Source: Luteimonas endophytica
GTDB taxonomy: Bacteria > Pseudomonadota > Gammaproteobacteria > Xanthomonadales > Xanthomonadaceae
Direction of reading: 5' to 3'
DNA length: 64,000 nucleotides
Assembly: GCF_029887875.1 (NCBI RefSeq)
Contig: NZ_JARXRM010000046.1
Location: 163,438-227,437 of the forward strand
Positions 1-64,000 of the stretch are shown here, one piece after another. Made by a program: the position numbers and the translations under genes. The notes beneath the pieces are model-generated. The model was given only the letters and a program-made list of their open reading frames with translations. It did not search any database and was not told where the DNA came from. Numbering within the stretch: position 1 is the stretch's first letter; every line of letters starts with the position of its first letter.

Positions 1-270
1 ACCTCAACCCGTTCACCAGCGCCAAGCTGGCGATGCGCAATGGCGTCACCGTCAATCAGACCATGCTGGCGCAGAGCTACGACCGGCTTGACACCACTAC
101 GACGCGCGCGGCAACCAGACCAGCCGCGACGCTCAGGCACCGCCAACGACCGCACCGTGCACTACGACCTGGACGACAAGGCTCACGAGGTCCGGTTGGG
201 CAACGGCAGCCGAACCCGGTTCTGGTACGGCCCGGACGGCCAGCGCTACAAGCGCGAGAACCCGGCAGAT
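1..270 (+). pseudogene. RHS/YD-repeat protein remnant
   Basis: RHS-like text is readable, but only by changing frame. One frame gives NPFTSAKLAMRNGV to about base 90, a second gives HYDARGNQTSRD around 95-130, and a third gives HYDLDDKAHEVRLGNG then RFWYGPDGQRYKRE to about 265. YD and YGPDGQRYKR motifs are typical of the repeat core of RHS proteins, which are large secreted or cell-surface toxin carriers. At least two frameshifts lie within 270 bases and the reading then passes into transposase sequence, so this is a dead fragment. Its 5' side lies outside the window. Confidence 0.6.
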
Positions 271-420
271 CACAAGCCGTATCCGACCAGCGTATCCGAC
301 GAGCAATGGGCATTCGCTGCGCCTCAACCGACCCTAGTGACCGAACATGCGCCGCACCACAAATACGACCTGCGTGCGGTGTTTTGGACCTGTCCCACCA
401 GAACGGGCGCCAAGAAGCAT
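271..420 (+). mobile_element. IS5-family transposase N-terminal fragment
   Basis: The frame continuing from the RHS remnant reads KPYPTSVSDEQWAF, then TEHAPHHKYDLRAVF and RTGA. This matches the start of IS5-type transposases, which usually begin with YPTDVSDEQWAF and continue through a DLREVFN...RTGA stretch. Only about 45 residues remain; no DDE catalytic residues and no terminal inverted repeats were seen. The insertion probably broke the RHS gene and then decayed. From about 421 to 646 I see nothing identifiable; an open frame at 459-650 (ending ARLEQIAADS) is not supported by anything else. Confidence 0.55.
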
Positions 421-646
421 CGGGTCACGCTGTTTGCGTCCGTCTCCTTGCATAGTCGTTGGCGACGAGTAGCCGAGCGAGGAGTACAGGCGTGTGGCCC
501 GGGCGCCGCGCCGGCCCGACCCTGCTCCAAGTCAACCCTTCCGACGACATCGACGATGTGCGCAGACGCGCCGGGGTGATGGTGCGCCGGCGTTGGATAC
601 CGGAGGAGGAGATCCAGGCCCGCCTGGAGCAGATCGCCGCAGATTC

Positions 647-755
647 GTAGGAGCGGCCCATGGCCGCGAAGGCTGCGGGAGGCTTCGATGGGGTGCGCGG
701 TGATTCCCGGCACCGGCCGGCCGCGCCGGCTTTCGCGTGCATGGCACGCTCCTGC
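647..755. repeat. REP-type long inverted repeat, copy 1
   Basis: The left arm starts GTAGGAGCGGCCCATGGCC and the right arm contains TTTCGCGTGCATGGCACGCT followed by CCTGC. Two further copies with the same arms lie at 4016-4123 and 7523-7630, the last in opposite orientation. All three are outside genes. Elements of this build are common between genes in Lysobacteraceae and resemble paired REP palindromes (BIMEs). Confidence 0.7.
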
Positions 756-815
756 GGAGGCGCTGCGGGGAGATGCCGCCGAGCGGGCCGTTGGCGTCGA
801 CCCGACGCGCAAGTC

Positions 816-1844
816 CTATGGGGACGGGGCAGTCGATACCGGTAGCCCCAGCCGCGCGCGCACCTCGGCAGCCACGCGCGCCGTCTCGCGCAGGGGTTCG
901 ACCTCGTACGGCGCCAGCGTCGCGTCCATCGTGCGCACCCGGCCGCGGGCGAGCAGGACGTCGAGGAAGCGGCGCGGCCGGCCGGCCACGCGCGCGGGGT
1001 CGAACACGAACACCGGCACGTGGGTGGCGCAGGCCTCGGAGATCATGTTCACCGAGTCCGGCGAGCAGACGATGCGGTCGGCCCAGGCGAGCAGGCCGGG
1101 GTAGGGGTTGGGACCGTCGTCCGGGCCGGTCCAGATCGCGCCCGGCGCCACGCCGCCACTGCCCGCGTAGTGCCGGCGCAGCGATTCACACAGGTCGCGC
1201 GGGGTGCGCCGCGAGGTGGTGGCCAGCACGCTACCGCCGTCCTGCGCCAGCGCGGTGCGCAGCATCGAGGCCAGCGCCTCGAACGCGAGCCGGTCGAAGC
1301 GCGCGTGCCGGCTGCTGCCGCCCAGCAGCAGCGCGGTGCGCGGGCGCGGCAGTTCGGCCAGCGCCGGGAATGCGGTGCGCGCGGCGGTCAGCCAGGCGTC
1401 GTCGACCGGGTGCAGGCTGCCGAGCAGGGTGACCACGTTGGCGCCGCGCAGGGCGTCGTGCTCCGGTACCACCACCAGGTCCCAGTGCGCCGGATCGAGG
1501 CGCGGGTCGAGGATCTGCACGGTGCGCGCCCCGGCCGCGCGCAGCAGCCGCGTGGCCAGCGCCCCCTGGCGGCCGCAGCCGATCGCCAGCGCCGGCGGCG
1601 CGGCCTGCGCCCGGGCGAAGCCGGCGCCGAACGCGTGCTCGCTTCCCGGCAGCAGCCGCGGCGCCGCCCAGCCCCAGGGCGGCCGCGGCTCCAACAGCCA
1701 GTCGCGCGCCGCCAGCCCCAGCGCCGCCGCCAGCGCGCTCGCCTGGCGCGCGTTGCCCGCGTGGCCGTCGGTCAGCGTCCAGCATTGCGCCCGCGGCGCC
1801 AATCCCCCGGGCCCCGCCCTGCGTTGTTCCACGGTTGCGACCAT
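816..1844 (-). CDS. Elm1-like putative glycosyltransferase (DUF1022 family)
   Basis: The 342-residue product begins with a region containing [21 protein letters not shown] and ends with a GT-B-like half: [15 protein letters not shown], then [19 protein letters not shown] and VFVFDP. These are hallmarks of the mitochondrial-fission-ELM1 family, proposed from fold similarity to be nucleotide-sugar glycosyltransferases; the bacterial substrate is not established. An upstream TTG at 1859 would add five residues, but the ATG at 1844 was chosen. The gene is divergent from the nitroreductase gene across about 90 bases. Confidence 0.8.
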
Positions 1845-1933
1845 CCGTTCCGGAGTCAAGGCTGCGAGTTCACCGGTGGAACTCTACACTGGTCCATCCC
1901 GAGCGGCCGCGCCGCGCCAGGACACCCAACACC

Positions 1934-2521
1934 ATGACCGACGTGCTCGACGACACCGCGCTCGACCGCCTGTTCCGCACCGCGCGCACCTACAACCGCT
2001 TCAGCGGCGAGGTGAGCGACGACACCCTGCGCCAGCTCTACGAGCTGCTGAAATGGGGCCCGACCAGCGCCAACCAGTCCCCCGCGCGCTTCGTGTTCGT
2101 GCGCTCGAAGGAGGCCAAGGCCAGGCTGGAGCCGGCGCTGGCGGAGGGCAACCGCAGGAAGACCATGGAGGCGCCGGTGGTGGTCATCGTCGGCCACGAC
2201 CTCGACTTCCACCTCAAGCTGCCCTACCTGTTCCCGCACACCGACGCCAAGAGCTGGTTCGAGGGCCCGCAAGAAAACCGCCGCGACCACGCCTTCCGCA
2301 ACGGCACCCTGCAGGGCGCGTACCTGATCCTGGCCGCGCGCGCGCTCGGCCTGGACACCGGGCCGATGACCGGCTTCGATGCCGCCAAGGTCGACGAGGC
2401 GTTCTTCAAGGGCACCTCGATCCGCTCCAACTTCCTGGTCAACCTGGGCAGGGGCGACCCGGCCAGCATCTTCGAGCGTTCGCCGCGGTTGTCCTTCGAC
2501 GAGGCCTGCCGCATCGAGTGA
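1934..2521 (+). CDS. Malonic semialdehyde reductase RutE-like nitroreductase
   Basis: The 195-residue protein matches the length of RutE (about 196). It shows the FMN-binding pattern of the nitroreductase fold: [10 protein letters not shown] near residue 16, [19 protein letters not shown] near 35-55, and GPMTGFD near 140. RutE/YdfG-type enzymes reduce malonic semialdehyde to 3-hydroxypropionate in pyrimidine breakdown using NAD(P)H. No other rut genes are nearby, so a general detoxifying reductase role is equally possible. The ATG at 1934 starts just before the conserved N-terminus; the longer frame upstream has no support. Confidence 0.8.
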
Positions 2522-2642
2522 TCCGGCCGCCCGGCCCGTTCCCCGGCCGGGCCGCTTGCAGCACACTCTCCCGAATCCAGCGCGTCCCGGCTGCACCGCA
2601 GCCGTCCTTCCACCGGTCGTCAATCCCCTGGAGCCACCCGCC

Positions 2643-3266
2643 ATGCAGCCCCTCCGCTCTTCCGGTTCGTTCAAGACCGCCCTGTTCGCCGCCGCCCTGT
2701 CGCTGGCCGCGGCCCCCGCCTTCGCCGCACCGGTCACCTACCGGATCGATCCCAACCACACCGACGTGGTGGCGCAGTGGAGCCACTTCGGCTTCTCCAA
2801 CCCGATCGCGCACTTCGGCGGGGCCGACGGCGCGATCGTCTACGACGCCGACGACGTCGCCGCGTCCAGCGTCCGGGTCACCCTGCCGATGTCGGGGCTG
2901 AACTCGCACGTGGAGGATTTCGACGAGCACCTGCGCAGCGACGACTTCTTCGACGCCGCCAACCATCCCGAGGCCACCTTCCGCAGCACCGCGGTGGAGC
3001 CGGCGGGCGAGGGCCGGCTGAAGGTCGCCGGCGACCTCACCATCAAGGGCATCACCCGGCCGGTGGTGCTCGACGCCACCCTCAACGCCGCCAAGCCGCA
3101 CCCGATGACCAAGCGCGAGGCGATCGGCTTCGACGCCACCACCACCCTCAAGCGCAGCGACTTCGACCTGGGCATGTACGCGCCCAACGTCAGCGACGAG
3201 GTGGAGCTGCGCATCACCACCGAGGCGATGGTGCCGGCGCCCGAGGGCGAAGCCGGCGCGGAGTAG
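2643..3266 (+). CDS. YceI family periplasmic protein
   Basis: The 207-residue protein starts with a Sec signal peptide (basic MQPLRSSGSFK, hydrophobic core, cleavage after APAFA). The rest is a YceI lipocalin-like domain: YRIDPNHTDVVAQWSHFGFSN, FDEHLRSDDFFDAANHP, GDLTIKGITRPVVLD and FGMYAPNVSDEVEL-like text near the end. YceI proteins bind polyisoprenoid-type lipids in the periplasm. The gene lies 121 bases after the nitroreductase and eight bases before the pirin gene, so it probably shares a transcript with the latter. Confidence 0.9.
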   Translation: MQPLRSSGSFKTALFAAALSLAAAPAFAAPVTYRIDPNHTDVVAQWSHFGFSNPIAHFGGADGAIVYDADDVAASSVRVTLPMSGLNSHVEDFDEHLRSDDFFDAANHPEATFRSTAVEPAGEGRLKVAGDLTIKGITRPVVLDATLNAAKPHPMTKREAIGFDATTTLKRSDFDLGMYAPNVSDEVELRITTEAMVPAPEGEAGAE

Positions 3267-3274
3267 GCGCCGCC

Positions 3275-3991
3275 ATGCACACCCTCAGGCGCTCCGCCGA
3301 CCGCGGCCACGTCGCCGCCGGCTGGCTCGACAGCCGCCACAGCTTCTCCTTCGGCCACTACCACGACCCGGAGTGGATGGGCTGGGGCGCGCTGCGGGTG
3401 ATCAACGAGGACCGGGTGCAGCCGGGCGGCGGTTTCGCCCCGCACCGGCACGCCAACATGGAGATCCTCAGCTACGTGCTGTCCGGTGCGCTCGCGCACC
3501 GCGACAGCGGCGGCGGCGAAGGGGTGCTGCGCCCGGGCGAAGTGCAGTGGATGAGCGCCGGCCACGGCATCGAGCACAGCGAGTACAACGGCTCGGACGC
3601 CGAGCCGGTGCACTTCCTGCAGATCTGGATCCAGCCCGACCGCCTCAACGCCGAGCCGGCCTACCAGCAGCGCGCCTTCGACCCGGCCGCGCGCCGCGGC
3701 CGCTGGGCGGTGCTGGCCTCGCCCGAGGGCGAGGACGGCAGCATCGCCATCCGCCAACAGGCCTGGCTGCGCGGCGCGCAGCTGGGCGCCGGCGAATCGC
3801 TGACCTGGGCGATGGACCCGGCGCGCCGCTACTGGCTGCATCTGGCCAGCGGCCAGGTGAACGTCGCGCGCCAGCGCCTGGCCGCCGGCGATGCGATCGG
3901 CTGGGCCGGGGAAGCCGGCGAACTGCACATCGCCGGCGTCGAGGGCGACGACGCCCCCGCCGACCTGCTGCTGTTCGACCTGCCCGCCTGA
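3275..3991 (+). CDS. Pirin family protein (YhhW-like)
   Basis: The 238-residue bicupin carries the pirin signature WLDSRHSFSFGHYHDP near residue 17, the metal ligands in FAPHRHANMEILSYVL near 50-65, and QWMSAGHGIEHSEYN near 93-107. Its length fits YhhW, an iron-binding quercetin 2,3-dioxygenase-like enzyme; the physiological substrate is unclear. It begins eight bases after yceI. Confidence 0.88.
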   Translation: MHTLRRSADRGHVAAGWLDSRHSFSFGHYHDPEWMGWGALRVINEDRVQPGGGFAPHRHANMEILSYVLSGALAHRDSGGGEGVLRPGEVQWMSAGHGIEHSEYNGSDAEPVHFLQIWIQPDRLNAEPAYQQRAFDPAARRGRWAVLASPEGEDGSIAIRQQAWLRGAQLGAGESLTWAMDPARRYWLHLASGQVNVARQRLAAGDAIGWAGEAGELHIAGVEGDDAPADLLLFDLPA

Positions 3992-4015
3992 CCCCGCGGG
4001 CCCACCGGGGGCCCG

Positions 4016-4123
4016 GTAGGAGCGGCCATGGCCGCGAAGGCCGCGGCGGGCTCCGGCCGGGCCGGCGGCGGTTGCCGGCATGGCCCACCGCGCCGGCTTT
4101 CGCGTGCATGGCACGCGCCTACC
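4016..4123. repeat. REP-type long inverted repeat, copy 2
   Basis: Same arms as the copy at 647-755: GTAGGAGCGGCCATGGCCGC on the left and CTTTCGCGTGCATGGCACGC on the right, separated by a GC-rich spacer. It fills the space between the convergent pirin and lipoprotein-hydrolase genes. Confidence 0.7.
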
Positions 4124-4212
4124 GGGTGCGGCCCATCCGCCCGTACGCTCGCGGCCCGGATCGCCCTGGGCGCACTTCGCCTCCGCGGGCGCAGTTGCCT
4201 GTCGGATCCGTC

Positions 4213-5322
4213 CTACGGGGCTGGCACTCCCGGGGGTGCCGGCAGCGTCGCCGGGCGGCACTCGCCCGCCGCGGCCGTCGCCATCCACTCAGCGACCGGC
4301 ATGGCCAGCCAGTCCGCGCGCATCGGCAGGCTGAAATGGTGCTCGCCCGGCAGTTCCAGCAGATGGGCGCGCGCGGAGGCGTCGGCGAGCGAACGCACGT
4401 CCTCCATTGCGAAGAATCCATCCGCGTCACCGTGAACCATCAACATGCATGCGTCGCCGGCGGCGACCGGGCGCCGCACGTCGATCGCCGCGAGGTCCAG
4501 TTCGAGGCGGCGCCCCGCTTCCGCGATCGCCGAAGCCGTCCGCGCCGCGTCGTAGCGCCCGAGCCCCGCGGCCAGCCGCACCCGCAGGCTCTCGCCGTGC
4601 ATCGTTGCCAGGCCCCGCACCATGTCGGCGATCCCCTCGGCCGCGTTGGCGTAGGGTGAGAAGGCCACCACGCCGGCCACCGGCGCCTGCGGGTCCGCGG
4701 CCGCGTGCAGCGCGGCCACCGCGCCGTAGGACACGCCCAGCAGGAACACCGGCTCACGGATCGTTCCATTGCCGAGCAGCGTTCGAACCAGGCCGGCGAC
4801 ATCCTCGCCTTCGCGCGGGCCGTAGCCGGCCGGCGCCCGGCCGGACCCGCCATGGTTGCGCAGGTCGACCGCGATGCCCTGCCATCCCGCTTCGGCCAGA
4901 TGCAGCGCCCAGACGAGCATCGAACTGCTGTCCAGGCCCCACCCGTGCAAGAGCACGACGGTGCCGCGGCGGGGCGGCTGCGGGTGGCCGTGTGCAGGCC
5001 GCGAACGCGTCGCGAATTCGAATGCCGCCCCGCGGGCGGTCCGGGTATAGCGATACTCGAGACCGTAGTCGCGCGGCGCGACCTCGAGATACTGCAGCAC
5101 AGGGCCGCCGGCGGGGCGGTGCCGCCCGGTTTCGATCCCGAGCGACCGCTGGACCTGCGCGGCAAGCGCGGAATCGACCAGCGGCACGCTGCGCGGTTCG
5201 ACGATGCGGTCGGCCAGGCTGGTGCAGCCGCACAGCGCGAGCGCCAGCAGCGCGGCGCCGGATCGGCGCCACCGGTCCAGCAGCGAGAAGGTACGGTGGC
5301 TGCCGGGCGCCGCCACCGGCAA
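4213..5322 (-). CDS. Alpha/beta hydrolase lipoprotein
   Basis: About 369 residues. A basic start and a hydrophobic run end in a lipobox (LCGC, Cys near 33), so the mature protein is probably membrane-anchored. The serine hydrolase fold is shown by VVLLHGWGLDSSSMLV (oxyanion HG), the nucleophile elbow GVSYG near residue 200, an acid in MVHGDADGFF and a histidine in LPGEHHFSLP. The substrate is unknown. There is no ATG start: the frame opens at TTG 5322 or GTG 5316, one base after the aminopeptidase stop, which implies coupling to the upstream gene. Confidence 0.75.
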   Translation of the reverse strand: MPVAAPGSHRTFSLLDRWRRSGAALLALALCGCTSLADRIVEPRSVPLVDSALAAQVQRSLGIETGRHRPAGGPVLQYLEVAPRDYGLEYRYTRTARGAAFEFATRSRPAHGHPQPPRRGTVVLLHGWGLDSSSMLVWALHLAEAGWQGIAVDLRNHGGSGRAPAGYGPREGEDVAGLVRTLLGNGTIREPVFLLGVSYGAVAALHAAADPQAPVAGVVAFSPYANAAEGIADMVRGLATMHGESLRVRLAAGLGRYDAARTASAIAEAGRRLELDLAAIDVRRPVAAGDACMLMVHGDADGFFAMEDVRSLADASARAHLLELPGEHHFSLPMRADWLAMPVAEWMATAAAGECRPATLPAPPGVPAP

Positions 5323-5323
5323 C

Positions 5324-6703
5324 TCAGCCGTAACGTGCCTTGAGCATCGCCCAGGCGGCGCGCAGCGCCTGCGCCTCGCCGCCGGCGGGGCGGCCGGGGC
5401 GGTCGTTGTCGTTCCAGGAGTACACGTCCAGGTGCGCCCAGGCGGTGCCCGGCGGCACGAAGCGCTCCAGGTACAGCGCCGCGGTCACCGAGCCGGCCAT
5501 GCGCGAGCCGGCGTTGGCCAGGTCGGCGATGCGGCTGGTCAGGTAGCGCAGGTACGGGCGCCACAGCGGCATCCGCCACAGCGGGTCGCGCTGCGCCTCG
5601 CCGGCCTGCAGCCACGCCGCGGCCACCGCGTCGTCGTTGCTGTACAGCGCCGGCAGGTCCGGGCCCAGGGCGATCCGCGCCGCGCCGGTCAGCGTGGCGA
5701 AGTCGAGCACCAGCGCCGGCTCCAGCTCGCCGGCGTAGGCCAGCGCATCGCCCAGCACCACCCGGCCCTCGGCGTCGGTGTTGTCTATCTCCACCGACAG
5801 CCCCTTGCGGGTGGCGATCACCTCGCCCGGGCGGAACGCGTCCGGGCCGATCGCGTTCTCCACCGCCGGCACCAGCACCGTCAGCCGCACCGGCAGCCTG
5901 CGCGCCATCACCAGCCCGGCCAGCGCCAGCGCGTGCGCCGCGCCGCCCATGTCCTTCTTCATGTTGCGCATGCCCTCGGCGGGCTTGATGTCCAGGCCGC
6001 CGGTGTCGAAGCACACGCCCTTGCCGACCAGCGCCAGGTGCGGGGCGCCGGCCTCGCCCCAGCTCAGCTGCAGCAGCCGCGGCGCCCGGTGCGAGGCGCG
6101 GCCGACGGCGTGGATGGCGGGGAAGTTGCGCGCCAGCAGCGCGTCGCCGGCGATGCTCTCGAACGCCGCGCCGTGCGCTTCGGCCAGCGCACGGGCGAAA
6201 TCCTCGAGCTGTTCCGGGCCCATGTGCTCGGTCGGGGTGTTGACCATGTCGCGCACCCGGCAGCACGCGGTCACCAGGTCCACGCTCTCGGCGTCCGGTT
6301 CGGCCACCAGCCGCGCCGGCGCGCGCGGCGCCTGCTTGTAGCGGTCGAAGCGGTAGCTGCCCAGGCCCCAGCCGACCAGCAGCGCGCTGCGCGCCTCGCC
6401 CGCGGTCGCGTCGTCTTCGGCCAGGCGCCAGTCGCCGGGCGGCAGCGCCATCGGCGCGTGCGCGTAGGAGAACGGATCGAGCCGGTCGCCGATGCCGATC
6501 GCGGCGGCGGCCGCGGCGCCGTCGTCGCCGGGCAGCAGCAGCACGCTGCCGGGCGAGGCATCCCAGCCCTGCGAGCGCGCCCAGCGCGCGGTCGCCTCGC
6601 CCTGGCGGTCGCACCAGGCCCCCAGGCCCGCCGCATCGACCAGGTGCAGCGCGCGCGGCGCGTCGGCGGCATCGGGGGGGACGAATCCGGTCGGCAAGCT
6701 CAT
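5324..6703 (-). CDS. M17 family leucyl aminopeptidase
   Basis: The 459-residue product has the two-metal M17 core: VGKGVCFDTGGLDIKPAEGM (Lys and Asp ligands), KDMGGAAHALALA, and the signature NTDAEGRVVLGDAL with metal-binding Asp and Glu and the catalytic Arg. It removes N-terminal residues from peptides in the cytosol. The N-terminal third is divergent, as in the smaller PepA-like group. Its ATG overlaps the TGA of the preceding HAD gene (ATGA, 6700-6703), so the two are translationally coupled. Confidence 0.88.
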   Translation of the reverse strand: MSLPTGFVPPDAADAPRALHLVDAAGLGAWCDRQGEATARWARSQGWDASPGSVLLLPGDDGAAAAAAIGIGDRLDPFSYAHAPMALPPGDWRLAEDDATAGEARSALLVGWGLGSYRFDRYKQAPRAPARLVAEPDAESVDLVTACCRVRDMVNTPTEHMGPEQLEDFARALAEAHGAAFESIAGDALLARNFPAIHAVGRASHRAPRLLQLSWGEAGAPHLALVGKGVCFDTGGLDIKPAEGMRNMKKDMGGAAHALALAGLVMARRLPVRLTVLVPAVENAIGPDAFRPGEVIATRKGLSVEIDNTDAEGRVVLGDALAYAGELEPALVLDFATLTGAARIALGPDLPALYSNDDAVAAAWLQAGEAQRDPLWRMPLWRPYLRYLTSRIADLANAGSRMAGSVTAALYLERFVPPGTAWAHLDVYSWNDNDRPGRPAGGEAQALRAAWAMLKARYG

Positions 6704-7425
6704 GCGGGGGCGGTCCTGTCGGGGGTGGGGGCGGCGTGCGCATCCAGCCAGTCGGCCAGCGCGGCCAGGCTGTCGAACTGCAGGTCGGGGGCGAGCTCGG
6801 GGTGTTCCCAGCTGCGGTCTTCGCGGTTGATCCAGCAGCTGCGCAGCCCGGCGCGCGCGGCGCCGGCCACGTCCATCTCGATGTGGTCGCCGACGTGCAG
6901 CACCTCGCCGTGCGCGCAGTCCAGGCGCGCGCAGGCGGCGTGGAAGATGCAGGCAGAGGGCTTGGCCTTGCCGTGCTCGCGCGAGGTCAGCCGGAACGCG
7001 AAATGCTCCGCGATCCCGATCCGCTCCAGGTCGGCGTTGCCGTTGGTGAGCGCCGCCACCGGCACCCGTGCGGCGATCCGCCGCAGCGCCTCGAGGCTGT
7101 CGGGGTAGTACTCCACCTCGTTGCGCGCGGCGTAGAACGCCTCCCAGGCCGGCTCGGCCAGGGCCACGTCGTCGCCGCTGTCGCGCAGCGCCTGTTCCAG
7201 CGCCATGCGCCGCAGCGCGGTGAAGTCGTGCAGCAAATGGGTGTTCTCGGCGAACACCCGCTCGCGCAGCGCGCGCATGGCCTCGAGCGGATAGCGCGCG
7301 GCGGTGCGCGGCGCGTGCTGCCGCAGCCAGTCGTCCAGCACCCGTTCGATGCGCGCGGCGATCGGCGCGAAGGGCCAGACGGTATCGTCGAGATCGAGGG
7401 TGATGGCGCGGACGGGGAAGGTCAC
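6700..7425 (-). CDS. HAD family hydrolase (phosphatase)
   Basis: The 241-residue protein carries HAD motif I ITLDLDDTVWP at the N-terminus (first Asp is the nucleophile), motif II VAALTNGNADL, a Lys in the EHGKAKPSACIF region, and motif IV EVLHVGDHIEMDVAGA. A helical cap lies between motifs I and II, as in YjjG/GPH-type nucleotide or sugar-phosphate phosphatases. The GTG at 7425 is preferred because motif I follows about eight residues later; the longer frame runs into the REP repeat. The stop overlaps the start of the aminopeptidase gene. Confidence 0.85.
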   Translation of the reverse strand: MTFPVRAITLDLDDTVWPFAPIAARIERVLDDWLRQHAPRTAARYPLEAMRALRERVFAENTHLLHDFTALRRMALEQALRDSGDDVALAEPAWEAFYAARNEVEYYPDSLEALRRIAARVPVAALTNGNADLERIGIAEHFAFRLTSREHGKAKPSACIFHAACARLDCAHGEVLHVGDHIEMDVAGAARAGLRSCWINREDRSWEHPELAPDLQFDSLAALADWLDAHAAPTPDRTAPA

Positions 7426-7522
7426 CGCGGCATTGTACCGCCCACCCCCCGCCACCCCGCCGCGCAGGCCGCAGACCGCAACCGCGTTCGCCGCCGGTGC
7501 GGGGCAAGCGCACCGCCCCCCC

Positions 7523-7630
7523 GTAGGAGCGTGCCGTGCACGCGAAAGCCGGCGCTGCCGGCCATGCCCGGCAGCGCCGCCGACCCGGCCGGAGCCACCC
7601 GCGGCCTTCGCGGCCATGGGCCGCTCCCAC
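7523..7630. repeat. REP-type long inverted repeat, copy 3 (opposite orientation)
   Basis: Reads GTAGGAGCGTGCCGTGCACG at the left end and CTTCGCGGCCATGGGCCGCT at the right, the reverse of the copies at 647 and 4016. It lies between the HAD gene and the AI-2E-type transporter gene. Confidence 0.7.
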
Positions 7631-7680
7631 GGGAAAGGCAGCGTCGGGGGCCCTCCACCATGGGGAGTTGCGGCGGCCGG

Positions 7681-8772
7681 CTACTCCAGCAGCCGCGCCC
7701 AGCCCTCCAGGCCCTCGATGCGGGTCAGCACCAGCTTGGCGCAGGCCAGCAGCGGCACCGCCAGCAGCAGGCCGAGGATGCCCCACAGGAACCCGAACAG
7801 CATCAGCGCCAGGATCAGGATCAACGGCGACAGCGCCATCCGCCGGCCGAGGATGATCGGCGTGAGCAGCTGCCCCTCCAGCGTCTGCAGGGCCACGTAG
7901 ATGATCACCGGCAGCAGCGACGGCCCCACCTCGTTCCAGGTCACGAAGCCCATCAGCAGCATCAGCACCGCGCCGATCGCCGGGCCCACGTACGGCGCGT
8001 AGTTGAGCAGCGCCACGATCGTGCCCCACAGCAGCGCCTCCTGCGGGGCGATGCCCAGCCACACCAGCACCCCGGCCAGGGCCGCGCCCAGCAGCATGTT
8101 GATCACCGTGATGGTGAGCACGTAGCGCGAGATCTCCATCTCGATCGACTGCAGGATCCCCACCGTCAGCCGCTTCTGGTGGCGGTGCGGCAGCAGCGCG
8201 ATCGCGTGCCGCTGCAGGCTCTCGCCGTAGACCATGAAGAAGAACGTCAGCAGCACCACCGCCAGCACCGAGGCCAGCAGCCGCGGCGTCGCCGACAGCC
8301 GCTTCCAGGGATCGTTCTCGCGGATGGTCACCATCTGCACGCGGTGGGTGCCGCTGCCGTCGGTGGCCTCGGCGAAGGTGCGCGCGGCCTCGTTGGCGCG
8401 CTGCATCGGCGCCGCCATCTCCTTCAGCTTGGGGGTGAGCACCTGCAGCTCGCGCGGCACCTGCTGCATCCATTCGCTGGCCGGCACCACCAGCTGGCGG
8501 CCGAGCAGCACCGTGGCGGTCAGCCCGAGCGCCAGCACCAGCAGCGCGCCGACGAAGCGCGGGATCCACACCCGCCGCAGCGCGCGCAGGATCGGGTTGC
8601 CCACCAGCGCGAAGAACATCGCCAGCAGCACCGGCACCACCACGCCCTGCGCCGCCCACAGCGTGTAGCCGAACGCCAGCGCCGCCAGCACCACCACCGA
8701 CACCGGCGCGCGCGGCCGCGGCGGCGGGGGCGGGGCGTCGTCGTGCTTGGCCGCGGCGAGCGGCGCGCTCAC
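7681..8772 (-). CDS. AI-2E family transporter (YdgG/TqsA-like)
   Basis: About 363 residues from a GTG start at 8772. After a proline-rich N-terminus there are roughly eight membrane segments, grouped as two or three at residues 30-95, a soluble stretch at 110-180 (ASEWMQQVPRELQVLTPKL), then the conserved block LLNYAPYVGPAIGAVLMLLM and the C-terminal LQTLEGQLLTPIILGRRMALSPLIL. The family exports autoinducer-2 in E. coli, but many members act as Na+/H+ antiporters or have unknown substrates. It is last in a probable operon with the three YqjD/YqjE-like genes upstream. Confidence 0.85.
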   Translation of the reverse strand: MSAPLAAAKHDDAPPPPPRPRAPVSVVVLAALAFGYTLWAAQGVVVPVLLAMFFALVGNPILRALRRVWIPRFVGALLVLALGLTATVLLGRQLVVPASEWMQQVPRELQVLTPKLKEMAAPMQRANEAARTFAEATDGSGTHRVQMVTIRENDPWKRLSATPRLLASVLAVVLLTFFFMVYGESLQRHAIALLPHRHQKRLTVGILQSIEMEISRYVLTITVINMLLGAALAGVLVWLGIAPQEALLWGTIVALLNYAPYVGPAIGAVLMLLMGFVTWNEVGPSLLPVIIYVALQTLEGQLLTPIILGRRMALSPLILILALMLFGFLWGILGLLLAVPLLACAKLVLTRIEGLEGWARLLE

Positions 8773-8794
8773 GCCCGCGGCCCCGGCCGGGCGC

Positions 8795-9388
8795 TCACCG
8801 CTCGGACACGTCGGTGGCCGCTTCGGCCGGCGCCGGCTGGCTGTCCCAGCTCGGGTCCGGCCGGCGGCGGTCCTGCGGCGCGGGTGCAGCCGCGCCGGCG
8901 CCGTGGGGCGGTGCCGCCCGGCCCGGCTGCGCGCCGGCGCCGGCAGGCGCGCCGCCCTCCATGCCTTCGGCGGGCCGCGCCGCGGCATCGGCCGTGCCGG
9001 CCGGGGCAGCGTGCTGATTCGCCTGCTGCGCGTCGTCGGCGGCATCGTCGGCGGCGTCGTCGGCGGTTTGCGCCGCGTCCTTGGCGCGCGCCGCGGCCAC
9101 CGTGGCCTGGATCGAGGTGAGCAGGCCGGCGATGGAACTGACCAGCCGCAGCCAGCGCGGGTCGCCGATCTGCTTGCCGATCCGGCCCAGCTGCTTCACC
9201 GCCCGCTCCGGCGCGGACCGGCCGGCGGCGAAGCCGGCCAGCAGCCCGGCCACCACGATCCGCCCCGGGGTCCACGCCTCGCGCCACTGCCGGCGCAGCC
9301 CGTGGTAGCCCTCGCGGGTCTGGGTGATGCGGCCGTCGGCCAGCAGTTCGGCGCGCGCCAGCCGGCGCTTGAGCGACTTGATGGTCAT
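8795..9388 (-). CDS. Small basic/acidic hypothetical protein, YqjK-like position
   Basis: The 197-residue protein starts MTIKSLKRRLARAELL, has a short hydrophobic stretch (IVVAGLLAGFAAG near residue 50), and ends in a low-complexity tail rich in Ala, Asp, Gln, Gly and Pro. No enzymatic motif is visible. Its position directly after the holin-like gene (start ATGA-overlapping that stop) matches yqjK after yqjE in E. coli, but the similarity is mainly positional. Confidence 0.6.
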   Translation of the reverse strand: MTIKSLKRRLARAELLADGRITQTREGYHGLRRQWREAWTPGRIVVAGLLAGFAAGRSAPERAVKQLGRIGKQIGDPRWLRLVSSIAGLLTSIQATVAAARAKDAAQTADDAADDAADDAQQANQHAAPAGTADAAARPAEGMEGGAPAGAGAQPGRAAPPHGAGAAAPAPQDRRRPDPSWDSQPAPAEAATDVSER

Positions 9389-9939
9389 GGCACGGCGCCC
9401 CCGGTGGGGGCCGGCGGCGCGGCGGCAGCGGGCCCGGCCGCCGGCACCGCATGCGAACGCGGCGCGGGCGGATCGCCGTCCTCGTCGTCGTCCGGGCCCT
9501 CGTCGAACAGCCCCAGCCGCGCCAGCTGGCGGCGGCTGGCCTTGAGCGTGGCCATCTCGAAGTACACGAACACCCGCCAGGCGGCCAGCCCGGTCACCGC
9601 CAGGCTGATGCCGGCGGCGATCGCGATCGAGGCCAGCCACGACAGCCCCGCCGCCTGCAGCACCGCCACGGTGGCGCCCATCACCAGCAGCCAGGCCGAG
9701 GCGCCGAAGATGATCCCCACCGCGGCCCAGAACAGCGCCCGGCCCAGCGCCCCGCGCGCCAGCGCCAGGTCCGCGGCCACCAGCTTGCGCAGCGCGCGGC
9801 CGGTCTCGCGGCCGGAGCCGAGCAGCGCGCGCCCGGCCTTGCCGACCCGGCGCACGCTCTCGTCCAGGTGCGGCGGCTTGCCGGCGCCGGCGTCGCCGCC
9901 GGCCGGCGCGCCGGGCTGGTCGCGTGGCTGCTCGGTCAC
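9385..9939 (-). CDS. Phage holin-like family membrane protein (YqjE-like)
   Basis: The 184-residue protein has an N-terminal amphipathic region (LRKLVAADLALARGALGRAL), two membrane helices at about residues 68-92 and 98-122, and a proline-rich acidic tail. This two-helix plan matches YqjE/Holin-X superfamily proteins found with YqjD. These are inner-membrane proteins of unknown activity linked to stationary phase and osmotic stress. The gene overlaps the next one by four bases. Confidence 0.72.
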   Translation of the reverse strand: MTEQPRDQPGAPAGGDAGAGKPPHLDESVRRVGKAGRALLGSGRETGRALRKLVAADLALARGALGRALFWAAVGIIFGASAWLLVMGATVAVLQAAGLSWLASIAIAAGISLAVTGLAAWRVFVYFEMATLKASRRQLARLGLFDEGPDDDEDGDPPAPRSHAVPAAGPAAAAPPAPTGGAVP

Positions 9940-9960
9940 TGCCTTCCCCGCGGCGCCGGC

Positions 9961-10317
9961 TTACTTGCTGCGGGCGAGCTTGGCGATGATCCAGCCGGCG
10001 GCGAAGGCCACGCCGAACGAGGCCAGCGGGCGCTCGCGGATCAGGTCGGCGGCGCTGTCGACCAGGTCGCGGCCCTTGTCCAGCACCAGGTCCATCTGCT
10101 CGCGGCCGGCCTCGCCCAGGCCTTCCAGCGCGGACAGGCCGGACAGCGCGCTGTCGGCCAGGTCGGCCTTCACGTTGGCCTTGCCCAGGCGCAGCTCGTC
10201 GCCGGCCACGTCGGCGGCGCCCTTGATCGCGTCGCCGGCATCGTGCGCGGCCTGCTTCAGGCGGCTGCCGGCTTCGCCGAGGCTGTTCTTCACGTTGTCG
10301 GTGGAGGTGGGGCTCAT
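9961..10317 (-). CDS. DUF883/YqjD-like ribosome-anchoring stress protein
   Basis: The 118-residue protein is largely a helical, Ala/Asp-rich coiled region (KNSLGEAGSRLKQAAHDAGD...) followed by the family signature IRERPLASFGVAFAAGWIIAKL, a C-terminal membrane anchor. E. coli YqjD, ElaB and YgaM tether ribosomes to the inner membrane in stationary phase. It leads the operon that continues into the YqjE-like gene 21 bases downstream. Confidence 0.8.
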   Translation of the reverse strand: MSPTSTDNVKNSLGEAGSRLKQAAHDAGDAIKGAADVAGDELRLGKANVKADLADSALSGLSALEGLGEAGREQMDLVLDKGRDLVDSAADLIRERPLASFGVAFAAGWIIAKLARSK

Positions 10318-10523
10318 CGCGGTGTCTCCTGCTGTGTTGTCGGGGGTCGGGCCGGCGGCGTGCCCGCGTGGGCGTGGCGCCGGTGTCGCGTGCTGGTGCT
10401 CAACTCGTCCTGCTCATTCGTTGGGTCAAACGCGTGGTACTGAACTGGGGATGGATCGGTCGTGCGTGGCGCAAGGATGGCGCGTGCCGGGTGATGATCC
10501 GGTGCCCGGCCCCGGCCAGCCGC

Positions 10524-12002
10524 CTAGCGCAGCTGCACCTGGCCCTGGCTGCGGCCGCGCTGCACCAGCAGCACCACCTCGTCGGGGGCGTTGGACAGCA
10601 CCGCGCGGAACCCGGCCAGGTCGTGGAACTGGCCGCCGGTGGCGGCCAGGATCACGTCGCCGGCGCGCAGCCCGTTGCGCGCCGCGCGGCTGCCCGGCTC
10701 CACCGCCTCCACCAGCACGCCGCTGACGCGGTTGCTGGCGCGGCGCAGCGCCTCGGGCAGGTCCGCCAGGGTGGCGCCGGCCAGGCGCGCGTCGTAGCTG
10801 GCGCCGTCGTGCGGCACCTCGCGCAGCCGCGCGGTGATCTCCAGCGGGCGGCCGTCGCGCAGCAGCTGCAGCGTCACCGGCGTGTCGATGGCCTGCAGGC
10901 CCTGGATGTTGCGCAGGCTCTCGCTGTTGTCCACGCGCTGGCCGTTGGCGCCCACGATCACGTCGCCGGTCTGCAGCCCCGCCTCGGCCGCGGCCGAGCC
11001 CGGGTGCACCCGGGTCACCACCGCGCCGCGCGGCGCTTCCAGGCCCAGGCCCTCGGCCAGGCGCGCGTCCACGGTCTGGGTGTCCACCCCCAGGGTGCCG
11101 CGGCGCACCTCGCCGGTGGCGATCAGCTGGCGCATCACGCTGCCGGCCAGGTTGGAGGGAATGGCGAAGCCCAGGCCGATGTTGCCGGCCTCGCTGCCGC
11201 GCGGGTTGAAGCTGGCGGTGTTGATGCCGACCAGCTCGCCGCGCAGGTTGACCAGCGCGCCGCCGGAGTTGCCCGGGTTGATGCTGGCGTCGGTCTGGAT
11301 GAAGTTCTGGAAGCCCACCCCGGGGATGTTGCTGCGGCCCACCGCCGAGACGATGCCGGAGGTGACCGTTTGCCCCACGCCGAACGGGTTGCCCACCGCC
11401 ACCACGAAATCGCCGACGCTGAGCATGCTGCTGTCGGCCAGCGGCACCTCGGTCAGGCCGTCGGCCTGCACCCGCATCAGCGCCACGTCGGTCTCGGCAT
11501 CGGAGCCGAGGAACTCGGCCTCCAGGGTGCGCCCGTCGGCGAGCGTGACGGTGACCTCGTCGGCGTCCTGGATCACGTGGTGGTTGGTGAGCACGTAGCC
11601 GCGCGCGGCGTCCACGATCACCCCCGAGCCCAGCGACTGGGCGATGCGCTCCTGGCTCAGCTCCGGGAACATGCGGCGGAAGAACGGGTCGTTGCCGAAC
11701 GGGCTGACCCGCACCACCCGCTTGTTGTTCACGCTGACCACCGCCGGGGTGACCCGCTGCAGCATCGGCGCCAGCGAGGGCATCGGCTGGCCGTCCACAG
11801 CCATCGGCAGCGCGGCGCCGCCGACCAGGCCGGGCGGCACCTCGCGGGCGCCGGCGGGCGTGGCGGCGGGGGTGTTGAAGACCGGGGCGGGGGCGTCCTG
11901 GGCCTGGGCGGGTGCGCGCAGGCCGTCGCCGATGGCGACCGCGGCAAGGCCGCCGAACGCGGCCGCAGCGACGAGGGCGAGGAGGGTGGGCAGGGGACGC
12001 AT
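10524..12002 (-). CDS. Do/DegQ-like periplasmic serine endoprotease
   Basis: The 492-residue protein has a signal peptide, a trypsin-like domain and two PDZ domains. The catalytic triad is visible as His in YVLTNHHVIQ, Asp in AETDVALMRV and Ser in NPGNSGGALVNL. The PDZ domains start near residues 280 (RGTLGVDTQTVDARLAEGL) and 390. It degrades or refolds damaged envelope proteins. The ATG at 12002 is chosen because the signal peptide follows at once. An intergenic gap of about 200 bases separates it from the YqjD-like gene. Confidence 0.9.
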   Translation of the reverse strand: MRPLPTLLALVAAAAFGGLAAVAIGDGLRAPAQAQDAPAPVFNTPAATPAGAREVPPGLVGGAALPMAVDGQPMPSLAPMLQRVTPAVVSVNNKRVVRVSPFGNDPFFRRMFPELSQERIAQSLGSGVIVDAARGYVLTNHHVIQDADEVTVTLADGRTLEAEFLGSDAETDVALMRVQADGLTEVPLADSSMLSVGDFVVAVGNPFGVGQTVTSGIVSAVGRSNIPGVGFQNFIQTDASINPGNSGGALVNLRGELVGINTASFNPRGSEAGNIGLGFAIPSNLAGSVMRQLIATGEVRRGTLGVDTQTVDARLAEGLGLEAPRGAVVTRVHPGSAAAEAGLQTGDVIVGANGQRVDNSESLRNIQGLQAIDTPVTLQLLRDGRPLEITARLREVPHDGASYDARLAGATLADLPEALRRASNRVSGVLVEAVEPGSRAARNGLRAGDVILAATGGQFHDLAGFRAVLSNAPDEVVLLVQRGRSQGQVQLR

Positions 12003-12166
12003 GGAGGGCTGGTTATCCCGTAGTGACGGTGGCTGAGACGTGAAATGCGGCACGCGCCGACCCCTTCAAGGGCGGCCGCGGAACGCGCCGGCGACCCGCC
12101 TATCCTGCCTGAACGGGGCTCAACGGCGGCGAAACCGCCGATCGGGCGTTTGGGCCCGAAGTGGAG

Positions 12167-12195
12167 TTGACTTCCGCCACCACCGGGCGTAGCTT
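12167..12195 (+). promoter_or_regulatory. Candidate sigma-70 promoter of nrdJa
   Basis: TTGACT at 12167-12172, a 17-base spacer, then TAGCTT at 12190-12195. It would start transcription near 12202, giving a 5' leader of about 250 bases. The NrdR-like box immediately downstream supports the assignment. Confidence 0.5.
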
Positions 12196-12209
12196 GAGCC
12201 CCCGTTCGC

Positions 12210-12224
12210 CACTACATCTTGGGG
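12210..12224 (+). promoter_or_regulatory. NrdR-box-like operator
   Basis: CTACATCTTG at 12212-12221 matches eight of the ten core positions of the NrdR box (CwAtATaTwG). A weak second half-match lies about 32 bases on (near 12244-12253), the usual spacing of paired NrdR boxes. NrdR is the ATP/dATP-sensing repressor of ribonucleotide reductase genes; a site just downstream of the predicted start point fits repression. Confidence 0.5.
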
Positions 12225-12450
12225 TTGTCGGCATGTACGTGGCCCAAGTGATGGGGATTCGCTTGGAAAGGTCCAGTGGCCATGGGGGTGGCGCCGGATG
12301 CGGACGGGCGTGACCGACACCACGAAAATCCGGGTTTTGCGCGGGGCGTAACGCACGCCGCCGCCGCTTTGCCGTCGCCGCCCCGCGCCGGTACCGACAA
12401 TAACGACAGGGCGGGCACGACCCGCCGCAAACGCAGGAGAGACAAGCAGC

Positions 12451-14601
12451 ATGAGCACGGTTCGTCTGGAGGCGGTGAAGCAGGACCCGGCAACGGAGAT
12501 TCCGATGCAGCCGGCGTCCGCCGACATCTGGGACAAGAAGTACCGCCTCAAGACCAAGCAGGGCGAAGCGGTCGACGCCGACATCGACGGCACCTACCAG
12601 CGCGTGGCCCACGCCCTGGCCGATGCCGAGCCCAACCCGGAGAAGCGCAAGTACTGGTTCGACCGCTTCCTGTGGGCGCTGCGCCGCGGGGCCATCCCCG
12701 CCGGCCGCATCACCTCCAATGCCGGCGCGCTCGAGCACAAGCCGGCCACCAGCACCATCAACTGCACCGTCTCCGGCACCATCGGCGACTCGATGGACGG
12801 CATCCTGGAGAAGGTGCACGAGGCCGGGCTGACCCTGAAGGCCGGCTGCGGCATCGGCTACGAGTTCAGCACCCTGCGCCCCAAGGGCGCGTTCGTGGCC
12901 GGCGCCGGCGCGTACACCTCCGGGCCGATGTCGTTCATGGATATCTACGACAAGATGTGCTTCACCGTGTCCTCCGCCGGCGGCCGCCGCGGCGCGCAGA
13001 TGGGCACCTTCGACATCAGCCACCCCGACGCCAAGGACTTCATCCGCGCCAAGCGCGAGGACGGCCGGCTGCGCCAGTTCAACCTCAGCCTGCTGATCAC
13101 CGACGGCTTCATGGAGGCGGTGGAGAACGACGCCGACTGGCCGCTGGTGTTCCCGATCAGCGACAAGGAGGCCGGCGACGTGGACCTGGCCGATGCCGAC
13201 AAGGTGATCTGGAAGGAGTGGCCGCAGCATGCGGGCTACATCGTCCGCGACGACGGCCTGGTGGCCTGCCGGGTGTACGGCAAGATCCGCGCCCACCACC
13301 TGTGGGACATGATCATGGTCTCGACGTACGACTACGCCGAGCCCGGCTTCATCCTGATCGACCGCGTCAACGAGATGAACAACAACTGGTGGTGCGAGAA
13401 CATCCGCGCCACCAACCCCTGCGGCGAGCAGCCGTTGCCGCCCTACGGCGCCTGCCTGCTGGGCTCGGTGAACCTGACCAAGTTCGTGCGCAACCCCTTC
13501 ACCGACCAGGCCAGCTTCGACTGGGAGGAATACAAGGAAGTGGTGCGCGTGTTCACCCGCATGCTGGACAACGTGGTGGAGATCAACGGCCTGCCCCTGC
13601 AGCAGCAGCGCGACGAGATCATGCGCAAGCGCCGCCACGGCATGGGCTTCCTGGGCCTGGGCAGCACCGCCACCATGCTGAAGATGAAGTACGGCTCCAA
13701 GGAGAGCTGCGCGTTCACCGAGCGGGTGGCCCGCGAGATGGCCGTGGCCGGCTGGGAGATGGGCCTGGCGCTGGCGCAGGAGAAGGGCCCGGCGCCGATC
13801 ATGGAGGAGCGCTTCACCGTGACCGCCGAGATGCTGCGCAAGCGCCCGGAGATGGCCGCCGACGGCTGGAAGGCGGGCCAGGAGATCCCCGGCAAGGTGC
13901 TGCACGCCAAGTACTCGCGCTACATGCAGCAGGTGGCCACGGTGGCCCCCGAGCTGGTGGACGCGCTGGCCGAGACCGGCAGCCGCTTCACCCACCACAG
14001 CTCGATCGCCCCCACCGGCACCATTTCCCTCAGCCTGGCCAACAACGCCAGCAACGGCATCGAGCCCTCGTTCGCCCACCACTACAGCCGCAACGTGATC
14101 CGCGAGGGCAAGAAGAGCAAGGAGAAGGTGGACGTGTTCTCCTTCGAACTCCTGGCCTACCGGCACCTGGTGAACCCCAAGGCCATGCCCTACGCGGACC
14201 AGCCCGAGGCGCAGCTGCCGGACTACTTCATCTCCGCCGACGACATCAGCCCCAAGGAACACGTGGACGTGCAGGCCGCGGCGCAGAAATGGGTGGACAG
14301 CTCCATCTCCAAGACCGCCAACGTGCCCACCGACTACCCGTACGAAGACTTCAAGAGCATCTACACCTACGCCTACCACCAGGGCCTGAAGGGCTGCACC
14401 ACCTTCCGCTTCAACCCGGCCGCCTTCCAGGGCGTGCTGGTCAAGGAGAAGGACCTGGAGAACACCACCTACCGCTTCGAGCTGGAGGACGGCGAAGTGG
14501 TGGAGGTGAAGGGCAACGAGCAGATCGAATACGACGGCGAGGTGCACAGCGCCGCCAACCTGTTCGACGCCCTGAAGGAAGGCTATTACGGCAAGTTCTG
14601 A
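12451..14601 (+). CDS. nrdJa: Adenosylcobalamin-dependent (class II) ribonucleotide reductase, catalytic part NrdJa
   Basis: The 716-residue protein is the catalytic barrel of a class II RNR, which reduces ribonucleotides to deoxyribonucleotides using adenosylcobalamin as radical source. Cys105 (TINCTVSG) and the thiyl-radical Cys324 in TNPCGEQPLPP are visible, along with GFLGLGSTATM and the phosphate-binding APTGTISLS. It lacks the redox-active C-terminal cysteine tail of single-chain enzymes; that part is encoded separately at 15545-16339, as in the NrdJa/NrdJb split of Pseudomonas. Codons are typical for the chromosome. Confidence 0.9.
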   Translation: MSTVRLEAVKQDPATEIPMQPASADIWDKKYRLKTKQGEAVDADIDGTYQRVAHALADAEPNPEKRKYWFDRFLWALRRGAIPAGRITSNAGALEHKPATSTINCTVSGTIGDSMDGILEKVHEAGLTLKAGCGIGYEFSTLRPKGAFVAGAGAYTSGPMSFMDIYDKMCFTVSSAGGRRGAQMGTFDISHPDAKDFIRAKREDGRLRQFNLSLLITDGFMEAVENDADWPLVFPISDKEAGDVDLADADKVIWKEWPQHAGYIVRDDGLVACRVYGKIRAHHLWDMIMVSTYDYAEPGFILIDRVNEMNNNWWCENIRATNPCGEQPLPPYGACLLGSVNLTKFVRNPFTDQASFDWEEYKEVVRVFTRMLDNVVEINGLPLQQQRDEIMRKRRHGMGFLGLGSTATMLKMKYGSKESCAFTERVAREMAVAGWEMGLALAQEKGPAPIMEERFTVTAEMLRKRPEMAADGWKAGQEIPGKVLHAKYSRYMQQVATVAPELVDALAETGSRFTHHSSIAPTGTISLSLANNASNGIEPSFAHHYSRNVIREGKKSKEKVDVFSFELLAYRHLVNPKAMPYADQPEAQLPDYFISADDISPKEHVDVQAAAQKWVDSSISKTANVPTDYPYEDFKSIYTYAYHQGLKGCTTFRFNPAAFQGVLVKEKDLENTTYRFELEDGEVVEVKGNEQIEYDGEVHSAANLFDALKEGYYGKF

Positions 14602-14808
14602 CCCTGGCTCCCCGCTCCCGCGCAGCGGGTGCGGGGCCGGGGCGGGGACGGCCACGCAGCCCCCGCCCGCGGCGAACCCCGTCTCCCGCGCCCGGCAGCG
14701 GGGGTGGGAACCAGAGCCCCCGCCACGCCCCTTGCATACACCGCCCAAACTTCGCGCTACATTCCGCTTCACGGGCAACAGTGCCCGGAACACGACGAGG
14801 AAAACCCG

Positions 14809-15432
14809 ATGAGCAACGGTAACGGAGTGACGGCGACCATCGCCGGTGCGGCCGAGGCTGTGGCCGAGAAGGCGCAGGAGGTCGGCAGCACGGTGGCCGA
14901 GCGCGTGAGCAAGGCGGTGGCCAGCGCGCGCAAGACCGCGAAGAAGGCCGGCAAGACCGTCAGCAAGCGCGTGAGCAAGGCCAAGAAGAGCCTCACCAAG
15001 GCCAAGGCCAGCGCCGCCGCCGAAGGCGCCGCGCTGAAGAAGCAGGGCGCCGGCAAGAAGGCCGCCGCCACCAAGGCCGGCAAGAAGGCCACCCGCAAGG
15101 CGGCCGGCAAGAAGGCCGCGGCCACCCGCGCCAAGAAGGCCGCCAAGCGCTCGGCCGCCGGCAAGAAGGCCGCCGCCACCCGCGCCGCCGGCGCGCGCAA
15201 GGCCACCGCCAAGAAGACCGCCAAGAAGACGGCGAAGAAGGCCGCCAGCAAGAAGACCGCGGCGCGCAAGACCACCGCCAGGAAGGCGCCGGCGAAGAAG
15301 GCCTCGGCCAAGAAGACCGCCGCCCGCAAGGCGCCCGCCAAGAAGGCCGCCGCCCGCAAGGCCCCGGCCAGGAAGGCGGCGGCGAAGAAGGCCGCCCCGC
15401 GCAAGGCCGCCAAGAAGTCCGCAAGCAAGTAA
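14809..15432 (+). CDS. Histone H1-like Lys/Ala-rich nucleoid protein
   Basis: The 207-residue protein has a short N-terminal helix region (AEAVAEKAQEVGSTVAERVS) and then about 150 residues of Lys, Ala and Arg repeats such as KKAAATKAGKK, KTAKKTAKK and RKAPAKKA. This is the composition of bacterial histone H1-like proteins (HctB/AlgP type), which bind and condense DNA without sequence specificity. The repeats are recombination-prone, so length will vary among strains. The gene sits between the two halves of the split reductase. The matching antisense open frame is a composition artefact. Confidence 0.85.
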   Translation: MSNGNGVTATIAGAAEAVAEKAQEVGSTVAERVSKAVASARKTAKKAGKTVSKRVSKAKKSLTKAKASAAAEGAALKKQGAGKKAAATKAGKKATRKAAGKKAAATRAKKAAKRSAAGKKAAATRAAGARKATAKKTAKKTAKKAASKKTAARKTTARKAPAKKASAKKTAARKAPAKKAAARKAPARKAAAKKAAPRKAAKKSASK

Positions 15433-15443
15433 CCGCGCCAAAG

Positions 15444-15469
15444 CCCCTCTCCCGCCCGCGGGGGAGGGG
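15444..15469. terminator. GC-rich hairpin after the histone-like gene
   Basis: CCCCTCTCCCGC at 15444-15455 pairs with GCGGGGGAGGGG at 15458-15469 (one mismatch), with a two-base loop and then TTGGG. It lies 11 bases after the stop codon. Such palindromes are widespread after genes in Lysobacteraceae; without a T-run its strength as a terminator is uncertain. Confidence 0.45.
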
Positions 15470-15544
15470 TTGGGCCGGGGGCCCGCACACCAACCCCGCC
15501 CGCCATCCCCGTCACCGCCCCACCGCAACCGCAAGAGATCAGCA

Positions 15545-16339
15545 ATGGCCGTCAGGATCGACAAGAAAATCAAGGGCTACGCCGTCGTCACCCCCGAAGA
15601 CAAGGTGAAGGACGTGCCCACCGCCTCCGTGAGCCGCGAAGCCGCCGAAGCGGAACTGGCCGCCGGCGCCGAGGACAACGTCATCCAGATGCACGAGCGC
15701 ATCGAGCGCCCGGAAGTGCTGATCGGCAGCACCTACAAGATCAAGTCCCCGCTGGTGGAGCACGCCATGTACGTGACCATCAACGACATCGTGCTCAACG
15801 CCGGCACCGAGCACGAGCAGCGCCGCCCGTTCGAGATCTTCATCAACTCCAAGTCGATGGAGCACTTCCAGTGGATCGTGGCGCTCACCCGCATCATGAG
15901 CGCCGTGTTCCGCAAGGGCGGCGACGTCACCTTCCTGGTGGAGGAGATGAAGGCCGTGTTCGACCCGCGCGGCGGTTACTTCAAGGCCGGCGGCGTGTAC
16001 ATGCCCAGCCTGGTGGCCGAGCTGGGCAACATCGTCGAGGACCACCTGAAGTCCATCGGCATGATGCACGACCCCGAGATGAGCGACACCACCCGCGCCC
16101 TCATCGCCGAGAAGCGCCGCCAGTTCGAAGCCCAGTCAAAAAAAAACGCTGAAATAAGCGACCGGGCCGCCGCCGCGCCCGAACCCGCCGACGACCACCC
16201 CGAGGACATCGCCGTGACCGGCGAGGGCGCCTCGTTCCCGCCGTCCGCCACCATGTGCCACAAGTGCAGCACCAAGGCCGTGGTGCTGATGGATGGGTGT
16301 GCGACTTGTTTGAATTGTGGGTATTCGAAGTGTGGGTGA
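15545..16339 (+). CDS. nrdJb: Class II ribonucleotide reductase C-terminal component NrdJb
   Basis: The 264-residue protein supplies what NrdJa lacks. It has a TSCPD-type domain (about residues 55-180, with RPFEIFINSKSMEHFQW and GGYFKAGGVYMPSLVAELG) and the redox tail CHKCSTKAVVLMDG then CATCLNCGYSKCG. The tail cysteines rereduce the active site in each turnover. Two oddities: an A9 run at 16138-16146 forms a slippery A_AAA_AAC heptamer in frame with a -1 stop at 16150-16152, and the last 15 or so codons are T-rich (TGT, TTG, AAT) unlike the rest, right at the island border. Confidence 0.88.
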   Translation: MAVRIDKKIKGYAVVTPEDKVKDVPTASVSREAAEAELAAGAEDNVIQMHERIERPEVLIGSTYKIKSPLVEHAMYVTINDIVLNAGTEHEQRRPFEIFINSKSMEHFQWIVALTRIMSAVFRKGGDVTFLVEEMKAVFDPRGGYFKAGGVYMPSLVAELGNIVEDHLKSIGMMHDPEMSDTTRALIAEKRRQFEAQSKKNAEISDRAAAAPEPADDHPEDIAVTGEGASFPPSATMCHKCSTKAVVLMDGCATCLNCGYSKCG

Positions 16340-16348
16340 TAGATTTAC

Positions 16349-17689
16349 ATGAGTGCTAGAAGAGTTCTCGTGAGCTACTCTCACAAGGATGAGCAGCATC
16401 GCGCCGCCCTTGAAGCCGCACTTTCCACTGCAGTAAGACTCGGTGAACTTGAAATTTGGTCTGACCACCGAGTTCTGCCAGGCGAGGAGCTTGACGAAGT
16501 GATCATGTCGCAGCTGAAGACTGCGGACGTAGTGTTGCTATTGATCTCTCCAGACTTCATTGCTTCCGATTACTGCTACACAAAGGAGCTTCGGGTAGCG
16601 CTAGAGAGACACCAGAATAGGCGGGCAGCAGTAGTTCCAATTGTAGTAAGACCTACAGATTGGAGCGGAACCCCATTCGCAAAACTCCTTATGCTGCCAA
16701 TTGATGCCAAAGCCGTGACGGCTTGGTCTGATCCGGATGAAGCATGGCTCAGCGTAGCAAAAGGAATAAGGCGCCTCCTTCGTGATCCTTTCCAAGGGCA
16801 GAGTGAGCGCAACGTCTTTAGCTCAAAAGCGTTGAACCAGCGACTAGCTGATTCTTTTGACAGTTTGGCAACGAGGTTTTCCGAGTCAAAGTATCTTGGC
16901 GACGTGCCGTTTGGCATACCTGCCTTGGATAATCTTACAAACGGACTTGAGAAAGACGAGATGACATTGCTAGCAAGTAGGCCCGAGCACGGACAGGTAG
17001 AACTCGCGCTCGCTGTCGTCTCTTTTCAGGCTTCCATGAAGGACAAGAAAAAGAAATCAATTATACTGAGCCAGCGCTTGAGTGCCACTCAGTATGCGAA
17101 TCGTCTGCTTTGCAGCTTAGGGGTAATATCTCGAGCCCGCTTTAGTCGCGGACAGCTGGAAGAAGAAGATTGGAGTCGAGTGACTTCTGCGGTAAGAATA
17201 CTTAAAGATGCAGACGTTACGATTGACGATGATCCGGTGCGATCAGCGCAAGATCTAATGAACACTTTGGATAGGCTTCGGGGAACCGGCGCAGAGATCT
17301 TAGTGATTGATGGAATTGAATACACGGACAAGGGCGGTCAGGAGCGTGAGATTTCTCTAGCTTTGTCCGATTTTGCTAAACAGGAGAAAGTTGCGGTACT
17401 GATCACCTTGGCTTTGGGGTCTAATTTAGATCTGGGTGCCAATCGGCGCCCTTCCTTGCTTGATATTGGATCCTGGCGTGATCTCGCGGACGTCGCAGGC
17501 AAAGTAATTTTATGTCATCGTGAGTACGAAAATTCTTTGGCGAATTTGAAAGAGGGCATGGGATTATCACGTGAGGTTGAGGTCAGTTTAGTTAAAAGTC
17601 ATGAGGGCGCAAAAGGCAAAGTTGCTCTGAAACTCGACGAAGAAAGTGGCGCTATTTACGACCCGGAAATGTCACATACCGGCGAATAA
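16349..17689 (+). CDS. TIR domain fused to DnaB-like (inactive RecA-fold) domain; candidate antiphage protein
   Basis: Residues 1-140 form a TIR domain: VLVSYSHKDE at the start, WSDHRVLPGEELDE, ADVVLLLISPDFIASDYC and the likely NAD-hydrolysing Glu80 in YTKELRVALE. Residues 180-440 follow the DnaB helicase C-terminal domain: GIPALDNLTNGLEKDEMTLL corresponds to the region before Walker A, ILVIDGIEY to Walker B, and ANRRPSLLDIGSWRDLADVAG to the DnaB RP..DLRESG block. The Walker A position reads RPEHGQVE, without the GKT residues, and the usual SQL sensor is LAL, so ATPase activity is doubtful. Base composition is clearly lower in GC than its neighbours. It starts nine bases after the nrdJb stop with no promoter visible between, using GGTGA as a likely ribosome site. 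Confidence 0.75.
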   Translation: MSARRVLVSYSHKDEQHRAALEAALSTAVRLGELEIWSDHRVLPGEELDEVIMSQLKTADVVLLLISPDFIASDYCYTKELRVALERHQNRRAAVVPIVVRPTDWSGTPFAKLLMLPIDAKAVTAWSDPDEAWLSVAKGIRRLLRDPFQGQSERNVFSSKALNQRLADSFDSLATRFSESKYLGDVPFGIPALDNLTNGLEKDEMTLLASRPEHGQVELALAVVSFQASMKDKKKKSIILSQRLSATQYANRLLCSLGVISRARFSRGQLEEEDWSRVTSAVRILKDADVTIDDDPVRSAQDLMNTLDRLRGTGAEILVIDGIEYTDKGGQEREISLALSDFAKQEKVAVLITLALGSNLDLGANRRPSLLDIGSWRDLADVAGKVILCHREYENSLANLKEGMGLSREVEVSLVKSHEGAKGKVALKLDEESGAIYDPEMSHTGE

Positions 17690-17719
17690 TCAAGTAGCTG
17701 CTTTTGATAATGCTTCGTC

Positions 17720-18220
17720 TCAGATAGAACGGATGGGCGACTGGTCGCATGGCGGTGGTAGCTCATCAATCGTCCACAGCTGCGCTTCGGGGGCTGGGTC
17801 CGGATGATACTTGGCAGCATCTCGTAGAGCGGCGCGAATTGCCGCGAGAGTGTCGGCAATGCTGCCATCAGCAGGCTCGTGGTTCGGCACTGCATAGGGC
17901 ATGAGGATGTCTGCATGCCCGAGAAATTGTTCTCGACTATCGACGAGTTCCACGTTGGCAGCTAGACACTCTGACGCGATTAGGGCTGCCAGTCCTTTGT
18001 ATCGTGCTTCTGCGCAGTTTCCTATTGAGCGGATCTTGGTCTTCAGCTCTCGCCCATCAGGTATTGTGTAACGCCAACGAATGACCGACAGATCACGACG
18101 CCCCGGCGGAGGCCGGAATGCTGATGGAGTTAGCCTGCTCTCGCTCTTGTTCAGGTGATACGGACTTCGAACAACCCTAACGATCAGCTCGTTCTCATCT
18201 ATTTCGACCGGATAGGGCAC
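17720..18220 (-). CDS. Hypothetical protein, third gene of TIGR04255 operon
   Basis: The 166-residue protein (GTG start) has no motif I recognise. It is mixed alpha/beta by appearance, without signal peptide or membrane segment; notable text includes CAEARYKGLAALIASECLA and a C-terminal LWTIDELPPPCDQ. It begins nine bases after the middle gene and ends only 30 bases from the converging TIR-DnaB stop. Codon use is AT-richer than the chromosome. Confidence 0.6.
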   Translation of the reverse strand: MPYPVEIDENELIVRVVRSPYHLNKSESRLTPSAFRPPPGRRDLSVIRWRYTIPDGRELKTKIRSIGNCAEARYKGLAALIASECLAANVELVDSREQFLGHADILMPYAVPNHEPADGSIADTLAAIRAALRDAAKYHPDPAPEAQLWTIDELPPPCDQSPIRSI

Positions 18221-18229
18221 GCCCGTCCC

Positions 18230-18925
18230 TCAAACTGAAATTTTCGCACCAATTAGGATGTCGTCGCTCCACTCAGACGAAAAATGAATATCCTGCCGCA
18301 TTGATCTCATTGAATCGCTTTCGCAGATAAAACATTCCATAGCCTGCGATAAGCGGTCGGCTTGACGCTGCATGGCTACAGCCGATACAACGCTATCCAT
18401 GAGAGCCATCAGCTCTTCATGGTCACCGCCCGTCCCGCTTAGTTCGCCCCCTTGGGGGCCGGGGATTTTGCTAAAGCGGAATCGTGTCTTACCGATCTCG
18501 AGTTCACACGTGTCGCCAAGAACCTCGAAGAAGATGGAAATCGTACCGTTTGGATTTGGAGAAGTTTCAATCTCAGGCAGGCTCCCCAGGAGCGCAGCTA
18601 CGCGAGAACTCGTCTCAAGTGCCTCTGCGCTCGGTGCCAGGGCTCCTTCCCCGTCCCAGTTCTCTCTAAGCTTGGCAAAGTCTCGCATGCGCGAAAGTAA
18701 CGCGTTTTCTTTAGCTCGACGAGTCGAAGTGGGCGATTGGCGCCACGTGACGAGGTCAGATGCTCGCCTAAGGGGGAAGTACGCAGTTGCAGCTTCTGAA
18801 AAATGGTCGATTGAAAGGGTCTCGAAGGCCGCACTAGGTATGCGGCTGGGGTTGGCTGCAACGATGCTGGAGCCCTTGAAGAAAGAATGCCCTGTTAGGG
18901 TTGGTAACCACGGTGTCGGATTCAC
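18230..18925 (-). CDS. Hypothetical protein with LRENWDGEGA motif, middle gene of TIGR04255 operon
   Basis: The 231-residue protein contains FAKLRENWDGEGALAPSAEA near residue 85, a helix, then PNPNGTISIFFEVLGD and CELEIGKTRFRF. This NWDG-helix-strand pattern recurs in uncharacterised accessory proteins of many bacteria; no enzymatic role is known to me. The GTG start overlaps the upstream stop by four bases (GTGA), so it is translationally coupled to the TIGR04255-type gene. Confidence 0.65.
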   Translation of the reverse strand: MNPTPWLPTLTGHSFFKGSSIVAANPSRIPSAAFETLSIDHFSEAATAYFPLRRASDLVTWRQSPTSTRRAKENALLSRMRDFAKLRENWDGEGALAPSAEALETSSRVAALLGSLPEIETSPNPNGTISIFFEVLGDTCELEIGKTRFRFSKIPGPQGGELSGTGGDHEELMALMDSVVSAVAMQRQADRLSQAMECFICESDSMRSMRQDIHFSSEWSDDILIGAKISV

Positions 18926-19683
18926 GACGAAGGATCTCCTGGAAATCGCTCAATTAGTTCCAAAAATGCGTCGTGCAGTAGCGCCTGGAGCACATCCAGC
19001 TTCTCTAAAATCGATTCGACAGTTTCGGCTCGCAAGCTAGAGCTGGCTGTGGTGTTGAGGATCACAGCATCCGCTTGGTCTTTCTTGCCCGCGCCCGCTT
19101 CGAGTGCGAAGATCGCATCTTCAGCGCAATAAGACTCGGTAGAAAAACGAAGGGTTCTCGGTTCCCGATCAGTGGCCATACATTTTGGCATCGAATAATT
19201 CAGGCCCAATAGGTCCTGAAGAAAGACTGACGGCGTGCGACCAAGTAGCGACTCCCCAGAGAAGGCGTCTACATACTTGAGCGACGCTCGAACGCGTCTG
19301 CCTTTCGTCAAGACGCCGACGGCAAATGCTGCTTCCAGCCCACTTACGACATGGGGCCGGAATGATGTCCAGCTGTCATAGGGCGGGAGTGCGTTCGCTG
19401 TAAACACGTCAGCCCCCAGCTGATAGAGTGTGGGCTCTTCGGCGTTGGGTCTTCTATAGCGGTAGATCACCGCGCCGTGAGGTACAGGGAAGCCAGGAGG
19501 AACGAGGCGCTCTAAGTTTGTATAGCCTTGGTGGCCTACTGCGATGCCGAAAGAGACGAACTTTGCGTCATCCGGCATCGTGAATTGAACTCCTACACCC
19601 TTGCTGGGTGCGCCATCATCTTCCAGACGCACTTCCGCAATGATTTCGACGAGCGGTGGATGGACCAGGAGTGGGTGCGTCAT
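18922..19683 (-). CDS. TIGR04255 family (sporadically distributed) protein
   Basis: The 253-residue protein opens with LLVHPPLVEIIAEVRLE, the PPLVE-type start that defines TIGR04255 proteins, and has the family's central strands (FVSFGIAVGHQGYTNLERL; RVRASLKYVDAFSGE). The family occurs patchily across bacteria, often in accessory islands, and has no established biochemical role. It is the first gene of a three-gene operon running toward 17720. Confidence 0.7.
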   Translation of the reverse strand: MTHPLLVHPPLVEIIAEVRLEDDGAPSKGVGVQFTMPDDAKFVSFGIAVGHQGYTNLERLVPPGFPVPHGAVIYRYRRPNAEEPTLYQLGADVFTANALPPYDSWTSFRPHVVSGLEAAFAVGVLTKGRRVRASLKYVDAFSGESLLGRTPSVFLQDLLGLNYSMPKCMATDREPRTLRFSTESYCAEDAIFALEAGAGKKDQADAVILNTTASSSLRAETVESILEKLDVLQALLHDAFLELIERFPGDPSS

Positions 19684-19926
19684 ATGAGATCAGCGCTCAG
19701 GCGGAGTGAGGCGCACTTACGGAGGGATGCTGCCCAGCACGTCGGTTGGAGCACCAGTTGTAACGGAAAGTTCAATGGAAAACCACGTATCGGCGGCGTC
19801 CCTGTGAACGTTCGTTCCACACTGCTGCTAGTGTCACTACGCCTTGGATAGACATAACTTATTGATTTATAAGTGCACGTGTCTTCAAGGATTGGCTGTG
19901 ACGACCTCTGAAAAAGTTGTGTCAGA

Positions 19927-20160
19927 GCCTGGAGGTGGCGGGCGTGGAGCGGATCCTCGGCGGGCGCTGGCTGGTCACGGTGAACCGCCACCGCTGGCGC
20001 CACGGCCATGCCCGCGCGCCGCGGCTGGAGCTGGCCATGGCCTGGGCCGAGCGCTGGGTGTGCCGGCACGCGGACAGGCTGCAGACGGTCGAGCGCGAGA
20101 AGGGCCCGTCCCCGCCGTCGCTGAGCCCGGACGAGAAGCGGGCGGAAGGGCGGGCGCCGG
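19927..20160 (+). pseudogene. 5'-truncated duplicate of the small gene at 29635-29940
   Basis: From GCGTGGAGCGGATCCTCG onward this stretch matches 29705-29940 almost base for base. It encodes GRWLVTVNRHRWRHGHARAP and AWAERWVCRHADRLQTVER, but lacks the first 25 or so codons (MLPEDFAWVTDRWG...) and the native stop. The open frame that crosses it runs on into the dispersed repeat, so this is a non-functional duplicate. Confidence 0.75.
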
Positions 20161-20164
20161 CAGC

Positions 20165-20270
20165 GAAACAGGGGTCAGAGTCGACTTTCTCCGCCCAAGT
20201 CATGGAGAGCTGAGTGGTCAGATTCGCTTCTGTCGCGCTAGGTCGGCTCTAATTGGGTTCTTTTGACCAA
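20165..20270 (+). repeat. Dispersed repeat R2, copy A
   Basis: Starts GAAACAGGGGTCAGAGTCGA, contains CAAGTCATGGAGAGCTGAG, and ends with GGTTCTTTTGACCAA. Close copies lie at 29216-29320 (full) and 26842-26920 (partial). All three are intergenic, and two border duplicated gene fragments. GGGGTCAGAGTGAACTT-like palindromes in related genomes are associated with REP-transposases, but no such transposase is in the window. Confidence 0.75.
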
Positions 20271-20332
20271 GGCCGGTTGATGTGCCATGGGCGAGACAGC
20301 GGTCGACGAGTGACGAAACGGAGGTCGGGAGA

Positions 20333-21040
20333 ATGAAGATGACTCGTACATGGATGGGGCTGGCCTTGTTGTTCGGAGGGCTCGGCTACTCGTCGCTCTG
20401 CGCAGCCGCCGAGCCGCAGCCGGTTGAGACGTTCGTCTTCGTGGGAGAGCGGATCGCCTTGGAGGAGGCGCCGGATCCGTGCGACGAGGAATTTCAGGAG
20501 ACGGGCGAGCTCACCTGCATCAACATGGATGCGCTCTACACGGCGAGGTACCGGGTGCTGGACCGGATCGTCGGCTCGTACCCGAGTGACGTCATCGAGT
20601 TCAGTGTCTCCGACCACTACGGTTTTCCACGGTTCGCGCGCTTCCGCCATGCCCTGCTGTTCGTGGCGCTCGCCGATGACGATGCGTGGTTGCACAAGTA
20701 CCAGGCGATTCCGGTCCACCGCACGGTCGGCAGGCAATGGGCTGCGTGTGGCGACATCCGCCGCGATCCCGAAGGAGCGCCCTCGCCGCAACTGAGACCG
20801 CTCAGGTTCGAACGGGAGATCGCGCTCGAATCCGATCTGTCCGACGCTATGCTCGCCGGCTATCGCGCCGGCCAGCAGCCACACTGGCGTATCGAAAATG
20901 GCAAGGTCTGGTGCTCGCAGGGGATGCTGCTGGAGGACGTCTATGAGGTCGTCCGGAACGGCGTGATGCGGGCGCGCGAGGTCACGTTGCCGGCCTGGCC
21001 TGAGCCCCTCACGCCGGAGCCTTGTTCACGCTCCGAATAG
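20333..21040 (+). CDS. Secreted hypothetical protein
   Basis: The 235-residue protein starts with a signal peptide (MKMTRTWMGLALLFGGLGYS, cleavage near CAAA). The mature part has several Cys residues (DPCDEEFQETGELTCINMD; WAACGD; KVWCSQG), suggesting periplasmic disulfides. No family recognised. The ATG at 20333 follows a GGAGGTCGGGAG ribosome site; the longer frame from 20282 adds a non-signal-like leader. Confidence 0.65.
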   Translation: MKMTRTWMGLALLFGGLGYSSLCAAAEPQPVETFVFVGERIALEEAPDPCDEEFQETGELTCINMDALYTARYRVLDRIVGSYPSDVIEFSVSDHYGFPRFARFRHALLFVALADDDAWLHKYQAIPVHRTVGRQWAACGDIRRDPEGAPSPQLRPLRFEREIALESDLSDAMLAGYRAGQQPHWRIENGKVWCSQGMLLEDVYEVVRNGVMRAREVTLPAWPEPLTPEPCSRSE

Positions 21041-21065
21041 CAGATTCCCAGGCATTTTTGATCGC

Positions 21066-21094
21066 TTGACACGTCGCGAAGCAAGTAGCAGACT
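21066..21094 (+). promoter_or_regulatory. Promoter of the C4-like small RNA
   Basis: A perfect TTGACA at 21066-21071, a 17-base spacer, and CAGACT at 21089-21094. Predicted start at about 21101, exactly where the conserved RNA begins. Confidence 0.6.
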
Positions 21095-21100
21095 CGATCC

Positions 21101-21163
21101 CAAGGAGCCTAGAAACTCCTCTACAAGCGGTTCCCACCTCCGTCAAATCGGTGGGTTTTTTTT
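21101..21163 (+). ncRNA. C4-like antisense RNA (candidate)
   Basis: A compact RNA of about 60 nt is bounded by its own promoter and an intrinsic terminator. It contains CTAGAAAC (21109-21116) and CTACAAG (21121-21127), then GCGGTTCCCACC and the terminator hairpin. Both blocks are exactly complementary to GTTTCTAG (21260-21267) and CTTGTAG (21251-21257) in the leader of the next gene. Two short anti-complementary regions acting on the transcript just downstream is the arrangement of the C4 antisense RNA of phages P1 and P7, and the sequence style resembles that family. The assignment is by memory of the family pattern. Confidence 0.55.
21133..21163 (+). terminator. Intrinsic terminator of the C4-like RNA
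   Basis: CCCACC (21133-21138) pairs with GGTGGG (21150-21155), followed by eight T residues (21156-21163). Textbook rho-independent terminator; transcription reaching the downstream gene must read through it. Confidence 0.85.
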
Positions 21164-21246
21164 GCCCGTGTTGCTGCGGGCACGACCGACGCGATGCCTG
21201 CGTCGGGAGGGCGGCTAATACAACACCCTTCGGGGAAATACGCCCG

Positions 21247-21304
21247 CCGACTTGTAGCGGTTTCTAGCCTCCCGACTTCCCGTCGCCGCCTTGCGGTGGA
21301 CGGG
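21247..21304 (+). promoter_or_regulatory. Antisense target region and hairpin in the XAC0095 gene leader
   Basis: 21251-21267 is complementary to the two arms of the small RNA at 21101. It is followed by a stem (CCCGTC at 21279-21284 with GACGGG at 21299-21304) that ends about 10 bases before the GGAAGGAGGAGG ribosome site of the next gene. Pairing with the small RNA could alter termination or access to that site. Confidence 0.5.
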
Positions 21305-21329
21305 CACTTCATGGAAGGAGGAGGCAACG

Positions 21330-22100
21330 ATGTCGAACCGTGAACCCAACGACCCGGGCATGACGGGCTATTTCCTGCCGGAAGAAAGCCATTTCCGGCT
21401 CAAGAAGCTGCATGAGCACATGGTGTTCCTGTCGCAGCTGGCGCAGCCGCGTACGGACGACGAGGAATCGACCGGATGGGGCCCGCAGATCAGCGGGGGT
21501 GAACTGGCCGTCTGCCTGGAGCAGCTGGCCGACCAGGCCGAACGCGTGCTGGGCGAGGCGACCTGGCCGGCCAAGCAGGTAGCCAACCGCAAGTCATTGC
21601 AGGCAGGCGACGAGGCCGAGGTGCCAAAAGACCCGCCAGTGGCCGTCGAAGCGGCAGACGCCGAAGCAGCTGACGCCGAGGCAGAGGACGCCGGGGCAGA
21701 GGACGAAGCGGCGGACGAGGAGGCCGCCGAGGCGAACGCCGAAGACCGCCTCGTCTTCGGCATGACCATGGACCAGCTGGACACGCTCAACCGCCTGCAC
21801 GACCGGCTCCACGCCTACGGCGACCTGCTCTTCGGCGTCGAGCGCATCGACCTGGCCGACGGCACGCTGACGATGCTGGGCGATGCGATCTTCGAAGAGG
21901 CCGAGGCCGCAAGCGATCTCATGGACAAGGTGGCGTCGCAGTACCTTCCCGACCGGCCCGGGCCGCGCAACCGCGTACGCGAAGAGCGGGCCGTCTACAG
22001 CGTGCCCACCGGGCGGGGCCCCGCGTTCGATGCGGCCATGCCGCTGCTGCCCCCGCCCGCGGATGCGGGCTGGCGCCCACAGGCGGCCACCCGCCACTGA
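21330..22100 (+). CDS. XAC0095 family protein
   Basis: The 256-residue protein begins with the XAC0095 domain: TGYFLPEESHFRLKKLHEHM, LSQLAQPRT, ELAVCLEQLADQAERVL and ATWPAK. An Ala/Glu/Asp-rich linker (about residues 105-145) leads to a second helical half, MTMDQLDTLNRLHDRLHAYGDLLF. The family is restricted to Xanthomonas relatives and has no known function. The start is set by a strong GGAGGAGG site. The leader contains a C4-like antisense RNA, so expression is probably controlled after transcription begins. Confidence 0.75.
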   Translation: MSNREPNDPGMTGYFLPEESHFRLKKLHEHMVFLSQLAQPRTDDEESTGWGPQISGGELAVCLEQLADQAERVLGEATWPAKQVANRKSLQAGDEAEVPKDPPVAVEAADAEAADAEAEDAGAEDEAADEEAAEANAEDRLVFGMTMDQLDTLNRLHDRLHAYGDLLFGVERIDLADGTLTMLGDAIFEEAEAASDLMDKVASQYLPDRPGPRNRVREERAVYSVPTGRGPAFDAAMPLLPPPADAGWRPQAATRH

Positions 22101-22250
22101 GGGGCAGGCGCGGTGCCGGGCTCGGCAACGATGCCCGGCACCGCGGTCCGTGCGATCCGTATGCGTTGGTGCAGCTGCAGTGGGAGCTGGGCAGGAACGC
22201 CGCCTGCGCAAAAGCTCGCCACTTGACCGTGCGGTCTCTTGAGCGTACAA

Positions 22251-22296
22251 GGCTCATAAATAAGCCGTTATACCTATAACGGATCAAATATGAGCC
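22251..22296. promoter_or_regulatory. Double palindromic operator of hipBA
   Basis: GGCTCATA (22251-22258) is inverted as TATGAGCC (22289-22296), and nested inside are CCGTTA (22265-22270) and TAACGG (22277-22282). Both arm pairs are perfect. It abuts the hipB start codon, as expected for an autoregulating HipB dimer site. Confidence 0.75.
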
Positions 22297-22620
22297 ATGC
22301 GTCGGAAAGAAGCTGACTTCGCCACACCTGGGGCCATCAACGCCGCAGCCCATCTCGGTGCCCTGGTCCGCCAGGCCCGCTTAGCACGGTCGTGGACGCA
22401 GCAAGGCTTGGCCGAGCGAGCGCGCATCAGTTTGGCTACGCTCAAGCGCATGGAGAGTGGCGCAGTCGAGGTTTCGCTGGGCGGCTGGTTGGCGGTGTTC
22501 GAGAGCCTGGGCTTGTTGCCCCTGTTCAGCATGCTGCGGGACCCCGCCTCCGCCGCCTTGCTGGACACCACCAGGGCCAAGCGCGCGCGCTCCGGCAAGC
22601 GCGACGACCTGGACTTCTGA
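22297..22620 (+). CDS. HipB-like XRE antitoxin/repressor
   Basis: The 107-residue protein has an XRE helix-turn-helix at about residues 20-75 (GALVRQARLARSWTQQGLAE, then ISLATLKRMESG). It would bind the operator just upstream and neutralise HipA. The C-terminal tail is basic. The stop is two bases from the hipA start. The partner toxin gene is broken, so it may now act only as a repressor or be decaying too. Translation starts directly after the operator arm with little ribosome-site sequence. Confidence 0.78.
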   Translation: MRRKEADFATPGAINAAAHLGALVRQARLARSWTQQGLAERARISLATLKRMESGAVEVSLGGWLAVFESLGLLPLFSMLRDPASAALLDTTRAKRARSGKRDDLDF

Positions 22621-22622
22621 GC

Positions 22623-23448
22623 ATGGTCGAACGCACCGTCTTCATCCACCTGCCCGGCGAGACGGAGGCTGTCCCGGCCGGGCGCCTGACGATGATCGAG
22701 CAGGGGCTGCAAGTGCAGGCCTCGACCTTTGCCTATGGCCGCCGTTACGTGGCGCGCGCCAATGCCTTGCCGGTCGATCCGATCGCGTTGGCGCTGGTGC
22801 CTGGGCGAAATGGCGAGGAGCGCGTGCCCGCTGGCGGGCTGGCCATGTTCGGTGCGTTGCGTGATGCGACACCCGACGCCTGGGGACGCCGCGTCATCGA
22901 AAACCGGCTGCGGGCGCCGCCACATGGTCAGCGCGCTCACGCTGCTGGCGTTGCATGAACAGGATTCGCCGGATTCCAGCTATGCGGCGATCTCGGATGC
23001 GATGGGCCTGCACGGAGTGAGCGGCCAGATCGCGTCCGGCCGCAAGGAGCTGTTTGCGCGGATGGTATTCAACATCCTTGTGTCCAACGACGACGATCAT
23101 CTGCGCAACCATGCCTTCCTCTTCGATGCGGAAGGCGGCGGCTGGAGGTTGAGCCCGCTGTACGACGTGGTTCCCAAGCCGCAGGTGGCGCAGGAGCGCA
23201 TGCTGCACCTGTCGATCGGGCCGCAGGGCCGGCTGGCACGGCTGGACAATGCATTGGCCGGCGCAGGGCGGTTCGGTCTTCTGCCGCCGGATGCGGCACG
23301 GATCATCGATCGCGTCGTGCGTGCCGTGCGCAACTGGCGCGACATCTTCGAGGGCTTGGGCGTGCCGGTGCGGGAAAGCGATCGGGTGGCCAGCGCCTTC
23401 CGGCGCGCGGCCGATATCGGCATGCGAGACGTGGATCGGCAACTCTGA
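22623..23448 (+). pseudogene. hipA-like toxin kinase gene with internal deletion and frameshift
   Basis: The first frame (22623 to about 22923) encodes the HipA N-terminal subdomain, ending DATPDAWGRRVIENRLR. The second frame (from about 22924) resumes as MVSALTLLALHEQDSPDSSY and runs through FNILVSNDDDHLRNHAFLFD, WRLSPLYDVVP to the C-terminus at 23448. Comparison with the roughly 410-440 residue family shows about 150 residues missing at the junction, including the nucleotide-binding loop. The catalytic-loop and DFG-like segments remain, but no full kinase can be made. HipA kinases phosphorylate glutamyl-tRNA synthetase in E. coli. Confidence 0.8.
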
Positions 23449-23503
23449 TGGGTGCCGACTCCGGGGAACCCGCCGATCCTCCCTGGGTGCTGGCGTCCGG
23501 CAC

Positions 23504-23721
23504 TCAGTTGGTTTTCAACGCGTCGATCAGGGCCCTGGGGGCCGGTGGCGTCTGCCGCCGGCTTGGATGGTAGAGGTGGTAACCGGGAAAGGCCGGGCAC
23601 CAGGCGTCGAGCACCTGGACCAGGCGGTCCGCGGCGATGTCCTCTGCCACGTCGTGTTCCAGCAGGTATCCGAGCCCCGCGCCGGCGCGCACGGCGGCCA
23701 GGGCGAGCGGCATCTCGTTGA
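23504..23721 (-). pseudogene. LysR regulator 3' fragment, duplicate of the end of 27051-27941
   Basis: Encodes EMPLALAAVRAGAGLGYLLE through HPSRRQTPPAPRALIDALKT, the C-terminal 72 residues of the LysR regulator at 27051-27941. I count about seven differences in 218 bases, so the duplication is recent. The copy stops at CTCGTTGAC, directly followed by a short REP palindrome at 23734. Confidence 0.85.
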
Positions 23722-23733
23722 CAGCAATCAAAT

Positions 23734-23766
23734 GGGACGGAGGTAATTGATATCCCCTCCGTTCCT
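23734..23766. repeat. GGGACGGAGG palindrome, copy 1
   Basis: GGGACGGAGG at 23734-23743, loop TAATTGATATCCC, then CCTCCGTTCC. A near-perfect relative lies at 24514-24554. It borders the LysR fragment, suggesting involvement in the rearrangement. Confidence 0.65.
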
Positions 23767-23887
23767 TCGTTTCGATCAACCCGCCGCGCGGTAGCCGAAA
23801 TGACGGCTGCCTTCCGGTATGGTCGGCTCCGGATTACAGTGAGGGCGCGGCGTCCGCATGGCGCTGGCATGATGGAGGAGTCGGATC

Positions 23888-24496
23888 TTGGACGACGCGG
23901 TTCTGCAGTTGTACCAGCGCGACGCCATGGCGGCGTTTACCCATGTGCGCATTATCCTCGGCATGGTGCTGGGCCTTGCGGTCTCGCGGCTGTTGGTGGG
24001 TGTATCGCGCTTCATCCAGCACCCGCGCAAGTTCCGCATCTATCCGGCGCATCTGGTCTGGGTGGCGTTTCTGCTGGCCGCGATCGTGCGGTTCTGGTGG
24101 TTCGAGTTCCACCTGCGGAACCTGCCTTACTGGACCTTCGCCACCTATCTGTTCGTGGTCTTCTACGCCAGCCTGTACTTCCTGCTGAGCGCGCTGCTGT
24201 TCCCCGATTCGATGGAGGAATATGCCGGCTATGGCGACTACTTCCGGTCGCGACGTGTGTGGTTCTTCGGCATCCTGATGCTGCTGTTCTCGGTCGACAT
24301 CCTCGATACGTGGCTCAAGGGTGCCGACTATCTGGCGAGCCTCGGCCTGGAGTATTTCGCGCACTGCATCGCGATCCTGGCGTTGTCGGTCGCCGGCATG
24401 GGCGCGCGGCGCGACAATCAGCAGCTGGCCATTGCGCTGGCGGCATTGTTGGTGCTGGTGGTGTTCACCTTGCGGCATTTCGTGGTGCTCAGCTGA
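23888..24496 (+). CDS. Polytopic inner-membrane protein of unknown function
   Basis: About 202 residues with five or six hydrophobic helices (for example IILGMVLGLAVSRLLVGV, LVWVAFLLAAIVRFWW, FATYLFVVFYASLYFLLSAL, FFGILMLLFSVDIL). No transporter signature recognised. The TTG at 23888 is favoured by GGAGGAG nine bases upstream; the alternative is ATG at 23927. It is flanked by the two GGGACGGAGG palindromes. Confidence 0.6.
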   Translation: MDDAVLQLYQRDAMAAFTHVRIILGMVLGLAVSRLLVGVSRFIQHPRKFRIYPAHLVWVAFLLAAIVRFWWFEFHLRNLPYWTFATYLFVVFYASLYFLLSALLFPDSMEEYAGYGDYFRSRRVWFFGILMLLFSVDILDTWLKGADYLASLGLEYFAHCIAILALSVAGMGARRDNQQLAIALAALLVLVVFTLRHFVVLS

Positions 24497-24513
24497 GCCC
24501 GCGCTGCCGAATC

Positions 24514-24554
24514 AAAGGGGACGGAGGTAATTAATAATCCCCTCCGTCCCCTTT
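24514..24554. repeat. GGGGACGGAGG palindrome, copy 2
   Basis: AAAGGGGACGGAGG (24514-24527) pairs perfectly with CCTCCGTCCCCTTT (24541-24554) around an AT-rich loop. Located 18 bases after the membrane-protein stop, so it may also act as its terminator. The remaining 180 bases to alaE show nothing else. Confidence 0.75.
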
Positions 24555-24737
24555 GTTCCGCCGCCGTGGATATCCGTGGCGATCGTCCCGCTGACGACGA
24601 CACCGCCGTGGGTGATCCGGTCTCCGACACAGATGAGCGATCGCGCCATCGGCTGTCCTCCATGACCCCGCCTCGGCAGCGGGGAAGCTCGCCACGTCCT
24701 TCCGCATCCGGCGCGAGCGTCATGACAGGCATGTCAC

Positions 24738-25202
24738 ATGAGTGAGGTTGCATCCGGTCAGCGCCAGCGCGGACGCGCGTTCGTCGCCGACACCACGGCG
24801 CTGGTGCTGTTCTTCACCGTCACCGGAGCGCTCAACGAGCGCTACCTGTCCGGTATGAGTTGGGAAGAGGTGCTGCATGCGCGCGTGCTGGGTGCGCTGT
24901 TGATGATTCCCGTGGGCCGTCCCTACGGCATGTGGCGCGACTGGCTGATGCGGCGCGCGCGGCCGACACGGCTCTCGCGCATCCTCTGGGACAGCCTGGC
25001 GCTGGTGACCTTCCAGGTGCCCATCTATGCGGCGATCATCGCGGTCAGCGGCGCCTCCGGCCGCGGGCTGGTGCTCGGCATTCTCGGTGCCACCTGCATC
25101 ATGTTGGTCTCGGGCCGCCCGTACGGCGCCTTCCTCAACTGGATCAGGCGGCTGTACGGCCTGCCGCCGGGCGGCGACAAGCCGATGAGCCTGCAGGGTT
25201 GA
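24738..25202 (+). CDS. alaE: L-alanine exporter AlaE
   Basis: The 154-residue protein is the size of E. coli AlaE (149) and has its pattern: FVADTTALVLFFTVTGALNE, ARVLGALLMIPVGRPYGMWR and a second GRPYG in LVSGRPYGAFLNWIRR, with four membrane helices. AlaE exports L-alanine to prevent toxic accumulation from peptides. The start is the ATG at 24738. It stands alone, about 240 bases after the membrane-protein gene. Confidence 0.9.
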   Translation: MSEVASGQRQRGRAFVADTTALVLFFTVTGALNERYLSGMSWEEVLHARVLGALLMIPVGRPYGMWRDWLMRRARPTRLSRILWDSLALVTFQVPIYAAIIAVSGASGRGLVLGILGATCIMLVSGRPYGAFLNWIRRLYGLPPGGDKPMSLQG

Positions 25203-25402
25203 GCACGCTACAGCGTTGACCGGACCACCGAACGGCAGCGCCGGCACGTCGAAAGTCGCATTGTCGTCGCATCGCCCCTGGCTCGGGTGCGTGAGCGCCG
25301 CGGAACTCGACCCGCATCCGGCCTTCACCCCGGCTTCCGGCACGGGCGGCCCGTGAGGGCTGCATGCAGCATCCGGGAAGGCCCCAACTGCCGGAACCGG
25401 GT

Positions 25403-26815
25403 ATGCGCCGTACAGGCCTTGGACTGCTGCTGTGCCTTGTGATCGGTGGCCAGGTTCCGGCCTACGCCGGCGCCCAGGCGTGCGATCCGCAGGCGGGCTA
25501 CGGCCTGGCCCTGGAGGGCGCCGAGCCCGCCTATGAGGTCGCCGCGCTGCGCGCGGACCTTGCCGAGTTCCGGGCCGTGGTGGCACGCACGCACCCGGCC
25601 CCCGGCCTGCTGTTCGACCAGCCGGCGCTGCAGCGCGTTGCGGCGGACATCGAAGCGGAACTGCACGATGGCATGACGCTGCGCCAGGCGTGGCTGGCCA
25701 TGGCGCGCCTCAACCCGCACTTCCGGGATGCGCACACCGGCCTGCGCCACCCGGTGGCCGGGTACGAAGCCGACCTTGCCGAAGGCGCCACGGGGTTCCC
25801 GGTCGAGGTCTTCATCGATCGCGCCGGCGGCCTGCGCGCTTCTGCAACGCCAGGGCCGGGCACGGCGCTCCCGCCGTACGCCAGGATCGTCTCGATCAAT
25901 GGCCACGACGTGCCCACCCTGCTTGCCACGCTGATGCCGCGCATGCGCGGCGAGACGGTGAGCGTCCAGCGGCTGGTGCTGGCCTTCAACTTCCCGGGCT
26001 ACCTGTGGACGGTGCTCGGGCCGCAGCGGGCGTATTGCGTGGGCATCGAGCACGAGGGCCGCACCCGCCATCTCCTGTTCGCGGGCGCGGCCGGGGAGGG
26101 CCCGGGAAGCGAAGCCGGCCGGGATGCCCCGCCGTTTGGGTTTTCGATGCCGGCCGAAGGCGTGGCGTTGCTGCGCGTGGGCAGCTTCCACCCCGGCCTG
26201 AAGGAGGCGTTCGCCACGTTCCTCGCCGAGAGCTTCGCCGCGATCGAGGCGAACGGGGCAGCCACCCTGCTGCTCGACATCCGCGACAACCCGGGCGGCG
26301 CGCACGACACCAGCGACCAGCTGGTGGCCTACCTGGTCGACAAGCCGGTCCCGTCGGCATCGGCATTGCTGGCCAGGATCACCAGCGGCAACCGGGAGAT
26401 CGCGCCGCAAGCCGAAACCGGCAGCATCGTTCGCGTGCCGTTTCCGGAACCGATCGCGCCGCGCCCCGCAGGCGCCGCGTTCAAGGGCGAGGTGTACGTG
26501 CTGCTCAGCCAGGACACGTACTCCCAGGCGATCGTGTTCGCCGCCACGCTCCGCGACGCGGGCATCGCCAGGCTGGCCGGCGAGACCACGGGCGGCAATG
26601 CCAACCAGACCGGCCAGATCACCCTGGTGCCGCTCCCCCGCACCGGGCTGCAGGCGCTCGCGCCGCTCTACGTGATCTACCGCCCGAACGGCGACGCCAC
26701 CATGGCCGGGCTGCGGCCCGACATCGCCATCCCGCACGATCCCCTCGCGCCGGATCGCATGGTGGCCTCGCTGCTGGAGCTGCTCGGAAAGCGACCCAAC
26801 AAGGGAGCGGAATAG
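25403..26815 (+). CDS. Secreted S41-family peptidase
   Basis: About 470 residues with a signal peptide (MRRTGLGLLLCLVIGGQV, cleavage near YAGA). The C-terminal half is tail-specific-protease-like: LLLDIRDNPGGAHDTSDQLV, YVLLSQDTYSQAIVFAATLR (nucleophile Ser in TYSQA), LAGETTGGNANQTGQI. Family members cleave hydrophobic C-termini or act as peptide hydrolases; no PDZ domain is obvious. The ATG at 25403 is chosen because the signal peptide begins there. About 200 bases separate it from alaE. Confidence 0.82.
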   Translation: MRRTGLGLLLCLVIGGQVPAYAGAQACDPQAGYGLALEGAEPAYEVAALRADLAEFRAVVARTHPAPGLLFDQPALQRVAADIEAELHDGMTLRQAWLAMARLNPHFRDAHTGLRHPVAGYEADLAEGATGFPVEVFIDRAGGLRASATPGPGTALPPYARIVSINGHDVPTLLATLMPRMRGETVSVQRLVLAFNFPGYLWTVLGPQRAYCVGIEHEGRTRHLLFAGAAGEGPGSEAGRDAPPFGFSMPAEGVALLRVGSFHPGLKEAFATFLAESFAAIEANGAATLLLDIRDNPGGAHDTSDQLVAYLVDKPVPSASALLARITSGNREIAPQAETGSIVRVPFPEPIAPRPAGAAFKGEVYVLLSQDTYSQAIVFAATLRDAGIARLAGETTGGNANQTGQITLVPLPRTGLQALAPLYVIYRPNGDATMAGLRPDIAIPHDPLAPDRMVASLLELLGKRPNKGAE

Positions 26816-26841
26816 ACTTTCTCCACAGCTGCTGGACCTTG

Positions 26842-26920
26842 GAAACAGGGGTCAGAGTCGACTTTCTCGGCCAAGTCGTGAAGAGCCGAGCGGATCAGGT
26901 TCGCTCGTGCCGCGCTCGGC
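26842..26920 (+). repeat. Dispersed repeat R2, copy B (partial)
   Basis: Begins GAAACAGGGGTCAGAGTCGA and keeps CCAAGTCGTGAAGAGCCGAG and the GGTTCGCTC segment, but diverges before the TTTTGACCAA end present in copies A (20165) and C (29216). It lies between the convergent S41 peptidase and LysR genes. Confidence 0.65.
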
Positions 26921-27050
26921 AAGGCCTGAACAACTCCCCCCGTTCGCGCGACGACAGCGCGGCCCGATTGGGATCGCGATCGGCACGCGGCAGCCTGTGC
27001 GGCAAGGCGAAGCCCGACGCGGGCCACGCCTGGGTGCTGTCGCACGGCGA

Positions 27051-27941
27051 TCAGCCGGTTTTCAACGCGTCGATCAGGGCCCTGAGGGCCGGTGGCGTCT
27101 GCCGCCGGCTTGGATGGTAGAGGTGGTAACCGGGAAAGGCCGGGCACCAGGCGTCGAGCACCTGGACCAGGCGGCCCGAGGCGATGTCGTCGGCCACGTC
27201 GTGTTCCAGCAGGTATCCGAGCCCCGCGCCGGCGCGCACGGCGGCCAGGGCGAGCGGCATCTCGTTGACGACGAGCGGGCCGCGCGTGCGGACCTTGATC
27301 TCCCGTCCGCCGCGCTCGAACTCCCATGGCAGCAGGCCTCCGGCGGTCTTGAGGCGGTAGCCGATGCAGGCATGGCGGTGCAGATCCGCCGGCGTCCGGG
27401 GTTTGGGATGGCGTTTGAAATATTCGGGCGTGCCCACGACCAGCGTGCGCAGGTCGGGGCCGACCCGCACGGCGATCATGTCCTTCTCGATGGTCTCGCC
27501 GAAGCGGATGCCCGCATCGAAGCCGTCGGCCACGATGTCGGTCAGGCCGTTCTCGATGTTCACCTCCACCTGCACGTCCGGGTTGGCCAGCAGGAAGGCG
27601 GGCAGCTTCGGCTCCAGCACCATCTGCGCCGCGTGGGCGATGGTGGTGATCCGCACGGTGCCGGCCGGGGTTTCGCGCCACTCGGCCAGTGCGGCAAGTC
27701 CGTCCTCGATCTTCGCCAGGGCGGGGGCGAGCGAGCGGAACAGCTGCTCGCCCGCTTCGGTCGGCGCCACGCTGCGGGTGGTGCGCGCAAGCAGCCGCAC
27801 GCCGAGCCGTGCCTCCAGGGCGCGCATGGCGTGGCTCAGCGCCGAGGGCGACATGCCGAGCCCCGCCGCCGCGCGGGTGAAGCTGCGCTCGCGCGCCACC
27901 GCCGCGAAGGCCAGCAGATCATTGAGTTCACCGCGTTGCAT
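27051..27941 (-). CDS. LysR-family transcriptional regulator
   Basis: The 296-residue protein has a winged helix at the N-terminus (LLAFAAVARERSFTRAAAGL, SPSALSHAMRALEARLGVRL) and a substrate-binding domain with DGFDAGIRFGETIEKDM and GAGLGYLLEHDV. It is the GcvA/DmlR-like type. It is divergent from an aldo/keto reductase gene, its probable target, with 114 bases between them. The ATG at 27941 is preferred over upstream in-frame starts. Its 3' end is duplicated at 23504-23721. Confidence 0.88.
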   Translation of the reverse strand: MQRGELNDLLAFAAVARERSFTRAAAGLGMSPSALSHAMRALEARLGVRLLARTTRSVAPTEAGEQLFRSLAPALAKIEDGLAALAEWRETPAGTVRITTIAHAAQMVLEPKLPAFLLANPDVQVEVNIENGLTDIVADGFDAGIRFGETIEKDMIAVRVGPDLRTLVVGTPEYFKRHPKPRTPADLHRHACIGYRLKTAGGLLPWEFERGGREIKVRTRGPLVVNEMPLALAAVRAGAGLGYLLEHDVADDIASGRLVQVLDAWCPAFPGYHLYHPSRRQTPPALRALIDALKTG

Positions 27942-28055
27942 TGCTGCAGTGTGCTCACAAGCCCGTGCGGTCCGCAACGGCTAATCACGGGGCGGGGCCG
28001 GGCGTAGCCTTGCACCGGGTCGCCACCCCCCCCGGCGACGAAGACCGGAGTTCCC

Positions 28056-29165
28056 ATGCATCTGACCCACTACCGCAGCCTGGGCCGCTCGGGCCTGCTG
28101 GTGAGCCCGCTCGCGCTGGGCACGATGACCTTCGGCACCGAGCGCTGGGGCTCGGGTGAGGCCGCCTCGCGCGCGGTGTTCGACGCCTACGTCGAGGCCG
28201 GCGGCAATTTCGTCGACACCGCCGACATCTATTCGGCCGGGCGCAGCGAACAGATGCTCGGCGGCTTCATCGCCGATGCCGGGCTGCGCGACCGGCTGGT
28301 CGTGGCGACGAAATCCGGCTTCCCGCGCACGCCGGGGATGCCGCTGGCCGGCGGCAACGGCGCCAAGAACATCCGCCTGGGACTGGAGGGCTCGCTCTCC
28401 CGCCTGCGCACCGACTACATCGACATGTACTGGATGCACGTCTGGGACCGGGTGACGCCCCCCGAGGAGGTGCTGCAGACGCTGGTCGACGCGGTGCGGG
28501 CCGGGAAGATCCTGCATTACGGGTTTTCCAACACCCCGGGCTGGTACGTGGCGCGGATCGCGACGCTGGCGCAGGCCCACGGCCTGCCCGCGCCGATCGG
28601 GCTGCAGTACCAGTACTCGCTGATCGACCGCGGCGTGGAGCTGGACATCCTGCCCGCCGGCAACGCGTTCGGCCTCGGCCTGGTGCCCTGGAGCCCGCTG
28701 GCGGGCGGGCTGCTCACCGGCAAGTACGGGCGCGACATGCTTGCCCACGCCGAGCGGGCCGCGCGGGTGCCGAACGAGGCGGGCGCGCAGGCGTCGTCGC
28801 AAGGCGAGAGCGACGGCCGCCTGAATGGCGACAACCCGTTCGGCGGCATGCTCTTCACCGAGCGCAACTTCGACGTGGTCGACGCGGTGCGCGATGTCGC
28901 CCACCAGATCGGCCGCTCGATGGCCGAGGTTGCGCTGTCGTGGGCGGCGACGCGCCCGGGCGTGTCGTCGGTGCTGATCGGCGCCAGCCGCGCCGAGCAG
29001 CTGGCGCAGAACATCGCGTCGCTCGATGTGGCGCTCACGCGCGAACAGCAGGCGCGTCTCGACCAGGCCAGCCGCCCGCCCATGCCCAATCCCTACTTCA
29101 TCTTCGATCTGCCGGCCGAGATGATTTTCGGCGCGCCCTCGGTGACGGGCTGGAACGTCGCCTGA
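28056..29165 (+). CDS. Aldo/keto reductase
   Basis: The 369-residue TIM-barrel oxidoreductase carries LALGTMTFG, the catalytic DTADIYSAGRSEQMLGGFI (Asp and Tyr), VVATKSGFPR (Lys), DYIDMYWMHVWD (His) and the NADP-binding RPGVSSVLIGASRAEQL near the end. It reduces aldehydes or ketones with NADPH; the substrate is not deducible. Divergent LysR partner at 27051-27941. Confidence 0.9.
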   Translation: MHLTHYRSLGRSGLLVSPLALGTMTFGTERWGSGEAASRAVFDAYVEAGGNFVDTADIYSAGRSEQMLGGFIADAGLRDRLVVATKSGFPRTPGMPLAGGNGAKNIRLGLEGSLSRLRTDYIDMYWMHVWDRVTPPEEVLQTLVDAVRAGKILHYGFSNTPGWYVARIATLAQAHGLPAPIGLQYQYSLIDRGVELDILPAGNAFGLGLVPWSPLAGGLLTGKYGRDMLAHAERAARVPNEAGAQASSQGESDGRLNGDNPFGGMLFTERNFDVVDAVRDVAHQIGRSMAEVALSWAATRPGVSSVLIGASRAEQLAQNIASLDVALTREQQARLDQASRPPMPNPYFIFDLPAEMIFGAPSVTGWNVA

Positions 29166-29215
29166 GCCGTGGAGAATGGGGCAGGTCAACCTGGCCCTGT
29201 TCCGCGCGATTCCGG

Positions 29216-29320
29216 GAAACAGGGGTCGGAGTCGACTTTCGGCCCAAGTCATGGAGAGCTGAGCGGGTCAGGTTCGCTTCTGTCGCGTCGGGTCGGCTCC
29301 AATTCGGTTCTTTTGACCAA
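29216..29320 (+). repeat. Dispersed repeat R2, copy C
   Basis: Full-length match to copy A: GAAACAGGGGTCGGAGTCGA, CAAGTCATGGAGAGCTGAGC, ending GGTTCTTTTGACCAATGCC. It lies directly before a decayed XAC0095 fragment and 315 bases before the gene whose duplicate sits next to copy A. Confidence 0.75.
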
Positions 29321-29332
29321 TGCCTGTTGTCG

Positions 29333-29556
29333 CTATTGGGTTATCTGCTGTCCGAAGACGCCCACCTCGCCCTGTTGCAGGTACGCGACAAGCTGCGGTT
29401 CCTGGCCCTGCTGGCCGGCCCGCGCGGCCACGACGCGCCGGGTCCGTCGCTGCGGCCTGGCGCGCTGGCCGAGTGCTTCTGGCGCGTGGCCGGGCAACTA
29501 GACGGGTGGCCGAGGCCGCGGTGTGGACCGGGAAGGGCACCATCACCCCGAAGTAG
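29333..29556 (+). pseudogene. XAC0095-like gene remnant (frameshifted)
   Basis: One frame reads LLGYLLSEDAHLALLQVRDK, then LRFLALLAGPRGHD and PGALAECFWRVAGQLD, matching the XAC0095 domain layout (GYFLPEE.HF.L...QPR..D...ELA.CLEQLA) seen in the gene at 21330. A shift of frame near 29505 is needed to reach VAEAAVWTGKGTITPK and the stop at 29556. The 5' end is replaced by repeat R2, so there is no start codon. Confidence 0.6.
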
Positions 29557-29634
29557 CGGCAAACCTGGTTCGGGCGGCCACGGCCGCCCTGGCCGGTCGC
29601 GGCGCGCGCGACAGCGGTCGCTACCCTGGCGTGC

Positions 29635-29940
29635 ATGCTTCCCGAAGACTTCGCATGGGTGACCGACCGCTGGGGCCGCCACTGGATCACCCGCGCCCGC
29701 GACGGCCTGGAGCTGGCCGGCGTGGAGCGGATCCTCGACGGGCGCTGGCTGGTCACGGTGAACCGCCACCGCTGGCGCCACGGCCATGCCCGCGCGCCGC
29801 GGCTGGAGCTGGCCATGGCCTGGGCCGAGCGCTGGGTGTGCCGGCACGCGGACAGGCTGCAGACGGTGGAGCGCGAGAAAGGGCCGCCCCCGCCGCCGGT
29901 GAGCCCGGACGAGAAGCGCGCGGAACGGCGGGCGCGGTAG
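29635..29940 (+). CDS. Small hypothetical protein
   Basis: The 101-residue protein starts MLPEDFAWVTDRWGRHWITR and contains AWAERWVCRHADRLQTVERE, with a Pro- and Arg-rich tail. It is strongly basic, Trp-rich and soluble; no family recognised. The 3' three quarters are duplicated at 19927-20160, which shows this is the complete copy. Confidence 0.6.
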   Translation: MLPEDFAWVTDRWGRHWITRARDGLELAGVERILDGRWLVTVNRHRWRHGHARAPRLELAMAWAERWVCRHADRLQTVEREKGPPPPPVSPDEKRAERRAR

Positions 29941-30011
29941 GGGCGGTTTGATGACGGCTACTGATTTTTTTGCCTTTTGGCCCGACCTTTTTGCAGTTTC
30001 GAGTTGTCGGG

Positions 30012-30599
30012 CTATTCGATCCTGACGCCAAGTGCCGTAAGAGTCTCGGTTGTCATTGTCCCCGTGACGGCAACTCCGTGAGCACTCTGGAACCTTCGCA
30101 AAGCCGATCGCGTGCCTTCGCCCATGACTCCATCGATGGCGCCAGGATCGTAGCCTCGCGCAAACAGCGCCGCTTGAACTCGCATGATCAGCATCTGCAG
30201 CTGGTCTGCGGTTGGACGTGCCTGTTGCGATTGCAGTGAGTATGGGTTGGTCGTATCCGTAGTGCTTGGGCGGCTGGTTGGCGATTGGTAATTGTTCGGT
30301 GGGGACAGCGGCGGTGGTGGAGGTGGCGGCGGAGGGGCCGTGTAGCGATAGGAGCCGCCACTGCCGGACGAGTGCGAACGATGGGAGCTGTGGGATCGAT
30401 GCGAACTGTGGCTACGGTGCGAGCGATGCTGCGCGTACAGGTTGTAAAGGCCGGCATTCAAGGGTGACGTCAAGACGATCGCGTAGCCGCCGTCCAGCTC
30501 CGCGAGCGCAGCGAGATCCTGTGACTGGATCTGTACGTCGCTCGTGGCGCCGTTGATTGCGCCAAGCGCACTGCCCACGATCTTCAATGCACTAGACAT
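30012..30599 (-). CDS. hxsA: His-Xaa-Ser repeat protein HxsA with peptidoglycan-binding domain
   Basis: The 195-residue protein has seven uninterrupted His-Xaa-Ser triplets at residues 58-78 (HRSHRSHSSHRS...), a proline run at about 89-97, a Ser/Thr/Gln-rich linker, and a C-terminal PG_binding_1 domain (VQAALFARGYDPGAIDGVMG, ALRRFQSAHGVAVTG). The triplets are the predicted substrate of the two radical SAM enzymes encoded just upstream. The ATG at 30599 overlaps the hxsC end by 16 bases. No classical signal peptide is visible, so how it reaches the wall is unclear. Confidence 0.85.
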   Translation of the reverse strand: MSSALKIVGSALGAINGATSDVQIQSQDLAALAELDGGYAIVLTSPLNAGLYNLYAQHRSHRSHSSHRSHSSHRSHSSGSGGSYRYTAPPPPPPPPPLSPPNNYQSPTSRPSTTDTTNPYSLQSQQARPTADQLQMLIMRVQAALFARGYDPGAIDGVMGEGTRSALRRFQSAHGVAVTGTMTTETLTALGVRIE

Positions 30600-31774
30600 G
30601 ATGAGTCCTCGGTAACGGGTGCGATCGCACGACTGGTCCAGTCTGGCGTGACCCAGGAGAAGAAGCCGCTGCAACGTTCCTTCAGAACGCATGGGTCGCA
30701 AGCTGGAAGATAGTTCTGCTTCCAGTTCGAGATGCTACGTCTGGCGAACGGCCACAGTGATCGTGGAACAGTGCAGAGCGGGAGGTTGTACAACGAGACC
30801 GCGAGTCCACGGCGATCTGCCAGACTGACAGCGTCCACCAATGTATCGCTGTAGTCTGCTGGATCGATCCACAGCGAACCATGATTGGCCTTGGCGAATC
30901 CAATCGGTTCGATCCCCATCAACGCCACATGCTCGACGAAAGGCAGGTTGCGATGGATGAATCTCATGATCTCGCGCAATCTTTCGACTGTGGGCCGAAC
31001 CAGCACGACCCGGATCTCGATGTGCTGTCCCGCGGCTTCCAGGGCATACAGGCCGCGAATCGTCTCTGCGAACGCACCGCGGCTTTGCACGATGTAGTCA
31101 TGCAGTCGGTAGTGATCCCCATAGAGCGGAATGCCCCAGCTCAGCGAAGGATGCAGATCGCGAAATTGATCTGCGAAGTTCGCTTCGCTGCACCGGCGTC
31201 CGTTCGAGAGGATATGCAGATGAGTTTGCGGGAGATCGATCGCGCATCTCCCGACCACATGTGCCAGACCACCGCCAAGTAGTGTCGGCTCACCACCGCT
31301 GATAGCCAGGGAAGGCTCGTTCCTATCGATCAGTTGAATTAACTCGCATAGCTGTTGTACGCGCCAATCATCGGCGATCTGGCGCGGAGGTTGTGAGCAC
31401 ATCAAGCAGTAGCTGTTGCAACGCTCGGTGGCGAACAAAACGTTGGCATTGTCTCCTCGTCGATAGCGCACGGACACCCGCCCCCGCTGAGGATGCGTCT
31501 CGACGACATCGCCTGGCTGGACGATCCGTTGGTCGTCAAGAAGGTACAGCCCCGGGCGCTGGTCCGGGAGGGCATGGTTGTCTGCAGCCAGGAAGCCAGC
31601 CCAAGGAAGCGAAAGAAGAGCGGGGCTGGCGGATTGCAGGTCCAGACCTCTCAGGTCGAGTATCAGGCGTTCGACCGGATGCGCGCCGGCGGCGAATTCC
31701 GCCAGATCCGCAACCTTCAACAGTGCCGGCTGCACCCAGTTCGAGAACTCGGCCTTGGTTTCCAACGGCAGCAT
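30584..31774 (-). CDS. hxsC: His-Xaa-Ser system radical SAM maturase HxsC
   Basis: About 396 residues. The radical SAM cluster motif is CX3CX2C at Cys119, Cys123 and Cys126 (ATERCNSYCLMCSQPP), followed by AISGGEPTLLGGG for SAM binding. A C-terminal Cys group (ACDPCVLKERCSGFF) may bind a further cluster. With HxsB it should modify the HxsA repeats; the chemistry is not visible from sequence. Its ATG shares one base with the hxsB stop (TGATG), indicating tight coupling. Confidence 0.85.
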   Translation of the reverse strand: MLPLETKAEFSNWVQPALLKVADLAEFAAGAHPVERLILDLRGLDLQSASPALLSLPWAGFLAADNHALPDQRPGLYLLDDQRIVQPGDVVETHPQRGRVSVRYRRGDNANVLFATERCNSYCLMCSQPPRQIADDWRVQQLCELIQLIDRNEPSLAISGGEPTLLGGGLAHVVGRCAIDLPQTHLHILSNGRRCSEANFADQFRDLHPSLSWGIPLYGDHYRLHDYIVQSRGAFAETIRGLYALEAAGQHIEIRVVLVRPTVERLREIMRFIHRNLPFVEHVALMGIEPIGFAKANHGSLWIDPADYSDTLVDAVSLADRRGLAVSLYNLPLCTVPRSLWPFARRSISNWKQNYLPACDPCVLKERCSGFFSWVTPDWTSRAIAPVTEDSSCLVH

Positions 31775-33264
31775 CAAGCGGCTTCCTGATAGGCGGAGGG
31801 TTCCTGACGGGCGAAAGCCCAGGACTCGAGTGTGGCTCGATCTTGAGGAGAGCCGAGCTCGTACTTGCACAGCAGCAGGTCGAACATCCCCATCTGACGC
31901 TGGCAGAAGTCACTGCTCGGCCGATGACCGATGACGTCGCCTTGTCGGGCATAGTGGTCGACGGGGTCCGCACCGCACAGCGGGACATAGGCGCAATCGC
32001 TGCAGGTGGGTAGTGCTTCGGCCACACCAGCCGCCATCACGCGCTGCATGGCCGGCGAGGACAGCCAGTTTTCGATGGGCTCGTTCACCATGCCTAGCGC
32101 GAAGCCGTGGTCTCCCATGGCGGCGAGCATGCGTGCTTCGTCTGAAGGATATACGCGGCCGTCGTAGTCGTAGACGATGGCACCCAGGCCCGCGCCGGTG
32201 GGGGAGCGAAGGTCGACATAGCCATGGGAGAAGGGGCCTAGCAGCTGAGATAGCAGAAGGCTGGCGTAGGACTCTTCGAGCACAAAGCCAGCCTGGTTGA
32301 CCTTGAGAAGATGGTCGATTGCCGTGTCGTAGAACTTTAGGAACTCGGCGATCCGGTATCCATTCCTGTCGCGCGTTCTGGCAGCGAAGCCATACGGGCT
32401 GAGGGGACGCAATGAGATCGAATGGAACCCTTGCTTCTTGTACTCATCTACGATGGCTTGTGGTGCTTCCAGGCTGCGTCTCGTCAGTGTGGTCAGTGCC
32501 GACACGGCATCCGCGCCAAGCGTGCTCCTGCCGCGCTCGATTCCATCCACCGTGCGGCGGTAGCTGTCGCGCTCCGGGCGAGGGCGATTGGCGTTGTGCA
32601 GCCACTCAGGGCCATCCAGCGACGTTGACAGCTGGAAGGCATGATCTTTCATGAAGGCGAGTTGCTCGTCCGTAAGGTCGTGCAGGGTCGACGCAAGTAC
32701 GAATCGCAGTGACCGGTTTTCGGTGCGATTGCGGGCAATGATTCTCTCGGTGATGGACCTGACGCGGTCAAAATGAAGCAAGGGCTCGCCACCTTGGAAC
32801 TCGATGGTCAAGGAGGGCGATGGCCACTCGAACAGCCGATCTACGGCGTGATGAGAGGCGACATCTGAGAGGTCGAAGGAAGTTGCGGAAGTTTGTTGCC
32901 GAGACACCTGGCAGTAGCTGCACGTATGGTGACAGCGGAGGGAAACTACGAAGATGTGCAAGGCGGGGCCGTCAAGAAGATATGACTTTCGCGTACGGTA
33001 CTGCGAAAGCAGCGGTGCCAGCGTTGAACGTTCCAGATCTGTCGTAACAAGATATCGAGCCTCCAGGTCGGCCAGTAGCGGATCGTCATGGGCGATCTGC
33101 TTGCGGACAACCCGTTCGAAGGTGCTGCGGTCGAGGATGAGCCAATCCCCTGCCAATGAGGAGACGAAGACGCGATCGTCGTCCCAAGGCAGCCGACGAA
33201 ATCGCATTGGGAGAAGCCGGTACCCATGACTACCCGAGAACTGCTCTTGGGCCACGAACTTCAT
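31774..33264 (-). CDS. hxsB: His-Xaa-Ser system radical SAM maturase HxsB
   Basis: The 496-residue protein has CX3CX2C at Cys111, Cys115 and Cys118 (SLRCHHTCSYCQVS), the SAM-binding IEFQGGEPLLHFDR, and a C-terminal SPASM-like Cys region (LPTCSDCAYVPLCGADP; SDFCQRQ). SPASM enzymes modify ribosomally made peptides. It is coupled at both ends: its start overlaps the hxsD stop (ATGA) and its stop overlaps the hxsC start. Confidence 0.87.
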   Translation of the reverse strand: MKFVAQEQFSGSHGYRLLPMRFRRLPWDDDRVFVSSLAGDWLILDRSTFERVVRKQIAHDDPLLADLEARYLVTTDLERSTLAPLLSQYRTRKSYLLDGPALHIFVVSLRCHHTCSYCQVSRQQTSATSFDLSDVASHHAVDRLFEWPSPSLTIEFQGGEPLLHFDRVRSITERIIARNRTENRSLRFVLASTLHDLTDEQLAFMKDHAFQLSTSLDGPEWLHNANRPRPERDSYRRTVDGIERGRSTLGADAVSALTTLTRRSLEAPQAIVDEYKKQGFHSISLRPLSPYGFAARTRDRNGYRIAEFLKFYDTAIDHLLKVNQAGFVLEESYASLLLSQLLGPFSHGYVDLRSPTGAGLGAIVYDYDGRVYPSDEARMLAAMGDHGFALGMVNEPIENWLSSPAMQRVMAAGVAEALPTCSDCAYVPLCGADPVDHYARQGDVIGHRPSSDFCQRQMGMFDLLLCKYELGSPQDRATLESWAFARQEPSAYQEAA

Positions 33265-33566
33265 TTCGAACTCCCGTCTCGCCGAGACAAGGATTCGCTC
33301 AGTGCCGCCTTGATTAGGATAACTTGCAGGTCAGCCGTCTCGTTCTTGACGACGTCGCGCAGTCGCTCATCCAATACATCGTTGTGGAACCGCTCCAGCA
33401 CGCGCAGCTGATCGGCCACGTTGTTCTTTGGCGTCAACCGAACAACGGTCGAGGTTCCTTCCACTTGTATCTCGACGAAGAAGTCACTCGAGTACCGATG
33501 TGCCGCCTTAGAGACGACATCATCACTGAATAGCGTGCGGTCCAGGCGCAGTTCGTGGCTGGACAT
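33261..33566 (-). CDS. hxsD: His-Xaa-Ser system protein HxsD
   Basis: The 101-residue protein has the HxsD layout: an N-terminal strand region (LFSDDVVSKAAHRYSSDFFV), a strand-rich middle, and the helix FHNDVLDERLRDVVKNET that corresponds to the LLNDYxLRE-type signature, ending near IKAALSES. Its small size and conserved partnership suggest a recognition or adaptor subunit for the radical SAM enzymes. First gene of the hxsDBCA operon, with a strong GGGAGGG ribosome site. Confidence 0.8.
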   Translation of the reverse strand: MSSHELRLDRTLFSDDVVSKAAHRYSSDFFVEIQVEGTSTVVRLTPKNNVADQLRVLERFHNDVLDERLRDVVKNETADLQVILIKAALSESLSRRDGSSK

Positions 33567-33881
33567 GCCTCCCTCCCCGAATCTCCCCGTTAGCTAGGCT
33601 GACTTTGCACCCGTTCCGGGCTGGGGACAACAAAAACCGCTGCGGGGCTTTTTCTGCGTAGTCGGGTGCTGGGCGCAGGGAATGGCTGATCGCGTGCAGG
33701 CACGTCTAGATACCAATCTTAAGTTATTGATCGGGGAAGATTTGGTTCTGTCTGGGTCGATCTGGTGGCTGAGACTTGCCTGCCGGTGCAAATGCGATTT
33801 GCTCGCCTGCCAATCAAGTTGGCCGATGCGTGCATTGGTCGCCGTTATAGGTAGTTGGAGACCCTGCGCGCGGAGTCGACC
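33567..33881. other. Intergenic region between hxsD and the DUF2188 gene
   Basis: About 315 bases between divergent genes, noticeably AT-richer than average around 33700-33800. It should contain promoters for the leftward hxs operon and the rightward gene, but none is clear enough to mark. A small stem, AAAAACCGC with GCGGGGCTTTTT (33629-33651), could terminate transcription in either direction. Confidence 0.35.
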
Positions 33882-34130
33882 ATGAGCAAAGGAAGGGATC
33901 GGGTCATCTCCCGGAGAGCCGACGGGACCTGGGAGAACAAGCGCAACGACGCCGATCGGGCATCAAGTGTCCATCGAACGCAGCGCGAAGCGGAGGAGGC
34001 GGGGCGCCGGATGCTGGGCAATCAGGGTGGCGGTGAGTTGACGACCAAGGGGGTCGATGGTCGCATTCGAAGCAAGGACACCATCCCGCCAGGCAAGGAT
34101 CCGGATCCGCCAAAAGATCGCGAACACTAG
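33882..34130 (+). CDS. DUF2188-type small protein
   Basis: The 82-residue protein reads RVISRRADGTWENKRNDADR, then SSVHRTQREAEEAGRRMLGN and GGGELTTKGVDGRIRSKDTI. This is the DUF2188 pattern (a short strand-turn with W.vk....ra...f.tq.eA...Gr..a...g.El.ih..dG.I..kd). The function is unknown; the family is often in accessory regions. The ATG at 33882 is chosen because homology begins at once. Confidence 0.75.
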   Translation: MSKGRDRVISRRADGTWENKRNDADRASSVHRTQREAEEAGRRMLGNQGGGELTTKGVDGRIRSKDTIPPGKDPDPPKDREH

Positions 34131-34300
34131 ATAGATATAGTGGGATGGGAGATCCTTCAGCACCGCTCTCGTCACCCAGATCCGGACCTGCCATGCAGTA
34201 ACCCAGTTGCGGCTCGTGTAGCTGGATTGCTTGACAGGTGTGGTCATCGGCGCGACTCTCGAGCCGCGGATTCAAGTTCATCGGCTGCAGGGGGGGCACC

Positions 34301-34891
34301 ATGAAAGTTCTGATCGCCGCGTTCACAACATTGATGCTGTGCGGTTGTGTTTCGTCTCATGTCCTTATCGGAGAACGACGCCCGCCGATCTCGCCTGACC
34401 AAGTTCAGGTCTATCTGGATCCGCCGCCGAGGTTTGAAAAGGTTGCGGTCCTAGAATCGAACAACAACGCCTCCTTTGCCTTCACCCAGCAGCAGAAAAC
34501 GAACAAGGTGATGGAGCGTCTCAAGGAGGAGGCAGCAGCCCTGGGGGCGAACGGGATTCTCCTCGAAGGAGTGGGGAACCAGTACGCCGGTAGTGTGGGT
34601 GTTGCGAACGCCTGGGCCAGCGGCGGGTCTGCATTCGGAATAGGCACCAGCACCGCTACGTACACCCGGGTAGGCTCCGGCATCGCCATCTATGTATTTC
34701 CGTCTAGTGGTGACGCACTTGCTAGCAGCGCCTTGGTGCAGACGCCGACGACCGACGAAGCGGCGCCGCAGTTGGGCGCGCCGACCCCGACGACAGACAG
34801 GTTGGGCGTGGACGGCGCGACGCCGGAATCATACGAGAGGGATCCCGCCAAGCGGTGCGTGGCCTGCGAACGGATCACTGTGCCGGAGTGA
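34301..34891 (+). CDS. Lipoprotein of unknown function
   Basis: The 196-residue protein begins MKVLIAAFTTLMLCGCVSSH, a short signal with a lipobox ending in LCGC. The mature part contains VYLDPPPRFEKVAVLES, a helix KTNKVMERLKEEAAALGANG, then GILLEGVG and a Gly/Ala/Thr-rich stretch. The FEKVAVLES-helix-LGANGILL pattern is common in small outer-membrane lipoproteins of unknown role. A 170-base gap precedes it; the neighbouring cysteine peptidase is also exported. Confidence 0.7.
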   Translation: MKVLIAAFTTLMLCGCVSSHVLIGERRPPISPDQVQVYLDPPPRFEKVAVLESNNNASFAFTQQQKTNKVMERLKEEAAALGANGILLEGVGNQYAGSVGVANAWASGGSAFGIGTSTATYTRVGSGIAIYVFPSSGDALASSALVQTPTTDEAAPQLGAPTPTTDRLGVDGATPESYERDPAKRCVACERITVPE

Positions 34892-34996
34892 CGCAAACGT
34901 CTCCGGTGCCAAAGGGCCATCGCCGGCCAGGTCGTCGGCGACAGCTCATACCTTCCGGGTGAGGTTCCGCTCGCGTCGGGACTAAGGGACTCTTCA

Positions 34997-35602
34997 ATGG
35001 ACAGAAGGAAGTTCTTGCTGGTACTCGGCGCCGGTGCCGTCTCAACGATGAGCCCTGCCTACGCGGAGCTGCAATGTGGGCCGTGGGTGCACCCGGGCGT
35101 CCAAAGATGCCATGCGGGTCTCAACTCGCAGCTGGCTTTCATTTCCGCCAAACAACAGCGCAACAGTCAGTGGTGCTGGGCCGCTTGCATCGAGATGGTG
35201 TTCCGGTACTACGGCTACGTGGTTCCGCAGGAGAGGATCGTCAGCGAGACCTGGGGCAGCCTGGTCAATATGCCTGGATATCCCGGCCAGATTCTCGCCA
35301 ACCTCAACCGTCCCTGGCAGGACGATTTTGGAAGGAGGTTTGGCGTGTCCGGCGACTCGTTTACCGCGAATCCGATAACGGCCTCCCAGGATCTGGCGGG
35401 CGGAAGGCCACTCATCATCGGCTCTATGGGCCACGCAATGGTATTAACAGCGGTCACCTTCGACAGGGACTCGCACGGCAACGGCCAAGTAGTGTCGGCA
35501 ATAGTCCGAGACCCGTGGGAGGATCGTGGCAGACGCATCCTGACCGCGCAGGAGTGGTTTGCAACTACGTTCCTGGCGCGTATCTCGGTGGCCCGGTGGT
35601 AG
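34997..35602 (+). CDS. Exported papain-like cysteine peptidase
   Basis: The 201-residue protein has a twin-arginine-type signal (MDRRKFLLVLGAGAVS, cleavage after AYA). The mature domain shows a papain-like triad: Cys60 in QRNSQWCWAACIEMVFRYYG, His147 in IIGSMGHAMVLTAV and Asp172 in IVRDPWED. This is the build of the C70/C39-like bacterial cysteine peptidases related to AvrRpt2. Being adjacent to an hxs cassette, it may process HxsA, but that is only an inference from position. Start at ATG 34997. Confidence 0.75.
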   Translation: MDRRKFLLVLGAGAVSTMSPAYAELQCGPWVHPGVQRCHAGLNSQLAFISAKQQRNSQWCWAACIEMVFRYYGYVVPQERIVSETWGSLVNMPGYPGQILANLNRPWQDDFGRRFGVSGDSFTANPITASQDLAGGRPLIIGSMGHAMVLTAVTFDRDSHGNGQVVSAIVRDPWEDRGRRILTAQEWFATTFLARISVARW

Positions 35603-36104
35603 CGAATGTCGCTCCCGGCGCTCCCGCTCCAACACGGAAGCAGGCTGGCTTCCGAGAACGGTGCCAGGAAGGATTTTCCGCTCGGGGCAACAAATCGAGG
35701 AGACCTTCCGTGAATCGAACCCACAAGCTGCTTTCCATGATCTTGCTGACCCTCGCTCCATTCAGGTTGCGCCATGACCAGTTGTTGAAAGGGTTCTTTA
35801 TTTGCACCGGCCGCTGTTAATGGTTGCTTGACTAAGCGTGCGCCTAGCTCAAAAACTCCGTGGCAAGACTTACTTGTACGAGCGTTACGTCCAGCTTCTG
35901 AAGGAATGATGTCGCTCGACCATCGCTGCGATCTAGCCGCGCTCGCATCTTCGCTGCGCGCCATCGCCCACGATGCCGGCTCAAGGCCGGCCGTTCGCTC
36001 TGATCCGGGTTCCCCCCGGATCCTAGGGTCCCCCCGAGGTAGACCGTGCTCCGGACCCTCCCTACGCTCGCGGTGTCGCAACGCCCTGCGCCGGAGCCAC
36101 GACC
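35603..36104. other. 502-base gap with no convincing gene
   Basis: Overlapping open frames exist on both strands but none has a ribosome site, family pattern or consistent codon bias. The first 250 bases are AT-richer. Near 35995-36035, GATCCGGGTTCCCCCCGGATC forms a short inverted repeat (GATCCGG with CCGGATC) followed by CCTAGGG. No tRNA was found. Confidence 0.45.
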
Positions 36105-36938
36105 ATGAGCCTGGATATCGGATCGGTTGCCAGCCGCGCGATCGAAGCCTTTCGCGAACAGGCTGCCCCCCCGCCCACCGACACCGCCACGGCGCCCACC
36201 TGCGGGTGCGGTCCGGAAGCCAATCCCGGCTACCCGGCCAAGCCGCAGACCGATCCCGGCGCGGGCGTGCACGGCAGCCAGCCCTGGTACGCGCGCGGCG
36301 ACGACGTGGCTTTCGAACAGGTCGCCGGCGCGGCCGCGACCGCCGCCGACGCGCTCGGCTACACCAACGCGGCGCGGCACCTGGACCATTATCTCGGCAA
36401 CTCCGGCGAGGACCTCACGGTCGATCCCGCCCGCATCGCGCGCGATGTGCCGCAGTTCAGCCAGTCCGTCGAGCAGCAGCTCGACGCCCAGGTGAACGCC
36501 GCGATCGAGCAGGCCGTGGCCGACGGCTGCTACGGCGAGCCGATCGCTTTCGACAGCGGCTGGCAGGGCTTCTACATCGGCAAGGACATGAGCGCCGACT
36601 GGTTCTATGCGATGGGCGGCATCCAGCATTCGGTCACCGGCACGGTGGTGGTGACGCCCGGCGATCCGCCGACGGCCGAGGTGAGCTACCAGACCCACGT
36701 CTTCGACCGCTACAACTGGGACGGCGGCAAGCAGACCACCATCGGTCCGGTCACCATCACCGACCAGCAGATGGGCGAGCTGCACACCGCCGGCCTTGCG
36801 CAGGAATACGACATCGTCGGTTCCAGCGGCGAGGGCAACTACACCGCGACCTACGACCCTGCGGGCGGCAGCACCGGCAACCCGGGCGTTCCCGAGGCCG
36901 GCGACCGTGATGGCGAGCGGAGCGATCCCGGGCGCTGA
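36105..36938 (+). CDS. Hypothetical protein, possible secreted effector
   Basis: The 277-residue protein starts MSLDIGSVASRAIEAFREQA, has a Pro/Thr-rich linker with CGCGP, and a soluble domain containing GDDVAFEQVAGAAATAADAL, WQGFYIGKDMSADWFYAMGG, VFDRYNWDGGKQTTIGPVTI and AGLAQEYDIVGSS. No signal peptide. The Trp-rich YNWDGGK...YDIVGSS domain recurs in uncharacterised proteins of this bacterial group, but I cannot name a family. Confidence 0.6.
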   Translation: MSLDIGSVASRAIEAFREQAAPPPTDTATAPTCGCGPEANPGYPAKPQTDPGAGVHGSQPWYARGDDVAFEQVAGAAATAADALGYTNAARHLDHYLGNSGEDLTVDPARIARDVPQFSQSVEQQLDAQVNAAIEQAVADGCYGEPIAFDSGWQGFYIGKDMSADWFYAMGGIQHSVTGTVVVTPGDPPTAEVSYQTHVFDRYNWDGGKQTTIGPVTITDQQMGELHTAGLAQEYDIVGSSGEGNYTATYDPAGGSTGNPGVPEAGDRDGERSDPGR

Positions 36939-37044
36939 AGCCCGCCTCATGGCGCCGACGCCCGCCCGCCCCGAAGGGGGAACCAGGCCGCGATGCTATA
37001 GTCCGGCGCACCCGCTTTCGGGCGTTGCGGCGGGCCCCGCCACG

Positions 37045-37527
37045 ATGTCGGTCCGCCTGCTGGCCTGCCTGCTGTGGGCGGCCGGCCTGGCCGCTTGCGC
37101 GGATCGGCCGCCTTCGGCCGCGACCGCCCACCAATCCACCGGATCAGACACGGTGCAGCAGCCACGATTCGTCGACGATGTCACGCGAGCCGAGCTCTCG
37201 CGCACAGGTTTCCAGCTCACCCGCGACGTGGAATTTCTCGGCAGCCGGGCCGAGGCCGGCATCGACCGGCAGGTCGCGTTCGCCGTGCGCATGCCCGCCG
37301 CGCGCGTCCGGCCGTTTCTCGAGGCCGCCGGTTTCGATGCGCCGCTCAAGGCCGGGCAGCGCGTCTTCCAGACCCCTGTCGAAGGCGTCGACACGGCCGC
37401 CGCCGGGCAGGTTTCCGCCGCGCAGGATGTCTTCCGCACGGAGAGCGGGTCGCTGACGCGCGACGTCATGGTGATCCACGAGGACGCCGGAACGGCGATC
37501 GTGCACGTTTGGGCCTATACCACCTGA
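37045..37527 (+). CDS. Small lipoprotein
   Basis: The 160-residue protein has a signal peptide with lipobox (LLACLLWAAGLAAC, Cys near 18). The mature part is soluble and mixed alpha/beta (SRTGFQLTRDVEFLGSRAEA; RTESGSLTRDVMVIHEDAGT) with no recognised family. The ATG at 37045 is set by the signal sequence. Confidence 0.65.
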   Translation: MSVRLLACLLWAAGLAACADRPPSAATAHQSTGSDTVQQPRFVDDVTRAELSRTGFQLTRDVEFLGSRAEAGIDRQVAFAVRMPAARVRPFLEAAGFDAPLKAGQRVFQTPVEGVDTAAAGQVSAAQDVFRTESGSLTRDVMVIHEDAGTAIVHVWAYTT

Positions 37528-37672
37528 CCGGTGCGCCGGCATGGCCGCCGTGGACCTTCCCGTTTCCCGCATTTTCACCATTCATCCATGTACCAGAACG
37601 CCAACTGAAGGCGGGCCGTGACGCCAGCGGAAAGGCCGCTATATTCCGAGACCCCAGACGAAGGAGATTCGA

Positions 37673-37939
37673 ATGTTCCCGACCAAGCGAAATTTGTCGA
37701 TGGCGCGTACGCTCGGCGTGGCGATCGTCGCCCTGAGCCTTGGCGCCTGCGCCACCTACGATGACGAGTTTGCAGGGATCAACTCGCGTCTCGATCAACT
37801 CGACTCGCGGGTGCAGAACGCGGCCCAGAGCGCCGAATCCGCCAATCAGTCCGCGCAGCAGGCCAACCAGCGGCTGGATCAGATGGAAAGCCGCGTCCAG
37901 CAGCTCGAAGCGGCGCCGCGCCGCGTGCCGCGCGGCTAG
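37673..37939 (+). CDS. Alanine-zipper (Lpp-like) outer-membrane lipoprotein
   Basis: The 88-residue protein has a lipobox (VALSLGACATYDDE) and a continuous heptad region, INSRLDQLDSRVQNAAQSA then ANQSAQQANQRLDQMESRVQ, typical of Lpp/OprI trimeric coiled coils that fix the outer membrane to the wall. Unlike Lpp it ends RRVPRG with no C-terminal Lys for covalent attachment to peptidoglycan. The gene directly precedes an L,D-transpeptidase gene. Confidence 0.8.
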   Translation: MFPTKRNLSMARTLGVAIVALSLGACATYDDEFAGINSRLDQLDSRVQNAAQSAESANQSAQQANQRLDQMESRVQQLEAAPRRVPRG

Positions 37940-37983
37940 TCGCGCTTGCACCATTCGCGCCGAACGGCCTGAACCAGGGCCCG

Positions 37984-38778
37984 GTGGCCTGTGCTGGTCA
38001 CCGGGCTTCCTGTCTTCCCCCAAGTCTTCGTTCCGAGGAACCGCCCATCCGCACGTGTACACACCCTGCGATCCGCGGCCTTCACGGTGCGCTGGCGTTG
38101 GCACTGGCGTTCGCGAGTGTCGGCGTGGCCGGCGCCGAGGAGGCCGCCGCGCAACCGGTCGCCGCCGTCGACCAGCTTCCGCCGGGCCAGGAGGTGTCGG
38201 ACACGGTGATCGAGCTCGCGGGCTGGGTGGTCGCGGCCAAGGACAACCAAGGCTATCCGTTCGCTGTCATGGACAAGGCCGCCGCACAGATCCTGGTGTT
38301 CGGCGGCGACGGCCGGCTTCGCGGCGCGGCCCCTGGGCTCTTCGGCTCGGCGACCGGCGATCACACGGCCCCCGGCATCGCCGGCCTCGCGCTCGGCGAG
38401 ATTCCGGGCCGGGATCGCACCACGCCTGCGGGCCGCTTCGTGGGCGGGTACGGTCCGTCGATCGACGCGGGGCGCGTGCTGTGGGTGGACTACGATTCCT
38501 CGGTCTCCATCCACCCGACCGCCACCGGCGTTCCGGCCGAGCGACGCGCCGAACGCCTCGCCTCGCCTTCGCCGGACGACAACCGCGTCACCCATGGCTG
38601 CATCAACGTCTCGCCCGAGTTCTACGAGCGCATCATCCGCCCGACGTTCGAGCGCGGCGGGGTGTTCTACATCTTGCCGGATGCGGCGCCGATCGCGGAG
38701 ACCTTCCCCGAGTTCGCGCAGAGCCGCGCGACGACGCAACGCAACGCCGGAAGGCGCGCACGGTCCGCCCGGCAGTGA
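37984..38778 (+). CDS. L,D-transpeptidase (YkuD domain)
   Basis: Up to 264 residues. A hydrophobic export segment (HGALALALAFASVGVAGAEE) precedes a YkuD domain with RTTPAGRFVGGYG, SVSIHPTATG and the active-site THGCINVSPEFYE (catalytic Cys, upstream His). Such enzymes form 3-3 crosslinks in peptidoglycan or attach proteins to it. No ATG fits: the frame opens at GTG 37984, and the true start may be nearer the signal segment. It lies 45 bases after the Lpp-like gene. Confidence 0.78.
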   Translation: MACAGHRASCLPPSLRSEEPPIRTCTHPAIRGLHGALALALAFASVGVAGAEEAAAQPVAAVDQLPPGQEVSDTVIELAGWVVAAKDNQGYPFAVMDKAAAQILVFGGDGRLRGAAPGLFGSATGDHTAPGIAGLALGEIPGRDRTTPAGRFVGGYGPSIDAGRVLWVDYDSSVSIHPTATGVPAERRAERLASPSPDDNRVTHGCINVSPEFYERIIRPTFERGGVFYILPDAAPIAETFPEFAQSRATTQRNAGRRARSARQ

Positions 38779-38787
38779 ATCGATAGC

Positions 38788-38906
38788 GGGGCCAGGTTCA
38801 CTTCTGGCCCTGCTACGCCGCGCGTTTCTTCCGCGGGCAAAGTGAACCTGCCCCCTTGCTTCACCCCGTTCTTCTTCGCCCCGTTCTTCCGAAGTGAACT
38901 GGCCCC
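38788..38906. repeat. GGGGCCAGGTTCACTT inverted repeat cluster
   Basis: GGGGCCAGGTTCACTT (38788-38803) is inverted as AAGTGAACCTGCCCCC (38840-38855) and again as AAGTGAACTGGCCCC (38892-38906). This REP-like cluster fills the gap between the L,D-transpeptidase and amidohydrolase genes. Its GTTCACTT core resembles the GGTTCGCTT segment of repeat R2. Confidence 0.65.
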
Positions 38907-39064
38907 GTCCTTCGGAATGAGCTGACGGATCGACTGGGCCCGGAACTATGCGGCCGGAAGCCGGTCGCGGCTTCGACCGCGAATCCTCGAAGTATTGCCT
39001 CGGGTCCGCCCTTGTGCGTTGATTGCGTATCCGCCCGGGGGGGCAGGCGAGCAGGGGGACGGCC

Positions 39065-40732
39065 ATGAAGCGACGTGCGTTGCTTGGCGGGGTGATGGGT
39101 CTTGGCGGCGTGGGAGCGCTCGGGCGGCTCGGCGCCGCCGGGTTGCAGGCAGGCGGCGATGTCCCGGGGTTGCAGGCGTTGCGCGCGACCACCGCATCGC
39201 TGGACGCCATCCGCGGCGTGGACGCCCATTGCCACATCTTCAACGCCTCCGACCTGCTGGTGGGGCCGTTCGTCTCCGAAGTGGAGGCCAAGGCCAATCC
39301 CGACTCCCCGCTGGGCTACGTGGTGGGCAAGGTGGCCAAGGTGTTCCAGCGGTTCGCGCCCACCGCGCGGGAGGAGATGAAATGGCTGGCGCGGCGGCCG
39401 CTCGCCCAGGCCCTGGCGCCCTCGGATGCGTGGATGGCCCAGGGCCGGTTCATGCACGCGATGGAGGCCTCCGCGGAAGACTCGGACGACCGGTTCAGGG
39501 AAGTCTGGGAGGCCATCGCCGAAGAGGAGCCGGATGCCTACGAAGCCTTCTTCGACGACTACGCGCAACTCCAGGATCGGGCGATCCGCGGCAGCGGCCT
39601 GGCGGGCTCGGCGTTCGTCACTTCGAACCAGCTTGCCAAGGGCGTAAGGGACAACCCGGAGCTGGCCAATTTCCTGGTCACCGAGGAGCTGAAGCCGCGC
39701 TCGGGGGCGGCGCCGATCCTGGCGTTCCTGAAAACGTTCGTGCGCTACCGCTACGAGAACGCCATGACGCTCATGGCCCTGCATGGCGGCTCCAGCGAAC
39801 GCCCGATCGGCCTGTACACCCCGGCCATGGTCGACTTCGACCTGTGGATCGGGCCCGCCCGCTGCAGCGAGGCGACGCCGTCGCCCATCGCCGACCAGAT
39901 CGCCCTTTCGGCGCGGATTGCCCAGGCCACGAATCACCAGGTCCGCTGCCTGGCCCCGTTCAACCCGCTGCGGGCGGCGGTGGACGAAGGCTACTTCGAT
40001 CTGATGGAAGGGGCCGTCACCACGTACGGCTGCCTGGGCTTCAAGATCTACCCGCCGATGGGCTTCTCGCCCTGGCAGAACCCGGACGGCATGGCGCGCC
40101 GCCTGGACTGCGGCACCCGCGTGACCGGCGCGAGGCTCGACGCGATGATGGAGCGGTTCTTCGCGCTCTGCGCCAGGCACCGGGCGCCGATCCTGGCCCA
40201 CGGCTCGCCCAGCAACTCGCCCGGTGGCGACGCGGCCAGGGCCTTGCTCGGCGGGCCCGACAACTGGGCGCGGACGTTCGAGCGGTTCCCGGAGTATTTC
40301 GGCGGCGGCGACCCGGCGGTCAAGGTGTGCATCGCCCACTTCGGCGGCATCAGCACGCCGGCGCATACCCGCGGCTGGGCCGACCGCTTGGCGGCGCTGA
40401 TGGAGGTTCACCCCTGCCTGTATGCCGACACCAGCTACCTGGACGGTCTGCTTTCCAGCGGCGCCGGTCACGAGGCACTGCTGGAGCGGCTGACCCAGGC
40501 GCTCGCCACACCGGTGGTGCGCGAAAGGATGATGTACGGCTCGGACTGGTCGATGCTGGCCAAGGAGCCCGGCGTGGAGAACTATCCGGTCCTGCTGTCG
40601 CGCGCGCTCGACCGGATCGCCATCCCGGCCGAGGACAAGGAAGCGATCTTCGTCGGCAACGCGTTCCGCTTCTACGCCCTGGATGCGGGCGGGGAAGGTC
40701 GGGTCCGCTTCCTGGAAGGCGCGGCGCAGTAA
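39065..40732 (+). CDS. Amidohydrolase family protein with Tat signal
   Basis: About 555 residues starting MKRRALLGGVMGLGGVGALG, a twin-arginine-type leader. The metallo-TIM-barrel is shown by IRGVDAHCHIFNASD (HxH), GFKIYPPMGF (Lys), ILAHGSPSNSP and CIAHFGG (His) and MMYGSDWSM (Asp). The order fits the amidohydrolase_2 (decarboxylase/lactonase-like) group. The substrate is unknown. The ATG at 39065 is chosen over the longer frame because the Tat motif follows. Confidence 0.8.
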   Translation: MKRRALLGGVMGLGGVGALGRLGAAGLQAGGDVPGLQALRATTASLDAIRGVDAHCHIFNASDLLVGPFVSEVEAKANPDSPLGYVVGKVAKVFQRFAPTAREEMKWLARRPLAQALAPSDAWMAQGRFMHAMEASAEDSDDRFREVWEAIAEEEPDAYEAFFDDYAQLQDRAIRGSGLAGSAFVTSNQLAKGVRDNPELANFLVTEELKPRSGAAPILAFLKTFVRYRYENAMTLMALHGGSSERPIGLYTPAMVDFDLWIGPARCSEATPSPIADQIALSARIAQATNHQVRCLAPFNPLRAAVDEGYFDLMEGAVTTYGCLGFKIYPPMGFSPWQNPDGMARRLDCGTRVTGARLDAMMERFFALCARHRAPILAHGSPSNSPGGDAARALLGGPDNWARTFERFPEYFGGGDPAVKVCIAHFGGISTPAHTRGWADRLAALMEVHPCLYADTSYLDGLLSSGAGHEALLERLTQALATPVVRERMMYGSDWSMLAKEPGVENYPVLLSRALDRIAIPAEDKEAIFVGNAFRFYALDAGGEGRVRFLEGAAQ

Positions 40733-40794
40733 GGGAACGCTCGATCAGAGGGGAGCGAAAGCGCGGGCTCGGCGTGCCCGCGATTGGAGATCAG

Positions 40795-41451
40795 GTGGCG
40801 AAGGTGCTTGCGTCAAAAGAGATCATCAAGTCCATCGTCAATCTGGAAGTCGCGCCGCTGCTTAAGCAGGAAGCGTTCCGGAAAACGGCGTTCACATTCG
40901 TCCGCCGCCGCGGCCGGACGGGCCAGCTGATTCAGATTCAACTGTCGAGCTGGAATCGCGGTTCCGAAGGAGCGTTCTTCGTCAACGTGGGGCTGATGTT
41001 CGATCAGATGTGGCGGGGCGGCTCCGATCCGCCGCGCTATCCCCGGTACGACGATTGTCATTTCATGGTGCGTTTGGAGCGGATCGCTCCAAACGCACCC
41101 TCCGAATGGTCTGTCGATGCCACGACGTTCATCCCCGAGGCGTCTGCCAAGCTGGTTGCGCACTTGAGGGAACCAGTGTTGAGCCGGATGGCGTTGGTCT
41201 GCTCGGTGGAGGACTTCGAGCAGACAGGTTGGATTGGAGCGATTCCTTGGGGATTTCCAGCACTCTTCGCATACGCTCTGGGCAGAGACGACGAGGCCGC
41301 GAGCCTGGTCCAGGCGCAAGCGGCCTACTTCAAGGACAGGGGAGTCACAGCGGAATCCTTGATCGAGGCCTATGGCTTCGCGCGATTGCAGCGGCAGGGC
41401 ACGAATGTGGGGCGATCTCGTGAAGTGGGCTGGGGCCGCGAGGGCCGCTGA
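40795..41451 (+). CDS. DUF4304 domain-containing protein
   Basis: About 218 residues from a GTG at 40795 preceded by GGAGATCAG. It contains LLKQEAFRKTAFTFVRR near residue 25, LIQIQLSSWNRGSEGAFFVN and a helical C-terminus, the DUF4304 layout. The role is unknown; relatives are often found near toxin systems as possible immunity proteins. It ends one base before the start of the sugar dehydrogenase gene. Confidence 0.72.
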   Translation: MAKVLASKEIIKSIVNLEVAPLLKQEAFRKTAFTFVRRRGRTGQLIQIQLSSWNRGSEGAFFVNVGLMFDQMWRGGSDPPRYPRYDDCHFMVRLERIAPNAPSEWSVDATTFIPEASAKLVAHLREPVLSRMALVCSVEDFEQTGWIGAIPWGFPALFAYALGRDDEAASLVQAQAAYFKDRGVTAESLIEAYGFARLQRQGTNVGRSREVGWGREGR

Positions 41452-41452
41452 C

Positions 41453-42793
41453 ATGCGCCGCCTCCTCGCCTGCACGCTGATCGCCCTGTGCCTGTCCCCG
41501 GTGCTGCCGTGCGCGGCGCGCGAGCGCCACGCCGTGCAGGGGCCGCCGTGCGGCGGCTATCCGCGCCTGGCGATCGAGACGCTGCGCGGCATGTGCGCAG
41601 GGCTGGTGATCGGGCCCACCACGCAGGATCCGGCGCGCCCGGTCCGGCTGCCGCGGTCGCTGCTGCAGCTCGACGCCGAGACCTGGCTGGTCACCGACCT
41701 GGGCGCGTGGGACGGCACCCGCGGCGCGGTGTGGCGGCTGCGGACCCGGCCCGGCGAGGCCGCCGCGGTGGAGCGGGTGCTCGACGGCCTGCACCTGCCG
41801 CACGCGATCGCCCGCGGCCCGGACGGCCGGGTGTACGTGGGCGAGATGAGCCGCATCTTCCGCTTCGACCCGGCGGCCGAGGATCCGGCGGCGAGCGTGG
41901 AGACGGTGGTCACCGGGTTGCCCGACAACCGCCTGCACGCCAACCGCCACCCCCTGTCCAGGTTCGTGTTCCTCCCCGGCGGCGATCTGCTGGTCAACGT
42001 CGGCGCGCCCAGCGACCAGTGCGCGGGTGCCGCGGCGCGGACCGCGGCGGGCCTGTGCGCGCAGAGCGAAGGCGCCGCGGACGCCGCGAGCCTGCGGGTG
42101 TACCCGCGCAGCGGCGATGGCCGCTGGTCGCCCGAGTACCGGGTGCTGGCGCGCGGGCTGCGGAACTCGCTGGCGCTGGCGGTGCACCCGTCGGGGACCG
42201 TGCTGCAGGCCGAGAACAGCTACGACTTCGACAGCCGCTGGGCGCCGTTCGAGGAGCTCAACGTGATCGAGGCCGGCCGCCACTACGGCTGGCCGTACTG
42301 CGCCGATGCGGCGCAGCCGGCACCGGCCTGGCCCGGGAAGGCCGCGTGGTGCCGCTCCGACGCGCATACGGCGCCCGCGCTGCTGCTGCCGCCGCACGCG
42401 GCGCCGCTGGACATGCTGTGGTACGAGGGCGCGATGTTTCCCGCGCTGCAGGGCCGGTTGTTGATGAGCTGGCACGGCCACCGCTCGGTCGGCGGTCGCA
42501 TCGCCAGCTTCGCGGTGGACGCGCGCGGCGTGCCGGTGCCGGACCCCCGCCCGCGCTTTCCGGTGTACGGCCAGGGTTTCCGTGCCTACGGCGCGGGCCC
42601 GGCGGCAACGCCGGTGGTGCTGACGCCGGGCTGGGGCCTGCGCCGGGGCGTGCGGCCGCAGGGCTCGCCGGTGGGTCTGGCGGTGGCCGCCGATGGCGCC
42701 ATCTGGGCCACCGACGACCGCGCCGGGCTGGTGGTCCGCTTCGCCGAGGACGCCATCGCCGGCGCCGATGAGGCTGGGGAAAACCCTAGGTAG
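41453..42793 (+). CDS. PQQ-dependent sugar dehydrogenase-like protein
   Basis: About 446 residues with a signal peptide (MRRLLACTLIALCLSPVLPC). The beta-propeller glucose/sorbosone dehydrogenase pattern is visible: LPHAIARGPDGRVYVGEM, LHANRHPLSRFVFLPGGDLL, RGLRNSLALAVHPSG and ELNVIEAGRHYGWPYC. The family oxidises sugars in the periplasm using PQQ. Eight or more Cys suggest disulfides. The ATG at 41453 overlaps nothing but follows the DUF4304 stop by one base. Confidence 0.8.
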   Translation: MRRLLACTLIALCLSPVLPCAARERHAVQGPPCGGYPRLAIETLRGMCAGLVIGPTTQDPARPVRLPRSLLQLDAETWLVTDLGAWDGTRGAVWRLRTRPGEAAAVERVLDGLHLPHAIARGPDGRVYVGEMSRIFRFDPAAEDPAASVETVVTGLPDNRLHANRHPLSRFVFLPGGDLLVNVGAPSDQCAGAAARTAAGLCAQSEGAADAASLRVYPRSGDGRWSPEYRVLARGLRNSLALAVHPSGTVLQAENSYDFDSRWAPFEELNVIEAGRHYGWPYCADAAQPAPAWPGKAAWCRSDAHTAPALLLPPHAAPLDMLWYEGAMFPALQGRLLMSWHGHRSVGGRIASFAVDARGVPVPDPRPRFPVYGQGFRAYGAGPAATPVVLTPGWGLRRGVRPQGSPVGLAVAADGAIWATDDRAGLVVRFAEDAIAGADEAGENPR

Positions 42794-42878
42794 TCGCCCC
42801 TGGCCGGGCCGACAACAATGGGCGCGCGCGCCGGACCGTGCGCGCGGCAGACCCCCTCCTGCTTCGGAAGCCCCCACC

Positions 42879-44741
42879 ATGAGCATCCCCGTCGACCACG
42901 TCGCGTCCACGCAGACCTTTGCGCTCCCCCAGCAGGCGCCGGCCTCGGCGTCCTCCTATCAGGACGGCCGTGCGGCGGGCGAAGAGATCGCCGAACTCGT
43001 CCCCGCCAACATGAAGTACAACTCGACCGAGATCCCGATGCTGGTCGATCACTTTTCCGGCGACCTGACCGCGGCGCTGGAGCAGGCGGGCAACGATCCG
43101 GAGTTCGCCGCCGGCTTCGTCGAGGCGCTCGGGCCGGAGCGCTTCTCGCGGCTGGTGGCCGCGGTCGACCAGATCCCGAACACGCAGTTCCCCGGCAGCG
43201 ACCCGCAGGTCACCCGGGACACCACCGAACTGCTGCAGTCGCTGGCCGTGGCGCTCGGTGCCGCCACGCGCAGCCCGCAAGGCGCGATCGATGCCGCGTT
43301 CGTGCGGGAGATCGCCAGTCACAACGGCTTCGTCGCCGACGGCGGGCTCGACCCGGAGCTGGCGGCGATCCTGCTCAACGGGGGCGACTACACGCCGCAA
43401 ACCGCCGCCGAACTGGGGGCGCACGTGTTCCTGGAGGGCGAGCCGCCGCAGATCATGGACCGCCCGGAAGGCAGCCTGCCGGTGCCGGCGCATCGCGAGC
43501 CGCTGCTCAAGCCCGCCGGCCACGATGTCGGCTGGGACAACACCGGGGCATGGGCCACCGCCTTGCACGGCATCCTCCGCAATCAGGCCGCTTCCGAGGT
43601 GCTGGCCATCCGCGGCGACGGCCCGCACGACGCCAGCGTGGCCGAGCGCCTGCTCGACCCGGGCATCAAGCCCGACAGCCTCACCGTGATCTCGCCGCTG
43701 GTCGGTGCCGTGCTCGATACGCCGCGCACCAACCTGGCCACCAATCCGAACGACCAGGCGGCGATCGCCGCGGTCGAGTCGCTGGTGCTGGCCAGCCACG
43801 CCCACAACGGCCGCGTCGGCGATTGGGCGCAGGCGCCGCTCGGCCAGCTCTACATGACCTATCCGGGCGAGATCCTCAACGTCGGCGAAGGCAGCGCCGC
43901 CTTTCCGGCATCCAGCTCCCCGCTCGGCGAACGCCTGGCCGGGCTCGGCGCCGAATATTCCGGCGCGGGCGCCAACCTGATGACGGCGGCGCTGGGCGCC
44001 GACGGCACCCCGCCGCTGCGCCTGGACCAGCCGCAGGGCGCGCCGCCGTTCATGGTGCCGGCCGAGCGCTACGACAGCTGGGAACAGGCGATCCACGCCG
44101 CCACCGACCACTACCGCGCCCAGGTGCAGGACTACGGCCCGCCGCGCGAGACCGACGTGCAGGGCGCGCCCTACATCGACCTGGAAGACCTGGCCGACGA
44201 GATCGCCGACATCGACGCCGAGCTGGTGCAGGCGCAGTTCGGCGCCAATGCCATTGCCGCCACCGATGTCGACAACGACCACCAGGCCAGGCAGGACGCC
44301 GTGAACGTCATCAGCGACTACATCGGCTTCGGCATCGGCCTGGGCACCGGCGGCGCCTCGCGCGCGGCCTTCGCCACCGGCTACAACACCCATGTCGAAG
44401 GCGCGCTGCTCGAGGCGCTGTGGCCCACCAGCAACGCCTCCCAGGTCTTCGAGAACGAGGTGCCCGGCTTCGCCCGCGAGCTGGTGGCGGCGCAGACGGT
44501 GCAGATCGTGGAAGCCGCGGCGAGAAGCGGTGCGGTCGAGCTGCCGGAGTCGCTGCGCGATCCCGACACCGGCGGGCTGCGCACGCCGGCCTCGGACGCG
44601 GACGGCGCCCAGTTCGCCGAGGACCTGGCCGGCTTCGTCGCCGGCAACCCCGCCCTGCAGCAGGCCGTCGACCAAGCCGCCAGCAACCTGATGGCCCGCG
44701 TCAACGCCCTGCGCGCCGGCGACTACCGCGGCGGCGGCTGA
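42879..44741 (+). CDS. Large alanine-rich hypothetical protein, DUF6571-like
   Basis: The 620-residue protein has no signal peptide. The N-terminal half contains MLVDHFSGDLTAALEQAGND then PEFAAGFVEALGPERFSRLV, similar in style to the DUF6571 proteins of actinobacterial toxin loci; the C-terminal half is helical (YIDLEDLADEIADIDAELVQ; YIGFGIGLGTGGASRAAFAT). It could be a polymorphic-toxin-type or phage-lysis-like scaffold without an obvious toxin tip. The start ATG at 42879 follows a plausible GGAAG. Confidence 0.55.
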   Translation: MSIPVDHVASTQTFALPQQAPASASSYQDGRAAGEEIAELVPANMKYNSTEIPMLVDHFSGDLTAALEQAGNDPEFAAGFVEALGPERFSRLVAAVDQIPNTQFPGSDPQVTRDTTELLQSLAVALGAATRSPQGAIDAAFVREIASHNGFVADGGLDPELAAILLNGGDYTPQTAAELGAHVFLEGEPPQIMDRPEGSLPVPAHREPLLKPAGHDVGWDNTGAWATALHGILRNQAASEVLAIRGDGPHDASVAERLLDPGIKPDSLTVISPLVGAVLDTPRTNLATNPNDQAAIAAVESLVLASHAHNGRVGDWAQAPLGQLYMTYPGEILNVGEGSAAFPASSSPLGERLAGLGAEYSGAGANLMTAALGADGTPPLRLDQPQGAPPFMVPAERYDSWEQAIHAATDHYRAQVQDYGPPRETDVQGAPYIDLEDLADEIADIDAELVQAQFGANAIAATDVDNDHQARQDAVNVISDYIGFGIGLGTGGASRAAFATGYNTHVEGALLEALWPTSNASQVFENEVPGFARELVAAQTVQIVEAAARSGAVELPESLRDPDTGGLRTPASDADGAQFAEDLAGFVAGNPALQQAVDQAASNLMARVNALRAGDYRGGG

Positions 44742-44807
44742 CCGCCGCGCCAGACGGGTTTCGAAAGCGGGGTCGGGTTTGCCCGCCCGGCCGAGCGATC
44801 CGCTCCG

Positions 44808-46139
44808 CTACGCCCCGTTCGTCTCTCGCGCCCCCGCCGCCCCGGCCAGCTGCGCCTCGATCCGCCGCAGCGCATCGCCGCTCGATGCGGTGCGCCGCGC
44901 AACTTCCGCCACCACGGCGCGCTTGTCGTCGAGCAGGCGCTGCCGCCGTGGCGAGTCCGTGCCGCTCCTCGCCTCCTCGATGGCCTGCAGCATGCGCAGC
45001 AGGACGGCGGTGTTGCCGTGCGCGTTCTCCAGGATCTGATCGAACGTGAGCGCCAGCAGGCGCTCGAACCCCGGCCCCGCCGGCAGCACGCGCAGGGCGC
45101 CGCCGTCGCGGATCGGGCGGGGCTCGATGCGGCGCCCGGCCAGGCGCCGCAGGATCAGCGAGAGATAGTCGAGGCTGGTGATCGCGGTGGTGGTGTCGTT
45201 GATGCCGGGCGAGAGCGCCTTCAGCGCCACGTCGACCAGCTGGCGGATGCCGAAGGCCACGTCCTGCTCGATGGTGCGGTAGGAGTCGATGGCGAACAGG
45301 CTGGCCAAGCAGCGCCTGGCCTCGTCGTCGGGCGGCTCGCCGGCGCCGATGCAGGCGATCGGCAGGTCCGGACTGGCGAAATCGCCGAGGCTGCGCTCCA
45401 TGCGCACCGCCACGCCGCGCTCGCGCGCGAACGCCAGCAGCGCGTCGCGATCCAGGCTGACGATGTAGCCCATCTGCGGCGCCGCCACCGGGTGCCAGCG
45501 CAGGCCGCCGTCAGGGTCGCGCTCGGCCGGGGTGTCCTCGCCTTCCAGCGCGTCGGGGAAGACCCGGTCGATCGTGGCCAGGGTGTCGGCGGCGATGCCC
45601 CGGGTGATCTGGCCGGACTGGATCGACGCGGCCACGTGGTGAATGAAGAAGACCAGGTAGGCCACCGCCACCAGCGCCAGCGCCAGGCCGGCGGTCACCG
45701 CCACCAGCGGCACGAAGTCGGCGCCGTCGTCGCCGCCGATGGTGCGCATCACCCCCAGGCAGTAGGCGAACACGCCGAGGAACACGCCCAGCACCATCTG
45801 GTTGCCGCGGTCGCGCATGAAGTTGCGCAGCACCCGCGGGGTGTACTGCGTGGACGCCTGCGCCAGCGCGACGATGGTGATCGAGAACACCACCCCGGCC
45901 ACGGTGATCATGGAGCCGGCGATGGTGGCCATCAGCTGGCGGGCGCCGTCCGCATCCACGATGGCGAACAGCGCCGGCCAGCGTTCGCCCGGTCCGCTGC
46001 CGAGGTGGTGGTCCAGCGCGATCAGCCCCGGCGCCAGGGCGAGCGCCGCCAGCACCATCAGCGCGGGCAGGAACCAGAAGCTCGACCGCAGGCGGACGGC
46101 CAGTTTGCCCAGGGCGCCGCTCGACATCCGGCTGGCCAT
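44808..46139 (-). CDS. DUF2254 family membrane protein
   Basis: The 443-residue protein has four membrane helices in its first 200 residues (FWFLPALMVLAALALAPGLI; SMITVAGVVFSITIVALAQA; MVLGVFLGVFAYCLGVMRTI; LVAVTAGLALALVAVAYLVF) and a soluble C-terminal domain with GYIVSLDRDALLAFARERG and LKALSPGINDTTTAITSLDYL, the DUF2254 signature. Function unknown. The ATG at 46139 has a strong GAGGAGG ribosome site. Confidence 0.85.
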   Translation of the reverse strand: MASRMSSGALGKLAVRLRSSFWFLPALMVLAALALAPGLIALDHHLGSGPGERWPALFAIVDADGARQLMATIAGSMITVAGVVFSITIVALAQASTQYTPRVLRNFMRDRGNQMVLGVFLGVFAYCLGVMRTIGGDDGADFVPLVAVTAGLALALVAVAYLVFFIHHVAASIQSGQITRGIAADTLATIDRVFPDALEGEDTPAERDPDGGLRWHPVAAPQMGYIVSLDRDALLAFARERGVAVRMERSLGDFASPDLPIACIGAGEPPDDEARRCLASLFAIDSYRTIEQDVAFGIRQLVDVALKALSPGINDTTTAITSLDYLSLILRRLAGRRIEPRPIRDGGALRVLPAGPGFERLLALTFDQILENAHGNTAVLLRMLQAIEEARSGTDSPRRQRLLDDKRAVVAEVARRTASSGDALRRIEAQLAGAAGARETNGA

Positions 46140-46256
46140 GCGACCTCCTCGGTGGGGCGGAGCAGGGTGACGAGCCGCCCGTGCAGGGGGTGCGAAACGG
46201 TCGTGGCGCGGGCAGGTTGCCGGGCGGCTGCGCGGGACCGCTGCCGCCCGGACGGC

Positions 46257-46282
46257 AGGAGGCCCCGCAAGCGGGGCCTCCT
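46257..46282. terminator. Hairpin between the glycine-zipper and DUF2254 genes
   Basis: AGGAGGCCCCGC (46257-46268) pairs perfectly with GCGGGGCCTCCT (46271-46282). It lies 39 bases past the stop of the leftward glycine-zipper gene and 118 bases before the DUF2254 start. No T-run follows. Confidence 0.6.
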
Positions 46283-46320
46283 GGTGAAGCAGGGTTGGTA
46301 CCGCTCGGGGGCCGGCCGGA

Positions 46321-46857
46321 TCAGCGTCCGTCGCGGTCCGCATCGCCGGGGATGGCGCGTTCCACGCGGTGCCAGGCGGCGCGGGTGGCGTTGCGGGCGT
46401 CGTCCCAGTCCAGGCGCGAATCGCCGCGGTCGCGTTCGTACTCGGCGCGCAGTTCGGGTTCGGCCTCGTCGAAGCTGCGGTCGGCGAAACGCTCGCGGGC
46501 CTGGTAGCCGGTGCGGTAGGCGGGCGCGTAGTCGTCGTAGCCGAATTCCTTGTTGTGGTACGGCTCGTTCTGGTAGTTCTCGCGCCAGTAGGTGTCTTCG
46601 ACGGTGGGGTTCACCTTCTCGCCCACGGCCTTGCCGCCGAGGCCTCCCGCCACCGCGCCGACGGCGGCGCCCACCGCGGTGCCCACGGGGCCGGCGACCG
46701 AACCGACCGCGGCACCGGCCACGCCGCCGGCGGCGGCGCCCACGCCGGTGCCCACGGGGTGTGCTCCCGGGGTGCCGGTGATCGGGTCGCGGTTGGCGTC
46801 GTGGTCGGGGTCGTGGCTGGTGTCGCGGTGCAGGTCGCGATTCTTGTCGTTGGTCAT
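46321..46857 (-). CDS. Glycine-zipper hypothetical protein
   Basis: The 178-residue protein has an acidic/basic N-terminus (MTNDKNRDLHRDTSHDPDHD), a Gly/Ala/Val zipper at about residues 36-80 (GTGVGAAAGGVAGAAVGS) and a soluble tail with YWRENYQNEPYHNKEFGYDD and YAPAYRTGYQAR. The YW..NY...Py...FGYDDYAPAYR pattern occurs in stress-linked proteins of many Proteobacteria. No signal peptide; the zipper could insert in membranes or drive oligomers. Confidence 0.7.
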   Translation of the reverse strand: MTNDKNRDLHRDTSHDPDHDANRDPITGTPGAHPVGTGVGAAAGGVAGAAVGSVAGPVGTAVGAAVGAVAGGLGGKAVGEKVNPTVEDTYWRENYQNEPYHNKEFGYDDYAPAYRTGYQARERFADRSFDEAEPELRAEYERDRGDSRLDWDDARNATRAAWHRVERAIPGDADRDGR

Positions 46858-47030
46858 TGCGATGCTCCTGGTTGATCGGCTGTCTGCCGATCGCCAAGCT
46901 GCGTTGCGCCGCGTGAGCGGTGCGTGTTGCGGAGGGCGGGCGCGCTGAGCGACGCACCTGCGGTTTAGCCAGGTGCACGAATCGTTCTTGCGGCGTGACC
47001 CGGCCGTCAAGGCGGGCGGCGCATGCGGAC

Positions 47031-47744
47031 TCAGAACGCCGCCTGGCCCGGCAGCAGCGCGCGCAGCTCGGCGTCGGTCAGGTTGCGCCACTGGCCGGGC
47101 TTGAGGTGGGCCAGCTTGACCGGGCCGATCCGCACCCGGACCAGCCGCTTCACCCGCAGTTCGAAGTGCGCCGCCATCAGCCGGATCTGGCGGTTGAGGC
47201 CCTGCACCAGGGTGATCCGGAACCCGAACTTGCCCAGCGGGCCGGTCCGGCAGGGCAGGGTGAGCTGCCCGTGGACGGGGACGCCGCGGGCCATGCCGCG
47301 CAGGATCTCCTGGGTGAGCGGATGGTTCACGGTCACCAGGTATTCCTTCTCCAGCTTGTGCTCGGCGCGCAGGATGGCGTTGACGATGTCGCCGTTGCTG
47401 GTCAGCAGGATCAGGCCTTCCGAATCCTTGTCGAGCCGGCCGATCGGGAAAATGCGCTCCCGGTGGTCGACGAAGTCGACGATGTTGCCCTTCACCGCGC
47501 TCTCGGTGGTGCAGGTGATGCCCGGCGGCTTGTGCAGCGCGATGTAGACGTGGCGGCGCTTGCCCGGGGCGGCCGCGCGCGGCTGCAGCGGCTGGCCGTC
47601 GATCATGACCAGATCGCCCTCGCCGACCTCCGCGCCGACCCGCGCGCGCTGGCCGTTCACCGTCACCCGGCCGGCGCCGATCAGGCGGTCGGCCTCGCGC
47701 CGCGAACAGGCGCCGGTGTCGCTGATGTGCTTGTTCAGGCGCAT
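47031..47744 (-). CDS. rluF: 23S rRNA pseudouridine synthase RluF-like
   Basis: The 237-residue protein has an S4 RNA-binding domain (RLNKHISDTGACSRREADRL) and the RsuA-family catalytic motif IFPIGRLDKDSEGLILLTSNG with the nucleophilic Asp in GRLDKDSEG. The late motif GLNRQIRLMAAHFELRVKRL matches RluF (target U2604 of 23S rRNA in E. coli) and RluB/E relatives. The ATG at 47744 is the natural start. A 173-base gap separates it from the glycine-zipper gene. Confidence 0.85.
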   Translation of the reverse strand: MRLNKHISDTGACSRREADRLIGAGRVTVNGQRARVGAEVGEGDLVMIDGQPLQPRAAAPGKRRHVYIALHKPPGITCTTESAVKGNIVDFVDHRERIFPIGRLDKDSEGLILLTSNGDIVNAILRAEHKLEKEYLVTVNHPLTQEILRGMARGVPVHGQLTLPCRTGPLGKFGFRITLVQGLNRQIRLMAAHFELRVKRLVRVRIGPVKLAHLKPGQWRNLTDAELRALLPGQAAF

Positions 47745-47898
47745 GGCCGGGGGCGCCGCCGGGGTCGCGAAGGGCGCGCAGTCTGGCAGATCGGCCGGGC
47801 GCAGTCATCGCACCCCACGGGTCCGGCGACGAGGGAACGCCGTGCCCAGGTCCGGGTGCGTTGGCCGTGACCTCTCATGCCTGGCGGGCGCGGCCGCT

Positions 47899-48531
47899 TC
47901 ATTTTGCCGACACCTCTCTCAGGTAACCCACGGTGAGCGCGGTGAGATGCAGCTTCAGTCTCTCGAAGTCTCCACGATCGCCGCCCGCTTCGATGGCCGC
48001 CCGTGTGGGCGCCACGATGGAGCCGACCAGTATTCTGCTGACCAATGGCGCCTGCGTGAAACTAGCGTCGCACGCCGTGACCAGCATTTGCTGGACGGCC
48101 TGCGCGCATCGGATCGATTCCTCTCTTACGATGGCGTCGGCATTGACGGCTGCGGAGGGCAAATAAAGCGCTCGCGACACTTCCGGCCTGCGCGTCTTGG
48201 CATCGACGAACGCGGACATCATCGCCGCGCACATCTCGCGAATGTCGGTTCCGTGTGCCGCCCGGCAGGCCTGGATCGTGGCATCGACCACCTCGCCCAC
48301 GTGCCGCTGGACCACGGCAGCCAGCAATGCGCGCTTGTTCGGGAAGTACTGATAGAGCGAGCCGACGGAAACTCCCGCCCGGTCGGCAATCTGCACGGTG
48401 GTGATGGCTTCGAGCCCGTTGGCGAGCAGAACCTGAATGGTCGCCTCGAAAATAGCGTCGATGGTCAAGCGCGAGCGTCGCTGCTGGGGCTTTTTCCGGG
48501 GGTCGAGCGAGTCGGTTCGCTTCCGCTTCAT
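47899..48531 (-). CDS. TetR-family transcriptional regulator
   Basis: The 210-residue protein has a basic start (RKKPQQRRSRLTIDAIFEAT) and a TetR helix-turn-helix at about residues 40-65 (TTVQIADRAGVSVGSLYQYF). The C-terminal ligand domain is all-helical. It is divergent from the SRPBCC-like gene across 44 bases, a possible target. Confidence 0.87.
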   Translation of the reverse strand: MKRKRTDSLDPRKKPQQRRSRLTIDAIFEATIQVLLANGLEAITTVQIADRAGVSVGSLYQYFPNKRALLAAVVQRHVGEVVDATIQACRAAHGTDIREMCAAMMSAFVDAKTRRPEVSRALYLPSAAVNADAIVREESIRCAQAVQQMLVTACDASFTQAPLVSRILVGSIVAPTRAAIEAGGDRGDFERLKLHLTALTVGYLREVSAK

Positions 48532-48575
48532 ATGCGAATAGTCACGGGGCGCCGGGTCTGCCTAAGATACTTCGC

Positions 48576-49205
48576 ATGCGCAAACCGGAATACCGCGGAG
48601 TCATCGCCCTCACGCTGGCCGGCCTGTCGTTCGCCGCCCCGGGCTCGGCGTGTGAGCCCCCCGCCGGCTTTGTCGATCCTCCCCGTCCCGATATCGCACC
48701 ATTCGAAGAACTGCTGAGCGTCACGGAAGAGAACGTCATCGACCAGCCCCTCGCAGCGGTCATGCGGGCCGCCAACCGGCCGCTGCGCATCGACGCGACC
48801 GAGCATTTGGCCGGCGTCAGCGGCACGTACAGGCTTTCGGAGGGCCCCTACGGCAGCGTCGGCGCACGCAGACTCGTCTGCAAGACCGACGGCTCCCATG
48901 CCGTCGAAGAAGTACTGCTTACCGAATCCAGCGACGCCGGGTCACGCTTCAGGTATGTGGTCTGGAACTACACCAGCCCGAAATTCCGCGACGTGGCGTA
49001 TGCCGTGGGTGAGTTCGTCCGCACGCAACCAGCGCCGGACAGGACCCTCGTCAGCTGGACGTATCGATTCGCGCTCCGCGACGGGCTCGGCAGCGAAGAC
49101 GAGTCGCGTTTCCGGAAGACGTTTCTGGAACGCGAGTTTCCGGAGTGGATGCGTACCCAACTGGACAGGAAACCCGCCGAAAGCGACGCCCCACGCACTC
49201 GGTGA
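48576..49205 (+). CDS. SRPBCC-like exported protein
   Basis: The 209-residue protein has a signal peptide (MRKPEYRGVIALTLAGLSFA, cleavage near GSAC). The mature part resembles a START/polyketide-cyclase-like fold: GVSGTYRLSEGPYGSVGARR, EEVLLTESSDAGSRFRYVVW and VSWTYRFALRD. The ligand is unknown. The neighbouring divergent TetR may regulate it. Confidence 0.65.
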   Translation: MRKPEYRGVIALTLAGLSFAAPGSACEPPAGFVDPPRPDIAPFEELLSVTEENVIDQPLAAVMRAANRPLRIDATEHLAGVSGTYRLSEGPYGSVGARRLVCKTDGSHAVEEVLLTESSDAGSRFRYVVWNYTSPKFRDVAYAVGEFVRTQPAPDRTLVSWTYRFALRDGLGSEDESRFRKTFLEREFPEWMRTQLDRKPAESDAPRTR

Positions 49206-49246
49206 CCGGTGAGCACGATGTCTCGGCTTCGCGGCCGCAGGCCAAG

Positions 49247-49277
49247 CAAAAGACCCCGGGCGTCGCCGCCCGGGGTC
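49247..49277 (-). terminator. Intrinsic terminator of the cold-shock gene
   Basis: On the minus strand GACCCCGGGCG (49277-49267) pairs with CGCCCGGGGTC (49262-49252) and is followed by TTTTGCTTGG. It lies 37 bases after the leftward csp stop. Confidence 0.8.
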
Positions 49278-49314
49278 CCGGTGTCGCTGGTGCGATGCAA
49301 GCGTCGCTGGACGG

Positions 49315-49524
49315 TTACTCGACCTGGACTTCCTCGGCCTGCAGGCCCTTCTGGCCCTGCGCGACCTTGAACGAGACCTTCTGGCCTTCCTGCAGGGACT
49401 TGAAGCCGCTGCCCTGGATGGAACGGAAGTGGACGAACAGGTCGTCGCCGCTCTGCGGGGTGATGAAGCCGAAGCCCTTGGCGTCGTTGAACCACTTGAC
49501 GGTACCGGTCTGACGATCGGACAT
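49315..49524 (-). CDS. Cold-shock protein CspA family
   Basis: The 69-residue protein shows both nucleic-acid-binding motifs: KGFGFI (RNP1, residues 16-21) and DDLFVHF (RNP2, about 26-32), within [20 protein letters not shown]. It binds single-stranded RNA as a chaperone. The ATG at 49524 has an AAGGAG ribosome site nine bases upstream; the long 5' leader expected for thermoregulated csp genes would lie in 49525-49700. Confidence 0.93.
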
Positions 49525-49805
49525 GGTGTTACTCCTTGGATCAATTGAGGGAAGCACGGCCCGCGAAATGCGGTGCCGGGACTGTATCGAGCAAGGGGTA
49601 GCACGAAGCGATGGAGTGGATCGTCTGGAAAGGCCGGCAACGGCCCTGGAACCGGTGATCTACCGCATCGGAGCCACGATGTACCGTGATCCCGCTTTGA
49701 ACAGTGGCTGCACTCTACAGCACTTTCGGGTCCGGCCCCGCATTGGCCCCCTCGCCCGGGCCCGGCCGTGACTTCCGGAGGGTGGCGCCGGCGCCGCCAT
49801 GGGGG

Positions 49806-50528
49806 ATGATCCGCGGCATGTGCAGCCCCTGCTACGAGACCCGCCACGACGCCGGCGGCGCCCTGGCCACGCACCGTCACCGGGCTGCCTACGTCGCGCT
49901 GGTGGTCGACGGCAGCCACGTGGAATGCAGCGTCGACGGGGCCTGGGACTGCGAGCCCGGCACCCTGGTGGTGCATCCGCCCTGGCACGCCCACGGCAAC
50001 CGCTTCGGCCGCGGCGGCGCGCGCGTGGCGAACGCGCAGCTGCCCGGGCCGGTGTGGTGCGGGACCGGCGCATTCCTCGCCCCGGATGCGCGCGAGGCGC
50101 GCGAGCTGCTGCTGCGCGCGCCGCAACACCTGCCCGCGCTCCTGGAGGCGTCGGCGCCGCTGCCGCGGCGGCCGCTGCAGCGCTGGCAGCCCGCATTCCT
50201 CGAGGCGCTGGCGCGCGACGACCGGCCGGTCGGCGAGATCGCCGCGGACCTGGGCGTCTCGTTCGCGCATGCCAGCCGCAGCTTCGCGCGCAGCCACGGC
50301 CAGGCGCCGCAGGCCCTGCGCGGCGAGCTGCGCTGGCGGCGCGCGCTGCTGGCCCTGGCCGGCGATGCGCCGCTGGCCAGTATCGCCACGGGCGTGGGCT
50401 ACGCCGACCAGAGCCACATGACGCGGGCATTCCGCCTGCGCACCGGCGCGCCGCCGTCGCGGCTGCGCCGGCAGCTCAAATCCGTTCAAGACGGCGCCGG
50501 CGCGCGCCTGCTGCAATCCCGGGCCTGA
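49806..50528 (+). CDS. AraC-family regulator
   Basis: The 240-residue protein has an N-terminal cupin-like sensor (THRHRAAYVALVVDGSHVEC; LVVHPPWHAHGNRF) and a C-terminal pair of helix-turn-helices: VGEIAADLGVSFAHASRSFA and LASIATGVGYADQSHMTRAF. The starts 49806 and 49818 are both possible. It precedes a putative secreted metalloprotease gene by 52 bases and could control it. Confidence 0.82.
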   Translation: MIRGMCSPCYETRHDAGGALATHRHRAAYVALVVDGSHVECSVDGAWDCEPGTLVVHPPWHAHGNRFGRGGARVANAQLPGPVWCGTGAFLAPDAREARELLLRAPQHLPALLEASAPLPRRPLQRWQPAFLEALARDDRPVGEIAADLGVSFAHASRSFARSHGQAPQALRGELRWRRALLALAGDAPLASIATGVGYADQSHMTRAFRLRTGAPPSRLRRQLKSVQDGAGARLLQSRA

Positions 50529-50580
50529 CACCAACAGACCGGCCGCCAGCGTGGCGCCGGCCGCGAACGGGAAGCCCGCG

Positions 50581-51651
50581 ATGCGTCCACAGATCCTGTC
50601 CCTCTGCCTGTGCCTTTCCCTGTCGGCTGCCCAGGCCGCCGCGCCGCCGCAGAGCAGCCCGGCCGCGCGCGCGGCGCTCGACGCGGCCAACGGCGCCATC
50701 CTGCGCGGCGACTCGCGGCGCGCGGTGGAGCTGCTCACGGCCGCACCGGCCGGCGGCTTCCACGGCGCCGACCGCGACCAGCGCGCCTGCATGCTGGGCC
50801 GTCTCGACCGGGCGCGGCCGCCGTGGCTGGCGGACCGGATCGAGGATCCGTTCGTGCGCGACGTGCTGGACGCCTACCGGCGCTACTGGTGGCACGCGCT
50901 GGCGGCCCCGGCCGAGCGTGCCGCACTGGAGGACGCGCTGCTGGCGCGGCTGCGGGAGCTGCTGGCGGCGGCCGGCGGTGCAGCCGATGGCGAGGGTTTC
51001 GATGGCGCCGAAAGCGCGCTCATTCCCGCACTCCGCGAGCGCGGCTACCACGCCCTGGCCGGGCGCACCGCGCCGCTGCGCGAACTGATGCTGTGGCGCA
51101 CCCAGCGCACCCGGGAGTTCGACGTGGCGCTGCCCGGGGGCAGCCATCGCGTCGCGGTCGACCTGCTCGACGATTTCGTCTCGCTGGGCTGGTCCGGCTA
51201 CGCGCGCTGCGACTACGGTTCCAGCGGCGGCTGGGCCACCGCCGAGCGGCTGTTCGCGGTGATGCCGGGCTACCCGGACGGGCTGGACAGCGAGAAGTTC
51301 AGCGTGGTCTTCCTCGGCCACGAGGCCCAGCATTTCGCCGACCAGGGGCGGTATCCGGGATTGCAGGCCTGGGAGCTGGAGTACCGCGCCAAGCTGGTCG
51401 AGCTGGTGCAGGCGCGGGAGATGAGCGAAAAGCGCCTGCGCGGCTTCATCACCGCGCAGGGCGACGATCCCGACACGCCGCACCCGTATGCGAACAGCCG
51501 GGTGGTCGAGGACCTGCGCGCCAGGCTGGGCGAGGCGCCGGACCAGGTGCCCCTGGCGCGCCTGCAGGCCGCCGCCCGGCAACTGCTGGCCGAGGACACC
51601 GCGCGCCGCGAGCGCGAGCGCGCCGATCCGGGGACCGAACCGGACGGTTGA
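50581..51651 (+). CDS. Secreted putative zinc metallopeptidase (HExxH)
   Basis: The 356-residue protein starts with a signal peptide (MRPQILSLCLCLSLSAAQAA). Late in the sequence FSVVFLGHEAQHFADQGRYP contains a clean HExxH zinc motif (HEAQH), followed about 15-18 residues on by WELEYRAKLVEL, whose Glu could be the third ligand as in gluzincins. The N-terminal 200 residues match no family I know. If active it would act in the periplasm or outside. Confidence 0.65.
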   Translation: MRPQILSLCLCLSLSAAQAAAPPQSSPAARAALDAANGAILRGDSRRAVELLTAAPAGGFHGADRDQRACMLGRLDRARPPWLADRIEDPFVRDVLDAYRRYWWHALAAPAERAALEDALLARLRELLAAAGGAADGEGFDGAESALIPALRERGYHALAGRTAPLRELMLWRTQRTREFDVALPGGSHRVAVDLLDDFVSLGWSGYARCDYGSSGGWATAERLFAVMPGYPDGLDSEKFSVVFLGHEAQHFADQGRYPGLQAWELEYRAKLVELVQAREMSEKRLRGFITAQGDDPDTPHPYANSRVVEDLRARLGEAPDQVPLARLQAAARQLLAEDTARRERERADPGTEPDG

Positions 51652-51734
51652 GGGCGCGGCGCGTGCCGGGAGATCTGCCGGCATCCGCCTGCCGTCCGCT
51701 CCCGGCCAGCGCGCGGTGCGCGCTCGGTCCCGGC

Positions 51735-52658
51735 CTATCCGCCAGCCGGTGATGCCGGGGTTGGGGAAGGCGCCGGCGGAAACACCAGCGACTGGTGCAC
51801 CTGCGCGCCCGCCCATGCGCCATCGCCCACGGCCAGCGTGACCGAGTGGGGCACGCGCGCCGCATCGCCGCATGCGAACACGCCGGCGACGGTGGTTTCC
51901 CTGTTGTCGCGGGTCTCGATCTGGGTGCCCATCGGCGTGTCCATCAGCGCGCAGCCGAGCTGCCCGGCGAGATCGGAGGCAGGCGCGGTGCGCGACGCGG
52001 TGAACAGCCCGGCGAAGCCCAGCCGCCGCCCGTCCGCGAGCACCACGTCGGCGTGCCCTTCGATCCGGGCGACCGGCGCCCGCTCGATGGCCACGCCGCG
52101 CGCGGAAAGCTCGCTTTCGGTCGCCGGATCCGGATCGAGGGCGCCGTTGCACAACAGCGTCACCCGGCCCCATTCGGGCAGCAGCCTGGCCTGGTGCAGG
52201 GACATCGGGCCGGTGGCGATCACGCCGATCGCGCCGCGGTCGAGCTCGTAGCCGTGGCAGTAGGGGCAGTGGAACACGCTCCTGCCCCAGCGTTCGGCCA
52301 GCCCGGGCACCTCGGGCAGGGCGTCGGAGACGCCCAGGGCGAGCAGCAGCCGCCGTGCGCGGTGGCCGGTGCCTTCGCCGGTGGTCACGGTGAACGCGTC
52401 CGCGGCGCCGGCCGCGGCCACCGCGGTGCCCTCGATCCAGCTCAGTGTGGGATAGCGCTCCAGCTGCGAGCGGGCGACATTGGCGATCCAGGCCGGATCG
52501 CGGCCGTCGTGGCCCAGGAACCCGTGCGAGGCGGTCGCCCGGCGGTTGCGCCGCTGCCCGGCGTCGACGACCAGCACCCTGCGCCGGGCCCTGAGCAGCT
52601 GCAGGGCGGCCGCCATGCCGGCGTAGCTGCCGCCGACCACGATGACGTCGTGGGTCAT
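51735..52658 (-). CDS. Thioredoxin-reductase-like FAD oxidoreductase
   Basis: The 307-residue flavoprotein has the FAD-binding VIVVGGSYAGMAAALQLL, the redox dithiol HCPYCHGYELD (CxxC), an NAD(P)-binding region (GAIGVIATGPMSLHQA) and the C-terminal FAD motif GVFACGDAAR. This is the TrxB-like class that includes ferredoxin- and self-reducing enzymes. Its start overlaps the stop of the Rrf2 regulator by four bases, so the pair forms an operon. Confidence 0.87.
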   Translation of the reverse strand: MTHDVIVVGGSYAGMAAALQLLRARRRVLVVDAGQRRNRRATASHGFLGHDGRDPAWIANVARSQLERYPTLSWIEGTAVAAAGAADAFTVTTGEGTGHRARRLLLALGVSDALPEVPGLAERWGRSVFHCPYCHGYELDRGAIGVIATGPMSLHQARLLPEWGRVTLLCNGALDPDPATESELSARGVAIERAPVARIEGHADVVLADGRRLGFAGLFTASRTAPASDLAGQLGCALMDTPMGTQIETRDNRETTVAGVFACGDAARVPHSVTLAVGDGAWAGAQVHQSLVFPPAPSPTPASPAGG

Positions 52659-53119
52659 GCCACGGTGCTCCTTTTGTTTGCCAGGCGGCGCTTGTGTGCC
52701 TTGTGGCGCCGCGCGAACTCCGCGGCCAGCTGGGCCAGGGACACCGAGGCGAATCGCTCCATCAGCAGCGCCTCGGCCTCGTCGAACGCATCGGTCAGCG
52801 CCGCGTTCACCACCTGTTCGACCAGGCAGGCCGGGTGTTCGCTGCGATGGCCGACCGCGAACAGCGCCGGCTCGCCGAGCGCCTGGTGCAGGTCGCGCAG
52901 GGTCACGGTGGACAGATCGGCGGTGATCGTCCAGCCGCCGGCAGGGCCGCGCCCGGCGGCGACCAGCCCGGCCTCGCGCAGCAGGCCCATGGTGCGCCTG
53001 ACCACGACCGGGTTGGTGCCCAGGCAGCGGGCCAGGGCATCGGAGGTCATCGGTCCGTCGTGCCCGGCCATGTGCAGCAGCGCGTGCAGGACGGCGGAAA
53101 GGCGGCTGTCTCGCTTCAT
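52655..53119 (-). CDS. Rrf2-family transcriptional regulator
   Basis: The 154-residue protein has the Rrf2 winged helix (RLSAVLHALLHMAGHDGPMT, SDALARCLGTNPVVVRRTMG, AGLVAAGRGPAGGWTI) but only one conserved Cys (PACLVEQV), not the three of IscR/NsrR. It probably senses redox or electrophiles through that Cys, as in the RisR/YwnA type. A palindrome overlaps its own start codon. Confidence 0.85.
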   Translation of the reverse strand: MKRDSRLSAVLHALLHMAGHDGPMTSDALARCLGTNPVVVRRTMGLLREAGLVAAGRGPAGGWTITADLSTVTLRDLHQALGEPALFAVGHRSEHPACLVEQVVNAALTDAFDEAEALLMERFASVSLAQLAAEFARRHKAHKRRLANKRSTVA

Positions 53120-53137
53120 GTAACTAACGATGTTACA
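53119..53137. promoter_or_regulatory. Palindromic operator between Rrf2 and methyltransferase genes
   Basis: TGTAAC (53119-53124) and GTTACA (53132-53137) form a perfect inverted repeat with a seven-base centre, directly at the Rrf2 start. It fits autoregulation and control of both divergent transcripts. Confidence 0.65.
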
Positions 53138-53170
53138 AATAGCTTCCCTCGTCAAGTGCGGAAGGCATGC

Positions 53171-53845
53171 ATGGCCTCGTTCGATGATCCCGCCGCGGTC
53201 GCCAACTACCTCGCCGGCCCCGTCGCCAAGGTGCCCGGGCTGCTGGCGCTGCACCGGATGGCGGAACTGCTGCTCGCCGAGGCGGTGCCCGGGGCCGGCC
53301 GCGTGCTGGTGCTCGGCGCGGGTGGCGGGCTTGAGCTCAGGGCGTTCGCCGCGGCCCGCCCGCAATGGCGGCTGGTCGGCGTGGACCCTTCAGCCGCGAT
53401 GCTGGCGCTGGCGGCGACCACGCTCGGCGATCTCGCGCCGCGGGTCGAGCTGATCGAGGGGTATGTCGATGCCGCGCCGACCGGGCCGTTCGATGGCGCC
53501 GCGTGCCTGCTGACCCTGCATTTCCTGGAGCCGGCAGAGCGCCTGCGCACCCTGCGGGCGCTCCGGCGGCGCTTGCGCCCCGGCGCACCGCTGGTCGTCG
53601 CGCACCACAGCTTCGACACGACCGACGCGGGCAAGCAACGCTGGCTCCGGCGCTATGCCGCGTTCGCTTCGCCCTCGGGCACCCTGGACGCGGGCGCGGA
53701 GGCGGCGATCGCCGCGATGCGCGCGCGGCTCCCGGTGATGGCCCCCGAGGCGGAAGTGGCGCTGCTGGAGGAGGCGGGATTCGCGGGGGTCGAGCTGTTC
53801 TACGCCGGTTTCACGTTCCGCGGGTGGGTCGCCTACCGCGCGTAG
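53171..53845 (+). CDS. SAM-dependent methyltransferase
   Basis: The 224-residue class I methyltransferase has motif I RVLVLGAGGGLELRAFA, motif II LVGVDPSAAMLALA, and a post-motif DGAACLLTLHFLEPAERL. It may methylate a small molecule; none is indicated. It is divergent from the Rrf2/oxidoreductase pair, and the shared palindrome suggests co-regulation. Confidence 0.82.
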   Translation: MASFDDPAAVANYLAGPVAKVPGLLALHRMAELLLAEAVPGAGRVLVLGAGGGLELRAFAAARPQWRLVGVDPSAAMLALAATTLGDLAPRVELIEGYVDAAPTGPFDGAACLLTLHFLEPAERLRTLRALRRRLRPGAPLVVAHHSFDTTDAGKQRWLRRYAAFASPSGTLDAGAEAAIAAMRARLPVMAPEAEVALLEEAGFAGVELFYAGFTFRGWVAYRA

Positions 53846-53870
53846 CGGCCCGGCCGGTTCGCGTTGCAAC

Positions 53871-53892
53871 TGCATCCCATTCTCATTTAAGA
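53871..53892 (+). promoter_or_regulatory. Fur-box-like sequence before the TonB receptor
   Basis: Reverse complement reads TCTTAAATGAGAATGGGATG, with the AATGAGAAT half of a Fur box. It lies about 80 bases before the receptor start. The second half is degenerate. Confidence 0.4.
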
Positions 53893-53967
53893 TTCCCGGG
53901 TCGGACGTCAGCCTGCCGCCGCGTCCCTCGCGACCCGCTCAGGGTCCCGTTTCCTGGGGAAGATCCC

Positions 53968-56271
53968 GTGCGATACCTCCGAGCCCACCCGGCCGGGCCG
54001 CGCGTGCCGGTGTTGGCGGCTTGCCTGCTCGTGGCCTTCCAGGCCAGCGCCCAGGCGCAGCACCCACGGCAGGCGCCTTCCGGCGCCGCGCCGGACCTGC
54101 AGACGCTGGACGAGATCGTGGTCCGCGGCGAAAAGTCCGAGCGCTCGCTGCAGGACACCGCCGCCAGCGTGGCCGTGTCGACATCGGTGAAGATCGAGCA
54201 GGAGAATCTGCTCAGCCTGTTCGACATCCTCAACCGGACCGCCAACGTCTCGCAGATGTACGGCGATCGCGGCTTCACCATCCGCGGCATCGCCAACGAG
54301 GCCGGCGCGCCCAACCCCCTGGCCACCATCTACGTGGACGGCGCGGCCCTGCCCAGCCAGGTCAGCGACGTGGGGCCGACCGACCTGTGGGACATCGCCC
54401 AGGTGGAGGTGCTGCGCGGTCCGCAGTCGACCATCCAGGGCGAGAACGCGCTGGCCGGCGCCATCGTGCTGCGCACCGAGGACCCGACCATGGACTGGAG
54501 CGGCCGCGCCCGGGTGCTGCTGTCCGATCCGTCCGACCGCCGGGTCGCCTTCGCCGGGGGCGGCCCGCTGGTGGCCGACGAGCTGGCGTTCCGGGTGGCG
54601 GTCGAGGACCGTTCCTTCGACGGCTTCGTCGACAACCCCACGCGCGGCGTCGGCGAGGACGAACGCGAATCGACGATGGCGCGCGCCAAGCTGCTGTGGA
54701 CGCCAGGAGGCATCGAGGGGCTGACCGCGAGGCTCACCTACACCCGCGACGACCGCCAGGGCCCGTACATGTACGCCTACTCGCGCAACGACGTGCCCGA
54801 CCACTACGACCACCGCATCAACACCTCCGACTACCCGGGCGGCTCGGATGCGCTCGGCCGGATCGCCACGCTGGAGGTCGATCACGTGCTCTCCGGGCGC
54901 TGGTCGGTTTCGGCGGTGACCGCCTGGTCGGACACCGACATGCGGCGCAGCTTCGACACCGACCTGAGCGAGCGCCCGGAAGCCTACGGCGACACCGACG
55001 AGCAGTACGGCACGGTCTCGCAGGAACTGCGCGTGCACTACGCCGGCGACCGGCTGCGCGGCCTGGCCGGCCTCTACGGCTCGCAGCGCGACATGGACAA
55101 CGCCAGCGTCAACCGCACCAACGTGGAGACGCCGGTGGCGACCATCGCCGCGGTGCTGCAGGGCGCCGGACTGGATGCCGCGACCGCGCAACAGGTCGCC
55201 GGACTGTACGCGCAGGCGGTGCCGGTGATCCCGGTCGACTATGCCAGCGACGGGCGTTCGCGTTCGCGCAACCTGGCGCTGTTCACCGACTTCGAGGTCG
55301 ACCTGGGCCGGCGCCTGGCGCTGCTGGGTGGTCTGCGCTACGACCGCGAGGAGTATCGCTTCGGCGCGGTGGCCAGCGCGGACTTCGCCGGGGTCCTGCC
55401 CGAGCCGGCGGCCTTCGGCGAGGCACTGGCGCCGGCCATCGCCGGCATCAACCAGGCCGTGCTGGGCATGGTGCAGCAGGCCAACAGCCTGACCCCGGAA
55501 TCCACGCGCGACTTCACCGCCTTCCTGCCGAAGCTGGGCCTGCGCTACGCGTGGACCGACGACGTGTCCACCGCCCTGGTGGTCCAGCGCGGCTACCGCT
55601 CCGGCGGGTCCGCCTTCAACATCGCGCGCGGGCGGAACTTCGCATACGACCCGGAGTACACCTGGAACGCGGAGCTGTCGCTGCGCTCGCGGTGGCTGGA
55701 CGATGCGCTGACCCTCAACGCCAACCTGTACTACATCGACTGGGAGGACAAGCAGGTCACCGCACGGTTCGGCATCAACGACTACGACTACCACACGGTC
55801 AACGCCGGCAAGGCGCACCTGTACGGGTTCGAACTCGAGGCCGGCCACCGCGTCGGTCCGGGCTTCGACTGGTACGCCTCGCTGGGGCACTCGCGCACGC
55901 GCTACGACGAGTTCGAGACCATCCTCGGCGCGGAGATCAACGACTACACCGGCTCGGAGTTCGCGTATGCCCCGCGCTGGACGTTCGCCGTGGGCGCCAA
56001 CGTCCACCTGGGCGACCACTGGGTGGCCAACCTCAACGCCAACCACCGCAGCGACGTCACCCCCGACATCGGCGGCGATGCGCGCCGGTTGCCCTCGCGC
56101 ACCCTGGTGAACGGCCGCTTCGGCTACGAGGCGCTGGACTGGAGCGCCTACGTCTTCGTCAGCAACCTGTTCGATCGCGGCTACACCCAGTACGCCTGGT
56201 CGGACGACAGCCCCAACGTGATCCTGGGCGCGCCGCGGGTGGTCGGCGTCGGCTTCGACTACCGCTGGTGA
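53968..56271 (+). CDS. TonB-dependent outer-membrane receptor
   Basis: The 767-residue protein has a signal peptide (cleavage near SAQAQ), a TonB box-like LDEIVVRGEKSERSLQD, a plug (FTIRGIANEAGA, VEVLRGPQSTIQGENALAGA) and a 22-strand barrel ending in the aromatic VVGVGFDYRW. The genes that follow (two small membrane proteins and a PepSY protein) are typical of siderophore or heme receptor operons. The start is the GTG at 53968 with GGGGAAG upstream. Confidence 0.9.
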   Translation: MRYLRAHPAGPRVPVLAACLLVAFQASAQAQHPRQAPSGAAPDLQTLDEIVVRGEKSERSLQDTAASVAVSTSVKIEQENLLSLFDILNRTANVSQMYGDRGFTIRGIANEAGAPNPLATIYVDGAALPSQVSDVGPTDLWDIAQVEVLRGPQSTIQGENALAGAIVLRTEDPTMDWSGRARVLLSDPSDRRVAFAGGGPLVADELAFRVAVEDRSFDGFVDNPTRGVGEDERESTMARAKLLWTPGGIEGLTARLTYTRDDRQGPYMYAYSRNDVPDHYDHRINTSDYPGGSDALGRIATLEVDHVLSGRWSVSAVTAWSDTDMRRSFDTDLSERPEAYGDTDEQYGTVSQELRVHYAGDRLRGLAGLYGSQRDMDNASVNRTNVETPVATIAAVLQGAGLDAATAQQVAGLYAQAVPVIPVDYASDGRSRSRNLALFTDFEVDLGRRLALLGGLRYDREEYRFGAVASADFAGVLPEPAAFGEALAPAIAGINQAVLGMVQQANSLTPESTRDFTAFLPKLGLRYAWTDDVSTALVVQRGYRSGGSAFNIARGRNFAYDPEYTWNAELSLRSRWLDDALTLNANLYYIDWEDKQVTARFGINDYDYHTVNAGKAHLYGFELEAGHRVGPGFDWYASLGHSRTRYDEFETILGAEINDYTGSEFAYAPRWTFAVGANVHLGDHWVANLNANHRSDVTPDIGGDARRLPSRTLVNGRFGYEALDWSAYVFVSNLFDRGYTQYAWSDDSPNVILGAPRVVGVGFDYRW

Positions 56272-56287
56272 GCGCCGTGGCCCGCGC

Positions 56288-56569
56288 ATGAGCAGCCTCG
56301 CGTATCTGCTGCCGGCCACGGCCGCCGCCGTGGCGTTCTACCTGGCGAGCGCGCACCAGCGCCTGGCACCCGCGCTGCGCGCCCGGACGCGCGCGCTGCG
56401 CGTGGCCGCCTGGGCGGCGACCTCGCTGTCGTTGGCGCTGGCGCATGCGCAGCTGGGGGCGTGGGCGGGCGCCTTCGCGGCGCTGACCGCGCTGATGGCG
56501 GGAATGGTGGCGCTGCCCTACCTGGATGCCTGGTGGCAGCTGCGCCGGGGCGGGCCGCATGTGGGGTAG
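56288..56569 (+). CDS. Small membrane protein, DUF3325-like
   Basis: The 93-residue protein has three hydrophobic helices (YLLPATAAAVAFYLASA; VAAWAATSLSLALAHAQL; FAALTALMAGMVALPYL). Its size, plan and place in a TonB receptor/PepSY operon fit DUF3325. Function unknown. It overlaps the next gene by 11 bases. Confidence 0.65.
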   Translation: MSSLAYLLPATAAAVAFYLASAHQRLAPALRARTRALRVAAWAATSLSLALAHAQLGAWAGAFAALTALMAGMVALPYLDAWWQLRRGGPHVG

Positions 56570-56834
56570 GTCGCTGGCCGCGGCGTGCCTGGGCCTGCCG
56601 CTGACGGTCGGCATCGTCGGGCTGCTGGCGCTGCACTGGCCGGGCGCGCTGACCCGGGTGACGCTGCCGTGGCTGCTGATGTCGTTTCCGATCTGGATCG
56701 CGGCGATGAGCGCGGCCTTCCTGTTCCGCTCCGGGCTGCGCGCGTGGCTGTGGCTGGGGGGCGCCACGCTGTTGTGCTTCGGGCTGATCCACCTGTCGCG
56801 GACACTCGGCTGGGCCGCGGAACTGCCGGCATGA
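56559..56834 (+). CDS. Small membrane protein, DUF3649-like
   Basis: The 91-residue protein has three helices (AAACLGLPLTVGIVGLLALH; WLLMSFPIWIAAMSAAFLF; WLWLGGATLLCFGLIHLS). By size and position it fits the DUF3649 proteins of iron-uptake operons. The ATG at 56559 lies inside the preceding gene and the stop overlaps the PepSY start (ATGA). Confidence 0.62.
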   Translation: MWGRSLAAACLGLPLTVGIVGLLALHWPGALTRVTLPWLLMSFPIWIAAMSAAFLFRSGLRAWLWLGGATLLCFGLIHLSRTLGWAAELPA

Positions 56835-58408
56835 AGGCGACCACGCTGCGAACCTTCCTGGCGCTGCACACCTGGGTCGGACTGGTGGCGGGCATGGGCC
56901 TGTTCATCGCGTTCTACGCCGGCGCGATCACCGTGTTCGTGCACGAACTGCAGGGCTGGGAGCGCCCGGCGGAAGCCACGCCGACGCGGGCGCAAGGCCT
57001 CGCCGGGGCGCAGGTGCTCGTCGACCGGGTGCTCGCGCGGCACCCGGAAGCCGGCCACAACTTCTACGTCACCCTGCCGGGCGAACACGGCCCGCGCCCG
57101 CTCCTGTACTGGTTCGACGAGGCGAGCGCCCGGCAGTACCGGTTCGGCATGGAGGGCGGGACGCTGCGCCAGGCGCCCGCGCGCGCCGGCTTCGTCGAGT
57201 TCGTCTACGACCTGCATTTCACCGCCGGGCTGCCGCGCACGTTCGGCATGTATCTGTTCGGCGTGTTCTGCGTCCTGTACGGGCTGGCCCTGGTCAGCGG
57301 GGTGGTGATCTACGCGCCCGGGTTCTTCAAGGATCTGTTCGCGCTGCGACTGGGGCGCAACGTCAAGCGGTTCTGGCAGGACGCGCACAACGTCGTCGGC
57401 ATGCTGTCGCTGCCGTTCCACGTCGTCTTCGCATGGAGCGGCGCGGTGCTGACGATCGGCTTCGTGCTGCTCGCGCCGTTCCAGGCCCTGGTCTACCAGG
57501 GCCGGTTGCTGGAGATCCTGGAGTCCGATTTCGAGGTCGCGCCGCATGTCGCGCCGGCGGGGGAGGCCCGCCCGATGCTGCCGGTGGCGGAGCTGGTGCG
57601 CCGCGCCGAACGGGCGTTGCCGGGCATCGCGGTGGAGAGCCTGTCCTACCACGACGCCGGCGATGCGAATGCGCAGGTCGCGCTTTCCGGCGCGCTGCCG
57701 CAGCGACGCCTCAACGGGGTGGGCGTGGTGGCCCTCAACGCCGCCACCGGCGCGGTGATCGAGGCGCTGCCGCCCGCCGAATACCCGCCGGGCATGGCGT
57801 TCCTCCGTGGCCTGCAGCACCTGCACTACGGCGACTTCGGTGCGATGGCGATCAAGTGGCTCTATTTCCTGCTGGGCATGGCGGGCGCCTTCCTGTTCTA
57901 CAGCGGCAACCTGCTGTGGATCGAGGCGCGCCGCAAGCGCCGCGAGGTCCGGCAGCCGCGGCGCACGCGGGTCATGGCGGCGTTGACGCTCGGCGTGTGC
58001 CTGGGCTGCGTGGCCGGCGTGTCGGCCGTGTTCGTGGCGGCGGCGCTGCTGCCGGCCCTGGCCGCTTCGTCGGTGTACTACGCGGTCTTCTTCCTGTGCC
58101 TGGGCTGGGCGCTGCTGCGGCGCCCAGCGGACGCCGCCAACGAGCTGCTCTGGGCGTGCGCGTTGCTGACGGCGGCCGTTCCGGTCGGCGGCGCGATCGG
58201 TTCCGGCGATACCCTGTTCGCGGCCTTGGTGCACGGCCATTGGCACCGGTTCTTCATCGACGCCACCGCGCTGCTGATGGCGGCCGGGTTCTGGCGCATG
58301 GCGGCGGCGGTGCGCCGACGCGCCCGCGCCGGCGACCCCCACAGCGTCTGGGCGAAGCCCGGGGCGGAGGCGGCCGGCAGGGGCGGGCGGGAGACGGCCC
58401 CGCGCTGA
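56831..58408 (+). CDS. PepSY-associated TM helix protein
   Basis: The 525-residue protein has the PepSY_TM plan: a first helix (WVGLVAGMGLFIAFYAGAIT), a periplasmic PepSY region, LYGLALVSGVVIYAPGFFK, then LSLPFHVVFAWSGAVLTIGF and a C-terminal four-helix block. Members act as inner-membrane iron-siderophore reductases in receptor operons; His residues in HTWVGL, FHVVF and LHYGDFG may bind heme. Coupled to the DUF3649-like gene by an ATGA overlap. Confidence 0.85.
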   Translation: MKATTLRTFLALHTWVGLVAGMGLFIAFYAGAITVFVHELQGWERPAEATPTRAQGLAGAQVLVDRVLARHPEAGHNFYVTLPGEHGPRPLLYWFDEASARQYRFGMEGGTLRQAPARAGFVEFVYDLHFTAGLPRTFGMYLFGVFCVLYGLALVSGVVIYAPGFFKDLFALRLGRNVKRFWQDAHNVVGMLSLPFHVVFAWSGAVLTIGFVLLAPFQALVYQGRLLEILESDFEVAPHVAPAGEARPMLPVAELVRRAERALPGIAVESLSYHDAGDANAQVALSGALPQRRLNGVGVVALNAATGAVIEALPPAEYPPGMAFLRGLQHLHYGDFGAMAIKWLYFLLGMAGAFLFYSGNLLWIEARRKRREVRQPRRTRVMAALTLGVCLGCVAGVSAVFVAAALLPALAASSVYYAVFFLCLGWALLRRPADAANELLWACALLTAAVPVGGAIGSGDTLFAALVHGHWHRFFIDATALLMAAGFWRMAAAVRRRARAGDPHSVWAKPGAEAAGRGGRETAPR

Positions 58409-58423
58409 CGCGAGCCGGTCCTG

Positions 58424-59191
58424 TCAGCCCGCCGCCCGGAGCTCGGCGAGCAGCGCGCGCGGCGTGGCGCCGGCGATGGCGTGGAACTCGGCGATCAGAT
58501 GCGCCTGGTCGAAATAGCCTGCCGCAGCGGCGATGGCGGCCCAGTGCGTGGTGCCGTCCCGGCGCGCGGCGGAGAGGGCCCGGTGGAACCGCGCGAGCCT
58601 GGCGAACGCCTTCGGGCTCACGCCGACGGTTTCGCGGAAGATGCGCCGGAGATGGCGCTCGCTCACGCCCAGGGCGCAGGCGACGCTGCGCACGCTGCCG
58701 TCCGCCAACCGTGCTGCGGCCTCCGCGGCCAGCCTTGCATGGGATCCGGGCGCGGGCGCCGCGGCGATGCGCTCGGCGATCGCGCGCTCCAGCATCGCGG
58801 CGGCCGCGGCCGTGTCCCGGGCGCCGGCGAGCCGCTCGCGCAGCCGCCGCGCCGCCGCCTCGCCCCACAGGTCCTCGAGTGCGACCACGCGCCCGGCGAG
58901 CGCCGCGCCGGGCGCGCCGAGCGCCGCCTGGTGGGTGCTCAGGTGCAGCCGTGCGAACACCGCGCGCTGCCCGCCGGGCACCACCTTCCGGTGGGCCTGT
59001 TGCCGGATCCCGAGGGCATGGGCGTCCAGGCCATCGCGGGCCGAAGGCCCGATGCGGACGACCAGCTGGATGTTCGGGCGCGGAATGGCGACCCGCGGCA
59101 GATCGCGATCGGATTCGTGCACCAGGAGCGCCGCCAGGGCGGGCGCCGCCGCCGCTGGGCCGGCGCGGTGGCGGTACGGGCGCGTGTGCAT
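58424..59191 (-). CDS. AraC-family regulator
   Basis: The 255-residue protein has a C-terminal AraC domain: VRSVACALGVSERHLRRIFR and AAIAAAAGYFDQAHLIAEFH. The N-terminal half (PNIQLVVRIGPSARDGLDAH) resembles the DUF6597-type sensor. The ATG at 59191 is used. It is divergent from the epimerase-like gene with 87 bases between. Confidence 0.85.
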   Translation of the reverse strand: MHTRPYRHRAGPAAAAPALAALLVHESDRDLPRVAIPRPNIQLVVRIGPSARDGLDAHALGIRQQAHRKVVPGGQRAVFARLHLSTHQAALGAPGAALAGRVVALEDLWGEAAARRLRERLAGARDTAAAAAMLERAIAERIAAAPAPGSHARLAAEAAARLADGSVRSVACALGVSERHLRRIFRETVGVSPKAFARLARFHRALSAARRDGTTHWAAIAAAAGYFDQAHLIAEFHAIAGATPRALLAELRAAG

Positions 59192-59278
59192 GGACGGATT
59201 CTGGTCGCGGCACAGCGCCCACGCAAGGCTGGCCGTTTTCTCCAAGGCATGCCGGTGGCCCGGCGCTAGGCTTGCCGC

Positions 59279-60118
59279 ATGAAGACGATCCTGGTGACCG
59301 GTGCAACCGGAAAAGTTGGAAGCCGACTCCTCGGGCGTCTCGCCCGCCGCGGCGATCGCCTGCGCGCGCTGGTCCGCGATGCGGCGCGCGCCGCCTCCCT
59401 GCGCAACGCGCAGGTGGCGCTGGTCGAAGGAGACCTGCTGGATGCCGGTTCGCTGGAGGCCGCGGTGCGCGGCGTCGACGCCGTGGTCCATTGCGCCGCG
59501 TTCTTCCGCGGAGCCACGCCCGAGCAGGCACACGCGGTGAACGAACTGGGAACCCGCTACCTCGCCGAGGCCGCACGCGCGGCCTCCGTCGGCCGGTTCG
59601 TGTTCACCAGTACCGGCTTGGTGTACGGACCGGGAAACGGCAGCGCCGCCCGCGAGGAAGACGCCTGCGCGCCGGTGGACGCGTATCCCTCGAGCAAGCT
59701 CGCCGCCGAGCGCCTGCTCCTGGCCATGGACGGCCTGGACGTGCGCGTGGTCCGGCTGCCGTTCGTGTATGGCGACGGCGATCCGCATATCGCGGAGGTG
59801 GTGCCGTTGATGCGCGGCTTCCCGCCGGGCCAGCGCATGTCGATCGCCCACCATGCGGACGTCGCGCAGGCGATCGCCTGCGTGCTCGACGCGCCGGCCC
59901 CCACGCATCGCATCTACAACGTGGCCGCCGACGAGGCTCCCGACCTCGCCGCGCTGTTCGCGGCGGTGGGCGAATCACCGCCCGATGGCTCGCAGGCGGA
60001 GCGCGCGCGGGCCTTCGCCACGGTGCTCGACGGCAGCCGCATCCGCGAGGACTTCGGGTTCAGGGCGCTGTACCCGCGCCTCGCGGACGGGATCCGGGCC
60101 GACGGACCTGGCGGCTGA
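59279..60118 (+). CDS. NAD-dependent epimerase/dehydratase (extended SDR)
   Basis: The 279-residue protein has the Rossmann motif LVTGATGKVGSRLLG at its start, VVHCAAFFRGATPEQAH, FVFTSTGLVYGP and the catalytic AYPSSKLAAERLL (YxxxK). It lacks long C-terminal extensions. The substrate could be a nucleotide sugar or a small carbonyl compound. Divergent AraC partner at 58424-59191. Confidence 0.85.
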   Translation: MKTILVTGATGKVGSRLLGRLARRGDRLRALVRDAARAASLRNAQVALVEGDLLDAGSLEAAVRGVDAVVHCAAFFRGATPEQAHAVNELGTRYLAEAARAASVGRFVFTSTGLVYGPGNGSAAREEDACAPVDAYPSSKLAAERLLLAMDGLDVRVVRLPFVYGDGDPHIAEVVPLMRGFPPGQRMSIAHHADVAQAIACVLDAPAPTHRIYNVAADEAPDLAALFAAVGESPPDGSQAERARAFATVLDGSRIREDFGFRALYPRLADGIRADGPGG

Positions 60119-60169
60119 GTTCGGCCGGCAGCGCAGGCGCTGCCGCGTGGCGGGCCGCTGCGCCGCGCC

Positions 60170-60355
60170 TCAGGCCTCGTTGCCGTCGCGCGCCCGGACG
60201 CTCAGGTCGCCGTCCGCGCCGACGTCCACCGCGACCTCGATCGGCCGGCAGCAGACCTGGCAGTCCTCGACGTAGCGCTGCGCGCCGGCCGAGCCGTCGA
60301 CGGCGAGCTGGATGGTCTCGCCGCAATAGGGGCAGGCGATGTCGACGAAGTCCAT
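60170..60355 (-). CDS. CPXCG motif-containing cysteine-rich protein
   Basis: The 61-residue protein has CPYCGE at residues 9-14 and a second pair CQVCCRP, a likely zinc ribbon, with an acidic middle. Widespread in Gammaproteobacteria, function unknown. It follows the lytic transglycosylase gene by 10 bases. Confidence 0.85.
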   Translation of the reverse strand: MDFVDIACPYCGETIQLAVDGSAGAQRYVEDCQVCCRPIEVAVDVGADGDLSVRARDGNEA

Positions 60356-60365
60356 CGTGTCCTCC

Positions 60366-61226
60366 TCAGCGTGCCGGCCGTTCGGGCTCGATTCCCATCG
60401 CCTCGCGGTAGCGCAGGGTCAGGGCCTGCACCTTGTCGAGGTAGTGGCGGGTTTCCGGGAACGGCGGCACGCCGCCATGCACCGCCACCGCGCCCAGCCC
60501 GGCGTTGTAGGCCGCCGCCGCCAGGGTGCGGTCGCCGTCGAACCTGCGCAGCAGCATCCGCAGGTGCCGCGCGCCGCCGTCGATCGATTGCGCCGCGGAC
60601 AGCGGATCCTCGACCCCGAGTTCGGCCGAAACCGCCGGCATCAGCTGCATCACGCCCTGCGCGCCCTTCGGCGACACGGCGCCGGCATCGAAGCCGCTTT
60701 CGGCATGCGCGATCGCGCGCAGCCACGCATCGTCGACGCCGGTGGCGCGCGCCGCGGCGCGGAACTGCGCGTCGAAGGCGTCGATGCGCGGCGCCCCGAC
60801 GCGGCCGAGGCCGGGGTGCGCCGCCTCGCCCGGCGGGGTCTGCACGGTGAACTTCAGGAGCACCCGCGATCCGGGCAGGTTGCGGGTCGAATAGACCAGC
60901 TCGCCGTCCTGCTCGCGCTCGTACAGGGTGCCGCTGAAGATGCCGAAGTTGCCCCACAGGTTGGCGGGCTTGCCGGGCGTATCGGCGACCTCGTGCGCCT
61001 CGCAGCGCGAGCCCGGCTCGGGGGCGGTGGCCAGGCTCACGGTGCCGTCGCGGACGCAGCGGTGGATCGTTCGCGTCGCCGCCGGCGCCGCGCCGCCGTA
61101 CGCCAGCAGCAGCAACGCCGCCCACGTCGCGACCACCCGGATGCCGGGCAGGGGCCTGGCGGGCGACGCCTTCCGGCCGCCGGTGTCCGCGCGTTCGGCT
61201 GGTGCGGCAGTGTCGGGACGCTTCAT
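60366..61226 (-). CDS. Lytic transglycosylase (Slt-type)
   Basis: The 286-residue protein has an N-terminal membrane anchor or signal (IRVVATWAALLLLAYGGAAP), then a region with CVRDGTVSLATAPEPGSRCE, and a goose-lysozyme-like domain with the catalytic Glu in AIAHAESGFDAGAVSPKGAQ and the motifs GVMQLMPAVS and LAAAAYNAGLGAV. It cleaves peptidoglycan glycan strands, leaving 1,6-anhydro ends. Operon with the CPXCG gene. Confidence 0.86.
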   Translation of the reverse strand: MKRPDTAAPAERADTGGRKASPARPLPGIRVVATWAALLLLAYGGAAPAATRTIHRCVRDGTVSLATAPEPGSRCEAHEVADTPGKPANLWGNFGIFSGTLYEREQDGELVYSTRNLPGSRVLLKFTVQTPPGEAAHPGLGRVGAPRIDAFDAQFRAAARATGVDDAWLRAIAHAESGFDAGAVSPKGAQGVMQLMPAVSAELGVEDPLSAAQSIDGGARHLRMLLRRFDGDRTLAAAAYNAGLGAVAVHGGVPPFPETRHYLDKVQALTLRYREAMGIEPERPAR

Positions 61227-61294
61227 GGATCCTCCAGCGCCCACTATCGGCCCCGCATCCGCAGCCTGGGGTGAATCCCTGCGATCATGCGCGC

Positions 61295-62677
61295 ATGACC
61301 ACGCCGCTCCCGTTCAGCTCACTTGCCCTGTCGCCGGCGCTGCTGCAGGGCGTCGACGCCCTCGGCTACACGGCGATGACGCCGGTGCAGGCGCAGTGCC
61401 TGCCCGCGATCCTCGACGGCCGCGACCTGGTCGCGCAGGCGCCCACCGGCAGCGGCAAGACCGCCGCGTTCGGCCTGGGGCTGCTGTCGCGGCTCGATCC
61501 CGGGCGTAGCCAGACCCAGGCGCTGGTGCTGTGCCCCACGCGCGAGCTGGCCGACCAGGTCGGCAAGCAGCTGCGCAGGCTCGCCACCGGCATCGCCAAC
61601 CTCAAGCTCTCGATCCTGTGCGGCGGCATTCCGCTCGGCCCGCAGCTGGCCTCGCTCTCGCACCCGCCGCACGTCGTGGTCGGCACGCCCGGCCGCATCC
61701 AGGAACTGGCGAAGAAGCGGGCGCTGCACCTGGGCGAGGTCCGCACGCTGGTCCTGGACGAGGCCGACCGCATGCTCGACATGGGCTTCGAGGATGCGAT
61801 CCGCGACATCGTCGCGCGCGTGCCGAAGGACCGCCAGGGGCTGCTGTTCTCGGCCACCTTCCCCGACGCGATCCGCGTGCTCGGCAATGCCATGCTGCGC
61901 GACGCGCTGGAAGTGAGCATCGACGGCGGTGCGCAGCCGGCCGCCATCGAACAGCTGTTCTTCGAGGTGGACCCCGCGCGTCGCGCACCGGCGCTGGCGG
62001 CCCTGCTGTTGCGCGATCGGCCCGAATCGGCCGTGGTGTTCTGCAATACGCGCGCCGATACGGTCGAGGTGGTCGGCTCGCTGTCGCACTATGGCTTTTC
62101 GGCGCTCGCCCTGCATGGCGACATGGAGCAGCGCGACCGCGACGAGGTGCTGGTGCGCTTCGCCAACCGCAGCTGCAGCGTGCTGGTGGCCAGCGACGTC
62201 GCCGCGCGCGGGCTGGACGTCGAGGATCTTGGCGCGGTGATCAACTACGAGCTGCCCACCGACCCCGACACCTACCTGCACCGCATCGGCCGCACCGGGC
62301 GCGCCGGCCGCGAGGGGCTGGCGCTGAGCCTGTGCGCGCCGCGCGAGCTCCCGCGCGCCAAGGCCATCGAGGAACGCCAGGGCCGGCCGCTGCGCTGGGT
62401 CCCGCTGCAGCCGCTGTCGGGCAGGGCGGGCGACGTGCCGGCCGCCGCCATGGCCACCCTGCGCATCGACGGCGGCCGCACCGACAAGCTGCGCGCCGGC
62501 GACATCGTCGGCGCGCTCACCGGCGCGGCCGGGCTGCACAAGGACGCGATCGGCAGGATCGACGTGTTCGCCACCCGCAGCTACGTCGCCATCGCCCGGC
62601 CGCAGGCGGCGAAGGCGCTGGCTGCGCTGCGCGAGGGCAGGATCAAGGGACGCAGGTTCCGCGTCAACCGGCTGTAG
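61295..62677 (+). CDS. dbpA: ATP-dependent RNA helicase DbpA
   Basis: The 460-residue DEAD-box protein shows APTGSGKTAAFG (motif I), PTRELADQ (Ia), VGTPGRI (Ib), VLDEADRMLDMGF (II), FSATFP (III), VFCNTRADT (IV), ASDVAARGLDVED (V) and HRIGRTGRAGREG (VI). A C-terminal domain (TLRIDGGRTDKLRAGDIVGA) matches the DbpA RRM that binds hairpin 92 of 23S rRNA during 50S assembly. Start at ATG 61295. Confidence 0.93.
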   Translation: MTTPLPFSSLALSPALLQGVDALGYTAMTPVQAQCLPAILDGRDLVAQAPTGSGKTAAFGLGLLSRLDPGRSQTQALVLCPTRELADQVGKQLRRLATGIANLKLSILCGGIPLGPQLASLSHPPHVVVGTPGRIQELAKKRALHLGEVRTLVLDEADRMLDMGFEDAIRDIVARVPKDRQGLLFSATFPDAIRVLGNAMLRDALEVSIDGGAQPAAIEQLFFEVDPARRAPALAALLLRDRPESAVVFCNTRADTVEVVGSLSHYGFSALALHGDMEQRDRDEVLVRFANRSCSVLVASDVAARGLDVEDLGAVINYELPTDPDTYLHRIGRTGRAGREGLALSLCAPRELPRAKAIEERQGRPLRWVPLQPLSGRAGDVPAAAMATLRIDGGRTDKLRAGDIVGALTGAAGLHKDAIGRIDVFATRSYVAIARPQAAKALAALREGRIKGRRFRVNRL

Positions 62678-62707
62678 GCAGGCGCGGCAGCGGAAGGCGG
62701 CACACGC

Positions 62708-63556
62708 CTATGCCATCTCGCAGATCAGTTCGCCGAACGCGGTGGATGCGGGCGTCTTGCCGCCGCTGCTCCAGACCAGCGAGAAATCGATCTCGGGCAG
62801 CGGCGGCAGACCGTACCGGCCGTCGATGATCCTCATCCCGGCCTCGAGGTCGTCATGGGCGATCGCGGTGATCGCCAGCCCCGCCAGCACGGCGGCGTGA
62901 ATGCCCTCCTGGCTGTGCGAGGTGAAGACGATGTGGCGCTCGATGCCGGCCTCCTCCAGCGCGCGGACGCCTACCTGCCGGTGCACGCACGGCGGCGGGT
63001 AGAACGCGAACGGCAGGGGTGCCCCGGGTGGCGGCTCGAAGGTGGCCGCGGCCACCCAGACCAGCCGCGTCCGCCGCAGCGGTCGTCCCGGCGCGGCCCC
63101 GGGGCCAGGCAGCGAGATCACCACCGCCAGGTCGAGCTCGCCGGTCCGGATCAGTGCCGGCAGGTCGAGGTTGGCGCTGATGCTGGCGTCCAGCCGCACC
63201 GCCGGGAAGTCGCGCGCAAAACGGCACAGCAGGCGCGGAAGCCGTTCGCCCATGAAGTTTTCCGGGGCGCCGAAGCGCACCGTGCCCGACAGCGGAGACG
63301 GGCGGAACCGCCGCGCCAGCGCGTCGAACGAGTGGAGAATCCGCTGCGCGTGCCGGAGCAGTTCCTCGCCGTCCTCGGTCATCGCCAGGCTGCGCGTCGT
63401 CCGCCTGAGCAGGCGCCGGCCGACCTGTTCCTCCAGGCGCCGGATCTGGTGGCTGACGGCAGACTGGGTGAGGTGTTGGCGCTGGGCCGCCCGGGTGAAG
63501 CTGCCGGTATCCGCCACGGCGACGAAGGTGCGCAACAGGGTCGGGTCGAGGTCCAT
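62708..63556 (-). CDS. LysR-family transcriptional regulator
   Basis: The 282-residue protein has an N-terminal winged helix (LLRTFVAVADTGSFTRAAQR, TQSAVSHQIRRLEEQVGRRL) and a co-inducer domain (TVRFGAPENFMGERLPRLLC; IVFTSHSQEGIHAAVLAGLA). It is divergent from the transporter gene at the end of the window, its probable target. The ATG at 63556 is preferred; the intergenic TGATTAATGATAGTC stretch is AT-rich and may hold its binding site. Confidence 0.88.
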   Translation of the reverse strand: MDLDPTLLRTFVAVADTGSFTRAAQRQHLTQSAVSHQIRRLEEQVGRRLLRRTTRSLAMTEDGEELLRHAQRILHSFDALARRFRPSPLSGTVRFGAPENFMGERLPRLLCRFARDFPAVRLDASISANLDLPALIRTGELDLAVVISLPGPGAAPGRPLRRTRLVWVAAATFEPPPGAPLPFAFYPPPCVHRQVGVRALEEAGIERHIVFTSHSQEGIHAAVLAGLAITAIAHDDLEAGMRIIDGRYGLPPLPEIDFSLVWSSGGKTPASTAFGELICEMA

Positions 63557-63676
63557 CGCGGGTGGATAAATGACGTTGATTAATGATAGTCGAGAAATTA
63601 AATCATTTCCGTCATCGGAAGGTCTTGCCGAGAATGCCGCTCCCCGTTCGAAGCGCGCCTGCGCTGCCCGGAGCCA

Positions 63677-64000
63677 TGGCCACGACACGCGCCAGCCACG
63701 ACACGGCCGCCTTGACGGCCGTTTCCCTGTCCTCGCTGATGTTCGGCCTGGAGATCTCCAGCGTGCCGGTGATCCTGCCGACGCTGGAGCGCCAGTTGCC
63801 TGCGGACTTCGCGCAGATGCAGTGGATCATGAACGCCTACACGCTCGCCTGCACCTCGGTATTGATGGCGGTCGGCACCTTGGGCGATCGGTACGGCCGC
63901 AAGCGCATCTTCGTCGCCGGACTGCTCCTGTTCGGGCTGGCCTCGCTGGTCTGCGGGCTGGCGGACAGCGCCTGGACGCTGGTCGCCGCGCGCTTCCTGC
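63677..64000 (+). CDS. MFS transporter (DHA2-like), partial, cut by window end
   Basis: Only the first 108 codons are present. They encode two or three membrane helices and the signature MQWIMNAYTLACTSVLMAVG then GTLGDRYGRKRIFVAG (motif A between helices 2 and 3), typical of 14-helix drug/H+ antiporters. An alternative in-frame ATG lies at 63635. Divergent from a LysR regulator, as is common for efflux genes. Confidence 0.85.

Follow-up and report, generated by a model that had tools for sequence, protein, structure and literature searches.

Plant NLR receptors with integrated decoys are immune proteins that carry a look-alike of the host target of a pathogen. In bacteria, TIR effectors with a fused sensor are known, and what triggers bacterial TIR effectors is a recurring open question. 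According to excerpts of its description (PMC12162218), Cat1, a CARF-TIR protein associated with CRISPR, has an NADase site lined by residues that include E74, and this active site forms between two TIR domains upon assembly. As to the replicative helicase, an excerpt of PMC6391071 places the linker helix (LH) of E. coli DnaB at residues 182-202 and reports that this helix and helix 291-302 participate in the binding of lambda P. In the portion of PMC9912922 available, the module made of LH and docking helix (DH) is described as being bound by DciA and DnaC too, and as forming the contact of the DnaB ring, in which LH of one protomer meets DH of the next.

Here we describe a protein encoded in the window (the whole stretch of Luteimonas endophytica DNA that was analysed, 64,000 nucleotides long), in which a TIR domain is fused to a DnaB-like domain. 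With respect to the known TIR effectors, the pseudo-DnaB sensor is new. No TIR-DnaB architecture was found in open-licence PMC papers, a body of literature from which subscription papers and preprints mostly fall outside, in agreement with the preliminary description, which had recognised no named defence system of this kind. Excerpts of PMC7824862 and PMC10952713 mention TIR systems and no TIR-DnaB fusion. PMC12111858 is unrelated, its excerpt being concerned with an ATPase-TOPRIM protein.

Anatomy of the fusion protein

The features of the locus are collected in Table 1. The gene has a GC content of 0.49 (0.47 at third positions), as compared to 0.69 for the window. Both domain assignments are far beyond chance, since both matches exceed the Pfam curated cut-offs; that of the DnaB C-terminal RecA-like domain scored 107 bits with a cut-off of 27. 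The open reading frame and the TIR and DnaB-like folds proposed in the preliminary description are therefore confirmed, and the TIR-pseudo-DnaB fusion is real.

Table 1. Positions of the features of the TIR-pseudo-DnaB locus in the window.
Feature	Position	Strand	Remark
Ribonucleotide reductase gene, upstream	12451-14601		
TSCPD-domain gene	15470..16339	+	stop 9 bases before the TIR-DnaB start
TIR-pseudo-DnaB gene	16349..17689	+	ATG start, intact ORF, 446 aa
TIR domain, residues 6-112	16364..16684	+	Pfam TIR_2, E=9.1e-16
Putative catalytic Glu80 codon	16586..16588	+	sequence alignment
Linker helix (LH), residues 161-181, corresponding to about 182-202 of E. coli DnaB	16829..16891	+	
DnaB_C-like domain, residues 186-432	16904..17644	+	Pfam DnaB_C, E=1.2e-30
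Degenerate Walker A RPEHGQVE, residues 211-218	16979..17002	+	Q216 and V217 replace Lys and Thr
R243 replacing the catalytic Glu (E241 of 2r6a)	17075..17077	+	alignment
Docking helix region (DH), residues 268-286	17150..17206	+	alignment
Walker B ILVID	17297..17311	+	Asp321 retained
Site of the ssDNA-binding loop RESG, GSWR in this protein (374-377)	17468..17479	+	W376 replaces Ser
H418 replacing the Arg finger R420	17600..17602	+	alignment
TIGR04255 family protein	18922-19683	-	E=1.1e-14; 4-base overlap with the gene at 18230-18925

Five further full-length relatives were found, in Luteimonas (49% identity), another Lysobacterales genome (46%), Burkholderiales (35%), Accumulibacter (33%) and Geobacter (31%); the nearest one comes from a genome of the same genus as the window. 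In what follows, the Lysobacteraceae trio is the window protein, L003 and L032, and L033, L034 and L035 are the Burkholderiales, Geobacter and Accumulibacter proteins, respectively.

The nearest PDB match of the TIR half was Cat1 (E=5.4e-4). S11, H12, D39, S73 and E80 aligned with S7, H8, D33, S68 and E74 of Cat1, and N9 and N10 of Cat1 were replaced by K13 and D14. The glutamate equivalent to E80 was present in all six fusion proteins and in 22 TIR-only sequences aligned alongside, so that the view of Glu80 as the likely catalytic residue gained support from both its alignment with E74 and its conservation. Because the active-site residues of Cat1 are matched and the glutamate is invariant, the TIR half likely cleaves NAD+. 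In PADLOC, the TIR was matched best by the ThsB1 model PDLC00420 (E=4.4e-50, residues 6-148), which would suit a TIR that signals through cyclic ADP-ribose to a distinct effector encoded at another place in the genome, as in Thoeris; on the NCBIfam Thoeris model ThcB4 the protein scored 21.5 bits with respect to a cut-off of 220. However, no ThsA-like gene was recognised among the neighbour genes scanned with Pfam, PADLOC and NCBIfam, and we consider a signalling role of this type most unlikely.

The alignment with the solved DnaB 2r6a begins at the linker helix (residue 159 of the query), so that the TIR occupies the place of the DnaB collar; among the Pfam hits of the window protein there was no match to the collar domain, the TIR being found there instead. 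With the DnaB equivalog model TIGR00665 the protein scored 103 bits, as compared to a cut-off of 385. Walker A reads SRPEHGQVE where 2r6a has ARPSVGKTA, and E241, Q362 and R420 of 2r6a are changed to R243, A355 and H418, so that the catalytic glutamate, the Walker A lysine and threonine (Q216/V217 here) and the arginine finger that mark a DnaB are all missing. The Walker B aspartate (D321) and K418 (as K416) are retained. The preliminary description had noted both the altered sensor residues and the preserved Walker B, and these observations hold.

In the family as a whole, the catalytic glutamate is replaced in all six fusion proteins, by arginine in five and by lysine in one. The serine of the RESG loop is replaced by tryptophan in 6/6 according to the MAFFT alignment and in 5/5 according to the HMM alignment, in which L035 is unaligned at that place; R381, E382 and G384 of 2r6a are part of the ssDNA contact. 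In 80 distinct ordinary DnaBs from phages and hosts, the glutamate (E241), the serine (S383), the glutamine (Q362) and the arginine finger (R420) were each present in 80/80. L033 and L034 retain GKT, the glutamine and the arginine finger, the other four are without GKT, and the Walker B aspartate is kept in all six. The six sequences thus form a natural series, with the nucleotide site intact in two and not in four and the catalytic glutamate replaced in all. The loss of Walker A reported earlier is correct for the window protein, whose ATPase appears dead by its residues, but the loss of lysine and threonine is not general, and as a hallmark of the family it was rejected because two of the six keep GKT. 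At the residue level, these changes show a DnaB-like domain that should be unable to hydrolyse ATP or to grip ssDNA in the usual way. The earlier suggestion that the domain senses forked or single-stranded DNA in the manner of DnaB is not supported, since none of the six has an unaltered RESG loop.

Conservation of the docking helix

The core of the docking helix (residues 272-283) corresponds to residues 291-302 of E. coli DnaB, and W275 to W294; the equivalent of Trp294 is retained in all six fusion proteins. When each protein was compared to the DnaB of its own genome, 15 of the 19 DH residues were identical in the window protein and in L003, 14 in L032, L033 and L034, and 9 in L035, and identity outside DH was 28, 29, 33, 42, 36 and 29% (window protein, L003, L032, L033, L034 and L035). 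In five of the six, DH is therefore 74-79% identical as compared to 28-42% elsewhere, L035 being the exception. Fisher p-values for DH vs. the remainder were 1.7e-5, 2.3e-5, 7.5e-4, 0.015, 0.0023 and 0.12 in the same order, and are partly post hoc because attention turned to the docking helix once its tryptophan had been seen to be invariant. The ratio of DH to outside identity, each protein being measured against its own lineage, was 2.94, 2.50, 2.51, 1.66, 1.91 and 0.91, respectively. True DnaBs (n=144), measured against the Lysobacteraceae consensus, gave a median ratio of 0.80 and a maximum of 1.46. In fact, across true DnaB lineages the docking helix is less conserved than the remainder, and within one lineage true DnaBs share 73-92% in DH and 81-91% in the rest. 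For the 12-residue core, delimited just as in PMC6391071, 0-5 of 241-262 windows scored higher in the window protein, L003, L032, L033 and L034, and those windows overlap the helix; in L035, 3 of the 12 core residues match the lineage consensus and 87 of 196 windows scored higher. This result indicates an inverted conservation profile in the pseudo-DnaBs, a new observation, in which the docking helix is the best kept part. The preliminary description had tied the DnaB part to replication proteins and helicase loading, and its least-changed segment is indeed the loader-docking helix.

The 19 DH residues were also compared to the consensus of Lysobacteraceae, other Gammaproteobacteria, Betaproteobacteria and Desulfuromonadia DnaBs. 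In this order, 16, 12, 10 and 7 residues matched in the window protein, 14, 10, 7 and 5 in L003, 15, 9, 8 and 6 in L032, 8, 12, 14 and 10 in L033, 9, 11, 12 and 14 in L034, and 6, 6, 5 and 5 in L035. From these counts, five of the six docking helices fit their own lineage best. LH shows a weaker form of this match, with 30-56% identity to the own lineage in the fusions; LH of true DnaBs shares 17% (viral) and 14% (Betaproteobacteria and Desulfuromonadia) with the Lysobacteraceae consensus. Over the whole domain minus the activity columns, the own lineage was nearest in 6/6, and in 4/6 when LH and DH were removed as well, so that a host match confined to LH-DH was rejected. The pooled contrast was 102:27 vs. 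181:96 (p=0.005); in this comparison a position may be counted as many as three times, and L035 shows the opposite trend. A match to the DnaB of the very species was also rejected, since the own-genome DnaB ranks among the best without always coming first in its lineage. Recent gene conversion from the host dnaB was discarded too: 36 of the 57 DH bases are equal, and the docking helix is not a recent DNA copy because only 4 of the 15 shared residues use the codon of the host dnaB. Either descent from the host dnaB with strong constraint on the helix or selection for mimicry would give the lineage match.

The phylogenetic trees were flagged for long branches. In the tree built on all columns the six fusions form one group (97/94), a grouping that may reflect their shared activity changes. 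In the 47-row tree without the activity columns, L034 joined the DnaBs of Desulfuromonadia (98/97), the trio fell near those of Lysobacteraceae (80/85), and L033 with L035 stood apart (88/93). A smaller tree without those columns put L033 and L035 with Betaproteobacteria DnaBs (84/100), which is not so in the 47-row tree. A single origin of the six was not rejected without the activity columns (AU p 0.255 and 0.264); one origin is also compatible with the TIR halves (p 0.537). A firm claim of several independent origins was set aside, considering that the all-column tree gives one group, that the placement of L033 and L035 is unstable and that branches are long. As the six are not one group in the trees without the activity columns, the same inactivation (Glu to Arg or Lys, and Ser of RESG to Trp) may have originated repeatedly.

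Since LH-DH also holds the DnaB ring together, its retention may serve assembly rather than the attraction of a partner. The pseudo-DnaB might join or watch the host DnaB ring through LH-DH, the ring itself being the bait, and remodelling or replacement of the ring by a phage might free or cluster the TIRs. The kept module is a subunit contact as well as a loader site according to the excerpt of PMC9912922, and it matches the sequence of the host lineage; but the trio has lost the ring contacts other than LH-DH (28-33% identity to the same-genome DnaB outside DH), and a dead subunit in the host ring is expected to harm replication, which makes this arrangement rather unlikely. We regard as no less unlikely that the dead domain is scaffold only, forming a ring or stack of its own that holds the TIRs, with another trigger such as a nucleotide, a DNA end or a phage protein unrelated to DnaB. 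TIR enzymes can be switched on by assembly, as an excerpt on Cat1 (PMC12162218) indicates, LH and DH are conserved together, and the Walker B aspartate is kept in 6/6; however, the match of DH to the host lineage would be unexplained, unless each gene descends from a host dnaB with the helix most constrained.

Distribution and genomic context

A scan of 84,980 species genomes was built on two peptide patterns, which would miss members that do not carry them. Among the best 80 of the 115 confirmed loci and 12 other loci that were checked, the DnaB half was present in just the five relatives above. Direct genome search found the gene in 2/52 genomes of the genus, 3/395 of the family and 1/369 of the class, the last being the window's own. 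Sampling around the other members gave 1/244 for Geobacter, 1/399 for Burkholderiales and 1/316 for Accumulibacter, in each case the member itself (E<=1e-78). The TIR-pseudo-DnaB family is rare, yet it spans two phyla (Pseudomonadota and Thermodesulfobacteriota).

Close-relative scans of genomes and viral contigs with the window protein alone confirmed no relative. With the alignment as query, viral contigs gave 65 loci, all with matches from residue 134 or later (DnaB only), and 5 TIR-only loci. At 80% coverage, the window protein matched 0/942 plasmid and 0/235 phage records and L034 matched 0/1275 plasmid records; with L034, 1/1082 phage records matched, covering residues 62-437 at 25% identity, and with L033, 3/1295 plasmid records matched, one of them an annotated dnaB covering 60-440.

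L033 carries an extra C-terminal DUF3775 (L033:2225-2437, residues 507-577 of 582, E=1.5e-13) that is absent from the other five. A related TIR (about 40-50% identical) is widespread, joined to a C-terminal portion of some 150-170 aa whose first residues are RSSNLR or similar; such proteins occur in Pseudomonas, Halomonas, Rhizobium, Methylobacterium and others (L049, L052-L053, L055-L058, L060, L063-L064 and many up to L110). In Nostoc and related cyanobacteria (L036-L043, L045, L048 and others) the same kind of TIR has a predicted coiled-coil-like tail, and the match extends over about 1.2 kb, which points to a second related stretch further downstream.

In three Lysobacteraceae genomes the TIR-DnaB gene comes directly after the same TSCPD-domain gene, at a distance of 9 (window), 4 (G044) and 3 (G111) bases. 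Between the reductase and TSCPD genes lies a very Lys/Ala-rich ORF (14629-15432, +), histone H1-like in look; similar ORFs occupy the same place in L003 (2594-3145, -) and L007 (3709-4224, -). The TSCPD gene was found in 43 of the 52 genus genomes, and the region downstream was taken in 40 of these (the window's own, G044 and G014 were left out). In 26 of the 40, the next 2 kb had a GC content of at most 0.62. The longest ORF starting within 2 kb was obtained in 25 of these 26 (one had none) and analysed with PADLOC in 25/25 and with Pfam in 10/25, where 3 of the 10 gave no Pfam hit. L197 encodes a CBASS-type cyclase (PADLOC E=6.7e-112, with a Pfam SMODS match under its cut-off), and L209 and L231 encode AAA_15/AAA_21 proteins; in PADLOC, two members that it does not name match the GajA, Old and AriA models, so that OLD/Gabija-like genes are among the cargo. 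Other cargo of the spot includes GASH in L233, a STAND-like AAA_16 in L208, DUF6119 in L198 and a ParA-like ATPase in L202, and G016 has a related TIR gene some 4 kb past the TSCPD gene. We read the region behind the TSCPD gene in this genus as a defence hotspot. L203 (G016:C17) and L211 (G024:C20) share a near-equal gene pair (239 and 245 aa) behind different first genes, which suggests modular exchange of cargo.

In the window, three low-GC genes at 17720-19683 (-) are convergent with the TIR-DnaB gene and are possibly a separate cargo cassette; of these, neither 18230-18925 nor 17720-18220 (both -) matched any family of Pfam, PADLOC or NCBIfam.

Members outside Lysobacteraceae sit at other places: L034 is flanked by a PIN-domain gene and a nickel-insertion gene, L033 follows a methionine-synthase-domain gene and has a GNAT gene nearby, and for L035 another TIR protein is encoded about 2 kb away. 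The preliminary description would have been refuted by homologues in housekeeping contexts only. This is not the case at the Lysobacteraceae spot, where defence genes occur (not as immediate neighbours), but the nearest neighbours of L033 and L034 are housekeeping and PIN/GNAT-type genes.

It is very unlikely, in our opinion, that the gene has no part in defence and instead regulates the ribonucleotide-reductase operon, travels with it as a passenger or is in decay. Its start close behind the TSCPD gene in three genomes, the housekeeping neighbours of L033 and L034, and the eroded look of L035, with its short C-terminus and a docking helix that is not retained, would agree with such a view. 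However, the gene is sparse even within the genus and the family and low in GC, its reading frames are open at 45-49% identity with the TIR site retained, and other genomes carry other cargo at the same spot.

A possible anti-phage guard and its relation to known systems

The reading that we favour, tentatively and at somewhat less than an even chance, is that of a single-gene TIR anti-phage guard in which a look-alike of the host DnaB serves as bait. In this putative mechanism the N-terminal TIR would be the effector, acting by cleavage of NAD+; it replaces the DnaB collar, and after it come the linker helix and the dead DnaB C-terminal domain. The retained host-type LH-DH module, chiefly the docking helix, corresponds to the site of DciA, DnaC and lambda P on DnaB. 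A phage helicase loader or a DnaB-hijacking protein could mistake the look-alike for the host DnaB, and binding of this partner would act as trigger, causing a rearrangement or oligomerisation that brings the TIR domains together. The clustered TIRs would then deplete NAD+ and lead to abortive infection. We consider a guard with bait the simplest mechanism because it makes use of a live TIR, a dead motor, a lost grip on ssDNA and a kept local handle for loaders. Against the bait stand L035, which is without the docking helix, and the lambda P-proximal residues outside LH and DH, which are poorly kept in the trio (20-29%, as compared to 61% in L033). The glycine of L032 where DciA-type DnaBs carry serine, and the rarity of the gene, also speak against it.

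A more specific proposal, which we advance with some doubt and from sequence comparison, is that the protein may be a bacterial integrated decoy, i.e. a dead helicase replica re-tuned per host lineage, through which a DnaB-hijacking phage would bring about NAD+ depletion. What defines a decoy, namely that the targeted host surface is kept and the activity lost, is seen for the docking helix in 5/6 and for the activity in 6/6, L035 lacking the helix. The sensor half points to the loader-docking site of the helicase as an answer to the question of what triggers TIR effectors, and at least one phage loader is known to use this site, as cellular loaders do. If the proposal is true, bacteria deploy decoys of their own essential proteins, as plant receptors are thought to.

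Among the known systems, Cat1 resembles the window protein in its TIR fold, as judged by sequence, and in the matched active-site residues S7, H8, D33, S68 and E74; however, its sensor is a CARF domain, whereas the one described here is a pseudo-DnaB, and no CRISPR gene was recognised adjoining it. The TIR half matches the PADLOC model of Thoeris ThsB1, but unlike ThsB it is fused to DnaB, with no ThsA partner recognised beside the gene. DnaB itself is homologous along residues 160-432, with LH, the docking helix and the Walker B aspartate in common; the fusions differ in having a TIR instead of the collar domain, in the replacement of the catalytic glutamate and the RESG serine in 6/6, and in the loss of Walker A in 4/6. 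Finally, the likeness to plant NLR integrated decoys would be one of working principle only, as both combine a look-alike of a host target with the same class of effector domain, whereas the bacterial protein is a single polypeptide without NB-ARC and with a putative trigger.
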